A stretch of 64,000 bases of DNA. Source: Chloroflexota bacterium. GTDB taxonomy: Bacteria; Chloroflexota; Dehalococcoidia; Bin125. The position numbers were made by a program, and so were the translations under genes. The notes under the pieces are model-generated. The model saw only the letters and a program-made list of their open reading frames with translations. It made no database searches and was not told the DNA's origin. Shown here in pieces: positions 1 to 64,000 of the stretch; within the stretch, counting starts at the first letter, position 1, and each line of letters opens with the position of its first letter. The stretch lies in contig VXQT01000013.1 of the NCBI GenBank assembly GCA_009838915.1, positions 520,194 to 584,193 on the forward strand, written 5' to 3'.

Positions 1-46
<46 letters not shown>

Positions 47-47
47 C

Positions 48-1565
48 GCCCGCCGTAGAGGATTTGCCGCTTCGGGGCTCGCGCTCGCGCTGATCGCCCT
101 GCTCGCCGGCCTCGCCGCCTTCGCGCTCAACGGTCCGACCGCCAGCGCCCAGAGCGCGGAGCTGGTCCTGGTCCGGAACAACCACACCACAGTAGCCGGC
201 AACATCGACATCACCAAGGACCGCGGCATCAGCTTCCGGACCGGTTCCAATGCAGGCGGCTACGTGCTCAGCTCGGTCGATCTATTCATGGAAGTCGGCA
301 ACCCGAACGGGACCTACCCGACGTACACCGTGGAGCTCTACAGCGACATCGCTAGCGATACCGAACCCATCGTTTCGCTTGCGACGCTCACCAACCCAGA
401 CTCGCTAATCACGGGCGCGAACCGCTTCACGAAGCCCGGCGGTTACCTCCTGGCGCCCGACACGAAATACTTCATCGCCTTCCTCGTCAGCGACAACACC
501 GGCGCCAACATCAACGCCAGGCTGCGGACGACGGCCTCCGACGATCAGCTCGGCGAGCCTGGCTGGACCATCGACAACGCCTACCGCTACAAAGAGCGGA
601 CGGATGCAATCTTTAACGATGTTTCAGCGGCGAATCGGGCGCTCCAGTTGCGGGTGAACGGTTACACCGACTTCGACACGACGCTCCCCCGGTTCCGGAG
701 CGCAGCGGTCGAACTCCGTACCCTGACGATCGACTTCAACAAGGCGCTGGACCCCGGTTCCGTACCGGCGGCCGGCGCCTTCACGGTCAAGATCAAACCG
801 GGATTCGACGGGCCCGAGGAGGAGACGATCGCGGTCTCAGGGGTCGAAATCTCGGGCAGCACTGTGACCCTCACCCTGGCGAGTTCGAGCCTGCACGGCA
901 GGACCGTGACCGTGAGCTATACCCCGCCGGACTCGCATCCGCTGCAGGACGTGATTGGCCAGTACGTGACCGAATTCACGGATCGGCGGGTGACCAACAA
1001 CGCACCTCCGAGAGGCGGCACAGCCGAGATACCGCGGCTGAAGCTCGTGAGAGGTCCGTTTGTGCGAGGGTTTTATGACTCCGAAGGACGGTACACCCGC
1101 GGGCACTTCCCGTTCCTGCGAGACGAACACGGAAATCTCGTCTTCGAAAGACGAACCGATCCCAACCGCCCCTGCGTGAGCGCGTCCTGGATTGAATCGC
1201 TCGGGCAATGGGCGTGCACCGCGGATGGGGAGCCGGCGCCTGGCACAGCCATCTCGCGGCGGATCGTGCGGGAATACGACCCGGATTCGGGGACTTACGC
1301 CCTCAAGCGGTACCCAAACGGAAACTTCGTCACCGTCCTGAGACCCGACCCCAACCACCCCTGCGCAAGCGCGACCTGGGCTCAGTCGCTCGGGCAATGG
1401 GTCTGCGCCTATGACACCTACGTAGAGCCCTCCGACTCGCAGCAGACGGGCGGCGGGACGCCAGTCGTCCATCCTGTGGATTCCGGGGCGATCATCCCCC
1501 ACCGGGGTCAGGCGGAATGCATCCCCTGGAGTCTGAACGGCCGTCCTGTAACTACATGCGAATGA
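48..1565 (+). CDS. Secreted Ig-like (SwmB-type) surface protein, 5' truncated
   Basis: The ORF track starts this at an internal GTG (264), but the frame stays open back to the poly-C tract. The extra upstream residues read as a signal peptide: basic residues, a hydrophobic run (GLALALIALLAGLAAFAL), then ASAQ-type cleavage. The start codon is therefore lost at the contig edge. The mature part has an N-terminal beta-rich domain, then a SwmB/Ig-like domain (LTIDFNKALDPGSV...) around track residues 150-245. The C-terminal part has two copies of a Cys/Trp module (DPN-[RH]-PC-x-SA-x-W, then SLGQW-x-C) spaced exactly 63 codons apart. It is probably an exported envelope protein. The ligand is unknown and no enzymatic motif is visible. 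The downstream gene, yajC, is convergent. Confidence 0.7.
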   Translation, partial: ARRRGFAASGLALALIALLAGLAAFALNGPTASAQSAELVLVRNNHTTVAGNIDITKDRGISFRTGSNAGGYVLSSVDLFMEVGNPNGTYPTYTVELYSDIASDTEPIVSLATLTNPDSLITGANRFTKPGGYLLAPDTKYFIAFLVSDNTGANINARLRTTASDDQLGEPGWTIDNAYRYKERTDAIFNDVSAANRALQLRVNGYTDFDTTLPRFRSAAVELRTLTIDFNKALDPGSVPAAGAFTVKIKPGFDGPEEETIAVSGVEISGSTVTLTLASSSLHGRTVTVSYTPPDSHPLQDVIGQYVTEFTDRRVTNNAPPRGGTAEIPRLKLVRGPFVRGFYDSEGRYTRGHFPFLRDEHGNLVFERRTDPNRPCVSASWIESLGQWACTADGEPAPGTAISRRIVREYDPDSGTYALKRYPNGNFVTVLRPDPNHPCASATWAQSLGQWVCAYDTYVEPSDSQQTGGGTPVVHPVDSGAIIPHRGQAECIPWSLNGRPVTTCE

Positions 1566-1616
1566 CCACTGCGAGCCGGGCCCACGCTCGGCGCCGCGTG
1601 TCAGCCGTGGCGGACC

Positions 1617-1919
1617 CTAACCCTCCTCCGGCTCCTCGTCCTCCGGCTCCGCCGCCTCGATCCGCTCCTCCACCGCGCCGGTGCGCGCGCGCACGACCAC
1701 GTCATCGTTCAGCCGCAGCAGCACGACCATCGGCCCGTCCTCGGGCGTTTCCACGCCCTCGACCTCGGCAATCAGGCCGCCGCGCGTCAGTACCGTGTCG
1801 CCGACTCGCAGCTCGTTCAGGTCGCGCTGGCGTCGGCGCTCCTCCGAGCGCGTCGGGCGGATAAAGAAGAGATAGAACAACGCCACGACCAGCAGCGTGA
1901 TCAGGATGACTTCCGTCAT
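1617..1919 (-). CDS. yajC: Preprotein translocase accessory subunit YajC
   Basis: 100 aa. One N-terminal transmembrane helix (about residues 4-20, ILITLLVVALFYLFFI) is followed by the conserved RP-x-R...RR-x-R-x-LNEL-x-VGD-x-V-x-T-x-GG pattern, a small beta domain and an acidic tail. YajC is the single-pass SecDF-associated subunit of the Sec translocase. It is the last gene of a leftward run (purE, def, cca, yajC) and starts 12 bp after the cca stop. No secD/secF is seen in the window. Confidence 0.93.
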   Translation of the reverse strand: MTEVILITLLVVALFYLFFIRPTRSEERRRQRDLNELRVGDTVLTRGGLIAEVEGVETPEDGPMVVLLRLNDDVVVRARTGAVEERIEAAEPEDEEPEEG

Positions 1920-1931
1920 GACGGGGAACTC

Positions 1932-3407
1932 CTAGGCAGTGGTGGAGGCCCGCGTCTCGCGTGCCTCGCGCGCCAGGCGGATGGCCATCTCGCGCGCTTC
2001 GTCGACCGCGCCGATCTCGCCGATCGCCACGGCCTCGTCAATCTTCGCACGGATCTCGCCGACGAGCGGTCCAGGGGCGAGCCCGGTGACATCCATGATC
2101 GCGTGACCGTCGAGCATGACCCCGGTCTTCGTCCGCACACGCGGCTGCCAACTGACGATCCGGGCGACGCGCGCGGCATAGGCCGGCCATCGAGGCAGCA
2201 GCGCGTCAGCGCCGGCCGTCGCCAACGAGTCGGCGAGAAACAGCCAGCAGAGCGGCGCGACGGCCTCGCCCAGCGAAGCGTGGAATCGATGCAGCGCCCG
2301 ATCGGTCGGCATCTGGCCGGGAGCGTTCACCTGACCCGGCCGGAGATGCTGCTCGATCAGTAACTCGACCTGGCTGATCGTCCCGGAGGGAAGCCGAAGC
2401 TCGACCAGTCGACTTCGAGCCATCTGCGCCCCCAGCTCCGAGTGACCGTAGAAGTGAGTCGATCCGTCGGCGTCGACCGTCCGAGTGCCGGGCTTGCCGA
2501 TGTCGTGCAGCAGTGTCGCCAGGCGCAGCGGCACGCGCCAGGCATCGAGCGCAGACCGGATGCCGGGCGTCGAGAGGAGCGGTTCCAGTTCACGCCGAAT
2601 GGCCGATGCTCGCAGCGAACGAGGGCTGTCACAAGCGGTCAATCGCACAATCCAGCGCACGGAGTCGAGTTGATGCCGGAACACGTCGCGCCGATGGACG
2701 GGGCGCTGATCGACGCCGCGCCCGAGCGCAAGCTCTGGGAACAGCCGATCCAGCAGCCCGCTCTGCTCGAGCCGGCGCAGCGCCCAGGGCAGGCGGTCGC
2801 TCTCGAAGATGCGCCGCAACTCGTCCCAGCGCCGCTCGGCGGCAGCACGGTCGATCAGCGCGGCGTCACGGCGGATCGCCGCGCGCAACTCGGCGTCGGG
2901 ACGCCAGCCGCCTTCCGCTTCCAGGCGCACAGCCCGCAGCATCCGCAAGGGATCGTCCCTGAGCGCGCCGTGCGTCACGAACCGCAGCGTCCTGCTCGCC
3001 ACATCGCTGCGGCCGCCGTGCGGATCGATCAGCGATCCGGCGATTCTGCCGCAGCGGAACTCGGACAGCGGCACGGCCATCGCATTTGCGGTGAAGTCCC
3101 TGCGCCGCAGATCGCGTTCGATGTCGCCGTCGGGCAAGTCCCAGACATCGATCTGGCCGTCCGACAACGGAATCCGCCACACATTGAAGTGGGAGCTGAT
3201 CCTGGACGCCCGCGCGCCCAACGCCTCACCTGCTCGTCGCGTCCACGCCTCCGCACCCCCGACTGCGAGATCGATGTCGAAGCGGTCGTGTGAGTCGCCG
3301 GCCAGCGCATCCCGCACCGCGCCGCCGACAACCCAGACTCCGTCCGCGTCCAGCGTCGACACCGCCTTCGCCGCCTCAGGCGTCATCGGAATCGTCGTCT
3401 TCCTCAT
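1932..3407 (-). CDS. cca: CCA-adding tRNA nucleotidyltransferase / poly(A) polymerase family with HD domain
   Basis: 491 aa. The N-terminal nucleotidyltransferase fold shows VGGAVRDAL, the metal-binding DIDLAVGG and the RRRDFTANAMAV motif. Next come the helical RNA-binding neck (DDPLRMLRAVRLEAEGG) and a C-terminal HD phosphohydrolase-like domain (LLHDIGKPGT, FYGHSELG). It adds or repairs the 3' CCA of tRNAs; a poly(A) polymerase role cannot be excluded from sequence. The annotated start overlaps the end of def by 32 bp. An in-frame ATG seven codons later (3386) would shrink the overlap to 11 bp. It is co-directional with def and yajC. Confidence 0.9.
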   Translation of the reverse strand: MRKTTIPMTPEAAKAVSTLDADGVWVVGGAVRDALAGDSHDRFDIDLAVGGAEAWTRRAGEALGARASRISSHFNVWRIPLSDGQIDVWDLPDGDIERDLRRRDFTANAMAVPLSEFRCGRIAGSLIDPHGGRSDVASRTLRFVTHGALRDDPLRMLRAVRLEAEGGWRPDAELRAAIRRDAALIDRAAAERRWDELRRIFESDRLPWALRRLEQSGLLDRLFPELALGRGVDQRPVHRRDVFRHQLDSVRWIVRLTACDSPRSLRASAIRRELEPLLSTPGIRSALDAWRVPLRLATLLHDIGKPGTRTVDADGSTHFYGHSELGAQMARSRLVELRLPSGTISQVELLIEQHLRPGQVNAPGQMPTDRALHRFHASLGEAVAPLCWLFLADSLATAGADALLPRWPAYAARVARIVSWQPRVRTKTGVMLDGHAIMDVTGLAPGPLVGEIRAKIDEAVAIGEIGAVDEAREMAIRLAREARETRASTTA

Positions 3408-3894
3408 CCGCCGTCATCTCGTCCAGCGTCCAGAGTTGATCGATAGACGGCACGTGGTCGATGTAGACACGCCCGTTGATGTGATCGATCTCGTGCTCCA
3501 GGCACTGGGCGAGCAGGTCGTCCTCGGCCCGCACGCGGATCTCGCGTCCCGAGATGTCCTGCGCCTTGGCCAGGACTCGGCTTGAGCGCGTCACGCGCCC
3601 GCGATATCCGGGCACACTCAGACAGCCCTCGATCAGTTCCCGCTCCCCGCTGCGCTTGACAACCTCGGGATTGACCATGACGAACGGTCGCTCTCCCGGC
3701 ATCCCGATCACCACCACGCGCAGTCCGACGCCGATCTGCGGCGCCGCGATGCCGACGCCCTGGGCGGCGTTCATCGAATCGATCATGTCCGCCACCAACG
3801 CTCTGAGAGACGCGTCGAAGTTGCGCACGCGCCGGGCCGGTTCGCGCAGCACACCGGCGTCTCGGGGAAGCGTGGTGATTCGGTGGACGGCCAT
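3376..3894 (-). CDS. def: Peptide deformylase
   Basis: 172 aa, the usual bacterial length. All three PDF motifs are present: GVGIAAPQ (46-53), EGCLS with metal ligand C91, and HEIDH with H134, E135 and H138. It removes the formyl group from the N-terminal Met of nascent proteins in the cytosol using Fe2+/Zn2+. A short acidic C-terminal tail (ADEEDDDSDDA) is unusual but probably neutral. It lies 20 bp after the purE stop in the same leftward run. Confidence 0.96.
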   Translation of the reverse strand: MAVHRITTLPRDAGVLREPARRVRNFDASLRALVADMIDSMNAAQGVGIAAPQIGVGLRVVVIGMPGERPFVMVNPEVVKRSGERELIEGCLSVPGYRGRVTRSSRVLAKAQDISGREIRVRAEDDLLAQCLEHEIDHINGRVYIDHVPSIDQLWTLDEMTADEEDDDSDDA

Positions 3895-3914
3895 CGCACT
3901 GCGACTCGGTCGAC

Positions 3915-4412
3915 TCAGTCCAGCGTGGGATGCGGCTGGCTGAGCTGTTCCGCTGCCCGCTGTGCGCTGTCCCGTGCAACTGCGTCTGCAATCGCCGGAT
4001 CGGACAACGCGAGGATGCGGCCGGCCAGCAACGCCGCATTGACCGCGCCGGTGCGCCCAATCGCGACTGTAGCGACGGGCACGCCGCGCGGCATCTGCGC
4101 CATCGAGAGCAGCGAGTCGAGTCCGTCGGTGGCCCAGCCCTTGACCGGCACGCCGATCACCGGGATCGGCGTCTTGGCCGCGACCGCGCCGGGCAGCGCC
4201 GCCGCGCCGCCGGCCGCGGCGATGATCACCTTGATTCCTCGGCCCTGCGCCTCGGCCGCATACTCAGCCGTCTCGTCGGGTGTGCGGTGCGCGGATAGCA
4301 CTCGCGCCTCCCAGGAAATGCCCAGCGACTCCAACGTTGAGGCCGTGTTCTTGATCGTCTCCCAGTCCGAGTGCGAACCCATCATCACACCGACCAGCGG
4401 TCCGTCCGTCAT
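3915..4412 (-). CDS. purE: N5-carboxyaminoimidazole ribonucleotide mutase (PurE)
   Basis: 165 aa from the ATG at 4412. The ORF track begins 23 codons earlier, which would run into the divergent leuS promoter region and add an unmatched extension. Class I PurE motifs are visible: GSHSDW for substrate phosphate, SAHRTP with the catalytic His, and AGGAAALPG. The family usually has AGGAAHLPG, so the second His of that loop is Ala here. It converts N5-CAIR to CAIR in purine synthesis. No purK is adjacent. Confidence 0.92.
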
Positions 4413-4483
4413 ACCGTTATCTTCCCTTCTCCAGGCAGTGCATCTGGCTCTGTGCACACGATACCCCCGTGTAATCTGCAAGC

Positions 4484-6955
<2,472 letters not shown>

Positions 6956-7024
6956 AAGCCGGGAGCTCCTCCCATTAGGAGAGGTCCTGGAAGACACGAC
7001 AGGTATCCGCGGACGGCAAGACCC

Positions 7025-7840
7025 GTGGTCCAACTCAGACTTCCGGCGTATGAAGGCCCTCTCGATCTCCTGTTGGAACTGATCGAGTCGCACCAACTCG
7101 ACATCTCCGAGTTGTCGCTGGCGGAGGTTGCCGATCAGTACCTCGCCCAGGTCGCGGCGATGAAGCCGCCGGAGGGTGAGCTCAGCCCGGCGCAGGCCGA
7201 CGCCCTGGCCGCCTTCATCAGCATTGGCGGACGGCTGGTCCTGATCAAGGCGCGCCAGCTCTTGCCTCCTGCCGAAGAGTCGGAGGCAGACGACGACTCC
7301 TTCAACGACGCGCGCGAGCTCGTCGAAATGGCGCAGGCGTACAGGAGATATCGGGACGGCATCGACCAACTGGGAGAACGGGACCGCGCGCAGGAACGGT
7401 CGTATCCGCCGATCACGGCACCGCCCGTAGACCGGCCGCTGCCGCTCGGCATGTCGGACAATGTCACGCTGGACGCCCTCGCGAGAATCGCGCAGGAAGT
7501 CCTCGAGCGCGCGGCAGAACGTGAAGCGCAAGAAACGATTGCTCACGACGCCGCCATCGAGCGCCAGCGGGTTACGGTGCGAGAGCGAGCCGCCGACTTG
7601 CGTGCGAGGCTGCTGAGCGGCCACGCCGTCTCATTCCGGCAGTGGATCGCCGATGCACAATCGCGTCTTGAACTGATTGTCTCCTTCATGGCCGTGCTCG
7701 AACTGCACAAGTCGCTCGCGATTGAGATCGAACAGGACGCCGATTACGAGGACATCCTGATCACTGAACTGCCGGGCGCGCCGCCGTCAGCCTGGGCGCC
7801 GGCGGGGACCAGCACGAATGACGGCGAAGAGCAGGACTAG
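7025..7840 (+). CDS. scpA: Segregation and condensation protein A
   Basis: 271 aa, probable GTG start. The N-terminus (LPAYEGPLDLLLELIESHQLDI) is the ScpA kleisin signature that binds the SMC neck. The C-terminal winged helix (SRLELIVSFMAVLELHK) binds the SMC head. It acts with Smc and ScpB in chromosome condensation. The usual partner scpB does not follow; ribF does, 64 bp downstream, so scpB must be elsewhere. Confidence 0.92.
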   Translation: MVQLRLPAYEGPLDLLLELIESHQLDISELSLAEVADQYLAQVAAMKPPEGELSPAQADALAAFISIGGRLVLIKARQLLPPAEESEADDDSFNDARELVEMAQAYRRYRDGIDQLGERDRAQERSYPPITAPPVDRPLPLGMSDNVTLDALARIAQEVLERAAEREAQETIAHDAAIERQRVTVRERAADLRARLLSGHAVSFRQWIADAQSRLELIVSFMAVLELHKSLAIEIEQDADYEDILITELPGAPPSAWAPAGTSTNDGEEQD

Positions 7841-7904
7841 TGGGGCCTGCTGATACGCTGAAACTCCTCCAGACCTCCCGTGCCAGTGGGAAGGGCCGAG
7901 CTTC

Positions 7905-8861
7905 GTGGTCACCGAGTTGGCTCGCGGGGAGCTGCGTAGAGCGGCGCTGGGCCGACCGACCGCGCTGACGATCGGCGTCTTTGACGGGGTCCACCGAGGT
8001 CACCAGGCCGTGCTCAAGCACGTCGTCGAGAGCGCCGCGAGGCACGGTCTCGCTTCCGCGGCGATCACGTTCCATCCCCATCCAAGACAGGTGCTCAGAC
8101 CCGACCTGACGACCGAGTACGTCACCTCGCTCGAAGACCGGCTTTCGCTGATCATGCAGACCGGCCTCGACGCCGTGGCCACCGTCTCGTTCACATCCGA
8201 ATTCTCGCTCACCGACGCCGGCGATTTCGTGCGCATGCTCGTCGATGAGTTTCAACTTGCGCGGTTGATCATTGGCGAAGACTTCGCCCTCGGTCGGCAG
8301 CGGGGTGGCGACCTCGAAACGCTCAGGGCGCTCGGAGCGGAACTCGGATACGAGGTCGAGGTGGTCGAGCTGTTGACCAGCGACTCTACCGACAAGGTGT
8401 CTTCGACTGAGATACGGGACGCGCTCAATCAGGGTGCGGTCGAGCGGGTCGGGGAACTGCTCGGTCGGCGCTACTCGCTGCACGGACCGGTTGTGTACGG
8501 GTTCGAGCGGGGCCGCACGATCGGTTTCGCTACAGCCAACGTGGCGATCGGCAACGATCGCTCGATCCCCGCGCCGGGCGTCTATGCCACGATCGCCCAT
8601 CTCCAATCCGGTCCCGCTCCATCTGTGACCAACATCGGCGTGCGACCGACCTTTGACGACGGCGGCGGACTCTCGATTGAGTGCCACATCATCGACTTCG
8701 ATCAGGACATCTACGGGACCGACCTGCGCGTAGAATTCGTCCAACGGCTGCGCGGCGAGCGCAAGTTTGACGGCATTGACGCGCTGGTCGAGCAGATCGG
8801 CAAAGATCGCGACGTGGCCCGCGAACTCCTGGCCGCCATGTCCATCGGAACGCAAGCATGA
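7905..8861 (+). CDS. ribF: Bifunctional riboflavin kinase / FAD synthetase
   Basis: 318 aa, GTG start with an AAGGG upstream. The N-terminal FAD synthetase (nucleotidyltransferase) domain shows GVFDGVHRGH and TFHPHP. A later SSTEIRDAL motif leads to the C-terminal riboflavin kinase domain (GFERGRTIGFATANV, then TNIGVRPTF). It phosphorylates riboflavin to FMN and adenylates FMN to FAD. Flavin supply suits the LLM oxidoreductase nearby, although the gene is housekeeping. It overlaps tyrS by 4 bp (ATGA). Confidence 0.96.
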   Translation: MVTELARGELRRAALGRPTALTIGVFDGVHRGHQAVLKHVVESAARHGLASAAITFHPHPRQVLRPDLTTEYVTSLEDRLSLIMQTGLDAVATVSFTSEFSLTDAGDFVRMLVDEFQLARLIIGEDFALGRQRGGDLETLRALGAELGYEVEVVELLTSDSTDKVSSTEIRDALNQGAVERVGELLGRRYSLHGPVVYGFERGRTIGFATANVAIGNDRSIPAPGVYATIAHLQSGPAPSVTNIGVRPTFDDGGGLSIECHIIDFDQDIYGTDLRVEFVQRLRGERKFDGIDALVEQIGKDRDVARELLAAMSIGTQA

Positions 8862-10120
8862 GCCAGCAAATCCCAACCGAGATCGCCGCCGAGGTCGAGC
8901 GTCAGCACGCGCTGATCATGCGCGGTACCGCCTACGGCGACGAGGGCACGCGTCGAACAATGGACCGCGAACTGCGGACTCGGCTGACCGAGTCGCTGAT
9001 GGAAGACCGGCCCCTGCGCGTCTATCTCGGCGTCGACCCGACGTCGCCTGACCTGCATATCGGCCACTGCGTCACGCTGCGCAAGCTGGCGCTGTTCCAG
9101 CAACTCGGACACCAGTCGATCCTGCTGATCGGCGACTTCACCGGGCTGGTCGGTGATCCGTCAGACAAGGATTCGCTGCGTCCGATGCAGGCGGCCGAGA
9201 TCCTCAATCGCAACGCCGAGACCTACCAGGATCAGGCATTCAAGCTGCTCGATCCCGACCGCACCGAGGTGCGCCGCAACAGCGAGTGGCTCGGCGAGAT
9301 GTCCTTCGGCGACGTGATCCACCTGGCCTCGAATTTCACGGTCCAGCAGTTCAGGGAGCGCGACACATTCAAGAACCGGCTTGACGGCGGACAACCCGTC
9401 TACGTGCACGAGTTCATGTACGGCTTGATGCAGGGCTACGACGCCGTCGCGCTCGAGGCGGACATCCAGCTCGGCGGCACCGAACAGACCTTCAACATCA
9501 TGTGCGGCCGCACCCTGCAGGAGCGGCAGGAACAGAGTCCGCAGGTGGCGATCCTGACGCCGATCCTGGTCGGCACTGACGGCACCCAGCGCATGTCCAA
9601 GAGCACCGGCAACTACATCGGTATGGACGAACCGCCCAACGACCAGTACGGCAAGGCGATGTCGATTCCCGACGACGTGATTGTCCGCTTCTTCGACTAT
9701 GGCACAAACCTCGCCGACGACGAAGTCGACCAGATCGAAGCCGACCTGAACTCGGGCAAGCTCAAGCCCATGGACGCCAAGCGCCAACTCGCTCGAAGCG
9801 TCGTCGCCGAGTGGCACGGCGACGATGCCGCCCAGGAGGCCGAGACACAATGGACCCGAACCTTCTCCCAGCGCAACGTCCCCGACGACATTCCCGACGC
9901 CCCGATTGATTTCGCCGGCACAGAAGCCGTCGAAGTCGCCCTTCCGGTCCTCCTTCACGACATCGGCGCCGCCGCCAGCCGGGCCGAAGCCAAACGCCTC
10001 GTCTCGCAGGGCGCCGTTCGCATCGACGATGAGGTGATCGAAGCTCAGAGTGTGGAGATCAGAGTCGGAGCAGTCCTCCGAGTTGGCCGGCGCAAGTGGT
10101 ACCGGATTGTCGCTTCCTGA
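8858..10120 (+). CDS. tyrS: Tyrosyl-tRNA synthetase
   Basis: 420 aa class Ic synthetase. HIGH lies at 67-70 within DLHIGHCVTL and the KMSKS-equivalent RMSKS at 245-249. A C-terminal S4 RNA-binding domain is visible (SRAEAKRLVSQGAVRIDDE). It charges tRNA-Tyr. Its ATG overlaps the ribF stop, so the pair is translationally coupled. The following MBL gene lies 61 bp on; the longer track ORF for that gene overlaps tyrS only because of a poor start choice. Confidence 0.97.
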   Translation: MSQQIPTEIAAEVERQHALIMRGTAYGDEGTRRTMDRELRTRLTESLMEDRPLRVYLGVDPTSPDLHIGHCVTLRKLALFQQLGHQSILLIGDFTGLVGDPSDKDSLRPMQAAEILNRNAETYQDQAFKLLDPDRTEVRRNSEWLGEMSFGDVIHLASNFTVQQFRERDTFKNRLDGGQPVYVHEFMYGLMQGYDAVALEADIQLGGTEQTFNIMCGRTLQERQEQSPQVAILTPILVGTDGTQRMSKSTGNYIGMDEPPNDQYGKAMSIPDDVIVRFFDYGTNLADDEVDQIEADLNSGKLKPMDAKRQLARSVVAEWHGDDAAQEAETQWTRTFSQRNVPDDIPDAPIDFAGTEAVEVALPVLLHDIGAAASRAEAKRLVSQGAVRIDDEVIEAQSVEIRVGAVLRVGRRKWYRIVAS

Positions 10121-10181
10121 AACATCGGCTTCAGACGCTCCCGACCCACTACCCTCCGACCCACAAGCATCGGAGGCCAAC

Positions 10182-11102
10182 ATGACCGTCACCCTCGACT
10201 GGCTTGGTTGCGCGACATTTCGACTCCAGGTCGACGACACCGTGATCATGCTCGACGCCTACATCGACCGCGTGCCGCTCGCCCCCGATGTCGGCCTGAC
10301 GGCAGCGGACATCTCCCGCGCCGACGCCGTCCTCGTCGGACACTCCCACTTCGACCACATCGCCGGCGCCGAAGTGATCGCCGCCAACACCGGGGCGCCG
10401 GTGGTCGGTTCCAATGAATCCGCCCGAGTCCTGCTCGAGGCCGGAATCTCGGAAGACCAACTGCTGCGCTCACAGGGAGGCGAGCGCCACCGGATCTCGA
10501 AGGACGTCACGGTCGAGGTCTTCCCCAGCTTGCACTCCTGCATCTGGACCCAGGCCTCCTGGAGTCCCGGCGAGATTCTGCTCGGCCAGTACGGCCTGAC
10601 TGAGGAAGAACGCTGGGGCGGACGGCGAACAGTCGACATCGGCGGCTCGCTGGAAGCGCGCACGCAGGAGATGGGACCCGAAGCGCAGACGCAGATGACC
10701 GATCATCTCGCATCCTGCCTCGGCTCCAACGACACCGGCGGCGCGCTCGCCTACCTGATCGACACGCCTTACGGCTCGATCTTCTACCACGACACCTCCG
10801 GCTGCTGGACCGGCGTCGTCCAGAACATGCGCCCCGACGTGGCAATCGTCGCGATGGCCGGACGGCCCAACATTGACGGCGAGCCGATTCAAGGCTCGCT
10901 CGCACAGTTCGTCGGGCGGATGTCGGACATGCTCCGTGCGCCGCGGATCGTGCTCGGACACCACGACGACTGGATGCCGCCGATGACCCACGACATGACC
11001 GGCCCCGGCGCGCTCGCGCCGGTCAAGAACGAGCTCAATCACGTCGCCCCGCGCTCCGAGCTGCTCGACATCCCGCTCGGCGGACGGATCGGCCTCTACT
11101 GA
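10182..11102 (+). CDS. Metallo-beta-lactamase-fold hydrolase (UlaG/NAPE-PLD-like)
   Basis: 306 aa from the ATG at 10182, which has a good GGAGG five bases upstream. The track's 350-aa version starts inside tyrS and adds a low-complexity N-terminus. The metal-binding motif is GHSHFDHIAG. Further conserved histidines lie in SLHSC, FYHDTSGCW and LGHHDDW. The family hydrolyses varied phosphodiester, lactone or thioester substrates; the substrate here cannot be named. The stop overlaps the next ATG (TGATG), so it is coupled to the LLM oxidoreductase. Confidence 0.8.
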   Translation: MTVTLDWLGCATFRLQVDDTVIMLDAYIDRVPLAPDVGLTAADISRADAVLVGHSHFDHIAGAEVIAANTGAPVVGSNESARVLLEAGISEDQLLRSQGGERHRISKDVTVEVFPSLHSCIWTQASWSPGEILLGQYGLTEEERWGGRRTVDIGGSLEARTQEMGPEAQTQMTDHLASCLGSNDTGGALAYLIDTPYGSIFYHDTSGCWTGVVQNMRPDVAIVAMAGRPNIDGEPIQGSLAQFVGRMSDMLRAPRIVLGHHDDWMPPMTHDMTGPGALAPVKNELNHVAPRSELLDIPLGGRIGLY

Positions 11103-12121
11103 TGCCCTCACGCGCGCCGAAGTTCGGCCTGATCTACGACTTCCGCAACCCGCCCCAGTGGCGCAAACCCTGGGCTGAGTTTTACGACGAAATCCTCGAC
11201 GAAATCGTCTACGCGGAGCAGCTCGGCTACGACCACATCTGGATCACCGAACACCACTTCATCGACGACGGCTACACGCCCTCCGTCCTGCCCATCGCCG
11301 CCGCCATCGCGCGCCTGACCACGCGAGTCCGAATCGGCACCTGGGTCCTGCTGCTTCCGCTGCACAACGCCATCCGCGTCGCCGAGGACGCGGCGACCGT
11401 CGACATCCTCTCGCACGGTCGATTCGACCTCGGTGTGGGACTCGGCTACAAGGTCGAGGAGTTCGAGGGCTTCGGCGTCAATCGACGTCACCGCGCCGGA
11501 ATCATGGACGAGTCGCTGGAGATCATCACGCGCACCATGGCCGGAGAGTCGGTCACGCTCGACGGCCGCCATTACCAGGTCAAGGATGTCAGGGTCACCC
11601 CGCCGCCGATCCAGCAACCGTTCCCGCTCTGGGTCGGGGCGCGCTCCGAAGCCGCCGCCCGCCGCGCCGCGCGCTTCCGCGCCAACCTGATGATCGTCGC
11701 CGACCGCCCCGTCTACGACGCCTGGGCCGCCGCGCTGCGCACGCAGGGCGACGACCCGTCCGACTTCGAGGTGTTGCTCTCCGCAGGCGGCTACGTGTCT
11801 GACGACCCTGACGCGCTTTGGGAGGAACTCAAGCCGCACCAACGTTACCTGCGGGACACCTACGGGCAGTGGTACAGCGATGCCTCAGACCTGGGCGAGC
11901 AGGACCCGTTGGGCCAGTTCCTCCACGCCACCGATGAGGACCTGCGCGCCCGCTTCGTCGCCGGTACGCCGGACGAGGTCGCCGCAGCGATCGAGCGCAC
12001 ACTCGACTGGATTCCAGCCGACCATGTCATCACCTCGCCCGTCCCGCCGGGCGCGTCCCGCGAGCTCGCCCGCCGCAGCATCGAACTCTTCGCGCGAGAG
12101 GTCATGCCGAGGTTTCGGTAG
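11102..12121 (+). CDS. LLM-class (luciferase-like) flavin-dependent oxidoreductase
   Basis: 339 aa with the bacterial-luciferase TIM-barrel pattern: EQLGYDHIWITEHHF near the N-terminus, ILSHGRFDLGVGLGY mid-protein, then RAGIMDESLEI and PLWVGARSEAAARRAAR. These enzymes use FMNH2 or F420 for monooxygenation or hydride transfer; the cofactor cannot be decided here. The gene is translationally coupled to the MBL hydrolase and followed by a P450-type ferredoxin, suggesting a small catabolic operon. Paralogues of this family are numerous in SAR202-type Chloroflexota. Confidence 0.88.
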   Translation: MPSRAPKFGLIYDFRNPPQWRKPWAEFYDEILDEIVYAEQLGYDHIWITEHHFIDDGYTPSVLPIAAAIARLTTRVRIGTWVLLLPLHNAIRVAEDAATVDILSHGRFDLGVGLGYKVEEFEGFGVNRRHRAGIMDESLEIITRTMAGESVTLDGRHYQVKDVRVTPPPIQQPFPLWVGARSEAAARRAARFRANLMIVADRPVYDAWAAALRTQGDDPSDFEVLLSAGGYVSDDPDALWEELKPHQRYLRDTYGQWYSDASDLGEQDPLGQFLHATDEDLRARFVAGTPDEVAAAIERTLDWIPADHVITSPVPPGASRELARRSIELFAREVMPRFR

Positions 12122-12165
12122 ACTGGCTGGAGACACCCGAGCGTTACACGACGAGGGAGGGCGAG

Positions 12166-12357
12166 ATGAAGGTCAAGATCGACACCAGCCTCTGCGAAGG
12201 CCACGCAAAGTGCATGGAAGCCACCGAAGTCGTCTTCGAGGTCCGCGACGACGACCTCTCCCACGTCCTCGTCGACACCGTCCCCGCCGAAGAAGAGGCC
12301 AACGTCCTCCGAGCCGTGCGAACCTGCCCGAGAGCCGCAATCTCGGTGGAGGACTAG
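12166..12357 (+). CDS. [3Fe-4S] ferredoxin of the cytochrome P450-partner type
   Basis: 63 aa with a strong GGGAGG ribosome-binding site. The ligand pattern is CXXHXXC(X)nCP: C10, H13, C16, then C54-P55. In this family the position of the missing fourth Cys is taken by His, giving a 3Fe-4S cluster. Such small acidic ferredoxins deliver electrons to bacterial P450s. Two P450s lie 6.6 kb away, so pairing with them is plausible but inferred. No ferredoxin reductase gene is seen. Confidence 0.88.
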   Translation: MKVKIDTSLCEGHAKCMEATEVVFEVRDDDLSHVLVDTVPAEEEANVLRAVRTCPRAAISVED

Positions 12358-12366
12358 TCGACAGCG

Positions 12367-15300
12367 GTGGCCACGCTTGAATCCACGATCAATGTCGCCC
12401 TGGGAGAAGTGCTAGCAGGTCTGCGACCACACAGTTGGCAGATCTATGCCGAGGAAACCCGAACGCTCCAGGACTCGCTCAAGCGCCCCGACATCTTGAT
12501 TGAGGAGGCCTCGCAGTGGCCCGTTGTGATCGAGGCGGAGCGGACCAATCACCCGAGCGCCGAGCAGGATGCGCTCGAGCGTCTGGGCAAGATCGTCAAT
12601 GAGACCGGCAAGCCGATCGAGAGCGCGATCGCGCTCGTCTATCCGGAGTCGGTGCTTGAACTGAGCGGCCAGGCCCTGCGCGACGAGATTGCAAGTACGG
12701 ACGGTCTGGAGTACGCGCTCTACACGCGCACCGTCGGCGGAGACGAGGAACGCTTGCCCGAGTCGGGCTGGCTCACGGGATCGGCCAAGGACCTGGCCAT
12801 GCTCGCCCACCGCGCGTCGATGCCCGCGCCCCGGATCGAACGCCTCGGCGAGGTGCTGGAGCGCGGCATCGAGACTGCCGCCGGGCGCTTTACCAAGAAA
12901 CACGGATCACACCAGCTCGGCGAACTCGGCCCCGACATCGCCACTCTGCTGGGCCAGGCCGACGACCAGGGCGGCCAGACTCGCCGCATGGCGATGACGG
13001 TGCTGATCAATGCTCTGATCTTCCACGAAGCGCTCGCAGATGCGGATTTCCGGGTCGAACGAGACGAGGCCGCGCAGGAGCCGGAGCTGACCGGCCGTAG
13101 AGTCCACTCCCTCTCACACTTTCGAGATTCCGAGTTCAGCTATCGGCGCGACGCCCTAACCGACGAGTGGAACCTGATCCTCGACGTCAACTACTGGCCC
13201 ATCTTTGCCACCGCCCGCGAGATTTTGCTGAAGCTGCCGATCTTGACGGTCGGCGAAGTGTTGCAGCCGCTCTGGAACGCGGCCAACCAGTTGGTCCAGG
13301 GCGGCGTGACCAAGTCCCACGACCTGACCGGCGTCATCTTCCAGCGACTGATCGCCGACCGCAAGTTCCTCGCCACCTTCTACACTCGGCCTGCCGCCGC
13401 TGCGCTGCTCGCCGGACTCGCCATCCCCGCCGACCGCGCGCCCGGCGGCGCCGAGTGGGGCGACGAGGAGACCATCGCCGCCCTCCAGATCGGCGACTTC
13501 GCCTGCGGCACCGGCACTCTGCTCTCCGCCGCCTACCAACGCATCTCGCTGCTCCACGAGCTCAACGGAGGCGACCCGCGCAAGCTCCACGCCCCCATGA
13601 TGAAGCACGGCCTGGTCGGCCTCGATGTGCTCAACATCGCCGTCCACCTCACCGCCGCCACCCTCGCCGGCGCCCACCCCGACGTCCCCTTCGACGGCGA
13701 GTGCCTCCTCACCAAGCCCTACGGCGGAGAATCAGCCAGAGTCGGCTCGCTAGAACTGCTTGCCGACCACGTCCAAGGTCAGATGATCGAAAATGCAGCC
13801 GCCATTACAGCTGGAGGACGTAGGCCCGAGGACGTCAAGGACCTGGTAAACCGAGTGGGTCACGGCACCTTTGACCTCGCAATCATGAATCCACCGTTCA
13901 CTCGATCTGGCGGCATTGAGACAGTTCGGACGCGTGACAGAAACACTGCCTTCTCCGCTTTCGGGACTGATCGTGAAACCCAACTCAAGATGAGTGCCTC
14001 CGTGAAAGAGCTTGCCAAGTCAGGCAGCGGTCGAGGGTTAGGCCACGGTCATGCAGGTTTAGCATCTCACTTCACAGATCTTGTTCTACGCAAACTAAGG
14101 ACAGATGAAGGTACCCTCGCGCTTGTCCTACCTCTGAGCGCCCTCAGCGGTTCAGCTTGGGAAGGTATACGTGCCGCACTCCTTGCCCGGTGCAAGGACT
14201 TGGTCGTGGTAACGATCGCTAGCACAGGAACGCATGACAGGTCGTTTTCTGCCGACACTGGAATGGCCGAGTGTTTGCTCGTCGCAAACACCTGTGTTTC
14301 CGCAGAGACACGCAATAATGTTCCTTCCGCGACCTTCGTGTTCCTCCATTCCGCACCCTCGTCCGCAACGCAGGCAGCTGAGCTTGCCAAGCAGATTCAC
14401 GCTAGTAAGGCTCTAGTTACCTCGTCTCATGACCAGCCATCCAGCCGGCAGCTTCTACTTGGAAACTCCGCAGTGGGGGTTGCATTGGAGGCTCAGCCTC
14501 CTTCTCAGGGTCCATGGCCCTTTGCAGGAGTGTTTGATTCGGAACTGGCAGTGGCAGCGAACGCGCTTTCCAAGGGGCAACTTCCACAGTTGGGTTCCCC
14601 AGGCTCACCACCGATCTCGATTCCTATGGGCACTGTCCGAGACATTGCGAGTGTTGGCCCACATCACATGGACATTTGGGGAGACAAGAGAGACGGCAGC
14701 CCCCAAGGACCGTTCGTGATCAGCAAGACACAACCCGGGAAGCGATCCACGTATCCCGCGCTGTGGGCACACGATGCCAAGGTCGAACGTCGACTCATTT
14801 TGCGAGAAGACAGTGAAGGGACCATCAAGACATGGAAGCCAAATCAGGAACGGGTCAATAGGAAGGCTGCTTCAATCTGGGCTACGGCAACAAGAGCTCA
14901 CTATTGTGTCGACCTACAGTTCAACTCTCAATCGATCATCGTTGCCGCGACTGATCGCAAATGCATCGGCGGTCGCGCATGGCCGTCCGTGATTCTCGAC
15001 AATCTCAAGCACGAATGCGTGTTCTCTCTCTGGTGCAACTCGACGCTTGGCTTGCTGCTGCACTGGTGGGTCAGCAACAAGACACAAGCAGGCCGCGGCA
15101 CCACCAGCGTCACCGGCATCCCCAATATCCCAACCCTAGACACACGCGCCCTCACCGACGAACAGCACGCAGAGGCCAAGCGCCAGTTCGAGTTCCTCCG
15201 CGACGAGCGCTTCCTCCCCTTCGACCAGATCGACGAGGACCCCGCCCGAGCCAAACTCGACCGCGCCATCCTCGTCGACGTCCTCGGCCTACCGGAGTCC

Positions 15301-15438
15301 CTCGTCGAGCCCGGTGGCGCCATCGACCTCATCCGCCGCAAACTCGCCCGGGAACCCCAGATCCACGGCGGCAAGAAATCCCGCGTCGTCTTCACCGACG
15401 GCGGCGAGAAATCCGTCCGACGCCACGACCGCGACTAG
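12367..15438 (+). CDS. Putative type IIG-like restriction-modification protein: nuclease-like N-terminus fused to N6-adenine DNA methyltransferase
   Basis: 1023 aa, GTG start 9 bp after the ferredoxin stop. Residues 41-58 (PDILIEEASQWPVVIEAE) fit a PD-(D/E)XK core, with the final Lys replaced by Glu. A helical region follows, then the gamma-class methyltransferase: motif I DFACGTGTLL near residue 376 and motif IV NPPF at 508. The C-terminal part should hold target recognition. It has no separate S or R subunit nearby, so a single-chain enzyme is the simplest reading; an orphan methylase with a dead nuclease is the alternative. GC falls sharply from about 13,760 to 15,090 and then recovers, suggesting exchange of the specificity part. 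Confidence 0.7.
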   Translation: MATLESTINVALGEVLAGLRPHSWQIYAEETRTLQDSLKRPDILIEEASQWPVVIEAERTNHPSAEQDALERLGKIVNETGKPIESAIALVYPESVLELSGQALRDEIASTDGLEYALYTRTVGGDEERLPESGWLTGSAKDLAMLAHRASMPAPRIERLGEVLERGIETAAGRFTKKHGSHQLGELGPDIATLLGQADDQGGQTRRMAMTVLINALIFHEALADADFRVERDEAAQEPELTGRRVHSLSHFRDSEFSYRRDALTDEWNLILDVNYWPIFATAREILLKLPILTVGEVLQPLWNAANQLVQGGVTKSHDLTGVIFQRLIADRKFLATFYTRPAAAALLAGLAIPADRAPGGAEWGDEETIAALQIGDFACGTGTLLSAAYQRISLLHELNGGDPRKLHAPMMKHGLVGLDVLNIAVHLTAATLAGAHPDVPFDGECLLTKPYGGESARVGSLELLADHVQGQMIENAAAITAGGRRPEDVKDLVNRVGHGTFDLAIMNPPFTRSGGIETVRTRDRNTAFSAFGTDRETQLKMSASVKELAKSGSGRGLGHGHAGLASHFTDLVLRKLRTDEGTLALVLPLSALSGSAWEGIRAALLARCKDLVVVTIASTGTHDRSFSADTGMAECLLVANTCVSAETRNNVPSATFVFLHSAPSSATQAAELAKQIHASKALVTSSHDQPSSRQLLLGNSAVGVALEAQPPSQGPWPFAGVFDSELAVAANALSKGQLPQLGSPGSPPISIPMGTVRDIASVGPHHMDIWGDKRDGSPQGPFVISKTQPGKRSTYPALWAHDAKVERRLILREDSEGTIKTWKPNQERVNRKAASIWATATRAHYCVDLQFNSQSIIVAATDRKCIGGRAWPSVILDNLKHECVFSLWCNSTLGLLLHWWVSNKTQAGRGTTSVTGIPNIPTLDTRALTDEQHAEAKRQFEFLRDERFLPFDQIDEDPARAKLDRAILVDVLGLPESLVEPGGAIDLIRRKLAREPQIHGGKKSRVVFTDGGEKSVRRHDRD

Positions 15439-15479
15439 ACCGCTCGGTTCCCCACCCTGTCCAGTTCCCGATACCATCA

Positions 15480-15491
15480 GAACATATGTGC
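15480..15491. promoter_or_regulatory. Candidate LexA-like operator
   Basis: GAACATATGTGC carries a perfect ACATATGT core and differs by one base from a GAAC-N4-GTTC box, the Gram-positive type SOS operator. It sits 24 bp before the start of the small ORF at 15515. A single weak match could be chance. Confidence 0.25.
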
Positions 15492-15514
15492 CTGTACAGA
15501 AAGGAGCGAACCCC

Positions 15515-15838
15515 ATGCCTAACGCCTTCCACTACGCCAACACCCTCCACCGAATCGCCCGGCTCGCCGGCGGCGCCCATCCCCCGCACGTCCGCCTGCG
15601 CGCGGCCCTGGTCCTCGTCGACGAGCTTTCGCCGAACAGCCCTCGACGCGATGTCGTCAGCCGCATGCTCCTAGAGGCCAACCCATTCGAACTCGCCCGC
15701 CACAAGCTCCGCGACCTCTACGACCGCGCCGACTCCGACTCTCCCCCCGCCTCAAGCGGGGGGAGATGTCACGTAGTGACAGAGGGGGGCACCCCGGACG
15801 AGGACCGACTGCTCGGAGAAGACGACGACCCTTGGTAA
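15515..15838 (+). CDS. Small protein of unknown function with repeat-derived C-terminus
   Basis: 107 aa from the ATG at 15515, which has an AAAGGAG ribosome-binding site. The track's 174-aa version starts inside the upstream methyltransferase. The first 75 or so residues are helical and charged (MPNAFHYANTLHRIARLAGG..., then RLRAALVLVDEL). I recognise no family. Residues from about 76 to 95 (SPPASSGGRCHVVTEGG) are encoded by a dispersed palindromic repeat, so the original C-terminus was probably altered by insertion. It follows the methyltransferase by 76 bp and may belong to the same accessory patch. Confidence 0.5.
   Translation: MPNAFHYANTLHRIARLAGGAHPPHVRLRAALVLVDELSPNSPRRDVVSRMLLEANPFELARHKLRDLYDRADSDSPPASSGGRCHVVTEGGTPDEDRLLGEDDDPW
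15739..15793 (-). repeat. Dispersed two-hairpin palindromic repeat, copy A (inverted, inside a coding frame)
   Basis: CTCCCCCCGC pairs with GCGGGGGGAG around a 5-nt loop, followed by TGTCAC-GTA-GTGACA. This is the reverse orientation of the four copies near 54.7-58.8 kb. The small stem differs in sequence from the other copies but pairs perfectly. It is read through in frame by the small ORF. Confidence 0.85.
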
Positions 15839-15908
15839 TCACCCCCACCCAACCCTGCGCGTTTTTTTTTCTCACAGGGAGTCAGCCGACCCAGGCCGCG
15901 CCATGCCC

Positions 15909-18908
15909 TCAGCCCAGGGCGCTCTTGCCAGCGCCCGCCTGCCGAACCGTGACCACCACCTTGACCGGCGCGCCCTCGGTCACACGCACTCGCCAGGCCC
16001 AGACGTCGGAGTCGGCGAAGGAGTAGATGTCTCGGCGGGGGACGAGGCGCTTGCCTTCGTCGGTCAGGACGCGGACCGTGAAGTTTTCGAACTCATGCTC
16101 GCCCGTGTTTCTGAGCTTGAAGTAGTGGGTCGAGAACCAGCGCGTCTGCTCCAGCGTCGAGAGTCCGGGGCAGTCGTCGCGCACGAAGCCCGTGACCTGC
16201 AGCAGCTCGACTCCTTCAGGCGCGTCCAACTCCCATTCGGCGGTCGACTCGGGCGATGTCGGCCGCCGCGGTTCGATGCAGATCGCCTCGGGCGTCCGGT
16301 CGTCGCGGTACTCGACGATGAATATCTTGTCGCCGAAGTCGCAGGTGTCGGGCCTGGCGCCGTCGCGCTCGTAGACGCGCCAGACATCCGGGTTGTCAAC
16401 GCTCGACACGTACACGGCATAGCGCCCGTGATAGCGCTCAGAGGGGTGAACGTTGCAGATACGTCCCGAGAACTGAGGCTGGATCGGACCGTCGTAGAGC
16501 GGCCGGGAGTATGCAGAAGCCGTGCCGTGCGCCGGCGGTCCGTCGTTCTGACTGCGAGGACGTTCAGCTCGCTCGCGCATCTCCGTCCACGAAGCGCGCA
16601 CCGTCTCCGCCCGCAACAGGTCGTCGCCGCCGAGCGAGACGCCGAGCAATGAGCCGTCGCACAGGTCGATGAGCGGCGACCCGTGCCGCCCGTTGCCGGT
16701 CGGCTCGACCCTGAGCACGCGTTCGGACATATCGGTCACGCTGAGCACGCTGATCAGGTAGCGACCGGCATTGCCGGCGGGATAGGTAAGCATGTGGACA
16801 TAGCTGTCAATCAGCGCGTCGCTGGTCAAGCCGAACCGCGCAGGCGCCCCGAGCTCGATCTGCTGCTCGGCATCGAACAGCTCGACCAGCGCCAGGTCGT
16901 TTCGCGGGTCGCTCGCGACCCGTACGACCGGCAGGGACAGCTCGCCGCGCGAGACCACGCCCCAGGGCGCGCCGTCGGGTACGCGGGCGAGGTTGACCAG
17001 GAACTGCCGATTGCCGACGTGCACCGCCGTCGCGGTCCCGGCCAGGGACTTGAACTGCCAGGCGTAGAGCTGATGCGGATCCTGGTACTGACAGGTCAGC
17101 GCCGACCTCGGCGCATGCGCGGCAATCGCCGTCAACTCAGACGGCAGACTCGCAGACCACGAGATTGGCGCAGTTTCTCGCCAACGACCCGAGTCGACGG
17201 CGGGCCCGAGCCATCCGCCGTCCGGTCCGCAGTGGATCACGCCTTCGTCGAGCAGGCACACCCGAATCGCACCAGACTCAGAGTCGATCCGGGCCGCGAT
17301 CGCGACAGAGACCTCAGCGGATCCGAACTCGCTGGGCGCGATCCGTTCCTGGTCGAGTTCCAGCGGCACGAACCAGCGCTCGCCACCGGCGGCGAGACGA
17401 ATCGCGATCGGCATGAACCCGGCGTGAACTGACCAATCCTGCCAGAACGTCGCCACGGGTGAGTCAGCGGCCAGGGTCGTGCCTGAATAGGACTTCCTCG
17501 ACCAGGCTCCGACCAGTTGCGAGCCGTCTGCACCGATCAACGTCGCGCCGAGATCGACGCCGGGGGTCTGCGGAGTCGCGAAGTCAACCCGCAGCGAGTA
17601 CTCGTTCACTTCGGGGCACTCGGGAGCAGGATCGCGCAGCGTGAGCCGCAGCGAGCCAAGCGCCCGAACTGATTGGTGCAGCACGCGCGGTGCAGCGCCA
17701 ACGGCGCACTCTTCGATCGATGGTGTCTCAGCCGCGATCGCTTTCAGCGCGGCCACATAGGTGAATCCGTTGTCGAAGTCGTCGGGACCGGATGCTCCGC
17801 AGACGCCGATTTGTCGCCAGCCGGCGCGTTCCAGGTCGGCGCGGACCTCGGCCTCATCGCCGACTGCGGACAGGGCGATCCACCAGTCTGCATCCAGTTC
17901 CGAGCAATCGACATCCTGCGGCGGTTCGGGTCCGTAGTGCCAGATCAAGCGCACGGCGGCTCGCAGTGCCGGAGGCACGGAGGCCGGCGTCAGCGGCCAG
18001 CGCGGCCAGGAGTCATTCAATCGCTGCAGCGACCGCATCAGGGCCCCGCCGGAGTAGGTATAGGACCAGGATGAGCCGCCCGCCCATAGCACGCCGATCA
18101 CGGCGCCGCAGGCGTCGAACACCGGTCCTCCGCTGTTCCCACCTCGAACCACCGCCGAAGTCTGGATGTTGTCGTCCCAGACCCGGCTCACTACGCCGCC
18201 GCCGGAAATGGTCAACGCCTCGCCGCCGGGATAGCCGATCAGGTAGATCGGTTCGCCAACGTCGTCCGCGGTCGGGGCGCGCATCCGCAGCGCGGGCACG
18301 TCCTGCACCAGATCTGGCGAGTCGACCTCGAGCAGCGCCAGGTCAAAGTCGGGATCGACGCCGATCACCGCCGCGCCGATGGTTCGCTGGCCATGAATCA
18401 GCGAAACAAACGGCGGCCGACGTTCGATCACGTGATAGGCAGTAACGAATCGACCGTTGCCCACATGAAAAGCCGTGCCAAAGGTCCCCGATGTCTCGAC
18501 TTTCCAGGTTGCCGCGAGCATTCGCTCGAAGTCGGGGGCGCAGGAACCCGACCCCTCGTCGGGAGTGGCTGTAGGAGAGGCATTGTCGGCGACGTATTGG
18601 ATCGCCCCAACATCAATGGGCGCGGTCCAGGAGACCTCGCTGCTGGCCACCCATGCATCGCGAGGCGCGCGCTCGATGTTCAGGTAACGAGCCCTCGGGC
18701 ATGTGGTCTGTCCGTCGTCGGTGCGCAGACAGAACTCCAGCACGCCGTTCTCGTTTAGACGAGTGACGATTTGTCCGCTGAAGTCATAGCGAGGCTCGGG
18801 CGGTTCAGGACCCTGGGCGAGGCCGATGCCTGCGATCAGACAAGCGACTCCAGCCAGCGCCAGGATGGAGACAAGGAATTGCCGACCGCGCCGGCGGAGG
18901 AGATACAT
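15909..18908 (-). CDS. Exported tandem trypsin-like serine protease, second domain degenerate
   Basis: 999 aa. An arginine-rich N-terminus and hydrophobic segment (about 11-31) form a signal anchor. The first protease-like domain has a full triad: H159 in TAYHVIE, D189 in DFDLALLEV and S259 in GGNSGGPVF. A second, similarly arranged domain keeps the Asp (DPRNDLALVE), but its His region reads NLARVPDG and its Ser region GRHGSPLID, so the triad is broken. A third beta-rich part closes the protein. It probably acts outside the membrane; the substrate is unknown. It is convergent with the small ORF and lies just downstream of the two P450s on the same strand. Confidence 0.75.
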   Translation of the reverse strand: MYLLRRRGRQFLVSILALAGVACLIAGIGLAQGPEPPEPRYDFSGQIVTRLNENGVLEFCLRTDDGQTTCPRARYLNIERAPRDAWVASSEVSWTAPIDVGAIQYVADNASPTATPDEGSGSCAPDFERMLAATWKVETSGTFGTAFHVGNGRFVTAYHVIERRPPFVSLIHGQRTIGAAVIGVDPDFDLALLEVDSPDLVQDVPALRMRAPTADDVGEPIYLIGYPGGEALTISGGGVVSRVWDDNIQTSAVVRGGNSGGPVFDACGAVIGVLWAGGSSWSYTYSGGALMRSLQRLNDSWPRWPLTPASVPPALRAAVRLIWHYGPEPPQDVDCSELDADWWIALSAVGDEAEVRADLERAGWRQIGVCGASGPDDFDNGFTYVAALKAIAAETPSIEECAVGAAPRVLHQSVRALGSLRLTLRDPAPECPEVNEYSLRVDFATPQTPGVDLGATLIGADGSQLVGAWSRKSYSGTTLAADSPVATFWQDWSVHAGFMPIAIRLAAGGERWFVPLELDQERIAPSEFGSAEVSVAIAARIDSESGAIRVCLLDEGVIHCGPDGGWLGPAVDSGRWRETAPISWSASLPSELTAIAAHAPRSALTCQYQDPHQLYAWQFKSLAGTATAVHVGNRQFLVNLARVPDGAPWGVVSRGELSLPVVRVASDPRNDLALVELFDAEQQIELGAPARFGLTSDALIDSYVHMLTYPAGNAGRYLISVLSVTDMSERVLRVEPTGNGRHGSPLIDLCDGSLLGVSLGGDDLLRAETVRASWTEMRERAERPRSQNDGPPAHGTASAYSRPLYDGPIQPQFSGRICNVHPSERYHGRYAVYVSSVDNPDVWRVYERDGARPDTCDFGDKIFIVEYRDDRTPEAICIEPRRPTSPESTAEWELDAPEGVELLQVTGFVRDDCPGLSTLEQTRWFSTHYFKLRNTGEHEFENFTVRVLTDEGKRLVPRRDIYSFADSDVWAWRVRVTEGAPVKVVVTVRQAGAGKSALG

Positions 18909-18926
18909 CTCCGCCAGCGTACGAGA

Positions 18927-20255
18927 CTATTGCGCTCGGTAGCGGACAAGCTGCCGCTTGATGCCACCCACGTGCAAGGAGTTCGGCACCATCTGCGGCT
19001 CACCGGCCAGTTCCAGGTTGGGAAGGATCGGCAGCAGCGCGTGGAAGATCGCGCGCATCTCCCAGCGAGCGAGGTTCGCGCCCAGGCAGAAGTGCTCGCC
19101 GTAGCCGCCGAAGGCAAAGTGGTCGTTCGGGTCGCGGTGGATGTCGAACCTGTACGGGTCGGGGAAGACCTCTTCGTCGCGGTTGGCCGACGGATACCAC
19201 ATGACGATCGAGTCGCCCTTGCGCAGCGTCTTGCCGCGCAACTCGAGGTCTTCGGTCACGGTTCGCTGGAACTGGATCACGATCGAGGTCCAGCGCAGGA
19301 TCTCCTCAACGGCGGAGGGCACCAGTTCAGGATTGGCGACGAGGTCTTCAAGCTGATCCGGGTGATCGATCAGCGCCTTGACGCCGCCCGTAATCGAGTT
19401 GCGAGTGGTTTCGTTGCCCGCGCCGAGCAGCAGGCGGAAGTAAGACGAGATTTCGCGCGGTGTGAGCTTGTATCCGTCGATGTCGGCTCGAAGCAGATCG
19501 CTGAGCAGGTCGTCACCGAGGCCGTTGGCCTGCCGGTCACGGACCATGCCCTCGTTGTAGAGATTGAATTCAAGGTTGACGCGGCGGATCGTCTGTTCGC
19601 GATCCTCGCCCGGCAGGCGGAACTCTGGATCGGCCGCTCCGGCTGACGTTTCGGTCCAATGGAAGATCTGATCCCAGTCCTCCTCGGGCACGCCGCCCAT
19701 GTCACAGATTGCGGCGACGGGGAGCTTGGCCGTCAGCTCATGCACCACGTCAACCGCCGACCGTGAACCTCGTTCGGCGAAGTCGGCAACCATCGAGTCG
19801 GCGAAGTCCGACACGTAGTTGTCCGCCATGTCGGCGAAGTGGTCTTCCAGCTTCTTCATCATCCGCGGGGTGAAGTGATGCGCCACGAGGCTGCGGTGCT
19901 GGCGATGCTCCGGCGGGTCCATGAAGATAAAGTCGGGCGGGTCGGACGGGTGTCCGCCGTAACGGTTGGCGTTGATCTCACGGCCTCGCTCGCCGATGCC
20001 GATCGACTCCGTATCGTTCATCCGCAGGATCTGCGTGTTCGAGAACAGCTCCGGATGGGAGGAGATGTAACGGATATCGGCGTGTTTGGTGATCGCCCAG
20101 AACGGCTCGAAATTGGGCCGCTGGTACCAGTAGACGGGAGCCTCGCGGCGCAGGATGTCCCACGCCTCCCATGGATAGCCGTAGTCGACATAGAGCGAGG
20201 TGTCGGTGATGTTCAGCGTGTCAAGCGTCAGTGCGGGTCGTTCAGCGGTAACCAT
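18927..20255 (-). CDS. Cytochrome P450 (CYP124/125/142-like), copy 1
   Basis: 442 aa with a GGAGG ribosome-binding site before the ATG. The heme loop is FGGYGEHFCLGANLAR with Cys at 390. The I-helix reads LLGAGNETTRNS and the K-helix EEILRW. The FGG-x-G-x-H-x-C form is typical of bacterial CYP125/124/142-type sterol and branched-lipid hydroxylases, so a lipid or steroid substrate is likely but not shown. It is closely similar along its whole length to the adjacent P450 and equal in length, indicating tandem duplication. It needs a ferredoxin; one is encoded at 12.2 kb. Confidence 0.92.
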   Translation of the reverse strand: MVTAERPALTLDTLNITDTSLYVDYGYPWEAWDILRREAPVYWYQRPNFEPFWAITKHADIRYISSHPELFSNTQILRMNDTESIGIGERGREINANRYGGHPSDPPDFIFMDPPEHRQHRSLVAHHFTPRMMKKLEDHFADMADNYVSDFADSMVADFAERGSRSAVDVVHELTAKLPVAAICDMGGVPEEDWDQIFHWTETSAGAADPEFRLPGEDREQTIRRVNLEFNLYNEGMVRDRQANGLGDDLLSDLLRADIDGYKLTPREISSYFRLLLGAGNETTRNSITGGVKALIDHPDQLEDLVANPELVPSAVEEILRWTSIVIQFQRTVTEDLELRGKTLRKGDSIVMWYPSANRDEEVFPDPYRFDIHRDPNDHFAFGGYGEHFCLGANLARWEMRAIFHALLPILPNLELAGEPQMVPNSLHVGGIKRQLVRYRAQ

Positions 20256-20323
20256 TCTGGGCCTCCATGATCATCCCGGGGGGATCACCATGAAGATACT
20301 TGTTTCGGCACGTCGAAGGAACG

Positions 20324-21652
20324 TCAGGCCGGGCGGTGGCGGACCATCTGGCGCTTGATCCCGCCGACGTGGAGGAAGGCGATCACGTTCTCGGGCGGGG
20401 CGACTAGCTCCAGGTTCGGGAGGATTGGCCGCAGGGCGTGGAAAATGGCGCGCATCTCCCAGCGGGCCAAGTTGGCGCCCAGGCAGAAGTGTTCGCCGTA
20501 GCCGCCGAAGGCGAAGTGATCGTTGGGGTCGCGCTTGATGTCGAATCGGTAGGGGTCTTCGAATACGTCCTCGTCGCGGTTGGCCGACGGGTACCAGAGC
20601 ACCACCGACTCGCCCTTGCGGATTGTCTTGCCGCGCAGCTCGACATCCTGCACCGCAGTCCGCTGGAACTGGATCACGATCGAGGTCCAGCGCAGGATCT
20701 CCTCGACCGCAGACGGCACCAGGGACTCGTCTTCAATCAGCATCTGCATCTGATCGGGGTGGTCGAGCAGCGCCTTGACGCCGCCGCTGATCGAATTGCG
20801 GGTCGTCTCATTGCCGGCCGCGAGCAGCAGCACGAAGTAACCGTGAATCTCACCGGGCGACAGCGGGCGGCCGTCGATCTCCGCGCGCAGCAGGTCGCTG
20901 AGCAGATCGTCGCCGAGGCCTTCGCGCTTGCGCTGTTCAATCAAGTCGTTGTTGTAACGGAACCACTCGACGCCGACGCGCTCGGTCGCCTGGCTGGGCG
21001 ACTCGCCCGGCAGGCGGAACTCGGGGTCGTCCGCGCCGACGATCACCTCGGTCCACTCGAAGATCTGGTCCCAGTCCTCCTCGGGTACGCCGCCCATGGC
21101 GCAGATCGCGGCGACCGGCAGCTTGGCAGAGAGTTCATGAACCAGATCGATCGCCGAGTGGGAACCCTTGTCGGCGAAGTCAGCGACGACTTTGTCGGCG
21201 AAGTCGGAGACGTAGTTCTCCGCCATCTCGGCGAAGTGGTCTTCGAGCATCTTCATCATGCGCGGGGTGAAGTGCCGCGCCACCAACCCGCGGTGCTGAC
21301 GGTGTTCCGGCGGGTCGAGGTAGATGAAGTCGGGCGGATCGTCCGGGTGTCCGCCGGTGCGGTTGGTCGACCGCTCGCGTCCTCGCGAGGCCGTACCCAA
21401 CTTCGACGCCGTGTTCAGCCGCAGCATCTGAGAGTTGGAGAACAGCTCCGGGTGCGACGAGATGAAGCGAATGTCCGCGTGCTTGGTGATCGCCCAGAAC
21501 GGCTCGTATCCGGGCCGCTGATACCAGTAGACCGGCGCCTCCTGGCGCAGCAGGTCCCACTCGGCCCACGGATAGCCGATGTCGCGATAGCGATCGGAGT
21601 CGGTGATGTCGACGGTGTCGACGGTCAATGCGGGCGCTTCGGCGATAACCAT
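20324..21652 (-). CDS. Cytochrome P450 (CYP124/125/142-like), copy 2
   Basis: 442 aa from the ATG at 21652, which is preceded by GGAGGAGA. The track start seven codons earlier would include that ribosome-binding site as coding sequence. The heme Cys is at 390 in FGGYGEHFCLG and the I-helix reads LLAAGNETTRNS. It is transcribed first of the pair, with 68 bp before copy 1. Differences cluster in the F/G region (about 190-235), where substrate contacts lie, so the two copies may have split substrate range. It is divergent from the alpha/beta hydrolase. Confidence 0.92.
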   Translation of the reverse strand: MVIAEAPALTVDTVDITDSDRYRDIGYPWAEWDLLRQEAPVYWYQRPGYEPFWAITKHADIRFISSHPELFSNSQMLRLNTASKLGTASRGRERSTNRTGGHPDDPPDFIYLDPPEHRQHRGLVARHFTPRMMKMLEDHFAEMAENYVSDFADKVVADFADKGSHSAIDLVHELSAKLPVAAICAMGGVPEEDWDQIFEWTEVIVGADDPEFRLPGESPSQATERVGVEWFRYNNDLIEQRKREGLGDDLLSDLLRAEIDGRPLSPGEIHGYFVLLLAAGNETTRNSISGGVKALLDHPDQMQMLIEDESLVPSAVEEILRWTSIVIQFQRTAVQDVELRGKTIRKGESVVLWYPSANRDEDVFEDPYRFDIKRDPNDHFAFGGYGEHFCLGANLARWEMRAIFHALRPILPNLELVAPPENVIAFLHVGGIKRQMVRHRPA

Positions 21653-21692
21653 GGGTCTCCTCCAACGTCCCATCGCGGACAGGAAGTGTTGC

Positions 21693-21706
21693 GTCTCTTC
21701 AGAGAC
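21693..21706. promoter_or_regulatory. Palindromic candidate operator between divergent P450 and hydrolase genes
   Basis: GTCTCT-TC-AGAGAC is a perfect inverted repeat 40 bp upstream of the P450 copy 2 start and 95 bp upstream of the hydrolase. Its position suits a dimeric repressor controlling both genes. No regulator gene lies next to it. Confidence 0.35.
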
Positions 21707-21801
21707 AGACTAATGCTGCCGCCTTAGACTTTGCCCGAAGTTGCTGAAGGCCGTGCCGACGGCGCGGCATGACGACCCGTAGCAGTTGCAGGAGGTGACC
21801 G

Positions 21802-22662
21802 ATGGCTGAAGTGATGCGACCGGACGGCACGATCATTCACTACGAGGTCTACGGCGAGGGCAACAGCGAGATTCCACTGCTGCTGTTCGCGCCGGGCGGA
21901 GTCAACTCGCAAATCGAATTCTGGCAGCGCTCGATCATCAACCCGATTGATGCGTTCTCGGACGAGTTCACCGTGATTGGCATGGATCAGCGGCATTGCG
22001 GACAATCGAAGACCGGGCTCATGGCGTTCGACTACGACGAGGCAATGAAGGATCAGATCGCGGTGCTCAACGATCTGGGCGTGCCCCGCGCGCACGTGAT
22101 GGGCGGTTGCATCGGGTGCGCCTACGCGCTGCGGCTCGCCGACCAGGCCCCGGCGCGAGTCGCAGGGGTCGTGATGCAGGATCCCGTGGGCCTGGATGAG
22201 ACCAACTCGCCCGAGACCTTCTACGACATGTTCAACCCGACGATTCGGCTGTGCCGCGCGGAGGGCCTGGAGGCGGTGATCGAGGCCGCGCAGCGCGATC
22301 CAGTCTTCATGCAGAACAACGAAGCCGGGCCGTTCGCCCAGCGGATTCACGACGAGCCGCTATTCGCTGACGCGGTGCGCAGCATCCGCCGCGAGGGCTA
22401 CATTGCCCTGGTCGTGGAGTTCCGCGATGGAATGTGGCCGCAGCTGGAGCCCTACTTCGCAGTCAATGAAGTCGCCGTGCAGCGCACGTACTCGCCGATG
22501 CTGGTAATCCCCGGCGCGGACCCGTTTCACCCGACCGGGATCGGGCATCGCATCTGCAACGAGGCTCCCAACGCGCGCTGTCTCGACGTTGACGCTCGCT
22601 CGGCCGAGAAGCTGCCTGCGACCCTTGACGCCATCCGTCAGTTCTTGCGTGATTGCAGCTAA
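21802..22662 (+). CDS. Alpha/beta hydrolase with cysteine nucleophile
   Basis: 286 aa with an AGGAGG ribosome-binding site. The fold is clear from GMDQRHCGQSK after strand 4 and the nucleophile elbow GGCIG, where C103 replaces the usual Ser. Cys nucleophiles occur in dienelactone hydrolases. The acid and base are probably D and H of the GADPFHPTGIGH segment. The likely substrate is a lactone or enol ester, possibly produced by the neighbouring P450s or flavin enzymes. It is divergent from the P450s across 149 bp. Confidence 0.8.
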   Translation: MAEVMRPDGTIIHYEVYGEGNSEIPLLLFAPGGVNSQIEFWQRSIINPIDAFSDEFTVIGMDQRHCGQSKTGLMAFDYDEAMKDQIAVLNDLGVPRAHVMGGCIGCAYALRLADQAPARVAGVVMQDPVGLDETNSPETFYDMFNPTIRLCRAEGLEAVIEAAQRDPVFMQNNEAGPFAQRIHDEPLFADAVRSIRREGYIALVVEFRDGMWPQLEPYFAVNEVAVQRTYSPMLVIPGADPFHPTGIGHRICNEAPNARCLDVDARSAEKLPATLDAIRQFLRDCS

Positions 22663-22760
22663 GGCGCGTGCGCGTCGCTCAACTGCCGCACCTATGGGAT
22701 GTCATTCGGGCGTCGGCATAGAGTGAGTCAAACGCCGATCCACACGAAGGAGCACACGCG

Positions 22761-23432
22761 ATGCAGTATGAGATTCTCCACCGACCGTCATACGCCCTCG
22801 GACGGATTGAGCTGGCATCGGGAGAGCAGATACAGGCGGAGGCCGGAGCGATGGTCTCAATGTCGGCCAGCATCTCGATCGAGACCGGGATGCGGGGCGG
22901 GCTGTTGGGCGGACTGAAACGCTCGGTCCTCGGCGGCGAAAGCTTCTTCATCAACACCTTCACCGCCGAGCAATCGGGCGAAGTGACGATCGCGCCCGGT
23001 CTGCCGGGCGACATCCAGGTGATTGAAATGAGCGGCGGCTCGGTACTTGTGCAATCGGGGTCGTTCCTGGCGGCGACGAATGACATCGAGGTCGACACTT
23101 CCTGGGGCGGCGCCAAGAGCTTCTTCTCCGGCGAAGGGTTGATCCTGCTGCGCTGTTCGGGACACGGCTTGCTGTTCCTCTCCAGTTACGGCGCGATTCA
23201 CCTGAAGGAACTGAATGTCGGCGAGCAGTACACCGTGGACACAGGACACATGGTCGCCTTCGACGAATCAGTCAAGTACAGCGTCGGGCGCTCGGGCGGC
23301 TGGAAGACGACGCTGCTTTCGGGCGAGGGCCTGGTCTGCAAGTTGGAAGGACCGGGACGGTTCTACATGCAGACCCGCAGCCAGGACGCCTTCCTGAGCT
23401 GGCTGCTGCCCAGGATTCCCAAGCAGTCGTAG
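22761..23432 (+). CDS. TIGR00266/AIM24 family protein
   Basis: 223 aa, AAGGAG ribosome-binding site. The beta-rich, glycine-rich sequence matches the AIM24 family: AEAGAMVSMSASI, then GGLKRSVLGGESFF, TFTAE, and IHLKELNVGEQYTVDTGHMVAFDE. The family forms trefoil-like beta repeats and its bacterial function is unsettled. It stands alone between the hydrolase and the TauE-type permease on the same strand. Confidence 0.85.
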   Translation: MQYEILHRPSYALGRIELASGEQIQAEAGAMVSMSASISIETGMRGGLLGGLKRSVLGGESFFINTFTAEQSGEVTIAPGLPGDIQVIEMSGGSVLVQSGSFLAATNDIEVDTSWGGAKSFFSGEGLILLRCSGHGLLFLSSYGAIHLKELNVGEQYTVDTGHMVAFDESVKYSVGRSGGWKTTLLSGEGLVCKLEGPGRFYMQTRSQDAFLSWLLPRIPKQS

Positions 23433-23485
23433 CACCTGGCTACACTCGCAGCTGCATTCGTCATACGCCGTCGTAGCCTGCGCGG

Positions 23486-24298
23486 ATGGACTGGCTTGAG
23501 TTCGTCGCGCTGATCGGGGTCGGACTCGCGGTCGGCGTCTATGCGACGGCGGTGGGCGCGGGTGGGGGATTCCTGTTTGCCCCGGTGCTGCTCACCCGTC
23601 ACGCGGAATCTAGCCCGGCCGAGGTGGCGATGGCCTCGATGTGCCTCGTCCTCGCGACTTCCGGTCTGGCCGCGGCGAGGTTGGCGCGGGAAAAGCGCAT
23701 CGACTTTCGCGCCGTCGGAATGGCTGCGGCCATCGCCGTGCCGGCGGGCGTAATCGGCGCGACCGGGACGGCCCAGCTGCCCCGCGAGGTGTTTGCCGGC
23801 GGCTTCGCCGTCCTGCTCGCCACGCTGGGCGCGTACCTGATCTGGCGTCCGACGGGCGACGCGGGACAGGTGGGACAGCGCGGGTGGCGACGGATGATCC
23901 GCGATGGTCGCGGCGAGCTGTATCTCTACTGGATTCCGGTCAGGCGCTCGATAAGCGTAGTGGCGCTGACCTCGGTGCTGACCTCGCTGGCCGGCATTGG
24001 CGGCGGGCTGTTTTTCGCCACGATCACGATCCGGGTCATGCGCATGCCGGCCTGGTTGGGGGTCCCGGCGTCGCACAGCATTGTGACCAGCATCGCAGTC
24101 GCTGTGGTCATCTTCCACACCGCGACGCAGCACTTCGGCGACCCTTTGAACGACGTCCCGCCGCTCCTGATCGGCACACTGATCGCTAGCCCGATCGGCC
24201 TGCGCGTCGCCGCCCGGATTCGCGAGTCGATGCTGTCACGGCTGCTCGCGCTGGGCATGCTTGTTGTCGCCGTGCGTGTAGCGTTCGAGGCGTTCTAG
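23486..24298 (+). CDS. TauE/SafE family sulfite/organosulfonate exporter-like permease
   Basis: 270 aa, mostly hydrophobic with about eight membrane segments. The N-terminal GVYATAVGAGGGFLFAPVLL and the mid-protein LTSLAGIGGGLFFATI are the duplicated glycine-rich signatures of the family. It transports small sulfur-containing or carboxylate anions across the inner membrane; the substrate is undetermined. Its 3' end overlaps priA by 4 bp in convergent orientation. Confidence 0.88.
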   Translation: MDWLEFVALIGVGLAVGVYATAVGAGGGFLFAPVLLTRHAESSPAEVAMASMCLVLATSGLAAARLAREKRIDFRAVGMAAAIAVPAGVIGATGTAQLPREVFAGGFAVLLATLGAYLIWRPTGDAGQVGQRGWRRMIRDGRGELYLYWIPVRRSISVVALTSVLTSLAGIGGGLFFATITIRVMRMPAWLGVPASHSIVTSIAVAVVIFHTATQHFGDPLNDVPPLLIGTLIASPIGLRVAARIRESMLSRLLALGMLVVAVRVAFEAF

Positions 24299-26745
24299 TC
24301 CAGCGGGTCGACATCAACCGACCAACCGCGGCCGAGTTCCACCTGCCTGAGCAGCGTGAGCGGATCGTCGCCAATCAGCAGGGCCTGGCGCCGCCACTGG
24401 TTGCGCCGACGAGCCGGAGAGGCCGGAGCCGGTCCGAGGATCCGGGCAACGGATCCGGGCGTTCGGTCGCGCAGACTCGAAAGCTCGTGAACCATTCTCT
24501 CGGCCTCGGCGTCAGCCTCCGCAATCGAGGAACGTGTGACCGTGATCCGCGCCATCCGCCCGAACGGCGGATAGTCCAGCATGCGGCGCAAGTGGGTCTC
24601 GGCGGTGTAGAAGGCGTCGTAGTCGTGCGCCGCTGCCGCGACCACCGCGAAGTGATCAGGCGAATAGGTCTGGATGATCACGCGGCCTCCGAGCGCTCCC
24701 CGGCCGGAACGGCCGGCAACCTGGGAGAGCAACTGGAAGGTGCGCTCGGCCGCCAGGTAGTCGGACTCTCGCAGCGAGAGATCGGCGTTCACGACTCCGG
24801 CCACCGTGACGCTGGGCAGATCGAGACCCTTGGCGATCATCTGCGTGCCGATCAGCACACGGGAGCGTCGATCCGCGAACTCGGCGAGCAGCGCTTCGTG
24901 CGAGTCGGCCGACGAGGCCGTGTCGCGATCCCAGCGCGTGATCGGAACATCGCCCCAACGGCGTCGCACTTCAGCCTCGAGCTGAGCCGTGCCAAAGCTC
25001 ATCGCGCCGATGCGTTCGTCCAGGCACAACGGGCAACGCGCTGGTGCCGGCTGTCGTTCTCCACACTCGTGGCACTGGAGGTACGGGCCGGGTCGATGCA
25101 GGGTCAGGGCAATCGAGCAACGCGAACAGCCGATCGCCTCGCCGCAGGCTCGACAGACCAGCGCCGACATGCCGCGCCGGTTGAGGAACAACAAAACCTG
25201 TTCGTCACGTGAGAGCGCCTCCGAGATCGCCGCATCGAGTTCACGTCCGAACACGGAGCGAACGCCGGCAGCGAGTTCCTCACGCAGATCGACGACATCG
25301 ATGATGGGTTGCGGAATGACCCGCGGGCCATCGGCGCCCGACTGAACCCGTTGGGTCAGGCGAAGCAGAGAGCTGCGACCGGCGCGAGCTTCGGCCATCG
25401 AGACCACGCTCGGAGTCGCCGAGCCGAGCAGCGTCACCAGCCGACGTTCATGCGCCATCTCACGGGCGATCGTGACGACGTGGTATCGAGGCTGCGGATC
25501 GGTTTGCTTGTAAGTCCATTCGTGCTCTTCGTCGATGATTACAAGCGCCAGATTCTTGACCGGCCCGAAGAGGGCGGAGCGGGCGCCGACTAGGATGCGT
25601 TTCCCTCCGGCATACACCTGCCGCCACTGTTCGCGCGCTTCGGCTCGGGCAAGTCCCGAGTGCCGAACGGCCACCTGACCCGGAAATCGAGCATCGAAGC
25701 GCGCGATGGTCTGCGGCGCGAGGGCAATCTCGGGGACGAGCACGATCACGCCGCCGCCCGACGCCAACGCTCGCTCGGCCGCCGCCAGGTAGACCTCGGT
25801 CTTACCGCTGCCGGTCACGCCGTGGAGCAGGAGCGCGGAGCCGTCATCAGATTCAAGAGACTGGATGATCTCATCAACGGCCGACTGTTGTTCACCGGTC
25901 AGCTCCGGCGCCGGCGTCGGAGCGACACTTCCCGGCACTGGAGCGTCGTCTTGCCGCACCAGGTACCCCGCGTGCTCCAGGGTGTCGATGTCGGCGCGGG
26001 TTGCCGCGCTGCGTCGTCTTGCCGTCACTTCGTCAAGCGGACCGTCCGTCAACAAACGCAGCAGTTCGAGCTGTCGCCGCTCCGAACCCGTGCGACGCAG
26101 GGACGCTGCGATGGCACGTGCGTCTTCCTGATCGATGGCGAGGACGATGCTGTCGCCGTCGCGGACGGCGAGCGCGCTCCCGGCAAGCCATGAGTCCAGG
26201 GCCTTGCGCCCACCCAGCAGCCGCGCGGCCTCATCCGCTACCAGACCTTCCTCGCGGTCGCACAGGGCGGCCAGGAGGTCGCCCGGTCTCGACCGCTTGC
26301 TCTGCGGCCAGTCGGCGACTACTCTTCGAAGCCGCTCCTCCGTTATGGAAAGTACAAGCCGCTTCGGAATTGCCGGCCTTGCCGGTACGAGCGGGCGGAA
26401 GGAGCCCGCAGATCGTCTCGGACGCGACGGCGTGCCAGGCGGAAGAAAGAGCTGCACGCAGGACGCCACCGGCGCGAGATAGCGATCCGATATCCAGACT
26501 GCCAGATCGAGCTGGTCCGATGTCAGCAGCGGTCGGCGATCGAGCACACGCTCAACCAAGCGCGGGCCCGCCACCTCGCTCTCGGCCGTCACCGCCAGCA
26601 CGATGCCGATCGCCCACTGCGAGCGCCAGGGGACGATGACCGACATCCCGCGGCGAAGCGCCATGTCTGGTCGGGCCTCGTAAGTGAAGACGGCTCGTTG
26701 AGGGCTGCCGCTCAGGACGGCGACCTCGGCATATCGTTCGCTCAT
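24295..26745 (-). CDS. priA: Primosomal protein N' (PriA replication-restart helicase)
   Basis: 816 aa. The N-terminal 3'-DNA-binding domain is followed by Walker A GVTGSGKTEVYL, a DEEH box (IIDEEHEWTYKQ), paired zinc sites (CRACG...CSRCS, CHECG...CPLC) and helicase motifs GTQMIAKG and QVAGRSGRG. It reloads the replisome at stalled forks. The ATG lies 81 bp from the CoA transferase start on the other strand, so the genes are divergent. Confidence 0.96.
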   Translation of the reverse strand: MSERYAEVAVLSGSPQRAVFTYEARPDMALRRGMSVIVPWRSQWAIGIVLAVTAESEVAGPRLVERVLDRRPLLTSDQLDLAVWISDRYLAPVASCVQLFLPPGTPSRPRRSAGSFRPLVPARPAIPKRLVLSITEERLRRVVADWPQSKRSRPGDLLAALCDREEGLVADEAARLLGGRKALDSWLAGSALAVRDGDSIVLAIDQEDARAIAASLRRTGSERRQLELLRLLTDGPLDEVTARRRSAATRADIDTLEHAGYLVRQDDAPVPGSVAPTPAPELTGEQQSAVDEIIQSLESDDGSALLLHGVTGSGKTEVYLAAAERALASGGGVIVLVPEIALAPQTIARFDARFPGQVAVRHSGLARAEAREQWRQVYAGGKRILVGARSALFGPVKNLALVIIDEEHEWTYKQTDPQPRYHVVTIAREMAHERRLVTLLGSATPSVVSMAEARAGRSSLLRLTQRVQSGADGPRVIPQPIIDVVDLREELAAGVRSVFGRELDAAISEALSRDEQVLLFLNRRGMSALVCRACGEAIGCSRCSIALTLHRPGPYLQCHECGERQPAPARCPLCLDERIGAMSFGTAQLEAEVRRRWGDVPITRWDRDTASSADSHEALLAEFADRRSRVLIGTQMIAKGLDLPSVTVAGVVNADLSLRESDYLAAERTFQLLSQVAGRSGRGALGGRVIIQTYSPDHFAVVAAAAHDYDAFYTAETHLRRMLDYPPFGRMARITVTRSSIAEADAEAERMVHELSSLRDRTPGSVARILGPAPASPARRRNQWRRQALLIGDDPLTLLRQVELGRGWSVDVDPLD

Positions 26746-26829
26746 TCGCGGAGTCCCCTAGCGGAGCAGGTGTTAGCGTCGCACTCGGAGCGCGTGCCTC
26801 ACTTGAAGGTTGATGAATGGGAGTGTCAG

Positions 26830-28125
26830 ATGTCCAGTGATCGGGCCAATCAGGAGGCCGATGCCCAGCCGTTTGATGGTATTCGGGTCGTCGAGTTTGG
26901 ACAGTTCGTGGCCGTGCCGTTCGCCGCGCAGTTGCTGGCCGAGGGCGGCGCCGAGGTGATCAAGATCGAGTCGCTGGAAGGCGATCCGACCCGTCGTCTG
27001 GCCCAACTGGCGCCGATGGAATCGCGCATCTACCTCTCCCGCAACCGTGGCAAGCGGTCGCTGCCGCTGCATCTTCGGCATGAGCGCGCTCCGCAGATCA
27101 TTGACGCGCTGCTCGGCCGCGCCGACGTCGCGCTGATGAACTTCCGTCCCGGTCTGGCCGCCCAGTTCGGGCTCGACGCGGAGACCCTGCGCGCGAAGTA
27201 TCCCCGGCTGATCGTCGCCTCGGTGACCCCCTTTGGCCGCTACGGACCCGACGCCGGCCTGGCCGGCATGGACATCGTGGTTCAGGCCCGCAGCGGACTC
27301 ATGGTGGCGAACGGCCGACAGGGTGACGGTCGTCCATTGAGCGGCGACCCGGTCAGCGCCGATTACATGGCCGCGATGTCGCTGGCCTTTGGGATTGCCT
27401 CCGCGCTCTTCCGTCGCGCCAACACCGGTCAAGGGGCGGAGGTCCACGCATCCCTGATGCAGGCGGCCATGACGCTGAACAACAATCAGATGCTGCGGGT
27501 GGAGTCGGCCGACGGCCCCGTCCACGACGAATCGCGCCAGGAACTGGCCGACATGCGCTCGCGCGGCGCCACGTACTCCGAACAGCGCATGGCGCAGCCA
27601 TCTGCACGCGCGCGGATCATGGCCGACATCTACTTTCGCACCTACACGACTTCGGACGGCTGGCTCGCTGTGGCTTGCGGCAGCACTCGCTTGCGCGCCG
27701 CCTTCAGCCTGGCGATTGGGCTCGAGGACGAGTACACGGGCGACGATCCAAATCACCACGCGGAGCACTACGAACATCTGCGTGAGGCAGCGGAAGCGAT
27801 CATGCAATCGCGCCCGACCGACGAATGGGAGGCGCTGCTCGCCGAGGCCGGGGTCCCGGCGTCGAGGGTCTTGATGCCGTTCGAGATTCTCGACGATCCG
27901 CAAGCCGCCGCCAACGACATGCTCTACGACCTCGATCATCCCCAGATCGGGCCGGTGCGACTCCTCGCGCCGCCGGTCGCGCTGGACGAACACGGCTTCC
28001 AGCAACCGCAAGCGACGAAGCCGTTCGCAAGCGAGACACGACCAATCCTGGTTGAGCTGGGGTTCGTTGAGTCAGAGATCGATCAGTTCGTCGAGTCAGG
28101 TGTGACCCGGGACTCGATCGAGTAG
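26830..28125 (+). CDS. CaiB/BaiF (family III) CoA transferase
   Basis: 431 aa from the ATG at 26830, with GGGAG upstream; the longer track ORF overlaps divergent priA. Family features include GIRVVEFGQFVAVPFAAQLLAE near the N-terminus, GAEVIKIE, NRGKRSLPL and the catalytic-Asp region GLAGMDIVVQARSGLM. The C-terminal half carries RPTDEWEALLAEAGVPASRV. It moves CoA between organic acids by ping-pong chemistry. The substrate is unknown; with nearby P450 and thiolase genes, branched or sterol-derived acids are a reasonable guess. Confidence 0.88.
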   Translation: MSSDRANQEADAQPFDGIRVVEFGQFVAVPFAAQLLAEGGAEVIKIESLEGDPTRRLAQLAPMESRIYLSRNRGKRSLPLHLRHERAPQIIDALLGRADVALMNFRPGLAAQFGLDAETLRAKYPRLIVASVTPFGRYGPDAGLAGMDIVVQARSGLMVANGRQGDGRPLSGDPVSADYMAAMSLAFGIASALFRRANTGQGAEVHASLMQAAMTLNNNQMLRVESADGPVHDESRQELADMRSRGATYSEQRMAQPSARARIMADIYFRTYTTSDGWLAVACGSTRLRAAFSLAIGLEDEYTGDDPNHHAEHYEHLREAAEAIMQSRPTDEWEALLAEAGVPASRVLMPFEILDDPQAAANDMLYDLDHPQIGPVRLLAPPVALDEHGFQQPQATKPFASETRPILVELGFVESEIDQFVESGVTRDSIE

Positions 28126-28131
28126 TGCGCG

Positions 28132-29637
28132 TCAGAGCTTGCGCATCTGTGGGAAGAGGATGACGTCTCGGATCGACTGCGAATTGGTCAAGAGCATAGC
28201 TAGACGATCCATGCCCATGCCTAGTCCGCCGGTCGGCGGCATGCCGTGCTCGAGCGCGACGATGAAATCCTCGTCCAGCAACTCCGCTTCGTCGTCTCCG
28301 GCTGCCTTGAGCTGCAGCTGATCTTCAAACCGCTGCCGTTGGTCGACCGGATCGTTGAGCTCCGTGTAAGCATTGGCCAGTTCCCAGCCACCCACAAACA
28401 GCTCGAACCGCTCAACCAGGCTGTCATCGTATTCGGTTCGCTTGGCCAACGGCGAGATCGCCAGAGGGTAGTCGAGCAAGAAGGTCGGCTGCTGCAAGTG
28501 CGGCTCCACCCGTTCCGAGACGAGTTCATCAAAGAGCTTGCCCCAGCCGGCGTTGGGTGGGATCCCGACGCCGTTGGCGCGCAGCAGGCCCTCCATTTCA
28601 TCGGTCGTAGGATAGTCGCGGAAATCCACGCCGACATGCTGCTTGACCGCATCGACCATCGTCACTCTCGCGAACGGTGGGGTGAAATCGACTTCGCCAT
28701 CTCCCCAGCGCACGCGGGTCGAACCATTGATCTCAGTGGAGATGTACGACAACGCGGCTTCGACCATCTCGGCGACGCCGTGGTAATCGGTGTACGCCTC
28801 GTAGCTCTCCATCATGGTGAACTCGGGGCTCCAGCGGTTGCCTATGCCTTCGTTGCGAAAGAGCCGGCCTATCTCGTAGACCTTGTCGAATCCACCGACG
28901 ATGAGCCGTTTGAGGTGCAGTTCAAGCGCGACCCGCAGTTGGCGCGGTTCGTCGAGCGCGTTGAAGTGTGTCAAGAATGGCCGCGCCGCCGCGCCGCCGG
29001 CTTCAGACTGCAGGACCGGGGTTTCGACCTCGAGGAATCCGCGATCGTCCATGAAGCGACGCATCGCGGAGACGATCTTCGAACGAGTCCGAAGAATCTC
29101 TTTGGCCTCATCATTGGCGATCAGGTCGAGGTATCGCTGTCGATATCGAGTCTCGACATCCTGCAGTCCGTGATACTTCTCAGGCGGCGGACGCAGCGCC
29201 TTGCTCAGCATCGCGACGGCGTCGGCCTGAACTGAGATTTCACCCCGGCGTGAACGGATCAGCGCACCCGACGCTTCGAGGAAGTCTCCAAGATCGAAGG
29301 CGTCGAGCAGTCTCCAGGACTCGCCCAGCGCTCGCTTGCTCGCGAGGACCTGAATCTGCCCCGTGTCGTCCTGAATGTCTATGAACGCGATCCGGCCCAT
29401 ATTGCGGAGAGCGACGATTCGTCCACCCACAGTGACATTCGGTACGTCGGTCTCGGTTGAAGATGCTTCGTGCGACTTGAAGATCTGGAGCGCGTCACCG
29501 ATGGCGTGGCTGCGTCCGGTCCTCGGCGGATACGGATTGATTGCGCTGTTGCGAAGCGTGTCGGCCTTCGCCTGGCGCTCGCCGATGATTGCGCGCAGGT
29601 AGCGAGTCTCGGACGTCGGTTGCTTGGAGTTGGACAT
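28132..29637 (-). CDS. lysS: Lysyl-tRNA synthetase, class II
   Basis: 501 aa. The N-terminal OB-fold anticodon domain (VGGRIVALRNMGRIAFIDIQDDTG) is followed by class II motif 1 (RSKIVSAMRRFMDDRGFLEVETPVL), motif 2 (GRLFRNEGIGNRWSPEFTMME) and motif 3 (GLGMGMDRLAMLLTNS). It charges tRNA-Lys. It sits directly downstream of greA on the same strand, a common bacterial pairing, and is convergent with the CoA transferase. Confidence 0.97.
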   Translation of the reverse strand: MSNSKQPTSETRYLRAIIGERQAKADTLRNSAINPYPPRTGRSHAIGDALQIFKSHEASSTETDVPNVTVGGRIVALRNMGRIAFIDIQDDTGQIQVLASKRALGESWRLLDAFDLGDFLEASGALIRSRRGEISVQADAVAMLSKALRPPPEKYHGLQDVETRYRQRYLDLIANDEAKEILRTRSKIVSAMRRFMDDRGFLEVETPVLQSEAGGAAARPFLTHFNALDEPRQLRVALELHLKRLIVGGFDKVYEIGRLFRNEGIGNRWSPEFTMMESYEAYTDYHGVAEMVEAALSYISTEINGSTRVRWGDGEVDFTPPFARVTMVDAVKQHVGVDFRDYPTTDEMEGLLRANGVGIPPNAGWGKLFDELVSERVEPHLQQPTFLLDYPLAISPLAKRTEYDDSLVERFELFVGGWELANAYTELNDPVDQRQRFEDQLQLKAAGDDEAELLDEDFIVALEHGMPPTGGLGMGMDRLAMLLTNSQSIRDVILFPQMRKL

Positions 29638-29694
29638 GGCGAGCGCGTTCCTCGTGCTGCGGCCTCCCGCCGCAGAGCTGGAGACCGCGATCGA

Positions 29695-30174
29695 CTATGA
29701 GATGGCCTTGACCTTGAACTTTCGCACACCGGTTGGAGTGGCGACCTCAACGGTGTCGCCAACCCTCGCGCCGAGCAGCGCCTTGCCCACCGGAGACTCA
29801 TCGGAGAGCAGACCGTTCTTGGGATCGACCTCGGCCGGCCCCACGATTCGGTAGTTGACATCGGTGCGCTTGGGCATGGGCCTGACGGTCACCGTCGAGC
29901 CGAGACGCACCACTTCCGAGCCGCGAATCTCTTGCTCATCGATCACCTCGGCGGCCGAGATCACCGCCTCAATCTCTCGTATCCGCCCCTCGATGAACGC
30001 TTGCTCGTTCTTGGTCTCTCCACCGTCGCCCTCATCGCGGGCGCCGGGCGAATCCTCGCGCACCTGTTGGATCAGTTCGGCCGCCTGGCGGCGGCGATCC
30101 TTGAGTGTGAGCAGTTCCGCGCGCAGACGTTGCAGGCCGTCAGCAGTGATTGGCACCGACCGTCGTAGCACCAC
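29695..30174 (-). CDS. greA: Transcription elongation factor GreA
   Basis: 159 aa from the GTG at 30174, the normal GreA length. The track ATG at 30243 would add 23 unmatched residues. The N-terminal coiled coil carries the acidic tip (GDGGETKNE) that enters the RNA polymerase secondary channel. The C-terminal globular domain (VGKALLGARVGDTVEVATPTG) is typical. It rescues backtracked RNA polymerase by stimulating transcript cleavage. It is first in a two-gene unit with lysS and divergent from htrA. Confidence 0.9.
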   Translation of the reverse strand: MVLRRSVPITADGLQRLRAELLTLKDRRRQAAELIQQVREDSPGARDEGDGGETKNEQAFIEGRIREIEAVISAAEVIDEQEIRGSEVVRLGSTVTVRPMPKRTDVNYRIVGPAEVDPKNGLLSDESPVGKALLGARVGDTVEVATPTGVRKFKVKAIS

Positions 30175-30284
30175 GTGATCTGCCTGTCCGATCAATAGTT
30201 CGTAACGCCGTACTGCGTTATGGCAGGGTACGATAGCAGGCATGACGCGGACAGTTTCCCAACGGGTACGAGCAATCGTGTAAC

Positions 30285-31463
30285 GTGCGTCACACTTTCA
30301 CAATCTCCGTCCTTTCGGCCCTGATTGGGGGGTTGTGCGGCGCATTGATCGTGTTGTTCGTCAGCGACGACTCCACAGGCGACGTACTGGAGCCCGAGAT
30401 CGCCGCTGCTGTCAGGGAGGCCGTGAGCGACGCAGTCGAGCAGGCAACCAGCCAATCGGACGCCCAGATCGCCGAACGGATCGTGGATTCGATGGCCGAA
30501 CGAGAGCGGCTGATCGGCGAGATCTTCGCCCAGGTCGTGCGTTCGGTCGTCGTCATTGACGCCGAAGGCCCGGAGCGCGTCAATGATGAGGGAGTGACGG
30601 TGGTGCCGGCGGCCCTGGCGACGGGCTTCGTGCTTGACGACATGGGTCACGTAGTGACGGCGGCACACGTACTGGAAGGCATGACCAGCTTCACCGTGAT
30701 TTTCCACGGTGAACAGCGGCTCCCAGCCCTGCGCGTCGGAGACGACCGACCGTTCTCCGATGTCGCAGTGTTGCGAGTCGAAGCCGGTAACGAGCCACTT
30801 GAGCCGATCGTGCCTACGTTTGGCGCCAGCGATTCGGTGGCGGCGGGTGAGACCGTGATTGCGATTGGCAATACGCTCTTGGGACGTGAAATCGCACTCA
30901 CCGTGGGTGTGGTCAGCAACCCTGACACAACCTTCTTTCGCGGACGCTACGAGCAGGAAGACCTGATCCAGACGGACGCCGCGCTGAATCACGGAAACTC
31001 CGGAGGCATTCTTGTCGACCTTGACGGCAGCATTGTGGGCATGACGGCGGTGATCGCGCGAGAGACCGTGGACGGAGGCTTCGTTGACGGCGTGGGATTC
31101 GCAGTGCAGATCGACGCAGTGCTGAAGGTCGCTCGCGGCATTGCCGAGGATGGGTACTACCCGCGCCCGAGCTTTGGCGTCGTGCAGGAACGCCTGTTGA
31201 CGCCGATCGCTGCCGTGCAGCTCGACCTCGCCGTGAGCGAGGGCGCGTTCCTGATTGAGATAGAACGCAGCGGCGCGTTCGCCCGCGCGGGCATTCGACC
31301 CGGCGACGTGCTACTCGGCATGAACGGCGTGCCGATCAATGCCGAGACACCGTATCTCAATGCGCTGGCGCAATTGGAGCCGGGCGTACCGGTGCTCGTG
31401 CACATTCATCGCGCCGGCGAGGAGTACCGGCTCAGCATCGCGCCCGATCTGCGTGCGCCATGA
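30285..31463 (+). CDS. HtrA/DegP-like membrane-anchored serine protease with PDZ domain
   Basis: 392 aa, GTG start. An N-terminal membrane helix (about 7-26) is followed by a charged coiled stretch, then a trypsin-like domain with H128 (TAAHVLEG), D159 (FSDVAVLRV) and S239 (NHGNSGG). A C-terminal PDZ domain (GAFARAGIRPGDVLLGMNG) follows. It degrades misfolded or signalling proteins on the outer side of the membrane. Its stop overlaps the next gene by 4 bp, so the two are probably coupled. Confidence 0.92.
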   Translation: MRHTFTISVLSALIGGLCGALIVLFVSDDSTGDVLEPEIAAAVREAVSDAVEQATSQSDAQIAERIVDSMAERERLIGEIFAQVVRSVVVIDAEGPERVNDEGVTVVPAALATGFVLDDMGHVVTAAHVLEGMTSFTVIFHGEQRLPALRVGDDRPFSDVAVLRVEAGNEPLEPIVPTFGASDSVAAGETVIAIGNTLLGREIALTVGVVSNPDTTFFRGRYEQEDLIQTDAALNHGNSGGILVDLDGSIVGMTAVIARETVDGGFVDGVGFAVQIDAVLKVARGIAEDGYYPRPSFGVVQERLLTPIAAVQLDLAVSEGAFLIEIERSGAFARAGIRPGDVLLGMNGVPINAETPYLNALAQLEPGVPVLVHIHRAGEEYRLSIAPDLRAP

Positions 31464-33313
31464 GTACCAGTGAAGGCGGCGGATGGCAGCCGCGACCGGT
31501 ACGCAGGTTGGGTGAAGGGCCGCGGCGGGAGCAGCAACGTAGTGGCCGGGCGAGCGGTTCGCCCGATCCCGCACCGTTCACTCCGGAGCCGGAACTCCCT
31601 GCGCCTGAGTTTCCGCCTCCGAGCGAGACCGGCACGGTTGTCAGACCGGCTTCGGGGCAGAGGTCGTTCGGCCGGCAGGCTCCGCCCCCTCGCGGTGGAG
31701 CGGGCGTCTTAGTCGCGTTGATCATCACTGCCCTGCTGGTCGGCGTCATAATCGTGCTCTTCTTCGAGCCTGGCTTGATCGATGCCAACTTCAACACCAA
31801 CGCCGAGGGTGACTTCTCCGCATCGGACGGCCCAGGAGTTCAGACCTCCCTGTTTGAAGCGCGACTGACCGAGCGTCCGCCGGCGATTCCAGAGATCCTG
31901 GGCGCCGTGTCGCCGGTGTACGAGTTCCGCGTGCCCGAACGGCGGCTGGGGCCGTTCGTGTTCGAGGCCGAGCTCACCAACCCGACGCAGGATCCGCGCA
32001 ACCTCGGCGCGTACACGTGGAACGGTGATGAATGGACCCGGCTCGGCGACGCAAACCTGAGTAGCGACGGCGCAACTGCGCGGATCGACCTGGCGGAAGC
32101 GCCGGCCAACCTGGTCATACTTCGCCGCTTACAGTTCCGCGACGTGATTGCGGGGCGCGTGCCGCGAGGCGAGGAGCCACAGTCGATTCTGGCCGGTTCG
32201 CTGACCCTGGTCCACCCCGACGGTTGGCATCCGGGCGAGGACGGTTCGCTGCTCGGCGGCGTGGAGTTGGTCAACGCACAGGTTCCTCAGAACCGCTGGC
32301 CGACCGTCTACGCCACAGACGAGCAGGCGGACCTGGTCAACGACATTCTCGCTTCGGACAACCTGCGGAGGCAGCACATCGCCAACATCCAACATGCGAT
32401 CAAGAGCGGCTTGCACGACGGCGTCGACATTCACTATCTCGATGTCTCACCGGCGTTGCAGTCGCAGTTCACGTCGTTCATCAGCGAGCTGGCAGGCCGT
32501 CTGCACCGCGAGGACCGCGGTGTCTCGGTGCACATTCCGATCACCGCTGCAGGCGGCGTGGGTGAGGGCGGCTACGACCTCTCACAGCTCGGCGCGTCTG
32601 CCGATTTCATCGTGATTGAGCCGCCGCTCGATCCGACCCTGTTCGAGGCGGCGATCGCCGCCTCGTTGCCGACGGTGCTTGAGCGCATTGAGTCCAGCAA
32701 GGTGTTACTGGCCCTGCCCTCACACGCCGTCGTCCGGGACGCAAGCGGATTTCGGGAAATCACCCAGCGCGATGCGCTCGACATCGCTTCGTTGATTAGC
32801 ATCCGCGAACCGGGACCATACCGTCCCGGTATGCGCGTGACGTTGCAGGGCAACTCGATCCTGCTCGACAATCTCGCCGGCGGGCTGCGTTGGGACAGCG
32901 TGAACCGGATCGTGACCTTCACCTATCCGGACCAGACCGGATCCGCCGTGACCGTCTGGATTCACAATCGATTCAGCGCAGCGTTTCAGCTCCAGGTCGT
33001 CTCCGACTATGAGCTGGGCGGCATCTACATCAGCAATGCGTCTGCGGATCCTGGCAACGCCAATCTGTGGCCGGCCGTGGCAGCGTTCTTCGAGTCAGGG
33101 TTACCTGACCTGCGGCTTCCAAACGCCATCCTCTTCGACCCGATCTTCAGCGTCGAGGCGGGCCAACTCTCGGGAGCAAGCGGCGGCGGCTGGCAGTTCT
33201 GGGACTTGCCAACGGAACCGGGCGACTATCGCGCCCAGCTCGTCGTCTCCGATGGCGATGTGCGCGTGGGCCATGTGATTACCGTCCCTGTGCGCGCCGA
33301 AGGGACAGAGTGA
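31460..33313 (+). CDS. Membrane-anchored protein with degenerate GH18-like domain
   Basis: 617 aa. A proline-rich cytosolic N-terminus (1-80) leads into one transmembrane helix (82-102) and a large external part. The middle resembles a glycoside hydrolase 18 barrel: DGVDIHYL at 320-327 aligns with DxxDxDxE, followed by an HIPITA strand and an ADFIVIEPP strand. The last two motif acids are His and Leu, so hydrolysis is unlikely and sugar binding is more plausible. The C-terminus is beta-rich. It is coupled to htrA upstream and rsmD downstream. The GH18 assignment is by eye and moderate. Confidence 0.5.
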   Translation: MSTSEGGGWQPRPVRRLGEGPRREQQRSGRASGSPDPAPFTPEPELPAPEFPPPSETGTVVRPASGQRSFGRQAPPPRGGAGVLVALIITALLVGVIIVLFFEPGLIDANFNTNAEGDFSASDGPGVQTSLFEARLTERPPAIPEILGAVSPVYEFRVPERRLGPFVFEAELTNPTQDPRNLGAYTWNGDEWTRLGDANLSSDGATARIDLAEAPANLVILRRLQFRDVIAGRVPRGEEPQSILAGSLTLVHPDGWHPGEDGSLLGGVELVNAQVPQNRWPTVYATDEQADLVNDILASDNLRRQHIANIQHAIKSGLHDGVDIHYLDVSPALQSQFTSFISELAGRLHREDRGVSVHIPITAAGGVGEGGYDLSQLGASADFIVIEPPLDPTLFEAAIAASLPTVLERIESSKVLLALPSHAVVRDASGFREITQRDALDIASLISIREPGPYRPGMRVTLQGNSILLDNLAGGLRWDSVNRIVTFTYPDQTGSAVTVWIHNRFSAAFQLQVVSDYELGGIYISNASADPGNANLWPAVAAFFESGLPDLRLPNAILFDPIFSVEAGQLSGASGGGWQFWDLPTEPGDYRAQLVVSDGDVRVGHVITVPVRAEGTE

Positions 33314-33894
33314 TGTCCCGGTCCCAGCCGCGGATCGCGGGCGGTCACCTCTCGGGCAGACGCCTCCGGACGCCGGCGAGCGGTACGCGGCCGGCCACCG
33401 CGATCATTCGCTCGGCGATCTTCGACCGACCGGATATCGGCGGAGTGGTAGCGGGGGCGCGAGTGCTCGACCTGTACGCGGGAGCCGGGTACCTAGGCAT
33501 TGAGGCGCTCAGCCGCGGCGCCGCATCGGTCGACTTCGTCGAACGCAACGGACCCGCATGCGCCGTAATCCGGCGCAATCTCGATGAGCTCGGTCTCACC
33601 GAAAGGGCGCGCGTCCACCGACTCCCCGTCGAGCGCTGCTTTTCGAGGATTCCTCTCGACCCGGACCTGATATTCATCGATCCGCCTTACCGCGTCGACG
33701 CGCGCGCGGTCATTGAAACTCTTGTCGACCGGGTCTCGCTGCCTGAGGGCTCAATCGCGGTCTGGCGGCGACAGACCTCCGGCTCGGGCGGGGTGACGCC
33801 GCCACCGGCCCGGATTGGTGACCTAGTGCGGATCGATCAGCGGCGCTATGGTGACGGCGCTATCGATACGTATCGTGCGGAGGCACCGACATGA
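33313..33894 (+). CDS. rsmD: 16S rRNA (guanine966-N2)-methyltransferase RsmD
   Basis: 193 aa. The N-terminus RIAGGHLSGRRLRTP and the RPATAIIRSAIFD segment match RsmD. The SAM site is LDLYAGAGYLGIEALSRGA and the catalytic motif is DPPY. It methylates G966 of 16S rRNA. The ATG at 33313 shares one base with the upstream stop. It overlaps coaD by 4 bp, the classic rsmD-coaD pair. Confidence 0.92.
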   Translation: MSRSQPRIAGGHLSGRRLRTPASGTRPATAIIRSAIFDRPDIGGVVAGARVLDLYAGAGYLGIEALSRGAASVDFVERNGPACAVIRRNLDELGLTERARVHRLPVERCFSRIPLDPDLIFIDPPYRVDARAVIETLVDRVSLPEGSIAVWRRQTSGSGGVTPPPARIGDLVRIDQRRYGDGAIDTYRAEAPT

Positions 33895-34382
33895 CGATTG
33901 CGCTCTACCCAGGCGGATTCGACCCGATCACGAACGGCCATCTCGACATCGTGCAGCGTGCCGCGTCGATGTTCGACGAAGTCGTCATGGCGATCTATCC
34001 CCGCTCAAGCGAAACGTTCGACGTCGACGAGCGGCTTGCGCTGATCGAGGGCGCAACCAGGCATTGTGACAACGTTCGCGCCGCCAAGTTCACCGGCCTG
34101 GTGGTCAACTTTGCCGATGACGTCGGCGCGAGCGTGCTGGTCCGTGGAATCCGCGCAGTGACCGGCTTCGAAGCCGAATTCGACATGGCGCTGATGAACA
34201 AGAAAATGGCACCGCACATCGAGTCCGTCTTCCTGATGTCGGGTCACGAGCACCTGTTCATCTCTGCCAGCCGAATTCGTGAACTGGCATCGCTTCGGCA
34301 TCCCGTCGACGATCTGGTCCCGCCTAACGTCGCGGAGGCGTTGACGCAAAAGTATGGACCGCCGCTCCAGCGCGCGGACTGA
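33891..34382 (+). CDS. coaD: Phosphopantetheine adenylyltransferase
   Basis: 163 aa. GGFDPITNGHLDI carries the nucleotidyltransferase T/HxGH motif, VRGIRAVTGFEAEFDMALMN forms the substrate pocket, and ISASRIREL is the ISSTxxR-type ATP loop. It catalyses the penultimate step of coenzyme A synthesis. It is the last recognisable enzyme of the htrA-to-coaD run and is followed by a coiled-coil gene. Confidence 0.97.
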   Translation: MTIALYPGGFDPITNGHLDIVQRAASMFDEVVMAIYPRSSETFDVDERLALIEGATRHCDNVRAAKFTGLVVNFADDVGASVLVRGIRAVTGFEAEFDMALMNKKMAPHIESVFLMSGHEHLFISASRIRELASLRHPVDDLVPPNVAEALTQKYGPPLQRAD

Positions 34383-34458
34383 GCGCCGATGGTCGCGCCT
34401 ACTGCGCTAAAGTCGAAACCAGGGTGATGCGGCGCGGGGCTCTTGGCAGGAGCTCATC

Positions 34459-35034
34459 ATCGACCTGCTTGAACTGATCGAACAGATCGAACAGGCGATC
34501 CTGGCGGGTCGCCGCAGCCGCTTCGGATCCGGTTGGACCGTCGACCGTGAGCAGCTCCTGGACCTGATCGACCGCCTGCGCATGGCCGCGCCCGCCTCGT
34601 CGGAGCAGGCGCAGCATCTGCTGGAAGAGCGCGAACGCCTGATCCAGCAGACGCAGGAGGAGGCCGCGGTGCTTTCGGCGCAGGCCCGGCGCGAGGCCGA
34701 GCAACAGGTGTCGGTGCACGAACTGGTGCAGGCTGCTGAGGCTCGGGCGCAGAGCATTGTCGACCAGGCGCACTTGACCGCCACCGAAACCATCTCCCGT
34801 GCAAACCAGGAGGCGGCCGCGGTGCGCGGCCAGGCGACGACCGAAGCGGTCTCGCAGGCACTGGAAGCCGATCGCTACTCGTTGGAGATGCTGCGCCGTC
34901 TCAACGACCAGCTTCGGACGATGCAGACCTCGGTCAGCGGCGCCGTCGAACAGCTCGAGTACAAGGTCGAGCAAAGCGAACAGTCGCAGTCGCTGGACCA
35001 GCGAGATGAGGCCGCGCGCCGGGCGCTGAGCTAG
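34459..35034 (+). CDS. DivIVA/F0F1-b-like coiled-coil protein with probable non-AUG start
   Basis: About 191 aa if it starts at the ATC at 34459. The frame is open from 34411, and conserved-looking sequence ([17 protein letters not shown]...[11 protein letters not shown]) lies upstream of the only ATG, at 34582. No in-frame ATG, GTG or TTG exists before that ATG. AGGAG stands six bases before the ATC; a CTG at 34465 is the other option. The rest is a long Ala/Glu/Gln-rich coiled coil. A similar protein, often called ATPase or cell-division initiation protein, follows coaD in other Chloroflexota from memory. Its end overlaps convergent aroF by 4 bp. Confidence 0.65.
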
Positions 35035-36080
35035 TCTGCGACGGCGGCGAGTTGCGGTTGGGGCGCCAACGGATGGCCAACCGCCTCACCGACCCGCTCC
35101 AACGAGCGCATCAGGGTCTCGAAGTTTTCGAAGGTCAACGACTGCGGCCCGTCCGACAGTGCGTGATCTGGATTCGGGTGGACCTCGACCATCAGACCGT
35201 CCGCGCCGACCGCCATCGAGGCGCGCGCCATTGGCTCGACCAGGTACCAGTGGCCGGTGCCGTGCGCCGGATCGCTCACGATCGGCAGGTGACTGAGTCG
35301 CTTGACCACCGGGATCGCCGAGAGATCGAGCGTATTGCGGGTGGTGGTCTCGAACGTCCGGATGCCGCGCTCGCAGAGGATTACGTCGCGGTTGCCCTTG
35401 GCCATGATGTACTCAGCCGCGAGCAGCCACTCGTCGATCGTTGCCGAGAGCCCGCGCTTGAGCATCACCGGCTTGCGCGCCAAGCCAACCTCGTCGAGCA
35501 GCATGAAGTTTTGCATGTTGCGCGTGCCGACCTGGAGGATGTCTGCGTAGCGCGCCACCAGCTCCACATCCCGTGCCTCCATGACCTCGGTGATCACGGG
35601 CAGGCCGGTCTCGTCTCGCGCGGTTGCAAGATGCTGCAACCCTTCTTCGCCCAGGCCGCGGAATGCGTAGGGCGAGGTGCGAGGCTTGAACGCGCCGCCG
35701 CGCAGGATCTGTGCGCCGGAAGCAGCCACGGCCCTGGCCGTGGTCACCATGTGCTCCTCGTTCTCGATCGAACAGGGACCGGCCATGACGACCATTGAGC
35801 CGTCACCAATCTTGACTCCGCCAACGTCGATCACCGTGTCCTCAGGCTGGAACTCGCGTCCCGTCAGCTTGTACGGACGGGAGATGGCGATCACCTCTTG
35901 AACGCCGCTCATGCGCGACATCTGGGTGCGGATGTCGGGATCGCCGATGACGCCGACGGCGCCGATCACGACGCGCTCCTCGCCCGGGGAGAGATGGCCC
36001 TCGAGGTTGAACTCCTTGAGCCGGGCCAGGACGCCGCGAACCTCTTCGTCGGTCGCGCCCATTCTCATTACTATCAGCAT
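35031..36080 (-). CDS. aroF: 3-deoxy-7-phosphoheptulonate (DAHP) synthase, type I-beta
   Basis: 349 aa. The N-terminal ferredoxin-like regulatory domain ([20 protein letters not shown]) precedes the catalytic barrel. Barrel motifs include [39 protein letters not shown] and DPAHGTG. It condenses PEP and erythrose-4-phosphate, opening the shikimate pathway. The regulatory domain is usually the site of aromatic amino-acid feedback. It is the last gene of the leftward aromatic supra-operon, 16 bp after aroH. Confidence 0.95.
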
Positions 36081-36096
36081 GTCGTCACCTTCTCGC

Positions 36097-36561
36097 TCAC
36101 TCGCTGTACGGCTCGGGCTCCCTGCCTAATCTTCTCAGGAGATCGCCGCCCGAACGTGATGGTTCTGTGTTAACTGTTAAGTCTGTTCTCAGCACTCTCG
36201 CGCCGCGCAGGTAGACGTGCTGGATCTGGTTCTGCCGCAACGGCGTGTTGACATGCAACAGGATCCGCAGGCAGGACGGCAGCGAGCCGGGCACATCCAT
36301 TTCGTGACTGCACATCAGCGCCGCATGACTCCACCTGTATGTCAAGCGCGCCGCCACCGCCGGGAACTCGGCATTGAGATCCGGGGTGGTGGTGAACCAG
36401 GCCGAGGCGACTTCGCTCGACTCGATGTCGTTACGCGTGATCATCTCAGCCAGCAACTCTTCGGTTGCCTCGATGATGTCTTCGCGTGTGTTGTTCTCGA
36501 CTGTGGTAGCGCCGCGAATTCCTCGCAAGCGCCAGACAGCTTCGGGGTCATTACTCGGCAT
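36097..36561 (-). CDS. aroH: Chorismate mutase, AroH class
   Basis: 154 aa monofunctional enzyme. [14 protein letters not shown], the [17 protein letters not shown] segment and [10 protein letters not shown] match the trimeric AroH family, including the Arg and Cys active-site environment. It converts chorismate to prephenate, feeding tyrA at the other end of the cluster. The C-terminal extension after [11 protein letters not shown] is longer than usual. It lies 189 bp after trpA, so it may have its own promoter. Confidence 0.93.
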
Positions 36562-36674
36562 CGTCAGGTGCTCGGTGCGCAGTCAGGACTGGCTAGGTTC
36601 TGGTGGCGGACAGGGGAGTGCTGAGACGCGAAGATCGGCGGTTCGACGTTGATCGTCGTCCCGCGATCTAGCGA

Positions 36675-36693
36675 CCGGCGGCAAAGACGCCGG
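36675..36693. other. Hairpin between trpA and aroH
   Basis: CCGGCG-GCAAAGA-CGCCGG is a perfect 6-bp stem within the 189-bp trpA-aroH gap. It has no U-run on the transcribed side, so it is not a canonical terminator. It may tune readthrough or stabilise mRNA. Nothing else recognisable lies in the gap. Confidence 0.4.
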
Positions 36694-36750
36694 CCGCGGA
36701 GATATAGACGCAGTCGAAGAACGATGCCTGTACCTGGGTTGCACAGTGGC

Positions 36751-37629
36751 TCATTCGCCTGTCGTTTCGCTCCGGCGGCCGGTGACCACCTCGAGATATC
36801 GCTCCACGGCCGCGGTGCGGCCGTCTGGCGGCGCCGACGCGATTGTCGCAGTCAGCGCTGAGCCGATGATAGCAGCAGGCACCATTTCCCCGACCTGGAG
36901 CACGTGCTCTCGCCTGCTGATCCCGAATCCGACTGCCAACGGCGTGTCAGTCCTGGCCTTCACTCGACCAACGAAGGTGGCCAGATCGCGGGCAATCTGA
37001 TCGCGCGCGCCGGTCACTCCGGTCAGTGAGAGCAGGTAGATGAACCCCGACGCCTGACGCGCGACCGCGTCAATGCGCTCCTCGGTCGAAGTCGGCGCGA
37101 GCAGATAGATCAGCGAGATGCCGTGCTCGGCCAGGACCTCACGCGCGGCGTCCGACTCGTCGACTGGGAGGTCGACGATGATGACACCGTCCACGTCTGC
37201 CTCGGAGGCGCGGCGCGCGAGCGCCTCCAGCGGCTCGCCGACGGCGCTGCCAGGGTCTCCGGCGCCGCCGTCGAGACCCGCAGGCCCGCAGGCGAGGAAG
37301 GGATTGAGGTAGCCCATCAGCGTGAGCGGGGCGTCGGGCGACTCCGCTCGAGCGACCCGCACGGCGTCGAGCGCCGTCTCCAGCGTGGCTCCAGCCGCCA
37401 ACGCCACGTTGTAGGCGTCCTGATGGACGGGACCGTCTGCGAGCGGATCGGAGAATGGCACGCCAATCTCGAATCCGGCTGCGCCGCCGCGCAGCGCAGC
37501 GCGCACCAGGTCAGGCGTCTCCGCCGGAGTTGGAAATCCGGCGGCCAGGAAGGGGAACAGGAGCGGCCCATCGCCGCGCTCGGCGGAGGCGGCGAACGCC
37601 GCACGATATCGATGCCCGACCTCAGTCAT
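36751..37629 (-). CDS. trpA: Tryptophan synthase alpha subunit
   Basis: 292 aa. FEIGVPFSDPLADGPVHQ contains the catalytic Glu, VDGVIIVDLP the catalytic Asp, and VGFGISRREHV the phosphate loop. It cleaves indole-3-glycerol phosphate and passes indole to TrpB. A Gly/Pro-rich insertion (GPAGLDGGAGDPGSAVGEP) after the MGYLNPF strand makes it about 20 residues longer than typical. It is separated from trpB by a CPBP protease gene on the same strand. Confidence 0.96.
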   Translation of the reverse strand: MTEVGHRYRAAFAASAERGDGPLLFPFLAAGFPTPAETPDLVRAALRGGAAGFEIGVPFSDPLADGPVHQDAYNVALAAGATLETALDAVRVARAESPDAPLTLMGYLNPFLACGPAGLDGGAGDPGSAVGEPLEALARRASEADVDGVIIVDLPVDESDAAREVLAEHGISLIYLLAPTSTEERIDAVARQASGFIYLLSLTGVTGARDQIARDLATFVGRVKARTDTPLAVGFGISRREHVLQVGEMVPAAIIGSALTATIASAPPDGRTAAVERYLEVVTGRRSETTGE

Positions 37630-37638
37630 CTCACATCC

Positions 37639-38385
37639 TCATCCGAGTTGTTGTACCAGCGTCGCCGAGAATCCGATTACGTTGAAGCCGAAATGAGCCA
37701 TTGACGCCGCGGTCAGTGACCCGGTGCGCAGATAGACGACACCCAGAATCACTCCGGCTAATGCGAACGGAATCAAGCTGCCCAGATCGGCATGCAGCGC
37801 CGAGAACACCGCCGACGAGACCACGAATGCGGGAATCAGTCCCCAGTGCGGTCGCAAGCCGCCGAGGACGAAGCCCCGCGCGAACGCCTCCTCGTAGATC
37901 GGCGCACAGACCACCACAAGGACGGCGAGGGCGATCATCACCGATGGGTGTACGAAGAGCCGCTTGTCGTCAATCGTCGACTGGGGTTCGAGCGAGTCCG
38001 CTCCGGCGGACGTGACGATCAGGGTGTAGACGAACAGCACGGCATAGATGGTGATCAGTCCGCCGACTGCCCAGACAACATCGGTGGATGTCGGTTTGCG
38101 CCAGGCAACGACTCCACGCTGTCCGCGTCGTCGCATGATCAGTAACGGCAGCGCGAACCAGCCGACCAGTCCAGCCAGACCCTGCCCGACGACGAAGATC
38201 AGCAGACCTGTCTCGCTGGTCGCCTCGCCACCATCGACTTCAGTCACGATTGCCGTGGTCAGGATGATGATCAGCAGCCAGACCAGCGTGCAAAGCAAGC
38301 CCCAGCCGACCAGTCTGAAACCTTGCAAGCCGCGATCCTCAGGAGACCCCCTGGGCTCGCCAAATTCAGTGTTCTGGGACCCCAT
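37639..38385 (-). CDS. CPBP-family intramembrane metalloprotease (Abi/CAAX-like) inside the trp operon
   Basis: 248 aa, six to eight membrane segments. The glutamic/CAAX-type signature is complete: EExxxR at E165-E166...R170, FxxxH with H198 in FSALHADL, and HFGFN near the C-terminus. Family members cleave or process membrane-bound peptides; some act in bacteriocin immunity. It lies 5 bp after trpB and 9 bp before trpA, so it is certainly co-transcribed. No link with tryptophan synthesis is known to me, and the reason for the placement is open. Confidence 0.9.
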   Translation of the reverse strand: MGSQNTEFGEPRGSPEDRGLQGFRLVGWGLLCTLVWLLIIILTTAIVTEVDGGEATSETGLLIFVVGQGLAGLVGWFALPLLIMRRRGQRGVVAWRKPTSTDVVWAVGGLITIYAVLFVYTLIVTSAGADSLEPQSTIDDKRLFVHPSVMIALAVLVVVCAPIYEEAFARGFVLGGLRPHWGLIPAFVVSSAVFSALHADLGSLIPFALAGVILGVVYLRTGSLTAASMAHFGFNVIGFSATLVQQLG

Positions 38386-38390
38386 TACCG

Positions 38391-39572
38391 CTAGCGCTCT
38401 CGCGCCGCCAGCGCGTCGCGGACAATCTCGACATCCTTGTCGCCGCGACCGGAGAGGCCGAGCAGGATGACCTCATCGGAACTCATCGAGGGCGCGATCT
38501 TGGCTGCATAGGCGATCGCGTGCGCGGTTTCGAGCGCCGGGATGATGCCCTCGGTCTCGGAGAGCAGCTTCAGCCCGTCAAGCGCCTCGTCGTCTGTGAC
38601 GGAAACGTACTCCGCCCGTTCGGTCAGCATCAGCCAGGCGTGCTCAGGGCCAACGCCAGGATAGTCGAGGCCGGCGGAGATCGAGTGCGCCTCGGTGATC
38701 TGGCCGTGCTCGTCCTGGAGGACGTAGGTCCGGGTGCCGTGCAGCACGCCGGGCGCGCCCGCCGAAAGCGTCGCGGCGTGACGGGCGTCCAGTCCTTCGC
38801 CGGCGGCTTCCACGCCGATCAGCCGGACCGGATCGTTGATCAGCGGGTGAAAGAGGCCGATCGCGTTGCTGCCGCCGCCGACGCAGGCGATTGCGACATC
38901 CGGAAGCCTGCCGATCTTCTCCTGCAACTGGTCCTTCGCCTCGCGACCGATGCAGGACTGCAGCTCGCGCACAATCACCGGATAGGGGTGCGGTCCGATC
39001 GCGCTACCGATCAGGTAGTGCGTGTTGCGGACGTTGGTGACCCAATCGCGGATTGACTCGTTGATCGCGTCCTTGAGCGTTCGTGCGCCTGATGTGACCG
39101 GCACCACCTCGGCGCCAAGCAGGTTCATGCGGAAGACGTTGAGCGCCTGGCGGCGGACATCTTCTTCGCCCATGTAGACGACGCACTCGATCCCGAAGCG
39201 AGCGCAGGCGGTGGCCGTCGCTACGCCGTGTTGTCCCGCGCCGGTCTCGGCGATGATCCGCGGCTTGCCCATCCGTTGAGCCAGCAGCACCTGACCAAGC
39301 GCGTTGTTGATCTTGTGGGCGCCGGTGTGCGCGAGATCTTCGCGCTTGAGCCAGATCTGCGCGCCGCCGAGCTGCTCCGAGAGCCGTTCCGCGTGGGTCA
39401 ATGGCGTCTCGCGTCCCACGTAGTCGCGCAGCATCGCGTCGAGATTGGCGGCAAACGCAGGATCCGCCTGTGCCTCGGCCCACGCATCGTCTAACTCTGC
39501 CAGCGCAGGCATCAACGTCTCGGGCGCGAACTGTCCGCCGAAGGGTCCGAAGGCTCCACTCTCTCTGCTCAC
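38391..39572 (-). CDS. trpB: Tryptophan synthase beta subunit
   Basis: 393 aa. The PLP lysine lies in [13 protein letters not shown], followed by [15 protein letters not shown] and the PLP-phosphate loop [10 protein letters not shown]. It joins indole and serine to tryptophan. It is the standard (TrpB1) form by the [18 protein letters not shown] segment. It overlaps trpF by 4 bp upstream, and a CPBP gene separates it from trpA downstream. Confidence 0.97.
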
Positions 39573-40252
39573 GACGCAGCCTCGCCTTTCGCCGCCGCGA
39601 TGAACGCGCGGATTTTCTCTCGGTCTTTGGTTCCGTCGGTCTCGAGGCCTGACGAGGCATCGACGGCCCAGGGACGCACGGCGCGGACTGCCTCGGCAAC
39701 GTTGTCCGGGTTGAGCCCGCCGGCCAGGACCAGCGGTCGGCGTGCCGCCACTTCCCCCGCGATTGTCCAGTCAATCCGCTGTCCCATGCCGCCGCCCTGC
39801 TTCGACCTGGAGTCGAGCATCGTGATGGTGTTCGGCGCGCGATCGATCTCGCGCATCACCGTTCCGGCGTCCATCCCATTGCCCACGTGAACGACCCGCA
39901 CGACGGCGCGCCGAATGCGCCCCGCCAGCGCCGGGTGTTCGCCGCCGCTGAGTTGGACCAGATCCAGATCGACCTGATCGAGCACTCGCGCAATCTCGTC
40001 GACCGACTGTCCCGCGAAGACGCCTACCAGCAGGGGCTGCTCGGCCGCATGGCGCTCTCGCTCGACGGCTTCGGCTGTCGCTTCCGCGATTTCGACGCGC
40101 GGCCCCAGCTCGCGACGGACTGCGCGGGCGACATCGAGGTCGATTCGTCTCGGAGCGTTGGCGAAGATCATCCCAATCTCGTCCGCGCCAGCCTCGCGCG
40201 CCCAGACGGCGTGTTCAACCGCTCGCACCGAACAGACCTTGACAAACGTCAT
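39569..40252 (-). CDS. trpF: Phosphoribosylanthranilate isomerase
   Basis: 227 aa. [11 protein letters not shown] holds the catalytic Cys and [13 protein letters not shown] the catalytic Asp, followed by [14 protein letters not shown]. It performs the Amadori rearrangement that makes CdRP. A short stretch ([16 protein letters not shown]) makes it slightly longer than usual. It overlaps trpC and trpB by 4 bp each. Confidence 0.95.
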
Positions 40253-41034
40253 CGGCCCAACAGCTCTCGCGCTTTGGCATACGGGTCCCTGGCCGAAGAC
40301 AGCGCTTCGCCGACCAAGACTGCGTTGACGCCGCAGGCTTCCATCCGCTTCATGTCCTCGCGAGTGCGCACGCCGCTGGCAGCGACGACCGGAACGGAGG
40401 GCGGAATCAGGTCTCTCAGACGCTCCGTGGTGCCTAGGTCCTCTTCAAATGTGTGCAGATCGCGATTGTTGATCCCGATGGCGGCGGCGCCGGCTGCCAG
40501 CGCCATCTCGGTCTCGGCCTCGTCGGTGACCTCGACGAACGCGGTCAGACCGAACTCTTCGCCTGCCCGGGACAGCGACGTGAGCTCGCCGGCGTCGAGC
40601 GTCTTGGCGATCAGCAGGTAGGCGTCCGCGCCCAGCGCGGCCGCTTCCGCGACCTGGTACGGATCGACATGGAACTCCTTGCGAAGCAGGGGCACGCCGC
40701 TGTCGGCCAGCGCCTCGGCTGCTTCACAGAGGTCCTGATCAGTGGCGAAGAACGCCGGCGACGTCAGCACCGACACGGCGACCGCGCCGATTTCGCGATA
40801 GGTGCACGCGAGATCGGCCGGCGAGAGGTCGGGAGCGAACAGCCCCTTGGATGGTGAGCCCCGCTTGACTTCGGCCATGAGTCCGACGCCGGGCTGCATC
40901 AACGAGGCCACGAAGTCGCGCCGCTGCGTCCGTGCTTTTGCGCGCTCGCAGAGTTCCGCCATTGGTACGGCGGACTTTCGCGCCTCAACAGCCTCGCGGG
41001 TCTCTGCAACGATGCGTTCGAGCACGGATGCCAT
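40249..41034 (-). CDS. trpC: Indole-3-glycerol phosphate synthase
   Basis: 261 aa from the ATG at 41034, which matches the family N-terminus (VLERIVAETREAVEARK). The track start 19 codons earlier lies inside trpD. Key motifs are AEVKRGSPSKG, LLRKEFHVDPYQV and INNRDLHTFEEDL. It closes the indole ring from CdRP. It touches the trpD end by one base and overlaps trpF by 4 bp. Confidence 0.96.
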   Translation of the reverse strand: MASVLERIVAETREAVEARKSAVPMAELCERAKARTQRRDFVASLMQPGVGLMAEVKRGSPSKGLFAPDLSPADLACTYREIGAVAVSVLTSPAFFATDQDLCEAAEALADSGVPLLRKEFHVDPYQVAEAAALGADAYLLIAKTLDAGELTSLSRAGEEFGLTAFVEVTDEAETEMALAAGAAAIGINNRDLHTFEEDLGTTERLRDLIPPSVPVVAASGVRTREDMKRMEACGVNAVLVGEALSSARDPYAKARELLGR

Positions 41035-42098
41035 TATGTAGACTCCAACGCTTCGGAATCGGCGGCGATGGCCTGGGATCGCTCGACCCATAGATCCAGC
41101 TTACGCAGCGCGCGCTGATCGTCGATGCATTCGGCCGCGCGGCTGACGCCCTCAGCGAAGGTGGGCGCCTCCTCAGCGGCCAACAGTCCTGCAGCGGCGT
41201 TGAGCGTGACAAAGCCGGTCAGCGCCGAGGTCTTGCCGCCGAGCACATCCCGCATCATCGACGCCGACTGCTCCGCCGTGTCGCCGCCGCGCACCGCCGC
41301 CAGCGGCACGGGCCTGATCTGGAAGTCCTGAGGAGACACGGTGAACTCGGTCACGCGGTCGCCGTCAATCTGCCAGCAGGTGGTCTCGCCGTCGGGTGAG
41401 ACTTCGTCCAATCCTTCGTGTCCGTGCGCGACCAGCCCGCGCTGCACGCCGAGCCGCCCCAACGCGGCAGCCATCAGCGGTCCGAGTTCGGGTCGCGCGA
41501 CGCCGATCAGCTGGTGCGTGGCGTGGGCGGGATTGGTTAGCGGTCCCAGGATGTTGAACACCGTGCGGACACCGATGCGACGTCGGATTGGCGCAACGTG
41601 GCGCATCGCCGGATGGAACGCCTGGGCAAAGAGGAAGCCGAAGCCGACTTCGCGGATCAGCGTCGCGGCCTGGTCAGGATTGACGCTGATCTGTCCGCCG
41701 AGCGCTTCGAGCACGTCGGCGCTGCCGACGCTTGAGGACATTGCACGATTCCCGTGTTTCGCGACTGGTACGCCGCAACCGGCCATGACGAACGCGGCGG
41801 CAGTGGACGAGTTGAACGCGTGCCTACCGGAGCCGCCGGTACCGGCGGTGTCGGCGAGTCGAGGCAGGTCGGCCAGGTCGACACGTAAGGCATGCGCCCG
41901 CATGGCGCGGGCGAGTCCGACGACTTCATCAACGGACTCGCCCTTCACTCGCAGACCGGCCAACAGGGCCGAGGCCTGGACCTCGTCTGCTTCGCCCGAC
42001 ATCAGTGCGTCCATAGCGGCCGAAGCTTCGTGATCGGACAGACTTCTCCTCTCGTCAACGACGGCTGTCAGCGCCGCACCCAGATCCGCGTCAGTCAC
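41034..42098 (-). CDS. trpD: Anthranilate phosphoribosyltransferase
   Basis: 354 aa from a GTG at 42098, overlapping the trpG stop by 8 bp. The track ATG at 42191 lies well inside trpG. The PRPP-binding glycine loop is [14 protein letters not shown], and [15 protein letters not shown] and [12 protein letters not shown] are typical. It transfers the phosphoribosyl group to anthranilate. Confidence 0.95.
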
Positions 42099-42699
42099 GG
42101 GTGAAGGCCTCGGACTGGTCGAGAAAGTTCTGCAGGATTGCGTGGCCGGTCTTTGTGCGGATCGATTCGGGATGGAACTGGACGCCCTCAATCGGATACT
42201 CGATGTGGCGCATACCCATCAGGATCCGGCCGCTGCCGTCTATCCGCTCGCACCATGCCGTCGGCACGATCTCGTCGGGTAGGGTGTCCGGTTCGACAAT
42301 GAGCGAGTGATAGCGGGTCGCCTCGATTGGATTGGGGAGTCCTGCGAACACGCCTGAGCCGTCGTGTTCGATCGAGGAGACCTTGCCGTGCCGGATCTCG
42401 CCGGCCGGACCGACCGTCGCGCCGAATGCATCGCCAATTGCCTGGTGTCCCAGGCAGACGCCGAGCGTGGGGATAGTCGGGCTGAATCGTTGCAGCACCG
42501 GCACACTCACGCCGGCCTCCTTCGGCGTCTTGGGACCGGGTGAGATCACGATCCGCCGAGGCTCGAGCGATTCGATCTCGTCGAGTGTGATCTGGTCGTT
42601 GCGATGCACCACCACATCGGCGCCCAACTCGCAGAGGTACTGGTAGAGGTTGTAAGTGAACGAGTCGTAGTTGTCGATCAGCAGCGTATCAACCGCCAT
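42091..42699 (-). CDS. trpG: Anthranilate synthase component II (glutamine amidotransferase)
   Basis: 202 aa from the ATG at 42699 with AGAGG upstream. [14 protein letters not shown] opens the class I amidotransferase. The nucleophile Cys is in [14 protein letters not shown] and the His-Glu pair is in GVQFHPESI. It supplies ammonia to TrpE; the same subunit may also serve PabB. It is separated from trpE by two genes of unrelated families, unlike the usual direct trpE-trpG adjacency, and overlaps the preceding CMD gene by 11 bp. Confidence 0.95.
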
Positions 42700-43495
42700 C
42701 GTTCGCCTCTTCTCGTTCACGGAGGATGCGGCGCAAGGTGCGGTAGCCCTCGACCGCCCGCGGGAAACCGCAGTAAGGCGCTGCAGTGGCCATCACGCCT
42801 TCAAGCTCTCTCTCGGTGACGCCGTGGTTGAGCGCGCCGGGGATATGGAACTGCAACTCGTCGGGCTTGCTCAGCGCGACCAGGATCGAGACCACAACCA
42901 GCGAGCGGTCGCGGCGAGAGAGCTGGGAGCGCGACCAGAGGTCGCCAAATGCGAACTCGAAGGCGAGCTTGCCTACCGTCCCGATGCGCTCCATCCCTGC
43001 GAGCGCCTCTGCCGGGTCCTGGGCTTCGTCGCGGCCATTGAGCGTGCGCATCACATCGACGGCGTCGCGGTGGCGCTGGTCGTCGTCCTTGTACTCGGCC
43101 GGCGGGATCACGTAGGGCTGGCCGTCGGTCTCGCTCCACATGCCAACCAGGACGTTGATCATCTCGTTGCCGGCCGGGAATCCGGAGTAACCCGCGATTT
43201 GCAGTGCGATCTCGGTCATTTCCTCTCGCGAGAGGCCGTTGGCCGGACCGAAACTGGCATGGAATCGGACCGCCTGCAGGCGTTCGAGCGCGCCCAGCAT
43301 GGCCAACGCGACGATGTTGCGGTCGCGCCGCGAGAGTTCGTCACCTTGCCAGACCTGGCCAAAGATGTAGTCAACGACGTAGCTGCCAAATGCGCCGGTG
43401 CGCTGCTCGGCAGCCGCGGCGAAGCCGACCGGCTGGCCGGTCATCTCGGCCAGCAACTCGCTACCCGCCTGGCGTCGTTCCGCGTGCGTAGTCAT
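42689..43495 (-). CDS. Tandem carboxymuconolactone decarboxylase (CMD/AhpD-like) protein
   Basis: 268 aa with two CMD domains: [23 protein letters not shown] in the first half and [23 protein letters not shown] in the second, each followed by a helical [15 protein letters not shown]-type segment. The AhpD redox CxxC is absent, so a lactone decarboxylase or non-redox role is more likely than peroxidase recycling. It sits between trpE and trpG within the operon and overlaps trpG. Its role there is unknown. Confidence 0.82.
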
Positions 43496-43504
43496 CTCGG
43501 TGCC

Positions 43505-44224
43505 TCAATCCTCGTGGTCGTTCGATTGCGAGCAGTCTAGGCTTGCGTTCCGTCCCAGCTCGGCGGCGATGACGCCGACCTGCTCCAGTTCCCGACGCGT
43601 CCAGCCCAGCGACAGGGCCTTCTGGAAGTCCGCATCCAAGTCGAGATCACGTCCGAGCGCAGCGCCCGCCGCGACGCCAGCCGCAATACGAGTCAACGCG
43701 GCAATGCGGTCCGTCAGCGAGTCGAGCGCCGGCTGCGGAGTTGCGGGGGTTGGAACATCCTCGGCGAACAGGTCCTCCAGAGAGGTACTCGCCTCAAAGT
43801 CCCAGCCCGAGTCCAGGCGTTCGATGACCGTGGCCAGCAGTTCGCCTTGCTGCTCAGGCAGTTCAGCAAGCGCCGACGACGCGTCCCACCACTCCACGGC
43901 GTCGAACGGATTCGACTCGTCGTCCGGCGCGCCGTCGAGGGCCTCCTTGACCGTGACCAGGTAGGCGTTGTGGATCGTGTGTCGTCGGCTTGCAGGTTCG
44001 GGGCCGTACACCGTGTGGGCGTAGACCGCGCGGACGCGCTGGCGCATGAGCTGAGCGAAAAGCCGCGGTACGGTGTCGTCCGGTTCCTCACTCAGCGGCG
44101 TCACATCGCCGGGCAGCCACCATTGGCCGGGCCAGAGCGCCTCGCGGCTGCGGCGGCGCAGCAACATGACCCGGCCCTGGTCGTCGAACATGACGCCGTA
44201 GCCGATGATCAGCGACTCAGACAT
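43505..44224 (-). CDS. Degenerate Nudix-like domain fused to CMD-like helical C-terminus
   Basis: 239 aa. The N-terminal 135 residues look like a Nudix fold (GYGVMFDDQGRVMLLRRRS, then WWLPGD), but the Nudix box REUXEE is replaced by RLFAQLM, so pyrophosphohydrolysis is doubtful. The C-terminus (LTRIAAGVAAGAAL...LGWTRRELEQVGVIAAELG) resembles one CMD-like helical unit, as in the next gene. It shares one base with the trpE stop, so it is coupled to trpE. No function can be assigned. Confidence 0.55.
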   Translation of the reverse strand: MSESLIIGYGVMFDDQGRVMLLRRRSREALWPGQWWLPGDVTPLSEEPDDTVPRLFAQLMRQRVRAVYAHTVYGPEPASRRHTIHNAYLVTVKEALDGAPDDESNPFDAVEWWDASSALAELPEQQGELLATVIERLDSGWDFEASTSLEDLFAEDVPTPATPQPALDSLTDRIAALTRIAAGVAAGAALGRDLDLDADFQKALSLGWTRRELEQVGVIAAELGRNASLDCSQSNDHED

Positions 44225-45732
44225 CAGTAGCCCCGGACCCCGCGCGCGCTCGACCCGGCGCGTGATCGCTCCTCGGCCAGGTCGAGCGCGGTGAACATGC
44301 CCATCGCCTTGTTGACAGTTTCATCGAATTCGAACGTTGGTGTGGAGTCGAAGACAATCCCTCCGCCGGCCTGCACCGAGGCGACGCCGTCCTGCATGAC
44401 GATCGTGCGGATCGTGATGGCCGTCTCCATGTTGCCGCCAAAGCCGAAGTAACCGAGCGCGCCGGCATAGGGACCGCGTTGATCCTCCTCCAGCTCGGAG
44501 ATGATCTCCATCGCGCGGATCTTGGGCGCGCCGGAGACCGTTCCGGCCGGGAACGTGGCGCGAACGGCGTCGAATGAACTCGCGCCGTCAGCCAGCTCCG
44601 CCTCGACGTGCGAGACCAGGTGCATGACGTGGCTGTAGCGCTCGACGTCGAGCTCCTGGGTGACGCGCACCGTGCCGGGTTTGGCGACGCGGCCGATGTC
44701 ATTGCGGCCCAGGTCGAGCAACATCACGTGCTCGGCGATCTCCTTCTCGTCGGCACGGAGTTCCGCTTCCAGAGCGCGATCCTCGTCGTCGTCCAGGCCC
44801 CGCCGGCGCGTGCCGGCAATCGGATGCGTCGACACCTTGCCGTCCTCGACAATCACCAGCAGCTCGGGGGATGTGCCGACGATTTGATGGTCGTCCATCT
44901 CCATGTAGTAGGTGTACGGCGAGGGATTCACAGTACGCAGCGTGCGATAGACGTTGAATGGATGCACGAACGTCTCGCGTGAGAAGCGCTGCGAGTAGAC
45001 GCACTGGATGATGTCGCCGGCGACGACGTAGTCGATGATCTGCTTGACGTCGGAGAAGTACGCCTCGCGCTCCATGTTGGATCGGATCGCGCTGGAGTGG
45101 CCGACCGGCTCGGGCGCGTCGCCGGGCGGGATCGGTCGGTCGGACTGCAGGCGCTCGACCAGTTCGTCGATCCGAAACTCGGCAGCTCGGTAGGCGGCTT
45201 CGACATCACCGTCGAGTCGCGCGTGCGTGACAACCTTGATCACGTGCTTGAGATGATCGAAAAGCAGCACGGTATCAACGAACTGGAACAGCGCTTCCGG
45301 CAGACCGTGCGGATCGTGGCCGGCGGGATGGACTCGAGGTTCGAAGTGTCGGATTGCCTCGTACGAGAGGTAGCCCACCGCGCCGCCGTGGAATGGCGGC
45401 AGATCGGAGTTGGGCACGAGTTCGAAACGGCTCAGCTCGGCTTCCACCTCGTCGAGCGGATCAACACCGCCGCCCGACGGAGCGCGGAACACTCGGTAGG
45501 GCTCAGTGCCGATGAAGGAGTAGCGGCTGGGACGCTCGCCGCCCTCGACCGATTCGAGCAGGAACGAGTATGCGCCGCGCTTGACCTTGAGAAAGGCGGA
45601 GACGGGGGTTTCGAGATCGGCCAGGACTTCGCGGTAGATTGCCGCGAAGTTGCCTCGCCCCGACACAGTTGCCTCGGATGCCAACTGCTTGAATTCATCG
45701 AGGCTTGGGGTGAGTTCACCGGTAGACGGCAT
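44224..45732 (-). CDS. trpE: Anthranilate synthase component I
   Basis: 502 aa from the ATG at 45732, preceded by AGGAG at nine bases; the track start lies in the leader region. Chorismate-binding motifs include GTSPELLV, HPIAGTRRRG, LDLGRNDIGRV, the TFPAGTVSGAPKIRAME segment and QAGGGIVFDS. It makes anthranilate from chorismate and ammonia. It begins the trp part of the cluster, preceded by its own promoter and an attenuator-like leader. Confidence 0.97.
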   Translation of the reverse strand: MPSTGELTPSLDEFKQLASEATVSGRGNFAAIYREVLADLETPVSAFLKVKRGAYSFLLESVEGGERPSRYSFIGTEPYRVFRAPSGGGVDPLDEVEAELSRFELVPNSDLPPFHGGAVGYLSYEAIRHFEPRVHPAGHDPHGLPEALFQFVDTVLLFDHLKHVIKVVTHARLDGDVEAAYRAAEFRIDELVERLQSDRPIPPGDAPEPVGHSSAIRSNMEREAYFSDVKQIIDYVVAGDIIQCVYSQRFSRETFVHPFNVYRTLRTVNPSPYTYYMEMDDHQIVGTSPELLVIVEDGKVSTHPIAGTRRRGLDDDEDRALEAELRADEKEIAEHVMLLDLGRNDIGRVAKPGTVRVTQELDVERYSHVMHLVSHVEAELADGASSFDAVRATFPAGTVSGAPKIRAMEIISELEEDQRGPYAGALGYFGFGGNMETAITIRTIVMQDGVASVQAGGGIVFDSTPTFEFDETVNKAMGMFTALDLAEERSRAGSSARGVRGY

Positions 45733-45785
45733 GGGAACAGGCTCCTGGGATGGACGCGGCGTACGGCACTCTGCGCGGTAAGCAA

Positions 45786-45846
45786 CCACGTCGGCGGGAC
45801 GACTCAGCCTGCGCCTCGCCAGACCCCCTGTCCGCCCGACGTGTGG
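45786..45846 (-). promoter_or_regulatory. Attenuator-like hairpin in trpE leader
   Basis: On the transcript, CCAC-(AC)-GUCGG-(GC)-GGAC pairs with GUCC-(CG)-CCGAC-GUGG, giving 13 pairs with one bulge and one internal loop, followed by UUGCUU. The leader ORF's second Trp codon and its stop lie in the loop. The same CGGAC (45830-45834) can instead pair with GUCCG at 45858-45862. Mutually exclusive pairing next to Trp codons fits attenuation; the U-run is weak. Confidence 0.5.
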
Positions 45847-45905
45847 CAGTGCGAGGACGGACGCGTGCGCATCCCCATCTCACCCATTGACCACAGCGCG
45901 GACAT
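45804..45905 (-). CDS. trpL: Putative trp leader peptide (33 aa, two Trp codons)
   Basis: This short ORF is not in the track. An AGGAG lies six bases before its ATG, and it encodes MSALWSMGEMGMR... with Trp at 5 and 29 before a TGA. It starts 24 bp after the promoter -10 and ends 72 bp before trpE. Its stop and last Trp codon fall inside the loop of the long hairpin. Two separated Trp codons are fewer than in classical leaders, so function is inferred. Confidence 0.5.
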   Translation of the reverse strand: MSALWSMGEMGMRTRPSSHCHTSGGQGVWRGAG

Positions 45906-45928
45906 CGCGTGCTCCTGTTCCTCTGCGC

Positions 45929-45956
45929 ATCCTATGGGAGTGGTCGGAGTTGTCAA
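45929..45956 (-). promoter_or_regulatory. Sigma70-type promoter for trpE
   Basis: On the minus strand TTGACA, 16 bp, then TAGGAT. The -35 hexamer is perfect and contains the gmk stop codon (TGA). It precedes the leader ORF and trpE, so the trp genes can be transcribed separately from tyrA-aroA-gmk. Confidence 0.65.
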
Positions 45957-46564
45957 ACCTTGCGCGTGACATTTGCACCGGCGGATTGCGTTCTCCTGGC
46001 GTTGATCGCGTCGACGAGTTGTCGTGCGGCGCGATCGTGGCCGTCGTCGTGATTGACGATGACCAGGTCAAACCAATCAGCTTCGGCCATCTCGGCTTCG
46101 GCCTCGGCGAGACGGGCGGCCATTTCCTCGTCGGATTCGGCGTCGCGGGAGCGCAGGCGGCGTTCGAGCGAGGCGATGTCGGGGGCAGTGATGAAGACGA
46201 GGAACGGGTAATCGAGTTTCTGTTTGAGTGTGCGCGCGCCCTCGACATCGGTGCGCAAGACTACGGTGCGTCCCTGGTCGAGCAGGTCGTCAACTGCAGC
46301 GCGCGGGACGCCACTGCGATGTCCGTATGAGGTGACGTGCTCGAGAAAGGCGTCCTCGGCGATCCAGCGCTGAAACTCTTCCTCGGAGAGGAACACGTGA
46401 TGGACGCCGTCGACTTCTCCCTGGCGTGGCGCTCGGGTCTTGGCCGTGGCCACCTTGGCCAGCGACCGGTCGAGGCCCATCGCCGCGTTGATTACGGTGT
46501 CCTTTCCGGCGCCTGAAGGCCCGGAGATGACCACCACCAGTGGCGCAGGCTCAGACGGCGACAT
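45953..46564 (-). CDS. gmk: Guanylate kinase (divergent)
   Basis: 203 aa from the ATG at 46564; the first 120 residues of the track ORF are an out-of-frame shadow of aroA. The P-loop is GPSGAGKDT instead of the usual GKST. GMP-binding features remain: KTRAPRQGEVDGVHHVF and FLEHVTSYGHRSGVPR, although the usual Tyr of xDYxF is His. It phosphorylates GMP. It overlaps the end of aroA by 14 bp, so it is co-transcribed with aromatic genes. Confidence 0.82.
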   Translation of the reverse strand: MSPSEPAPLVVVISGPSGAGKDTVINAAMGLDRSLAKVATAKTRAPRQGEVDGVHHVFLSEEEFQRWIAEDAFLEHVTSYGHRSGVPRAAVDDLLDQGRTVVLRTDVEGARTLKQKLDYPFLVFITAPDIASLERRLRSRDAESDEEMAARLAEAEAEMAEADWFDLVIVNHDDGHDRAARQLVDAINARRTQSAGANVTRKV

Positions 46565-47855
46565 GGCGCAGTCGATCCAGGTCGCGCCAGAAGCCGGGAT
46601 ACGAGATCTCGACCGCGTCCGCCCGCCTGATCGTGGTCGGACCGGACTCCGATTCGGAGGCGAGCGCGGCGACGGCGGCCGACATCGCGATCCGGTGGTC
46701 GCCGTGCGAGTCCACTGTCGCGCCCTGCAGTTGTCCGCCGACGACTCGCATGCCGTCCGGCCGCTCCTCAACCTCGACACCCATTGCTCGGAGCATCGAC
46801 GCCGTCGCCGCGATCCGATCCGACTCCTTGACCCGCAGCTCTGCGGCGTCGCGGATCTCGGTGACGCCCTGCGCGAGCGCCGCAGCAACGGCCAGCGTCG
46901 GGAGTTCGTCCACGGCCCGGACAATCATCTCATCGTCGAGCAGCACTCCATGCAGCGGTCCGCCGCGTACCACCAGATCGGCGACCGGCTCACCCGACGC
47001 TTCTCGCAGGTTGCCGAGTTCGATCCGCGCGCCCATTTGTCTCAGCGCGTCGATCACCCCGGTTCGCCTCGGATTTACGCCGACATTGGGCAAGTTGAGC
47101 TCAGAACCGGGAATCATCGCAGCGGCGATCATCCAGTAGGCCGCCGCACTGATGTCGCCGGGCACCTCGACGTCGCGCGGACGCAGCGGGGCGCCGGGAT
47201 GGATGCGGATGGTTGCGCTGTCAGCTTCAATCTGTGCGCCCATCGCGGCCAGCATGCGCTCGGTGTGATCGCGCGACGGTCCGGGCTCGACGATCCGGCT
47301 CGGCTCGCCTGCGCGCAGGGCGGCGAACACAATGCAGCTCTTGACTTGCGCACTGGCGACCGGCAGTTCGCCGTCGAATCCACGCAGGCTCTCGGTTCCG
47401 CCATCGACCCAGAACGGCGCTGTAGCGGCGGAGTCAACCCGCACACCCATTTGCTCGAGGGGATCGAGCACTCGACGCATCGGTCGTGAACGCAACGAGT
47501 GGTCGCCGTCGAAGCCGCTTCGGAAGGGGAGTCCCGCGGCGACTCCGCTGAGCAGGCGGATTGAGGTACCACTGTTGCCGCAGTCGAGCACGCCATCGGC
47601 AGGGCGGAATTCGTCCTGTCCCGGACTACGGACCAGGATGCGGTCGTCCGACTCGTCGAATTCAACCCCCCACTGTCGCAGGCAGGTCATGGTCGAGCGG
47701 CAGTCGGCGCTGTCCAGCAGACCGTAAATCTGGGCTTCGCCCGGTGCGAGGGCGTTGCAGATCAGGGCCCGATGTGAGATTGATTTGTCGCCGGGCACGC
47801 GCAACGTGCCGCGAAGCGGGCCACCTGGACGGACCACGAATTCGTCGCTCATCAA
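46551..47855 (-). CDS. aroA: 3-phosphoshikimate 1-carboxyvinyltransferase (EPSP synthase)
   Basis: 434 aa. PGDKSISHRALI binds phosphoshikimate, LDCGNSGTSIRLLSG binds PEP, and DGDHSLRSRPM, the KSCIVFAAL segment and KESDRIAA follow. The NSGTSIRL loop looks like the class I/III type rather than a clearly glyphosate-tolerant variant; this is not resolvable by eye. It makes EPSP, the precursor of chorismate. It starts one base before the tyrA stop codon. Confidence 0.96.
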   Translation of the reverse strand: MMSDEFVVRPGGPLRGTLRVPGDKSISHRALICNALAPGEAQIYGLLDSADCRSTMTCLRQWGVEFDESDDRILVRSPGQDEFRPADGVLDCGNSGTSIRLLSGVAAGLPFRSGFDGDHSLRSRPMRRVLDPLEQMGVRVDSAATAPFWVDGGTESLRGFDGELPVASAQVKSCIVFAALRAGEPSRIVEPGPSRDHTERMLAAMGAQIEADSATIRIHPGAPLRPRDVEVPGDISAAAYWMIAAAMIPGSELNLPNVGVNPRRTGVIDALRQMGARIELGNLREASGEPVADLVVRGGPLHGVLLDDEMIVRAVDELPTLAVAAALAQGVTEIRDAAELRVKESDRIAATASMLRAMGVEVEERPDGMRVVGGQLQGATVDSHGDHRIAMSAAVAALASESESGPTTIRRADAVEISYPGFWRDLDRLRHVAV

Positions 47856-48884
47856 TCAGCCGCGCCTCCAGCGCCCGCGGCGCGCCTGGTGCTCTTTCTC
47901 GCGTGCTTCGCTGCGCTTGGTCATCTGGCGCACGCGGTCATAGAGCCGCGGACTGACCAACAGCGAAGCCATCTGCGACGTGGCGTCGGGAATTTCAGGG
48001 GATGCGCCCGCATCGGGATCCATGTCGTCGCCGCCCAGGAATCGGGCGTGATTGATCTGGGCGGTCGAGAACTCGCGGAAGACATCCTCTTCCGTCTCGT
48101 CGAGCAGATTGCGAACCCGGTCAAGCTCGAGCACGAGACGATCGATCCAGTGTTTGACCTGCTCGCGATTGGTGACCGCGATTTCGGTGGTCAGGCTGGG
48201 ATCGCCGGAGTTGTAGGCGGTCATGGCGCGGAAGGTGTCGCCGGCGGCGCGACCGAAGTCGGGCCAGCCGTCGGAACCGCGCAGCATCGTGAACAGGGCG
48301 GACGAGACGACGAGCGGCAGGTGCGAGACCCCGGCCATCACGTAGTCGTGCTCGGCCGCATCGAGAAAGTGCGGTGTCGCGCCGAGCTCGCGGACCATGC
48401 CCAGCACCGACTTGACACTTGTCTCGGAAGCGGTCGGAGAGGGGCTGAGGAACCAGCGCTTACCGCGGAACAGGTCGGCGCTGGCGTTGTCGATTCCGAA
48501 CGCCGAGGCGTCACCCGCCATCGGGTGTCCACCAACGAAGGACACGCCGTTGGGCAAGTGCTGCTGCGCCCAAGTGCCGATCTGGACTTTGGAGGCGGCA
48601 GTGTCGGTCACGACTGCGCCTCGTCCAAGGTGCGGGGCGATCTCCTCCATCAGCTCGGATGTCGCCGCCGGCGGCGTCGCGAGCACGACCAGTCCTGCGC
48701 CCTCGACGGCTTCGCGCGGAGATGAACAGACGCGGTCAACGGCGTCCTGCTTGCCGGCCGCGTTGCGCGCCGGGCGCCAGTCGTCGAAGCCGACAACCTC
48801 GGTGTCCTTCAGTTTGGCCGCGAGCAGCCCCATGCCGATCGAACCGCCGATGTAGCCCAATCCAAGTATCGCAATCCGAGCCAC
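47856..48884 (-). CDS. tyrA: Prephenate dehydrogenase
   Basis: 342 aa. The NAD-binding N-terminus is GLGYIGGSIGMGLL. TDTAASKVQI, GGHPMAGD and MAGVSHLPLVVSSAL (catalytic His) identify the TyrA family. The C-terminus is a basic tail (KRSEAREKEHQARRGRWRRG) without an ACT domain. It oxidises prephenate to 4-hydroxyphenylpyruvate for tyrosine. It is the first gene of the supra-operon and divergent from the transglycosylase gene. Confidence 0.94.
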   Translation of the reverse strand: MARIAILGLGYIGGSIGMGLLAAKLKDTEVVGFDDWRPARNAAGKQDAVDRVCSSPREAVEGAGLVVLATPPAATSELMEEIAPHLGRGAVVTDTAASKVQIGTWAQQHLPNGVSFVGGHPMAGDASAFGIDNASADLFRGKRWFLSPSPTASETSVKSVLGMVRELGATPHFLDAAEHDYVMAGVSHLPLVVSSALFTMLRGSDGWPDFGRAAGDTFRAMTAYNSGDPSLTTEIAVTNREQVKHWIDRLVLELDRVRNLLDETEEDVFREFSTAQINHARFLGGDDMDPDAGASPEIPDATSQMASLLVSPRLYDRVRQMTKRSEAREKEHQARRGRWRRG

Positions 48885-49030
48885 GCCGGCCTCCTGTACT
48901 CGCCGATCTCGCAGACGCGCTGCGCTTGTCGCTCACGATATCGCAGCGGCATTGGACGCAAGCGGGACCGGACACCGTGATAGAGTCGGTACGCGTGGCA
49001 GCGCGAGGCTCTGGCGGGGCCGACGGGGCG

Positions 49031-50404
49031 ATGACGAGAGCGGATGGGGCCTGGCTTCGACGTGGCCGACGACGCGCGCGCTGGTCGCGGGTCGGGGTCT
49101 CCGCACTGTTGGTGATGTTCGCGCTGGGCTTGCTGACGCTGCTGCGTCCCGCTGAGGCGGCTGCCGCGCCGAGCAGCTGCCCGTTCGGCGGCGGACCGGC
49201 GTTCAGGCTGCAGGCGTTCGAAGCGGATCGCATGCGCAGCCTGTACCTCCAGACACAGGTCCTGGCGGCAGCAAACCAGTTGTTTCCGGACGACGACGAG
49301 TTCGCCCTGCCCGCCTTGAGAGTGGGGGAGGCGCGCGTCGAGACGCTCGCAGCCATGATCCCGCCGCAGTTGCTGCATGCCATCGCCTGGATCGAGAGCG
49401 ACATCAACCAGGTGCACATCGACGATCCGTACGGAGAGCTCGGGCGGGCCCTGATCTCGCCGGACTGCGGCTATGGAATCATGCAGATCACGAGCACGAT
49501 CGACAACGACGGCGGCTTGCCCTCGCGCTATGAGGCGCTCGTTGGCACGCACTTTGCCTACAACATTGCGGCCGGCGCCAGGATCCTGGCGGAGAAGTGG
49601 AACGAGGACTACTTCCCGGTCGTGGGCGAGCGCGATCCTCGCTTCATCGAGTCGTGGTACTTCGCGCTCTGGGCCTACAACGGCTGGGTCTGGATTAACC
49701 ATCCCGGCAATCGGATGTTCGACCCTGCGCGGGGCACGTACGACTGCGATACGGACACGAGCGACTACCTCGACTATCCCTACCAGGAGCGAGTACTGGG
49801 CTGCGTGATCAACCCTCCGATCGTGGACGGGCAGCGGCTGTGGGAGCCGCATCCTGTGGACTTGCCCAACATCCCGTCCGTAACCGCGCCGGGCGGAGCG
49901 CTCGATCCCGACCTGTTCTGGCAGTCGCTCGACCAGGTTCGCGAGCGGATGAGCATGTCACTGCCCTCAGGCGCCGTGCAGGCGGCAATAGGATTCGGCG
50001 CACTGCAGGATCGGACGGCGCTGCTGGGGATGCCGGAGGCCGACGACCTGGTCGACGAGCTGGAGTTGTCGTCGAGCGAGCTGACTGCGCGCGGCGCGGA
50101 GTTGTTGATCGCCAACCGGGGTAGCGGACTGCTCGCCTGGCGGGTGCTGGAGACGCCGAGTTGGCTGGAGGTCGGCTTCCAGGCGGGAGTGGCACTGGGC
50201 AGCGGCTACCGCTTCACGCGCGGGCCAGACGAATCGAGAATTCCAATCGCGGCCGCGGCCGGCGGAGTGCCCGAGGGATCGCACCGGGGTCGGATTGAGC
50301 TGGAGTTTCACTACCCGGACGGGACGTCTGAAAGGGAGAGCGTCGCCATATCATTGGACAAGCAGGGTGCCGCCTTCTACGAGGCGGGCCGCCCGCAAAG
50401 CTGA
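49031..50404 (+). CDS. Exported lytic transglycosylase (SLT domain) with beta-rich C-terminus
   Basis: 457 aa from the ATG at 49031; the track's 581-aa version includes antisense tyrA sequence. A signal segment spans about residues 20-45 (VGVSALLVMFALGLLTLL...AEAAAAP). The SLT domain shows IPPQLLHAIAWIES with catalytic Glu at 122, then CGYGIMQIT and a long helical lobe with FALWAYNGW. The C-terminal 130 residues look Ig-like and may bind the wall. It cleaves peptidoglycan glycan strands. Its TGA ends immediately before the first base of tRNA-Arg. Confidence 0.82.
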   Translation: MTRADGAWLRRGRRRARWSRVGVSALLVMFALGLLTLLRPAEAAAAPSSCPFGGGPAFRLQAFEADRMRSLYLQTQVLAAANQLFPDDDEFALPALRVGEARVETLAAMIPPQLLHAIAWIESDINQVHIDDPYGELGRALISPDCGYGIMQITSTIDNDGGLPSRYEALVGTHFAYNIAAGARILAEKWNEDYFPVVGERDPRFIESWYFALWAYNGWVWINHPGNRMFDPARGTYDCDTDTSDYLDYPYQERVLGCVINPPIVDGQRLWEPHPVDLPNIPSVTAPGGALDPDLFWQSLDQVRERMSMSLPSGAVQAAIGFGALQDRTALLGMPEADDLVDELELSSSELTARGAELLIANRGSGLLAWRVLETPSWLEVGFQAGVALGSGYRFTRGPDESRIPIAAAAGGVPEGSHRGRIELEFHYPDGTSERESVAISLDKQGAAFYEAGRPQS

Positions 50405-50481
50405 CCCCCCGTAGCTCAACCGGACAGAGCGACGGACTTCTAATCCGTAGGCTGGAGGTTCGAGTCCTCCCGGGGGGACCA
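50405..50481 (+). tRNA. tRNA-Arg (anticodon TCT)
   Basis: The cloverleaf is complete: acceptor CCCCCCG/CGGGGGG, D arm GCTC/GAGC, anticodon stem ACGGA/TCCGT with loop CTTCTAA (anticodon at 50439-50441), T arm GGAGG-TTCGAGT-CCTCC, discriminator A and encoded CCA. It reads AGA and AGG codons. Two degraded copies of its 3' half lie at 52.2 and 52.75 kb, marking it as an integration site. Confidence 0.95.
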
Positions 50482-50718
50482 TGGGCGGCATTTGGCGGCC
50501 GCCGGGATGGCCGTGCCGATATCTGGCTGTCGCAGCGGCTACCACAATGGCTACTGCGCAATACCGCGAGTGAGCATTCAGCGACTACGCTGATTCAGAC
50601 ATCTGAAACAGCTTCGAGACCCTGCATCACATCCAGTCTTCACTCTTGCTTCATTTGCCTCCCTTCCCCGCTCTGATCGACACGACTGAGTCCATCCTCT
50701 GAGGAGTCCTCCCTGTTT

Positions 50719-52158
50719 ATGCCTCCAGCATCCGTATCTGCGCGTCCACGGTCGCGCGCACGCAAGCCTCGCCACCAGACCACTTGCGCCGACTGCGGCG
50801 CTTCGACCAGCGTGCCGTTCCGTCCCCGCGCCGACCGGCCGGTGTACTGCAGCCCGTGCTACGCGGGTCGACGCGGCAGCGCCCGCCTGAACCTTCCTTC
50901 GGAAGAGCCGCGGGGCAGGCGCACCGAAGTCAAGCCGGCTGCTCCCAGTCAACCCAACGACTCGGCCAACGGCCGGGCTGCGGATCGTCCGGCCGCGACC
51001 TTCTCCGACATGGGCCTGAGCCGCTCGACGATGACGGCGCTCTCGGCGATGGACATCTCCGAACCTACGCCGATTCAGCAAGAGACGATTCCCCTGTTGC
51101 TGGCCGGTCGCGACGTGATCGGCCAGGCGCGGACTGGTTCCGGCAAGACCCTGGCGTTCACGATTCCGCTGCTTGAAGGCTGCGATCCTGCGGTGTGCGA
51201 GGTACAGGCGCTGGTGCTCACGCCGACGCGGGAACTGGCGATCCAGGTGGGCGAAGTGACGGACGCGGCGGCGAAGGGCCGGGGATTGCAGACCACGCTG
51301 CTCTACGGCGGCCGCTCGGCGCGACCCGAGTATGCGGCCCTCAGGCGCGGACCGCAGATCGTGATCGGCACCCCGGGTCGCACGCTGGACCACCTTCGCC
51401 AGGGGACGCTCAACCTACGGTCGGTCCGATTCCTGGTCCTGGATGAGGCGGATGAGATGCTGGATCGCGGCTTTGCCCGCGATGTGGAGGCGATCCTCGG
51501 CTACACGCCATCCGAACGTCAGACCGCGCTGTTCTCGGCGACGCTGCCCGACTGGGTGGCGACGACCGCCGCCAAGCACCTGCGCCAGCCCGCCACGGTG
51601 GAGGTCGACGCCGACTTGCAGACGCTGCCCAGCGTGACGCATCTCGTCTATTCGATCCGACGCGACCACAAGATCGGCGCGCTGCGCTCGCTGCTGGACC
51701 AGCGCAACGGCGAGGCGGTGATCGTCTTTGGCAAGACCAAGCACGGGGTCAAGAAGCTGGCCCGCCAGCTCGATGGGTTCGGCTATCCGGTGGGCGCGCT
51801 GCAGGGCAATCTGAGTCAGAACGCACGGGAACGCGTGATGCGCGACTTTCGCTCGGGCGACACGCCGATCCTGGTCGCCACCAATGTCGCGGCGCGCGGC
51901 CTCGATATCGACGGCGTGGGACAGGTGATCAACTACGACCTGCCCGATTCTCCCCAGCTGTTCACGCACCGGGTCGGACGGACCGGCCGAATGGGCCGCG
52001 ACGGCGAAGCGATTACCTTCGTCACGTCGGAGGAAGAGTCCAAGTGGCGGGAGATCGACCGCAGCCTGGGCGTCCGGTTCATCCGCCAACCGTGGAACGA
52101 CGATCCCGAACTGCAGCAACCGACCCCGCGCCGCTCGCGTGTGAGGCGAGTGCGCTAG
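50719..52158 (+). CDS. DEAD-box RNA helicase with N-terminal zinc ribbon
   Basis: 479 aa. A basic N-terminus carries a four-Cys ribbon (C23, C26, C44, C47), then a linker and the RecA-like domains: AQARTGSGKT, PTRELAIQ, VLDEADEML, SATLP, and HRVGRTGRMGR. It ends in a basic tail. It is likely to unwind structured RNA or assist ribosome assembly. It lies between tRNA-Arg and the first tRNA remnant, and the 237 bp before it hold no recognisable gene. Composition matches the chromosome, so it need not be foreign. Confidence 0.93.
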   Translation: MPPASVSARPRSRARKPRHQTTCADCGASTSVPFRPRADRPVYCSPCYAGRRGSARLNLPSEEPRGRRTEVKPAAPSQPNDSANGRAADRPAATFSDMGLSRSTMTALSAMDISEPTPIQQETIPLLLAGRDVIGQARTGSGKTLAFTIPLLEGCDPAVCEVQALVLTPTRELAIQVGEVTDAAAKGRGLQTTLLYGGRSARPEYAALRRGPQIVIGTPGRTLDHLRQGTLNLRSVRFLVLDEADEMLDRGFARDVEAILGYTPSERQTALFSATLPDWVATTAAKHLRQPATVEVDADLQTLPSVTHLVYSIRRDHKIGALRSLLDQRNGEAVIVFGKTKHGVKKLARQLDGFGYPVGALQGNLSQNARERVMRDFRSGDTPILVATNVAARGLDIDGVGQVINYDLPDSPQLFTHRVGRTGRMGRDGEAITFVTSEEESKWREIDRSLGVRFIRQPWNDDPELQQPTPRRSRVRRVR

Positions 52159-52169
52159 CGCCTGGGACA

Positions 52170-52213
52170 CCCCCGCAGAGCTTCAGGACCCGAAGGTTCG
52201 AGACCTCCCGGGG
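52170..52213 (+). pseudogene. Decayed tRNA-Arg copy (remnant 1)
   Basis: CCCCCG...CGGGG acceptor ends survive, and GGTTCGAGACCTCCCGGGG matches the T arm and acceptor 3' strand of tRNA-Arg(TCT) with one change. The anticodon arm is missing. It looks like a leftover attachment-site duplication, 12 bp after the helicase stop. Confidence 0.6.
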
Positions 52214-52248
52214 ACTACTCCACCATGTCCTGATTCCTTTGCCTCTCT

Positions 52249-52266
52249 GGTAACCGATGTGTTACC
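52249..52266. promoter_or_regulatory. Palindromic operator of toxin-antitoxin remnant
   Basis: GGTAAC-CGATGT-GTTACC is a perfect inverted repeat immediately before the truncated toxin frame. HigA-like antitoxins commonly repress their own operon through such sites. Confidence 0.55.
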
Positions 52267-52274
52267 ATCAGGTC

Positions 52275-52364
52275 TTGATTGAGGTTAGCGAATACATCGA
52301 CGAGCACGGACGAAGCGCGTTCGGTCGCTGGTTCGACGGCCTCGATGCACGCGCGGCGGCGAGA
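52275..52364 (+). pseudogene. Truncated addiction-module killer protein (RelE/HigB-like, TIGR02683 type)
   Basis: The first 30 codons (LIEVSEYIDEHGRSAFGRWFDGLDARAAAR) match the N-terminus of the phage-derived Gp49/HigB-type toxin family. The frame then runs into unrelated sequence right before the antitoxin start. About 65 residues, including the catalytic C-terminal part, are missing, so the toxin is inactive. A TTG start is likely; an ATG six codons earlier is possible. The 157-aa track ORF here is this fragment plus an antitoxin shadow frame. Confidence 0.7.
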
Positions 52365-52374
52365 GGAGTGAACG

Positions 52375-52740
52375 ATGGCACTGACGCGCGACTTCAAGGA
52401 GACAGTGCGGGCCCGGGCGCAAGGCGACCCGGCGTTTCGTCGGGCGCTGCTGCACGAGGGCGTCGAGTGCCTGCTGAGCGGCGACCTGGACACGGGCAAG
52501 CTCGTACTGCGCGACTACATCAACGCGACGCTGGGCTTCGAGGAACTAGGGTCGCGCACGGCCAGATCGCCCAAGAGCTTGATGCGGATGTTTGGCCCTA
52601 CGGGCAATCCTCAGGCGCGCAACCTGTTCCAGGTGATCGCCTGCCTGCAGGATCACGAGGGCGTCCACCTGGAGGTCACGGAGCGCAGCTACGCCCCGAC
52701 GTCGGGATTGACGGCGCAGTTGGCTGAGTCGGAGGGTTAG
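52375..52740 (+). CDS. Addiction-module antidote protein (HigA-like HTH, TIGR02684 type)
   Basis: 121 aa with AGGAG before the ATG. ALTRDFKETVRARAQGDPAFRRALL and VLRDYINATLGFEELG are hallmark segments of this family, followed by a Cro/CI-type helix-turn-helix (SPKSLMRMFGPTGNPQARNLF). It should neutralise its toxin and repress the operon at the upstream palindrome. The cognate toxin is truncated, so this is an orphan antitoxin, which may act as an anti-addiction factor or decay. Confidence 0.88.
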   Translation: MALTRDFKETVRARAQGDPAFRRALLHEGVECLLSGDLDTGKLVLRDYINATLGFEELGSRTARSPKSLMRMFGPTGNPQARNLFQVIACLQDHEGVHLEVTERSYAPTSGLTAQLAESEG

Positions 52741-52751
52741 GGGGAGATTGG

Positions 52752-52783
52752 ACGGTAGGCTGAGGGTTCCGGTCCTCCCTGGG
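52752..52783 (+). pseudogene. Decayed tRNA-Arg 3'-half copy (remnant 2)
   Basis: GTAGGCTG, then GGTTC, then GTCCTCCC-x-GGG follow the order of the tRNA-Arg(TCT) variable loop, T arm and acceptor strand with a few substitutions. It lies 11 bp after the antitoxin stop and 20 bp before the DUF262 gene, so it reads as a second attachment-site scar. Confidence 0.55.
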
Positions 52784-52803
52784 CAGCAGCAAGAGGAGAG
52801 AAA

Positions 52804-54546
52804 ATGGCATTCCAGACTCCAATCACTCTGCGGACTGCGCTCGACAAGATTCAGGCACGCGAGTACGTTCTGCCAGCAATCCAACGAGGCTTCGTTTGGG
52901 ATACAGACCAAATCGCAGCCTTGTTCGATAGTCTGATGAAGGGATACCCAATAAACTCCCTCTTGTTTTGGAACGTCACGGCAGAACACTCTGAGAAGTA
53001 TGTCTGGTACGACTTCATCAGGGACTATCACCAGCGCAAGGCCCCCAGGTCGCTTCCTCTTCCTCCGTCGTCGACGCCTTACACTGCGATCCTCGACGGC
53101 CAACAACGTCTCACTGCCCTGAACATTGGACTCAGAGGAAGCCACGCGGCCAAGCTTCCCAGACGACGAAAAAACAATCCAGCAGCGTACCCAATCAAGT
53201 ATTTGTATCTGAATCTTCTTCAACCAGCCGGGGAAAATGACTTTGATGTCGAGTACGATTTCCGTTTCTTGTCCGAAACCGAAGCTAAGCGTCTTAACGA
53301 GTCTCCCGATGCCCATTGGTTCAAGGTACGGACCGTCAATGGCTTGGATGACGCCGTTGCCATTTTCAATCACGTCCACCGCCTGGGCCTCGCCGACCAT
53401 GGCCGCGCATTTCCAACCCTTGTCAGACTACATCAGGTGACGCAACTTGATCCGATCATTAACTTCTTCGAAGAGAATGATCAAGACTTAGATCGCGTCC
53501 TCAACATCTTCATCCGCGTCAATAGCGGAGGCACAGTGCTCTCCTACTCGGATTTGCTGTTGAGTATCGCCACTGCTCAGTGGACTGAACGTGACGCTCG
53601 CGAGACAGTCCAATCGCTTGTCGAGGACCTCAACGACGTAGGACACGGCTTCTCTTTCTCAAAGGACATTGTGCTCAAGGCGGGCCTAATGCTGACGGAT
53701 ATCAGCTCGATCGAGTTCCGTGTCACCAACTTCACTCGTGAGAACATGCTCACCCTTGAAGCTGCGTGGGACTCGATCGAGACATCGTTGCGGCTGGCAG
53801 CACAACTACTGGCGGATTTCGGATTCTCTGAACGGACACTGAGGGCTAACAGCGTCATTCTGCCAATCGCTTACTACCTGCACAGGCGCTCTCTTACAGA
53901 GTCGTTCCGTTCCGGCCCTTCGTTTCGCGCCGATAGGGAGAAGGTCCGCCTATGGACCGTTCGATCACTTGTCAAGTCTGGCATCTGGGGCAGCGGACTC
54001 GACACCCTGTTAGCCGCACTCCGAGCCACGATTCGAGAACACGGTTCGGACGGTTTTCCTGCAGACCGGCTCGAACGCGCAATGGCTGCTCGAGGCAAGT
54101 CTCTGCAGTTCGACGAAGAAGAGATAGATGCTCTAGCCGATTTGGAGTACGGTTCTGCGAGCGTGTTCTCTCTTCTTGCGCTGCTTAGCCCGAACATCGA
54201 TCTTAGACACGAGTTTCACGTTGATCACATATTCCCCCGTAAGTTGTTGTCCACCAAAGGCCTGGCCAAGCAAGGGTTATCCTCCGAACAGATCGAGGAG
54301 TTTCGGGACCGGATGAACGGGCTTGGCAACCTTCAGTTTCTTGAGGGAACCCAGAATGCCCAGAAGTCCGGCTTGCTTCCTATGGATTGGGCGAAGAGCC
54401 AGTGGCCGGACACCACTGCACGAGATGCATGGCTTGCGGGGCATGACATGGTTGACCTGCCAGAAGAGTTGCAGGGCTTTATCGACTTCTTTGACGCCCG
54501 TCGTGATCGCCTCAGGGCTAAGATTCGCGAAGTGCTGGTGAGCTGA
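52804..54546 (+). CDS. DUF262/HNH (GmrSD-like) putative defence protein
   Basis: 580 aa, AGGAG ribosome-binding site. The N-terminal DUF262 ParB-like domain shows LPAIQRGFVWDTDQI, the nucleotide-binding DGQQR at 98-102 and FIRVNSGGTVLSYSDL. The C-terminal HNH-type region has H469-x-x-H472-x-x-H475-I-F-P and a later GNLQFLEGTQNAQKS. This order resembles GmrS plus a DUF1524-like end of type IV (modified-DNA) restriction enzymes, here in one chain. GC is clearly lower than in flanking genes, and it sits beside a tRNA scar, so recent acquisition is likely. Confidence 0.8.
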   Translation: MAFQTPITLRTALDKIQAREYVLPAIQRGFVWDTDQIAALFDSLMKGYPINSLLFWNVTAEHSEKYVWYDFIRDYHQRKAPRSLPLPPSSTPYTAILDGQQRLTALNIGLRGSHAAKLPRRRKNNPAAYPIKYLYLNLLQPAGENDFDVEYDFRFLSETEAKRLNESPDAHWFKVRTVNGLDDAVAIFNHVHRLGLADHGRAFPTLVRLHQVTQLDPIINFFEENDQDLDRVLNIFIRVNSGGTVLSYSDLLLSIATAQWTERDARETVQSLVEDLNDVGHGFSFSKDIVLKAGLMLTDISSIEFRVTNFTRENMLTLEAAWDSIETSLRLAAQLLADFGFSERTLRANSVILPIAYYLHRRSLTESFRSGPSFRADREKVRLWTVRSLVKSGIWGSGLDTLLAALRATIREHGSDGFPADRLERAMAARGKSLQFDEEEIDALADLEYGSASVFSLLALLSPNIDLRHEFHVDHIFPRKLLSTKGLAKQGLSSEQIEEFRDRMNGLGNLQFLEGTQNAQKSGLLPMDWAKSQWPDTTARDAWLAGHDMVDLPEELQGFIDFFDARRDRLRAKIREVLVS

Positions 54547-54620
54547 TCCTTGACGGAGTGGCTCCAACTAGGCCACATGGGTTAGATCCGAGCAGACGGC
54601 CTCCCGACGGGACACAGTGC

Positions 54621-54640
54621 ATTCTCGCCTTCGCGGGAAT
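54621..54640. repeat. Short hairpin ATTCTCGC-CTTC-GCGGGAAT
   Basis: An 8-bp stem with one G:T pair lies in the 194-bp gap between the DUF262 gene and sodN. It resembles the ATTCCCGC/GCGGGAAT palindromes dispersed in many bacterial genomes. It could serve as a bidirectional terminator, but there is no U-run. Confidence 0.45.
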
Positions 54641-54678
54641 GGCGACTGCGATTCAAAGAGTCTCTTGGCCGACGCCGG

Positions 54679-54731
54679 AGTGCCCCCCTCTGCCTTCGGC
54701 ATCTCCCCCCGCTTCGCGGGGGGAGAGGGGA
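54679..54731 (+). repeat. Dispersed two-hairpin palindromic repeat, copy B
   Basis: TGCC-TTC-GGCA is followed by CTCCCCCCGC-TTC-GCGGGGGGAG and GGGG. It ends 9 bp from the sodN stop codon, on the transcript's downstream side. Confidence 0.9.
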
Positions 54732-54740
54732 AACGCAGGT

Positions 54741-55145
54741 CTACTGCGCGTAGATGCCGGCTCCGGGGCCTTCGGCGGTGGCCCAGAACTTGTCGGAGAT
54801 CTGGTCGATCAGGTCGATGAGTTCCTGGCCCTTGGCGACATCGTTGGTCTTCTTGGCTTCGCCGGCGACCTTCGTGGCGTTCCACATGAGTTCGTGGATC
54901 GAGGCGTCGGCCTCGAGGTGGTGGGGCTTGAAAAAGTCGGTCCAGAGCACCCAGAGGTGGTGCTTGACTTCCTCGGCTCGCTGTTCCTTCACGATCGTGC
55001 AGCGGGCCTTGAAGTCGTGGTCGTCGGAGTCGTTGTACTTCTCCATCGACTTGAGGACGGACATGGCTTCGATCTTGGCCTGGGCGGGGTCGTAGACGCC
55101 GCAGGGCAGGTCGCAGTGGGCTGAGGCGGTCTGGAACAAGGACAT
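54741..55145 (-). CDS. sodN: Nickel superoxide dismutase
   Basis: 134 aa from the ATG at 55145. After a 9-residue leader (MSLFQTASA) comes the Ni-hook HCDLPCGVYDP, where H10, C11 and C15 bind nickel after cleavage. The rest is a helical bundle (KHHLWVLWTDFFKPHH...). It detoxifies superoxide in the cytosol. The maturation peptidase gene sodX, usually adjacent, is not present; the next upstream gene is a Cu/Zn-SOD. The track extension upstream includes repeat C and is not coding. Confidence 0.95.
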   Translation of the reverse strand: MSLFQTASAHCDLPCGVYDPAQAKIEAMSVLKSMEKYNDSDDHDFKARCTIVKEQRAEEVKHHLWVLWTDFFKPHHLEADASIHELMWNATKVAGEAKKTNDVAKGQELIDLIDQISDKFWATAEGPGAGIYAQ

Positions 55146-55245
55146 TCGGTGCTCCCTTTTGGGCTGGTTCGCTGGTTGGATGCAGTTTGAGGCTATCGAG
55201 TGGGTAGGTGTTGGGCAACTGAGGCCGGTGATGAGGCGTGCGGGG

Positions 55246-55323
55246 GAGCCCCCCCTCTGCCCCCCGCCTTCGCGGGGGCAGGCTTTCGGCATCTCCCCCC
55301 GCTTGCGCGGGGGGAGAGGGGAA
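55246..55323 (+). repeat. Dispersed two-hairpin palindromic repeat, copy C, with nested insertion
   Basis: This copy has the CTCCCCCCGC/GCGGGGGGAG stem, but its small stem is interrupted by an extra hairpin (TGCCCCC...CGGGGGCA). It ends 5 bp from the sodC stop codon, in the sodC-sodN gap. Nothing else is visible in that gap. Confidence 0.85.
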
Positions 55324-55328
55324 TCGGC

Positions 55329-56093
55329 CTAGCTGAGCGTGATGACGCCGCAGGCGATGCGGGCGCCGGCGGCGGGGTCGGCTCCGTAGCTGTCGGGCGC
55401 TTCGTGGACGATGATGGCGGAGCCGTCCGCGTCGAACAGGGTGGCCGCGCCGGCGCCGAGTGTGGCGTCGACCGTGTACTGGTCGACATTGGCGGTCCCA
55501 TCGGCGTGGGCGTAGATGTTGACGGTGTCGCCCGGGTGATGCCCGTCCTCATGCAGCACGCCGTGGCCGATTCCGGTCGGGTTGTAGTGGCCGCCGGCGG
55601 CGGTGAAGTCGGGCGCGCAGGATCCGGTTTCGTGGATGTGGAATCCGTGCCAGCCCTCGGGCACGCCGGACAGGCGCGCCTGGATCAGGAGTCCGCGGGG
55701 TCCCTGGATGATGGTGACGGCGCCCATCGGCTCGCCGGCGGGACCGCGCATTTCGGCGGTCGCGGTCAGGCCGACGGCGGCCGGATCGACGCCGTCCGCG
55801 TCATCTGTCGCGTCCAAACTGATGACCGAACTGGATCGCCAGATTCCGGCCTCGGAGTCGGGCGCGAGGAAGCGTTGGTCAGGGAGGATTCGCTCGCCCC
55901 AGGTGTGACTTTCGCTGCGGACCTGTAGCGCGACTTCTGCTCGACCATCGCCCACTTGTCTAGCGACGATGCGAACGTCCTGAGGGTCGCCGTCGGAGTC
56001 GTCGGCGGTGATCAGCGCAACTGTGGCGATCAGGACGGCGATTGCAGCGACGAGGGCGAATGGGGTCCATTGCAGTACTCGGGGTCTGGGCAT
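55329..56093 (-). CDS. sodC: Cu/Zn superoxide dismutase, membrane-anchored or exported
   Basis: 254 aa. The N-terminal hydrophobic segment (about 13-31) acts as a signal anchor. An N-terminal extension of about 100 residues precedes the SodC core. Core motifs are GWHGFHIHETGSC (Cu ligands), GGHYNP, GHHPGDTVNI (Zn ligands) and AIIVHEAPDSYG, then ARIACGVI. It removes superoxide outside the membrane, complementing cytosolic Ni-SOD encoded next to it on the same strand. Confidence 0.93.
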   Translation of the reverse strand: MPRPRVLQWTPFALVAAIAVLIATVALITADDSDGDPQDVRIVARQVGDGRAEVALQVRSESHTWGERILPDQRFLAPDSEAGIWRSSSVISLDATDDADGVDPAAVGLTATAEMRGPAGEPMGAVTIIQGPRGLLIQARLSGVPEGWHGFHIHETGSCAPDFTAAGGHYNPTGIGHGVLHEDGHHPGDTVNIYAHADGTANVDQYTVDATLGAGAATLFDADGSAIIVHEAPDSYGADPAAGARIACGVITLS

Positions 56094-56165
56094 GACGACG
56101 CTTTCACTACTTCTTCAATGCGATTCGAAGGCAACGGTAGCGGACGCCGGGAAGCAAGGCAGTGC

Positions 56166-56227
56166 GGGGGAGCCCCCCACTGTCCCTACGGGACATCTCC
56201 CCCCGCTCACGCGGGGGGAGAGGGGAA
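56166..56227 (+). repeat. Dispersed two-hairpin palindromic repeat, copy D
   Basis: TGTCCC-TAC-GGGACA is followed by CTCCCCCCGC-TCAC-GCGGGGGGAG. The small stem differs from copies B and E but is fully paired. It ends 2 bp from the ABC permease stop codon. Confidence 0.9.
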
Positions 56228-56229
56228 GG

Positions 56230-57120
56230 CTAGTCGGCGCGGGTTCGGGAGCGGAGGGCGAGGGCGGCGATCGTGAGGGTAAATGCGCTGAAACCGGCGA
56301 GCGAGACGAACGCCCAGTGGAGAGCGGGCGGGTCCTTGGTCAGGGGCAAACCGTCGGGGCCGAAGACGATCTGGCCGCCCTCGGTCACCGGCCAGGCGTA
56401 GCCCTCCATCACCAGGCCCCGCATGCCTTCCATGATGTAGGTGACGGGGTTGATCGTGGCGATGATCCGCAGCCAGTCGTCGAACACGGCGAGCGGTGCG
56501 AAGGCGGGAGCCATGAAGAGCAGGGGGAAGAAGAGCAGGAATCCGGCCTGGGCGGCCTGGGCGTTTCCGGTGCGCATCGCGATGAAGATGCCGATCCCGC
56601 TGTAGGCGCCGCCGAAAAGTCCGGCGATGATCAGGATGAGGATCGCGCCCGGCACGCCGGTGGCCATGCCGGAACCGGCGACCAACGCGGCAACCAGCAT
56701 GATCGTGGCGAAGAAGATCGCGCGCACGGCGTCGGCCCAGACACGGCCGATGATCAGCGACCAGCGCGAAGCGGGCGTGAGCAGCAGCTTGTCGAAGTAA
56801 CCGCGCTCCATGTCGAGCACGATCGCGATACCGGAGGCGGCGGAGGATCCGGCCACGGCCTGGAGCACTGCGACCGGGAGCTGGAAAGCCAGGTAGTTCT
56901 CGACGCCGAAGCCACGCTCGGAGAAGTTGGCGATCGCGCCCGTCGAGACGGCGAGGAAGAAGAGCGGGATGAAGACGTTGGTGATCTCGACGCCCGGTTG
57001 ACGCACGGATTCGCGGATCGCGCGGACGGCGAGGTGTCGGGCGTCGGTCAGGACCTGGAGCGGTCCAGCCTCGCGAGAGGCCGAGGTCTGCAGCTCGCTC
57101 GGCGCTTGCGCGGTGGTCAT
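56230..57120 (-). CDS. ABC-2 type transporter permease (DrrB-like)
   Basis: 296 aa with six membrane segments. It matches the daunorubicin-resistance permease class: VRAIRESVRQPGVEITNVFIPLFF near the start, ERGYFDKLLLTPASRWSLIIGR in the middle and NPVTYIMEGMRGLV near the end. It forms the membrane channel with the upstream ATPase, with a 4-bp overlap. The substrate is unknown; lipids or amphipathic drugs are typical for the family. Confidence 0.9.
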   Translation of the reverse strand: MTTAQAPSELQTSASREAGPLQVLTDARHLAVRAIRESVRQPGVEITNVFIPLFFLAVSTGAIANFSERGFGVENYLAFQLPVAVLQAVAGSSAASGIAIVLDMERGYFDKLLLTPASRWSLIIGRVWADAVRAIFFATIMLVAALVAGSGMATGVPGAILILIIAGLFGGAYSGIGIFIAMRTGNAQAAQAGFLLFFPLLFMAPAFAPLAVFDDWLRIIATINPVTYIMEGMRGLVMEGYAWPVTEGGQIVFGPDGLPLTKDPPALHWAFVSLAGFSAFTLTIAALALRSRTRAD

Positions 57121-58184
57121 CCGGCCCCGCCCCCGGTCGTTGGCGCGGTCTGGTCGGCGGGTTCAATACGGTGCCCGGTGGCCTTGAAAAAGACGTCGTC
57201 GAGCGTGGCCCGGGCGAGCCGAAGGTTGCTAAAGGGCAAACTCTCATCGTCGAGCGTTCTGACGACCCGAGGCAACGTGTCGTGACCGCTCTTGCTGTAG
57301 ATCGCGACGCCTTCGTTGTAGTCCCATTGGGCATCCTCGACGTTGGGCAAGGGCAAGAGGGCGCTGACGGCGCGCTGTTGCGCCTGTTCGTCGCCTTCGA
57401 CCTGGACGTAGATCACGTCAACGGAGACGGTCGCCTTCAGTCCGTCCGGCGTGCCCTGTTGGACGATTTCGCCGGCGTCGAGGATGGCGATTTCGTCACA
57501 CAGTTGGTCGGCCTCCTCGAGGTACTGGGTCGTGAGGAAGAAAGTGACGCCGTCCTCGCGGTTGAGTCGCTGGATGTACTCCCAGAGGTTTTGCCGGGAC
57601 ACGGGATCAAGTCCGGTGGTCGGTTCGTCGAGGAAGATGATGGGCGGCGAGTGGACGAGGGCGGAGGCAAGGTCGAGTCGACGCTGCATGCCGCCGGAGT
57701 AGCCGCCGATCCGTCGGTCGGCGTCATCGGTCAGGTCGACGACTTCGAGGAGATGCGCAATCCGGTCTTCGATCTCGCCGCGGGGCACGTTGTAGAGGCG
57801 GGATTGCAGGCGGAGGAGTTCACGTCCGGTCTGGAGGATGTCGAGCCCGGCTTCCTGCAGGGCGACGCCGACGGCGCGGCGGACCTGCCGGTCCTGGTTC
57901 AGGACGTCGAATCCGGCGACCCGGGCAGTGCCGTCTGTCGGGCGCAGGAGCGTCGTCAACATGCGCACGGTGGTGGTCTTGCCGCTGCCGTTCTGTCCGA
58001 GGAAACCAAACACCTGTCCGGGTCGAACCCGCAGATCGATGCCGTTGACGGCATGGATGTCACCGAAGTGCTTGACGAGCCCGTGCGCTTCGATCGCCAG
58101 ATCGGCGTCACGACTGTGTTGAGGCGCGCGAGCGCTGAGGTCGTCGATCAGGCGTTCGGCGATGGTGGAGGGTCGGCTGGACAT
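57117..58184 (-). CDS. ABC transporter ATP-binding protein (DrrA-like)
   Basis: 355 aa. Walker A GQNGSGKTTT, signature YSGGMQRRLDLASALVH, Walker B IIFLDEPTTGLD and the switch His in FFLTTQYLEEADQLCD are all present. The C-terminal region (from about 255) is the extended DrrA-type domain. It is the first gene of a two-gene exporter operon with the permease. Confidence 0.95.
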   Translation of the reverse strand: MSSRPSTIAERLIDDLSARAPQHSRDADLAIEAHGLVKHFGDIHAVNGIDLRVRPGQVFGFLGQNGSGKTTTVRMLTTLLRPTDGTARVAGFDVLNQDRQVRRAVGVALQEAGLDILQTGRELLRLQSRLYNVPRGEIEDRIAHLLEVVDLTDDADRRIGGYSGGMQRRLDLASALVHSPPIIFLDEPTTGLDPVSRQNLWEYIQRLNREDGVTFFLTTQYLEEADQLCDEIAILDAGEIVQQGTPDGLKATVSVDVIYVQVEGDEQAQQRAVSALLPLPNVEDAQWDYNEGVAIYSKSGHDTLPRVVRTLDDESLPFSNLRLARATLDDVFFKATGHRIEPADQTAPTTGGGAG

Positions 58185-58272
58185 CAGCGAGATCGTATCG
58201 GCTTAGCGGTTTGAGATGGAAAACCCTTGCCGATTTTCATCTAGCACGTGTGTCCTACGGAACAGATGTCCG

Positions 58273-58686
58273 TCAGACCGGGCGGAAGACAGGAATCGGG
58301 TAGGCGTCGTCGCCGGCCTGTTCCTCAAACTCGACCTTGACCCGTTGGCCGATGTGGATGTCGGTGGTTGGATCACTGACACCGACGATGGTGCTCATCA
58401 TGCGGAAGCCTTCATCGAGGTCGATGTAAGCGACGGCGTATGCGCCGAGCTCCTGGAAGCCGGGCATTCGGTTCTGGCGCACGACGGAGTAGGTGTAGAC
58501 GGTGCCGAGGCCCGAAGACACGTTCCAGCTCAGTCCGCGGTCGCCGGTGACGGTCGAGTGTCCGCGGGGGTAGAAGACGACGTTGCCGTCGGAATCGGTC
58601 TGATAGCGCAGCTCGCCCTCTTTGCAGCCGTCCCAGAAGTGCTGGGTGTCCGGCTCGGGGAAGCTGGGTTGCGGTCGGTTGGCCAT
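58273..58686 (-). CDS. DUF35 OB-fold protein, zinc-ribbon cysteines missing
   Basis: 137 aa from the ATG at 58686 with AAAGGGA upstream; the track start includes repeat E. FWDGCKEGELRYQ and the OB-fold part (VYTYSVVRQN..., GAYAVAYIDLDEG) identify DUF35. The usual CxxC...CxxC ribbon is reduced to one Cys. DUF35 proteins partner with thiolase-like enzymes, for example Ltp2-ChsH2 aldolases in sterol side-chain removal. It lies just downstream of such a thiolase on the same strand. Confidence 0.8.
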   Translation of the reverse strand: MANRPQPSFPEPDTQHFWDGCKEGELRYQTDSDGNVVFYPRGHSTVTGDRGLSWNVSSGLGTVYTYSVVRQNRMPGFQELGAYAVAYIDLDEGFRMMSTIVGVSDPTTDIHIGQRVKVEFEEQAGDDAYPIPVFRPV

Positions 58687-58703
58687 GTCTGGTCCCTTTC
58701 TTC

Positions 58704-58757
58704 GGGGGAGACCCCCCTCTGCCTTCGGCATCTCCCCCCGCTGCGCGGGGGGAGAAA
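58704..58757 (+). repeat. Dispersed two-hairpin palindromic repeat, copy E
   Basis: TGCC-TTC-GGCA is followed by CTCCCCCCGC-TGC-GCGGGGGGAG. It lies between the thiolase stop and the DUF35 start, so within a presumed operon. Confidence 0.9.
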
Positions 58758-58774
58758 GAGGAGTTGCGGCTTCA

Positions 58775-58793
58775 CTCCCGCTGGCGGCGGGAG
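58775..58793. other. Hairpin after thiolase stop
   Basis: CTCCCGC-TGGCG-GCGGGAG lies 19 bp beyond the thiolase stop codon. It could attenuate transcription into the DUF35 gene. There is no U-run. Confidence 0.4.
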
Positions 58794-58811
58794 AGTGCAT
58801 GCGGGCGCGCG

Positions 58812-59996
58812 TCAGTCGGCGGCGAGGATGACGGTGCCGCCGGTGTGGGTTCCTCCGAGGAGTCCTCCGTTGCCGTGGGCGACGGCGAGTTTGGCTCCGT
58901 CGACCTGGCTGTTCGACTCACCGCGGAGCTGGCGGACGGACTCGAGCAGCAGGAAGAGTCCGCGCATGCCGGGGTGATTGGAGGAGAGTCCGCCGCCGTC
59001 GGTGTTGAGGGTGAGGCCGGGTTGATCGAAGGCGAGGTGGCCGTCCTCGATGAACTGACCGACTTCGCCCTTGGCGCAGAAGCCGAGGTCCTCGAGCATC
59101 ACCGCGACGGTGATGCTGAACGAGTCGTAGATCATGGCGATGTCGATCTCGCCGGGGCTGACGCCTGCCTGTCCGTAGGCGGCCGGCGCCGACTGCGCGC
59201 CGGCGGAGGTGGTGATGTCGCCGCCGTTCTCGCGGTACTTGGTGGCCTCGCCCGCGCCGATGATCCAGACGGGCTTCTTCTTGATATCGCGCGCGATTTC
59301 GGGGGAGACGAACACGGCCGCGCCGCCGCCGTCGGAGATCATGCAGCACTCGAGCAGGTGCAGCGGGTCGGCGATGATCCGCGATTCGAGCACGTCCTCG
59401 ACTGTGATCTCATCGACCTTGACGAACTGCAGGTCGGTCATTGCCTTGACCGCCTCGGGGTTGCGCATCGCGTGCTTGCGCGTGGCGACCGAGATCTGGG
59501 CGAGTTGCTCGGTGGTGGTGCCGTATTCGTGCATATGGCGGTGGGCGACCATCGCGTAGTTGCTGATCAGCGTGCCACCGTACGGGGCTTCCATGTTCTG
59601 TTGCCATGAGGCTCCGCCGCGGCCCATGCCGCCGGTGCCGATCGGCACGCGCATTGACGCGGCGGTGGAGCCGTAGGTAGTGACGGCGACGTTGCAGCGT
59701 CCGGCGGCGATGTCGCGCAGGGCGTGGGAGGCATGGAACTCGTAGGAGGAGCCGCCGACCTGGGTCGTGTCGAGCAGGCGCGGCTTGATCCCGAGGTACG
59801 CGGCGAGGCCCAGGCCGCCGCCCCCTTCGCCATCGAGCGCGTCGTAGAGACCATCAACGTCGCCCCAGTCGAGGCCAGCGTCGTCCAGGGCTCGCTTCAT
59901 CGAGTCCGCTTTGATCTGCATCGAGGAGACGCCGGGGGCGACTCGCAACGGATACTCGTGAATGCCGGCGATCGCCGCCAGTCGTTCCTGTGCCAT
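58812..59996 (-). CDS. Thiolase-superfamily protein (SCP-x/Ltp2-like, probably non-condensing)
   Basis: 394 aa. The nucleophile position reads VGGSSYEFHASHAL with Ser, not Cys, so normal thiolysis is unlikely. ECCMISDGGGAAVFV, IYDSFSITVAV and VAHGNGGLLGGTHTGG match the lipid-transfer-protein thiolases. In Ltp2-type aldolases a Tyr in the YD-[CS]-F segment is catalytic; it is present here. With the DUF35 partner downstream, a retro-aldol step in sterol or branched acyl-CoA breakdown is the best guess. Confidence 0.82.
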   Translation of the reverse strand: MAQERLAAIAGIHEYPLRVAPGVSSMQIKADSMKRALDDAGLDWGDVDGLYDALDGEGGGGLGLAAYLGIKPRLLDTTQVGGSSYEFHASHALRDIAAGRCNVAVTTYGSTAASMRVPIGTGGMGRGGASWQQNMEAPYGGTLISNYAMVAHRHMHEYGTTTEQLAQISVATRKHAMRNPEAVKAMTDLQFVKVDEITVEDVLESRIIADPLHLLECCMISDGGGAAVFVSPEIARDIKKKPVWIIGAGEATKYRENGGDITTSAGAQSAPAAYGQAGVSPGEIDIAMIYDSFSITVAVMLEDLGFCAKGEVGQFIEDGHLAFDQPGLTLNTDGGGLSSNHPGMRGLFLLLESVRQLRGESNSQVDGAKLAVAHGNGGLLGGTHTGGTVILAAD

Positions 59997-60099
59997 CTCA
60001 CAGCCTTTCTTCGTCGTACGGACGCAAGTGGTTCGGCGTCCCGGAGACGCAAGCCCGATCAGGCTAGCGCCGATTCAGGCTCAGGCGTAGCCTGCGGCA

Positions 60100-60753
60100 A
60101 TGCGCATCGGCCTGATCTCCGACACACATCTGCCTCAGTTGCTGCATTCGATGGATGAGCTGGGACCGCAGACCGGCGAGGCGCTGAACGGCGTCGATCT
60201 GATCCTGCACGGCGGCGACATCACCGTGCCGGCGGTGCTCGATTGGTGCGAGCAGTACGCGCCGGTGCTCGCGGTGCGCGGCAACAACGACATCTTCGAC
60301 GATCCGCGCCTGGCCGAGCACCAGTTTCTCGATGTAGAGGGCTTTCGCATCGGTCTGGCGCACGAACTGCGACCGGAGTCGCGGCCGATCGGTGAGATCC
60401 TGGCGGCGTCGCTGGACGACGAGTGGGTGGACGTGTTGATCGGCGGCGATACCCACGTGGAGCGGTTGGAGTATCGCGACGACGTGCTGCTGATCAATCC
60501 GGGCAGCCCGTCCTTGCCGCACCACCTGTCGACGCGGCTGGGGGCGATCGGCGTGCTGACCGTGACGCCGCACCGGCTGGAGGCCGAGATCGTCGCGCTG
60601 GGACCGAGCGAGGGTCACCGCAATCCGACGCGTCCGCAGCACGTGGTGATTGAGTACGGGCACGTCGTCGAGGCGTCGCTCGACGGTCACGACATTTCCG
60701 CAGAAGAGTTTCTGAAAGCGCCGCACGAGCGCGTGGTCCGGAACGGAGCCTGA
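60100..60753 (+). CDS. YfcE-type metallophosphoesterase
   Basis: 217 aa. The metal-binding signature is complete: SDTH near the N-terminus, LILHGGDIT, VRGNNDIFD and IGGDTHVERLE. The C-terminal 50 residues extend beyond the core fold. Family members are phosphodiesterases with broad substrates; the physiological one is unknown. It lies one base before the next SDR gene, so the two are co-transcribed. Confidence 0.87.
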   Translation: MRIGLISDTHLPQLLHSMDELGPQTGEALNGVDLILHGGDITVPAVLDWCEQYAPVLAVRGNNDIFDDPRLAEHQFLDVEGFRIGLAHELRPESRPIGEILAASLDDEWVDVLIGGDTHVERLEYRDDVLLINPGSPSLPHHLSTRLGAIGVLTVTPHRLEAEIVALGPSEGHRNPTRPQHVVIEYGHVVEASLDGHDISAEEFLKAPHERVVRNGA

Positions 60754-60754
60754 G

Positions 60755-61540
60755 ATGGATCTGCAACTGCAGGGCAAGCGCGCCCTGGTGACCGGCGGCA
60801 GTCGGGGAATCGGCAAGGCGATTGCGCGGGTGCTGATCGAGGAAGGCTGCGATGTCGCGATCTCGGCCCGCGATCCGGAGCGGCTCGCGCAGGCGGCGGA
60901 CGAAGTCGGTGCGACGGCGTGGTTCGCCTACGACGCAGGAGACGACGACTCGGTGGAGGAAATGGTTACGGGCGCGGCCGAGGCGCTGGGCGGACTGGAC
61001 ATCCTGGTCAACAACGCGGCCTCGCCGGGCAGCGTGCATGGTCCGATGAAGCTGGCCGATCTGACCGCCGACCATGCGCTGGCCGACCTGCAGGTCAAGG
61101 TGCTGGGTTATCTGCGCTGCTCACGGGCTGCGGCGCCGTACATGCAGCGGCAGGGCTGGGGGCGGATTGTCAACGTGTCAGGGCTCGCGGCGCGCGGTTC
61201 GGGCAACACGGTTGGTTCGATTCGCAACGTGTCGGTCGCTGCAATGACCAAGAATCTGGCCGACGAACTGGGACCGGACGGTATCAACGTGACCGTGGTC
61301 CATCCCGGACTGACCCGAACCGAGGCGACGCCGGACCGGATCGCTCAGATTGCCGAGTCGAACGGCATCTCGCTAGAGGAAGCAGAGGCGCGCATGGCAG
61401 CGGGCAACTCGGTGCGGACGATCATTGATTCGGACGACATCGCCAACATTGTGGCGTTCCTGGCCTCGCCGAAGTCGATCGCGATCACGGGCGACACGAT
61501 CGCCGCCGGCGGCGGGGTCGGTCGAGGGATCTACTACTGA
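60755..61540 (+). CDS. SDR-family protein lacking the catalytic Tyr/Lys
   Basis: 261 aa. The NAD(P) site TGGSRGIG and the structural NNAAS are intact, as is the VSGLA strand with the catalytic Ser. Where YxxxK is expected the sequence reads GSIRNVSVAAMTKNLA, so by alignment Tyr becomes Arg and Lys becomes Val. The Asn in VHPGLTRTE-type cofactor loops is normal. It may bind cofactor without standard oxidoreduction or use other residues. It is convergent with the MetE-like gene. Confidence 0.8.
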   Translation: MDLQLQGKRALVTGGSRGIGKAIARVLIEEGCDVAISARDPERLAQAADEVGATAWFAYDAGDDDSVEEMVTGAAEALGGLDILVNNAASPGSVHGPMKLADLTADHALADLQVKVLGYLRCSRAAAPYMQRQGWGRIVNVSGLAARGSGNTVGSIRNVSVAAMTKNLADELGPDGINVTVVHPGLTRTEATPDRIAQIAESNGISLEEAEARMAAGNSVRTIIDSDDIANIVAFLASPKSIAITGDTIAAGGGVGRGIYY

Positions 61541-61552
61541 TCTCCCTACCGG

Positions 61553-62563
61553 TCAGGCGACTGCGCCCGCAGCCTTGACCAGGTTACGCATCAGGCGGAT
61601 TGCTTCGTCGTGCGGGACGCGGCCGACGCCGCAACTGCTTGAGACGAGCATGCGCCCGGGTCGGATCACGTCGACCAGCCGCTCGATCTTCTCACGCAGC
61701 TCGGTGACCGCCGCGGGCTTGGATTTGACATCGGCGATGCCGGCGATGACCTGCATGCTGTCGGGCAGCTCGGCCAGCAGTCCGTGTTCCTCCCACTGAC
61801 CGGCGTAGGAACACTCGACGTGGACGCGGTCGACGATTCCATCGAGCTGCTGGATGAACGGGATCAGCGCACGCAGGTTCTGAACCTCGATTGAGGGTTT
61901 GCGGGCGATGTCGCCGAGGCAGAAGTGGATCGTCCTGGTAATGTCCGAGGCCGGCGCGAGCGGTTCGCGAACCAGCGGCAGGAGCTCGTCTACCGCGCGC
62001 GTCTCGGATACCAGGCTGACGGCTTCGCTCGGCGCGTCGAGCTGGATTTCGCTGAGTCCGTTGGCGACCATGTCGGCGATCTCGTCCTGGACGACCTCGA
62101 TCAGGTCGTTCATGTGACCGGACTCGCTCATCTCACTTTCAACGACGAATCCACCGCCGATGGTCAGCGGCGAGGGCACCGATGCCTTATCCAGGCGCGG
62201 CTCGAGCGTGCGCTCGCGGCGCCAGGCTTTCGCGTGTCCGGTGCCTCGGGGCGCGGTGACCTTGCCGATCACCCGGTAGCGCCCGACGCCCTGCTGACCC
62301 CGCGATGTGATACGCGGGGCAAGCGTCTCGAGACCGTCGAGGCGGGGCGGGATGTGATGGAGGAAGTCGGGCGCGAAGACTTCGCCGCCCATGATCTGGT
62401 CGAGTCCACAGGCGATCTGTTCGTCTATCGCGATCCTGGCGGCGGTCCGGAGGACGCCGTTGGCCTGCTCGTCCGAGAGTTCGCCTGCGTAGTAGCGCTT
62501 GAGCTCCAGGCGCTGTCCAAACGGGATCGGCCAGGAACCGACGACAGTGGTGCGGATGGGCAT
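61553..62563 (-). CDS. MetE C-terminal-like (cobalamin-independent methionine synthase family) protein
   Basis: 336 aa from the ATG at 62563 with GAGGAG upstream; the track version starts inside the SUMF1 gene. TTVVGSWPIP, GGEVFAPDFL, LSEIQLDAPSEA, HVECSY and VSSSCGVGR fit the UROD/MetE-like barrel, with His and Cys zinc ligands retained. It lacks the MetE N-terminal half. Such short homologues transfer methyl groups from non-folate donors in some organisms; the substrate is unknown here. It lies 14 bp after the SUMF1-domain gene. Confidence 0.82.
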   Translation of the reverse strand: MPIRTTVVGSWPIPFGQRLELKRYYAGELSDEQANGVLRTAARIAIDEQIACGLDQIMGGEVFAPDFLHHIPPRLDGLETLAPRITSRGQQGVGRYRVIGKVTAPRGTGHAKAWRRERTLEPRLDKASVPSPLTIGGGFVVESEMSESGHMNDLIEVVQDEIADMVANGLSEIQLDAPSEAVSLVSETRAVDELLPLVREPLAPASDITRTIHFCLGDIARKPSIEVQNLRALIPFIQQLDGIVDRVHVECSYAGQWEEHGLLAELPDSMQVIAGIADVKSKPAAVTELREKIERLVDVIRPGRMLVSSSCGVGRVPHDEAIRLMRNLVKAAGAVA

Positions 62564-62577
62564 GAGAGACTCCTCGC

Positions 62578-63291
62578 TCACTCGGCGTCGGCGTAGACGC
62601 GGAAGCCGTAGTCGTTGTAGCGATAGGCGGGCGAGAGGCTGGAACGGGCGCTGACGCGTGTGAACTTGATCCGGTGCCGCCAGGAGCCGCCTCTGCTGGC
62701 GCGCCGCGTGCCGGCCTGCGGACCGGTCGGCGCGAACTCGGGCGAGGCGGCGTAGAAGCTGCGGTCGTACCAGTCGGAGCACCACTCGTGCACGTTGTCG
62801 GCCATGCAGTACAGGCCGAAGCCGTTGCGGCAGGCGTCGAGCGGGATGTGGGGATGCTCGGCTGCGGCGACTTCCGCCCGGATTGCATCTTCAGGCCAGT
62901 CTTGCGTCGCCTGTGGCCAGTCGGCGCCGTCGAGACCGCCGCGTGCGGCGAACTCGCGCTCGGCCTCGGTCGGCAGGCGGACGTGGATGCCGGTTTGCTC
63001 GGACAGCCAGGTGCAATAAGCGACTGCATCGTGCCAGGAGACGCCGACCACGGGCGCCCCGGGGATACGGAAGCCATCCTGCGACCAGAAAGGCGGCGGA
63101 GCCGCGCCAACGCACTTAACGAACTCCGCGTACTGCGCGTTGGTGATCGGTCGCTCGGCGGCGCGGAACGGGGCGATCCTGACCGAGTGCGCGGGCCGCT
63201 CGTCACGGCGGCGGTCTTCGGCGCCCATGACGAATCGGCCGCCGGAGAGGTGGGTCAGTCCCGCATCAATGACGGATCGTACGGTCGGCAT
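62578..63291 (-). CDS. SUMF1 (formylglycine-generating enzyme-like) domain protein without the Cys pair
   Basis: 237 aa. GGRFVMGAEDRRRDERPAH, PITNAQYAEFV, PVVGVSWHDAVAYCTWL, RLPTEAEREFAARGG, DNVHEWCSDWY and RGGSWRHR define the domain. In true formylglycine-generating enzymes two cysteines follow RGGSW; here that stretch has none, so sulfatase activation is unlikely. No sulfatase gene is nearby. It is the upstream partner of the MetE-like gene. Confidence 0.85.
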   Translation of the reverse strand: MPTVRSVIDAGLTHLSGGRFVMGAEDRRRDERPAHSVRIAPFRAAERPITNAQYAEFVKCVGAAPPPFWSQDGFRIPGAPVVGVSWHDAVAYCTWLSEQTGIHVRLPTEAEREFAARGGLDGADWPQATQDWPEDAIRAEVAAAEHPHIPLDACRNGFGLYCMADNVHEWCSDWYDRSFYAASPEFAPTGPQAGTRRASRGGSWRHRIKFTRVSARSSLSPAYRYNDYGFRVYADAE

Positions 63292-63383
63292 GGGCGCATG
63301 GTATCGCCGTGACTGGCATCGCCGAGACCCGCGGCGACTAGACTGGCGGCGCTTGATTCGTGACTCAAGGAAGGCGGGAACTC

Positions 63384-64000
63384 ATGGGACTGCTTGATGG
63401 TCGGAAGGCGCTGGTGACCGGCTCCAGCCGCGGAATCGGGGCGGACATCGCACGCGGGCTGGCGGCGCACGGCGCGGCGGTGGCGGTGGCGGCGCGGTCG
63501 GACGAAGCCTCGCCGGATCCGCGCCTGCCCGGCACGATCCGCACGGTGGCCGAGGAGATTCGCCAGGGCGGCGGACACGCCGTGCCAATCCGGCTCGACG
63601 TGCGTGATCCGGAATCGATCGTGCGCGCGATCGACACCACGGCCTCGGAGCTGGGCGGGCTCGACATCCTGATCAACAACGCGGCGGTGCTGGTGCCGGG
63701 CACGCTGGAGTCGGTCCAGGACCGACACATTGACCTGATCTGGCAACTCGACCTGCGCGGTCCGGTGCTGTTGGCCAAGTACGCGATCGAGCACATGAAG
63801 GAGTCGGGCGGCGACATCATCAACATCTCCTCGGGCGCGGCCGACTTCCCCGGTCCGGGCCCCTATGACGAGGTGCGCGAGGGCGGGCAGTTCTACGGCA
63901 TGGTCAAGGCTGGCCTGGAACGGATCACGCAGGGCTGGGCGATGGAGTTGCAGCAGTACCGGATCGCCTGCAACGTGCTCACACTGCGCTACCTGATCAA
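63384..64000 (+). CDS. SDR-family oxidoreductase, 3' truncated by window end
   Basis: This gene is absent from the ORF track because it runs off the end. It starts at the ATG at 63384 (LLDGRKALVTGSSRGIGADIARGLAAHG), with the cofactor site TGSSRGIG, then LDVRD, INNAAV, NISSGAA with the catalytic Ser, and YGMVK as YxxxK. About 205 residues are visible. Unlike the SDR at 60.8 kb, the catalytic residues are intact. It is divergent from the SUMF1 gene across 92 bp. Confidence 0.9.
   Translation, partial: MGLLDGRKALVTGSSRGIGADIARGLAAHGAAVAVAARSDEASPDPRLPGTIRTVAEEIRQGGGHAVPIRLDVRDPESIVRAIDTTASELGGLDILINNAAVLVPGTLESVQDRHIDLIWQLDLRGPVLLAKYAIEHMKESGGDIINISSGAADFPGPGPYDEVREGGQFYGMVKAGLERITQGWAMELQQYRIACNVLTLRYLI

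Follow-up and report, generated by a model that had tools for sequence, protein, structure and literature searches.

A predicted type IIG-like single-chain restriction-modification enzyme with an exchangeable third catalytic residue in a Dehalococcoidia genome

Introduction

The definition of type IIG restriction-modification (RM) enzymes, including the single chain that stands without a companion gene, is set out in PMC3874165. MmeI is built, in order, of a nuclease (residues 1-155), a helical spacer, a gamma-class methyltransferase (MTase; 301-620), a target recognition domain (TRD; 621-825) and a C-terminal helical bundle (PMC4833311), and for BpuSI a nuclease of the FokI kind and two companion MTases are described (PMC3874165). 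Exceptions at the third catalytic residue of the PD-(D/E)XK nucleases have been reported, namely glutamate in BamHI, glutamine in BglII and NotI, and asparagine in MspI (PMC4081073).

Here we describe a gene in a 2.9-Mb assembly (GCA_009838915.1) whose named close relatives are metagenome-assembled genomes (MAGs) of Dehalococcoidia (Chloroflexota). The window is the whole stretch of DNA analysed, 64,000 nucleotides of contig VXQT01000013.1. Judged by its sequence, the encoded protein belongs to an unnamed family of type IIG-like single-chain RM enzymes whose third catalytic residue is exchangeable. Motifs and structure models together make it likely that this is an MmeI-like stand-alone enzyme, which would mark its own DNA and cut unmarked foreign DNA.

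Results and discussion

Gene and domain organization

The gene, its parts and the upstream neighbour are as follows.

12166-12357, + strand: ferredoxin-like ORF of 63 aa (ferredoxin by eye), the native upstream neighbour and left edge of a variable slot; flank homology among sister genomes ends at its stop codon
12367-15438, + strand: type IIG-like single-chain RM gene, 1,023 aa, GTG start
12367-12816, + strand: nuclease domain (AlphaFold2 model, pLDDT 91; top Foldseek match 3ijm, a restriction-endonuclease-like fold, probability 0.97, E 0.009)
12817-13371, + strand: helical spacer, about residues 151-335 (DSSP of the full-length model)
13372-14286, + strand: gamma-class N6-adenine MTase domain, about residues 336-640, with YTRP at 339, DFACGTGTLL at 377 and NPPF at 508 (invariant motif columns; profile matches to BrxX, DrdV, BsaXI and M.TaqI)
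14287-14976, + strand: putative TRD, about residues 641-870, hypervariable (15-50% identity to the closest homologues until about 770, about 70% by 850; flanks more conserved)
14977-15435, + strand: conserved C-terminal helical part ending in a helix and a beta hairpin (identity profile and full-length model)

The GTG start lies 9 nt past the stop codon of the ferredoxin-like ORF, and this choice of start agrees with relatives that open MATHEHTIN. Pfam and NCBIfam scans returned no family model for the window protein, phmmer of the single protein against the PDB gave no match, and PADLOC gave only a weak type II MTase match.

The gamma-class MTase with NPPF at 508 recognized in the first-pass annotation was borne out: NPPF occupies 508-511, with N508-P509-P510 present in all 62 aligned rows, motif I (DFACGTGTLL) lies at 377-386 and a motif X-like YTRP at 339-342. 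The DFACGTGTLL and NPPF columns are invariant or nearly so in METHYLTRANSFERASE. The full-length model (pLDDT 88.5, pTM 0.92) has as its best PDB match the type IIG enzyme BpuSI (E 3.7e-16), a fit that is global and of poor rmsd, followed by BrxX/PglX, CamA and the type IIG-like DrdV.

In most of the closest homologues, residues 301-420 are 90-100% identical to the window protein; identity drops to 15-50% across a large part of 520-770, and beyond 880 it recovers to 70-98%. A hypervariable segment between conserved ones is what would be expected of a TRD if specificity diversifies, and we infer that 641-870 is a built-in TRD. The sister genome G010 holds three full-length copies (L007, L024, L025). 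Two of these, L007 and L025, have the 431-870 module in common (dN 0.04-0.07) and divergent nucleases (dN 0.24), suggesting that specificity modules move between backbones. Two features of a type IIG enzyme are found in one chain, namely an N-terminal nuclease domain with a gamma-class MTase (from the motifs, the AlphaFold2 models and the BpuSI match) and the hypervariable 641-870 as a putative internal recognition segment, with no S gene linked.

A putative acidic PD-(D/E)XK site

The residues of the putative active site are as follows.

12379-12381, + strand: E5, conserved acidic residue of the first helix (59 of 62 rows)
12490-12492, + strand: D42, Asp of the PD motif and expected metal ligand (61 of 62 rows)
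12532-12540, + strand: E56-A57-E58, conserved Glu and altered third residue, Glu for Lys (E56 in 60 of 62 rows; residue 58 is E in 40 and K in 21)
12568-12570, + strand: D68, in the next helix (acidic in all ExE members, Gln in 45 of 49 ExK members)

A PD-x13-ExE core had been read from the sequence, and the motif stands as P41-D42, E56 and E58 with exactly 13 residues from D42 to E56. Comparison of the N-terminus with PD-(D/E)XK structures had been proposed as a check, with an unrelated fold as the outcome that would count against a nuclease; residues 1-150 are instead predicted to take up a PD-(D/E)XK fold (AlphaFold2, pLDDT 91). The model comprises helices 5-19 and 62-72 and strands 25-28, 43-46, 53-58 and 86-91, placing D42 just before strand 43-46 and E56 inside strand 53-58. 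The leading Foldseek matches belong to this superfamily (3ijm, R2 endonuclease, Bax1, EcoT38I, a Hjc-type resolvase and VRR_NUC), at scores that speak for the superfamily level only (best E 0.009, TM 0.34-0.44), and a viral fold search with the domain likewise gave superfamily-level matches only.

The D-x13-E spacing is kept in 54 of the 62 aligned rows, and D42, E56 and either E or K at 58 occur together in 60 of them; conservation of D42, E56 and their spacing across the alignment indicates that the core is not a chance arrangement. Apart from one nuclease-dead paralogue in the same genome, described below, all 60 family members that could be aligned retain D42 and E56. The conserved set also takes in E5 and D68. 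Among near relatives, pairs with measurable dS give a nuclease-domain dN/dS of about 0.06-0.35. The lysine usual at the third position is replaced by E58 in the window protein; as lysine is usual at this position and not obligatory (PMC4081073), E58 is compatible with membership of the superfamily.

Residues 58 and 68 switch together

Residue 58 covaries with residue 68. Residue 68 is D or E in 39 of 39 ExE rows of the discovery alignment and Q in 21 of 21 ExK rows. Sequences fetched later added five ExE members, all with D68, and 27 ExK or DxK members, 23 of them with Q68, the exceptions being two DxK sequences and two distant ones. With sequences outside the discovery set included, E58 is paired with D/E68 in 45 of 45 cases and K58 with Q68 in 45 of 49, an association that shared ancestry inflates. 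A tree of the MTase, TRD and C-terminal columns requires three E/K changes and rejects a single K clade (p-AU 3.6e-7), and a nuclease-domain tree built without residues 57, 58 and 66-69 also requires three changes and rejects a single K clade (p-AU 0.006). Neither a single origin of the K form nor domain swapping as the sole cause of the E/K pattern was retained, since the nuclease tree still needs three changes once the key columns are removed. Glutamate and lysine at 58 appear on this phylogenetic evidence to have been switched together with residue 68 in at least three independent events, three concordant switches being too few for a sign test (p 0.25).

The near-perfect 58/68 association and the strict conservation of the remaining site favour an alternative working site over decay, and the window nuclease seems to be a functional variant, not a degenerate one. 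A paralogue in the same genome (G000:C8, L003:1483-5016) bears on the opposite reading, in which the N-terminal fold would be only structural or DNA-binding and the protein an orphan m6A methyltransferase for epigenetic marking. Its open frame of 1,177 aa has intact MTase motifs, while A, G and A replace E5, D42 and E56, making it a natural nuclease-dead member and indicating that disarmed forms exist; the non-lysine third residue of the window protein and the lack of a partner nuclease gene nearby point the same way. We nonetheless consider a disarmed nuclease unlikely for the window gene. ExE members keep E5, D42 and E56, always with D/E68, and dN/dS of the domain is low, whereas decay would neither preserve catalytic residues nor alter a pair of positions jointly on three or more occasions; moreover, BamHI cleaves with glutamate at its third position (PMC4081073). 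Of the two options left undecided by the first-pass annotation, a type IIG-like enzyme whose third catalytic residue is altered draws support from the predicted fold, the match to BpuSI, a domain order like that of MmeI, conservation of E5, D42 and E56, the low dN/dS and the 58/68 switch. The other, a methylase carrying a disarmed nuclease, is unlikely for the window gene but does apply to the paralogue.

Within one family, then, three or more exchanges between lysine and glutamate, in one direction or the other, appear to have taken place at the PD-(D/E)XK site, each with a change of one partner residue. The role of the third residue and how far it can be replaced is a long-standing question, which the 58/68 pairing makes directly testable.

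A widespread family without partner genes

One scan found 61 related loci in MAGs of Chloroflexota, Poribacteria, acidobacterial, Bacteroidota and proteobacterial lineages and in a few isolates. A member on a Nitrosospira plasmid (NZ_AP024517.1:38443-41388; 39% identity over 98% of the query) lies where no gene is listed. Poribacteria carry several copies per genome, with a maximum of eleven near-full-length copies in one, ten of them without internal stops. Complete family genes in tandem pairs were seen at L045, L048 and G297:C1:284600-291200; in the L048 pair the N-terminal 80 residues are identical and the middle differs. The family is thus widespread in Chloroflexota, Poribacteria and other phyla, yet its enzymes have gone unnamed for want of a Pfam or NCBIfam model.

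The observation that no S or R gene lies nearby was correct for the scanned neighbours, a mix of housekeeping genes with P450 and trypsin-like ones, namely tRNA synthetases, ScpA, RibF, a beta-lactamase-fold protein, a luciferase-like monooxygenase, a trypsin-like protein, P450s and PriA; helicase, BREX and MTase genes are absent among them. Type I RM was rejected, as no separate S or helicase-containing R subunit genes are linked, and type ISP likewise, the spacer consisting of about 185 helical residues with no helicase match between nuclease and MTase. A conserved operon was also rejected: except among close kin, the 61 loci share no conserved neighbour gene and their neighbours are of no common family. 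With no neighbour common to the 61 loci, the RM unit appears to be the single gene.

The MTase resembles BrxX/PglX by profile and by fold. This could fit an MTase and nuclease directed against modified phage DNA, or a component of a BREX/PglX-like or two-protein system whose partner is unlinked, in place of a self-contained type IIG enzyme. Both versions seem very improbable, given that no BREX, DISARM or other partner gene recurs at the 61 loci and that BpuSI is the better full-length match; membership of BREX and of DISARM was rejected on the lack of partner genes among the scanned neighbours and at these loci. PglX is not known to have an N-terminal nuclease of the kind found in the window protein.

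The type IIG-like enzyme is envisaged to work as one chain of PD-(D/E)XK-fold nuclease, helical spacer, gamma N6-adenine MTase, one TRD and C-terminal helical part. The TRD would read a short asymmetric site. On host DNA the MTase would flip and methylate one adenine on one strand, as NPPF and the fold suggest, and on unmodified foreign DNA the nuclease domains of neighbouring molecules would pair and cut at a fixed distance, by analogy with BpuSI and MmeI. The nuclease site would be acidic, formed by E5, D42, E56, E58 and, on the following helix, D68, much like the D/E/E of BamHI, and other family members would use a D/E/K plus Q site instead. Because cutting and marking would both rely on one TRD, a change in it would alter both together, leaving specificity free to diversify with no need of a partner gene; with the TRD shared by both activities, the family might also yield new specificities.

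A variable slot and a recurrent 3' tail

Two further features concern the surroundings and the end of the gene.

15909-18908, - strand: trypsin-like protein, the native downstream neighbour and right edge of the slot
15313-15438, + strand: 3' tail, residues 983-1023 and stop, recurring without the gene body beside other defence genes in sister species

The trypsin-like protein has 999 aa, with the trypsin-like domain N-terminal and about 700 residues without a Pfam match. Between it and the ferredoxin-like ORF, at 12358-15908 of the window and in the same slot of L168-L180, gene content varies across the genus. The window has the type IIG-like enzyme here, G002 an HNH_2 gene together with a DUF1828 pair, G014 an XcyI-like endonuclease, and G010 an N6_N4 MTase with a BglII-type endonuclease, homologous ORFs being present in G013; G001, G004 and G009 have a second long trypsin-like gene, and the slot of G005 is almost empty, with only a scrap of the 5' end of the window gene. 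By their predicted products, other restriction or defence genes occupy the slot in sister species.

The last 105-125 bp or so of the gene are found without its body at the window slot and at least two other loci of the genus (L082, L083, L084, L085, L086, L087, L088, L107). Such tails lie directly 3' of an HNH_2 endonuclease, a DUF1828/PDC-M24B pair, an XcyI-like restriction enzyme and PsyrTA, and an ApeA-like HEPN gene adjoins one in divergent orientation. The left edges of eight of the nine body-less tails fall within about 17-20 bp. In Poribacteria the tail occurs 0.9 kb downstream of a complete gene at one locus (L186:1-2107) and 2.9 kb downstream at another (L187:168-6233), there with an identical C-terminal peptide and with genes of 212 and 597 aa, lacking Pfam or PADLOC matches, in between. 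An attC-like hairpin for the tail (by eye) was rejected, as substitutions break it and the differences look like those of coding sequence. Nor is duplication of the 3' end of the gene universal: the loci compared include one with a lone 3' copy nearby, two with tandem full genes and one with a weak N-terminal match.

We tentatively suggest, while regarding it as rather doubtful, that the 3' end of the gene is a recurrent junction, with the tail as a homology or attachment module through which one defence gene is swapped for another. For mobile RM genes, long duplication of the target has been described (Nobusato 2000, as referred to in PMC3031569), and by analogy the tails may be a case of it; the plain alternative is decay from ancestral copies and inheritance. 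The slot and the tails bear on how defence genes move.

Comparison with known systems

In domain order, in similar domain sizes and in having no companion MTase among its scanned neighbours, the window gene resembles MmeI and the type IIL enzymes, while MmeI itself gave no sequence-profile match in the PDB and is absent from the 50 best fold matches of the full-length model. RM.BpuSI (type IIG, PDB 3s1s) likewise fuses an N-terminal nuclease to a gamma-MTase and TRD, at 11% identity to the window protein, but its accompanying MTases have no counterparts linked to the window gene. BrxX/PglX are the best sequence-profile matches (motif I region, E 4e-8 to 2e-7); PglX, however, belongs to a multi-gene BREX locus, whereas the window locus is without BREX genes. 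The 'type IIG restriction modification enzyme' of Halorubrum viruses (HRTV-10, HSTV-4 and kin) has 24% identity over residues 206-682, covering spacer and MTase, but its nuclease and TRD have no match to the window protein. The closest parallel at the active site is BamHI, which like the window protein has the acidic third residue of an ExE at its PD-(D/E)XK site (PMC4081073). BamHI is a stand-alone type IIP enzyme, whereas the ExE described here belongs to a fused RM protein, in a family where ExK occurs as its alternative.

Follow-up and report, generated by a model that had tools for sequence, protein, structure and literature searches.

A probable solitary BrxU-type restriction enzyme encoded in a variable interval between tRNA-Arg and NiSOD genes

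BrxU, a type IV restriction enzyme encoded on the Escherichia fergusonii plasmid pEFER, carries its DUF262 and DUF1524 domains on one chain of 587 aa (Picton et al. 2021, PMC8565348), and in the presence of ATP it cuts DNA containing 5-methylcytosine (5mC), 5-hydroxymethylcytosine (5hmC) or glucosylated bases (PMC12409352). Mutation of S42, Q101, R102, D474 or H475 abolishes both phage resistance and DNA cutting, whereas R38A and N485A variants behave as the wild type, and N519A and E528A variants still cut DNA in vitro (PMC8565348). Both the pEFER gene and a Roseomonas homologue are located within or beside BREX loci. The same two domains are present in SspE, which depends on phosphorothioate modification genes, and a similar plan with similar motifs is found in GmrSD enzymes such as Eco94GmrSD. 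BrxU and single-chain GmrSD share just 13% identity (PMC8565348).

The gene described here (Table 1) resides in a 64-kb window, by which we mean the whole stretch of DNA that was analysed. Its frame begins with ATG, is free of internal stops, and is preceded by a purine-rich ribosome-binding site (AAGAGGAGAG) a few bases upstream. The initial annotation had described a single-chain DUF262-HNH protein of 580 aa with a DGQQR motif and a C-terminal HNH-like motif, and all of these elements are present. GmrSD_N (DUF262, E 2e-28) and GmrSD_C (DUF1524, E 1.6e-6) of Pfam match the same chain, both exceeding their curated cut-offs, and the HNH motif forms the end of the stretch HEFHVDHIFP, whose last residue is aa 478. 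The resemblance to GmrSD enzymes that had been proposed is also borne out in domain plan and motifs, and it can now be sharpened, since the protein belongs with BrxU, a subfamily of the GmrSD type IV enzymes. In a search of the PDB, BrxU of pEFER (7p9k/7p9m, E 1e-170, residues 3-578 of 580) was matched convincingly and no other solved structure was, and alignment with this biochemically studied homologue over the full length gives 48.5% identity in 575 columns.

Phylogenetic and model-based comparisons point in the same direction. A phylogeny had been suggested as a check on the initial annotation, and a maximum-likelihood tree places the protein in the BrxU clade with support of 100/99. Within this clade it branches off early (87/66), next to a group of nine (98/95) that comprises BrxU, homologues on plasmids and further members of the same class of bacteria. 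The protein also matches PADLOC model PDLC04151 (HEC-05) over its full length at 692 bits, and BrxU matches the same model at 774 bits; the name HEC-05 merely labels candidates, without further content. NCBIfam offered no model for it. Although SspE shares the DUF262 and DUF1524 domains, the best SspE model reached only 18.8 bits. An AlphaFold2 model computed from a two-row alignment (the window protein and one homologue from a Clostridia MAG) had a pLDDT of 37 and a pTM of 0.25, too low for use, and the BrxU fold with its interlocked dimer is predicted for the protein from homology. We place the probability at roughly 0.85 that the protein is a solitary BrxU, that is, a one-chain, modification-dependent type IV restriction enzyme, with its activity predicted by homology. 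As enzymes go, it is an ordinary addition to a known and already characterised family.

Table 1. Features of the brxU-like gene and of the interval that holds it, in window coordinates.
Feature	Position	Strand	Basis
tRNA-Arg (anticodon TCT), 5' anchor of the hotspot	50405..50481	+	ARAGORN; synteny in congeners
DEAD-box RNA helicase gene, hotspot cargo, followed by a tRNA tail	50719..52158	+	ORF list and genus comparison
Scar 1, copy of the tRNA-Arg 3' end between helicase and toxin-antitoxin remnant	52192..52217	+	Local alignment, core match
Remnant of Gp49/HigB-like toxin, reduced by deletion to its first ~34 residues	52257..52364	+	tblastn/blastn against G011 toxin-antitoxin pair
HigA-like antitoxin, 121 aa, intact frame	52375..52740	+	Position after toxin
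Scar 2, copy of the tRNA-Arg 3' end, stopping 15 bases short of brxU	about 52755..52788	+	Local alignment; G004/G011 copies
brxU-like gene, predicted single-chain DUF262-DUF1524 type IV restriction enzyme	52804..54546	+	Pfam, PADLOC, PDB match, alignment, tree
DGQQR codons (aa 98-102), NTP-binding/hydrolysis motif	53095..53109	+	Sequence, BrxU alignment, PMC8565348
HVDHIFP codons (aa 472-478), HNH nuclease motif (DHIYP in BrxU)	54217..54237	+	Sequence, BrxU alignment, PMC8565348
Nickel superoxide dismutase (NiSOD) gene, 3' anchor of the hotspot	54741..55292	-	Pfam; in 15/15 genus genomes searched

The alignment with BrxU also bears on whether the enzyme is likely to function. Residues S42, D98, Q100, Q101, R102, H472, D474 and H475 are all kept, and the only mutationally tested positions that differ are R38 (A), N485 (K), N519 (A) and E528 (D). 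At two of these, 38 and 519, the window protein naturally carries the alanine found in BrxU mutants that still cut. Because every residue shown to be essential is kept and those that differ are dispensable for cutting, the expected chemistry should be intact. The likely function would be ATP-driven cleavage of phage DNA bearing modified cytosines, and the nuclease and NTPase activities, the substrate, the dimer cycle and the anti-phage effect are all predicted from the sequence by comparison with BrxU. By this homology, the resting enzyme would be a dimer that splits when NTP binds to the DUF262 domain at DGQQR; hydrolysis of the NTP and then re-association would follow, and the C-terminal HNH domain would cut incoming DNA carrying 5-methyl, 5-hydroxymethyl or glucosylated cytosines. 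Another BrxU relative (L086:9525-11285 in G387) has DGQQI for DGQQR and G for S42, both of which are essential positions in BrxU, and is possibly a variant that operates without the NTPase cycle.

Cytosine-modified DNA (5mC, 5hmC or glucosylated) is our best guess for the substrate, and the host genome (G000) adds a complication. It encodes an intact m5C methyltransferase (G000:C8:75981-76994, L089) that has the PCQ and ENV motifs and whose products are a possible self-target if the enzyme cuts 5mC. Either the methylated sites occur too rarely or are unsuitable for cleavage, or the enzyme spares plain 5mC in vivo. Methyltransferases of this kind are also encoded in two of five other BrxU-bearing genomes that were checked. 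Escherichia coli DH5alpha is a dcm+ strain. BrxU was nevertheless carried in it (PMC8565348). The methyltransferase gene of G000 adjoins an ORF resembling a GHKL-type ATPase, and the two may be part of a modification or defence cluster.

The presence of this methyltransferase is one reason to consider an enzyme of the same type that responds to a different cue, such as phosphorothioate (as for SspE), another modification, or some other feature of invading DNA. Sequence identity of 48% leaves scope for altered specificity, and how BrxU recognises modification is not understood structurally (PMC12409352). However, the position of the protein inside the BrxU clade and the large gap between its scores for the SspE and BrxU family models make such a switch unlikely, and we retain modified cytosine as the preferred substrate. 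Given this degree of divergence, the substitutions at R38, N485, N519 and E528 can be used to probe the determinants of BrxU substrate range.

Unlike its pEFER counterpart, the window gene is chromosomal, sits behind a tRNA-Arg tail, adjoins a NiSOD gene and is outside any BREX operon. We took being encoded with brxC, pglX, pglZ and brxL as the mark of BREX membership, and the window gene lacks this company. When the BREX proteins of pEFER and of the Roseomonas BREX-3 locus were compared with the 64-kb window, the matches were confined to BrxU and to the DEAD-box gene, the latter a weak one through its helicase domain. No PglZ above the family cut-off was found in the host genome, which is 95% complete, and the same BREX proteins were absent near all nine other BrxU homologues inspected (eight of them from its own class, the ninth from a Clostridia MAG). 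These results argue against the idea that the gene is one part of a larger system and is nonfunctional alone, in the form of a BREX island, as the settings of the pEFER and Roseomonas genes might suggest. The larger system might alternatively be an operon regulated by the HigA-like antitoxin, whose gene is on the same strand 63 bases upstream. Protection by BrxU was assayed in E. coli with this protein expressed on its own, and point mutation abolishes it (PMC8565348). We consider dependence on a larger system of either kind improbable, and in this class brxU seems to occur as a solitary gene. The window gene extends BrxU beyond BREX and beyond plasmids as a lone chromosomal gene.

The initial annotation had further noted a lower-GC, foreign composition, and a comparison made within the 64-kb window agrees with this. 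The GC content of the gene is 0.541, which is the lowest of the 1743-base stretches across the window (mean 0.650, sd 0.023), and its GC3 of 0.618 compares with 0.76-0.90 in neighbouring genes. The distribution of BrxU is also patchy. Rather than the wide vertical conservation that had been named as counting against a defence gene, we found BrxU in only two of the 15 genus genomes searched, namely the host and G001, or one of 14 congeners. The G001 protein is 47% identical to that of the window, is encoded at another locus, and belongs to another subclade, where its partner is a protein from a different family within the class (100/100). A search of 393 genomes from the class gave a match at E <= 1e-60 in 10. 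From its foreign composition, patchy distribution and position in a tRNA hotspot, the window gene was probably acquired horizontally. Among plasmids, 414 records have matches, none with at least 60% identity. BrxU relatives with 32-36% identity also occur in four records filed as phage (OR846597.1 50648-52252, PQ492289.1 10457-12109, MT835483.1 75719-77233 and MT835506.1 41135-42928), which are unannotated and may be prophage or plasmid sequence.

The tRNA scar mentioned in the initial annotation proved to be two decayed copies of the tRNA-Arg 3' end upstream of the gene. Their local alignment scores of 35 and 33 exceed the maximum of 28 obtained in 300 randomised intervals. Scar 1 contains a 20-base core at 52194 with one mismatch, for which 0.03 matches are expected at <=3 mismatches, and G004 and G011 have better preserved equivalents of scar 2 in the corresponding position. 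No third tail was found downstream of brxU (best score 18, within the null), so that no tail marks the right end of the insertion. The HigA-like antitoxin between the scars is without a Pfam or PADLOC match. The toxin before it has been shortened by an internal deletion; the full toxin-antitoxin pair is present in G011 (L049), and in G005 (L054) there are matches to the start of the same toxin and to the antitoxin over its whole length.

The truncated toxin immediately upstream and the decay of both tails indicate that some of the cassette series is old, and one might suppose that brxU is likewise an inactive or decaying gene left behind in the hotspot. We regard this as very unlikely for a gene with a full-length open frame, a good ribosome-binding site, all essential residues and a composition that is still foreign. 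A functional solitary BrxU is the better reading of the same features.

Comparison across the genus reveals that the hotspot setting proposed at the outset is general. The order of the gene at 48659, tRNA-Arg(TCT), variable content and NiSOD is conserved, and of 12 congeners examined, 11 have the tRNA next to the upstream gene seen in the window. G007 has an empty interval, in which only about 110 bases separate the tRNA from the NiSOD stop codon. Elsewhere the cargo varies. The DEAD-box helicase is present in six of 15 genomes (G000, G002, G004, G009, G011 and G008, in the last on a separate contig), and other cargo includes toxin-antitoxin genes and a DUF7002 gene (G005). Cassettes are followed by copies of the tRNA 3' end. 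In the window, scar 1 comes after the helicase and scar 2 after the antitoxin. In G004 the helicase is followed by a tRNA-end copy with one mismatch, and G001 has a second tRNA-Arg, called as a gene by ARAGORN, 0.9 kb further on. Five congeners carry helicase copies with 79-86% identity, and the other nine have either a paralogue with 43-48% identity or nothing above threshold.

DUF262 genes recur in this slot. One subfamily, 53-71% identical among its members, occupies it in G004, G012 and G013 and aligns with part of the window protein at 22-30% identity. A third type lies on the opposite strand in G009 (PADLOC Orf5, 563 bits). The genes of the G004/G012/G013 subfamily begin about 20-35 bases after the tRNA tail, which is intact in G012 (about 25 bases) and decayed in G004 and G013. 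Two DUF262 subfamilies thus start about 15-35 bases past a tail, so that the tRNA promoter could drive their transcription. DUF262 genes occupy five of 13 intervals, and with only 0-7 DUF262 matches per genome in the genus this exceeds position-blind placement in an informal comparison. The count is tempered in that defence genes are expected in hotspots anyway and that the three related captures may be a single event.

We tentatively suggest that the tRNA-Arg(TCT)-NiSOD interval is a slot to which genes are added serially at the tRNA 3' end, each leaving a tail, and that three unrelated DUF262 subfamilies were captured separately. The interval might then represent a small cassette system, free of an integrase or served by a recombinase in trans, that swaps type IV-like defence genes, although we would sooner expect this full scheme to need revision than to stand as given. 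The cassette pattern is nevertheless more interesting than the enzyme itself. Intervals that are empty, hold one of three DUF262 types or carry other cargo provide a natural series for the exchange of type IV restriction genes at a tRNA.

A candidate for the mobility gene of these tRNA sites is a large serine recombinase that occurs in two species of the genus (L052:16226-17779 in G001 and L059:7302-8867 in G010, 97.8% identical over 462 aa). The identity at the G001 copy stops inside the 3' end of tRNA-Ala(GGC), about 7 kb from the G001 brxU gene, and the G010 copy is about 2.5 kb from NiSOD. Finally, a dispersed repeat with a GC-rich hairpin, CCTCTGCCTTCGGCATCTCCCC, is present at 54687-54708 and 58716-58737, with related copies near 55282 and 56168. 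The same repeat is found between genes of related genomes, and no copies are expected by chance.
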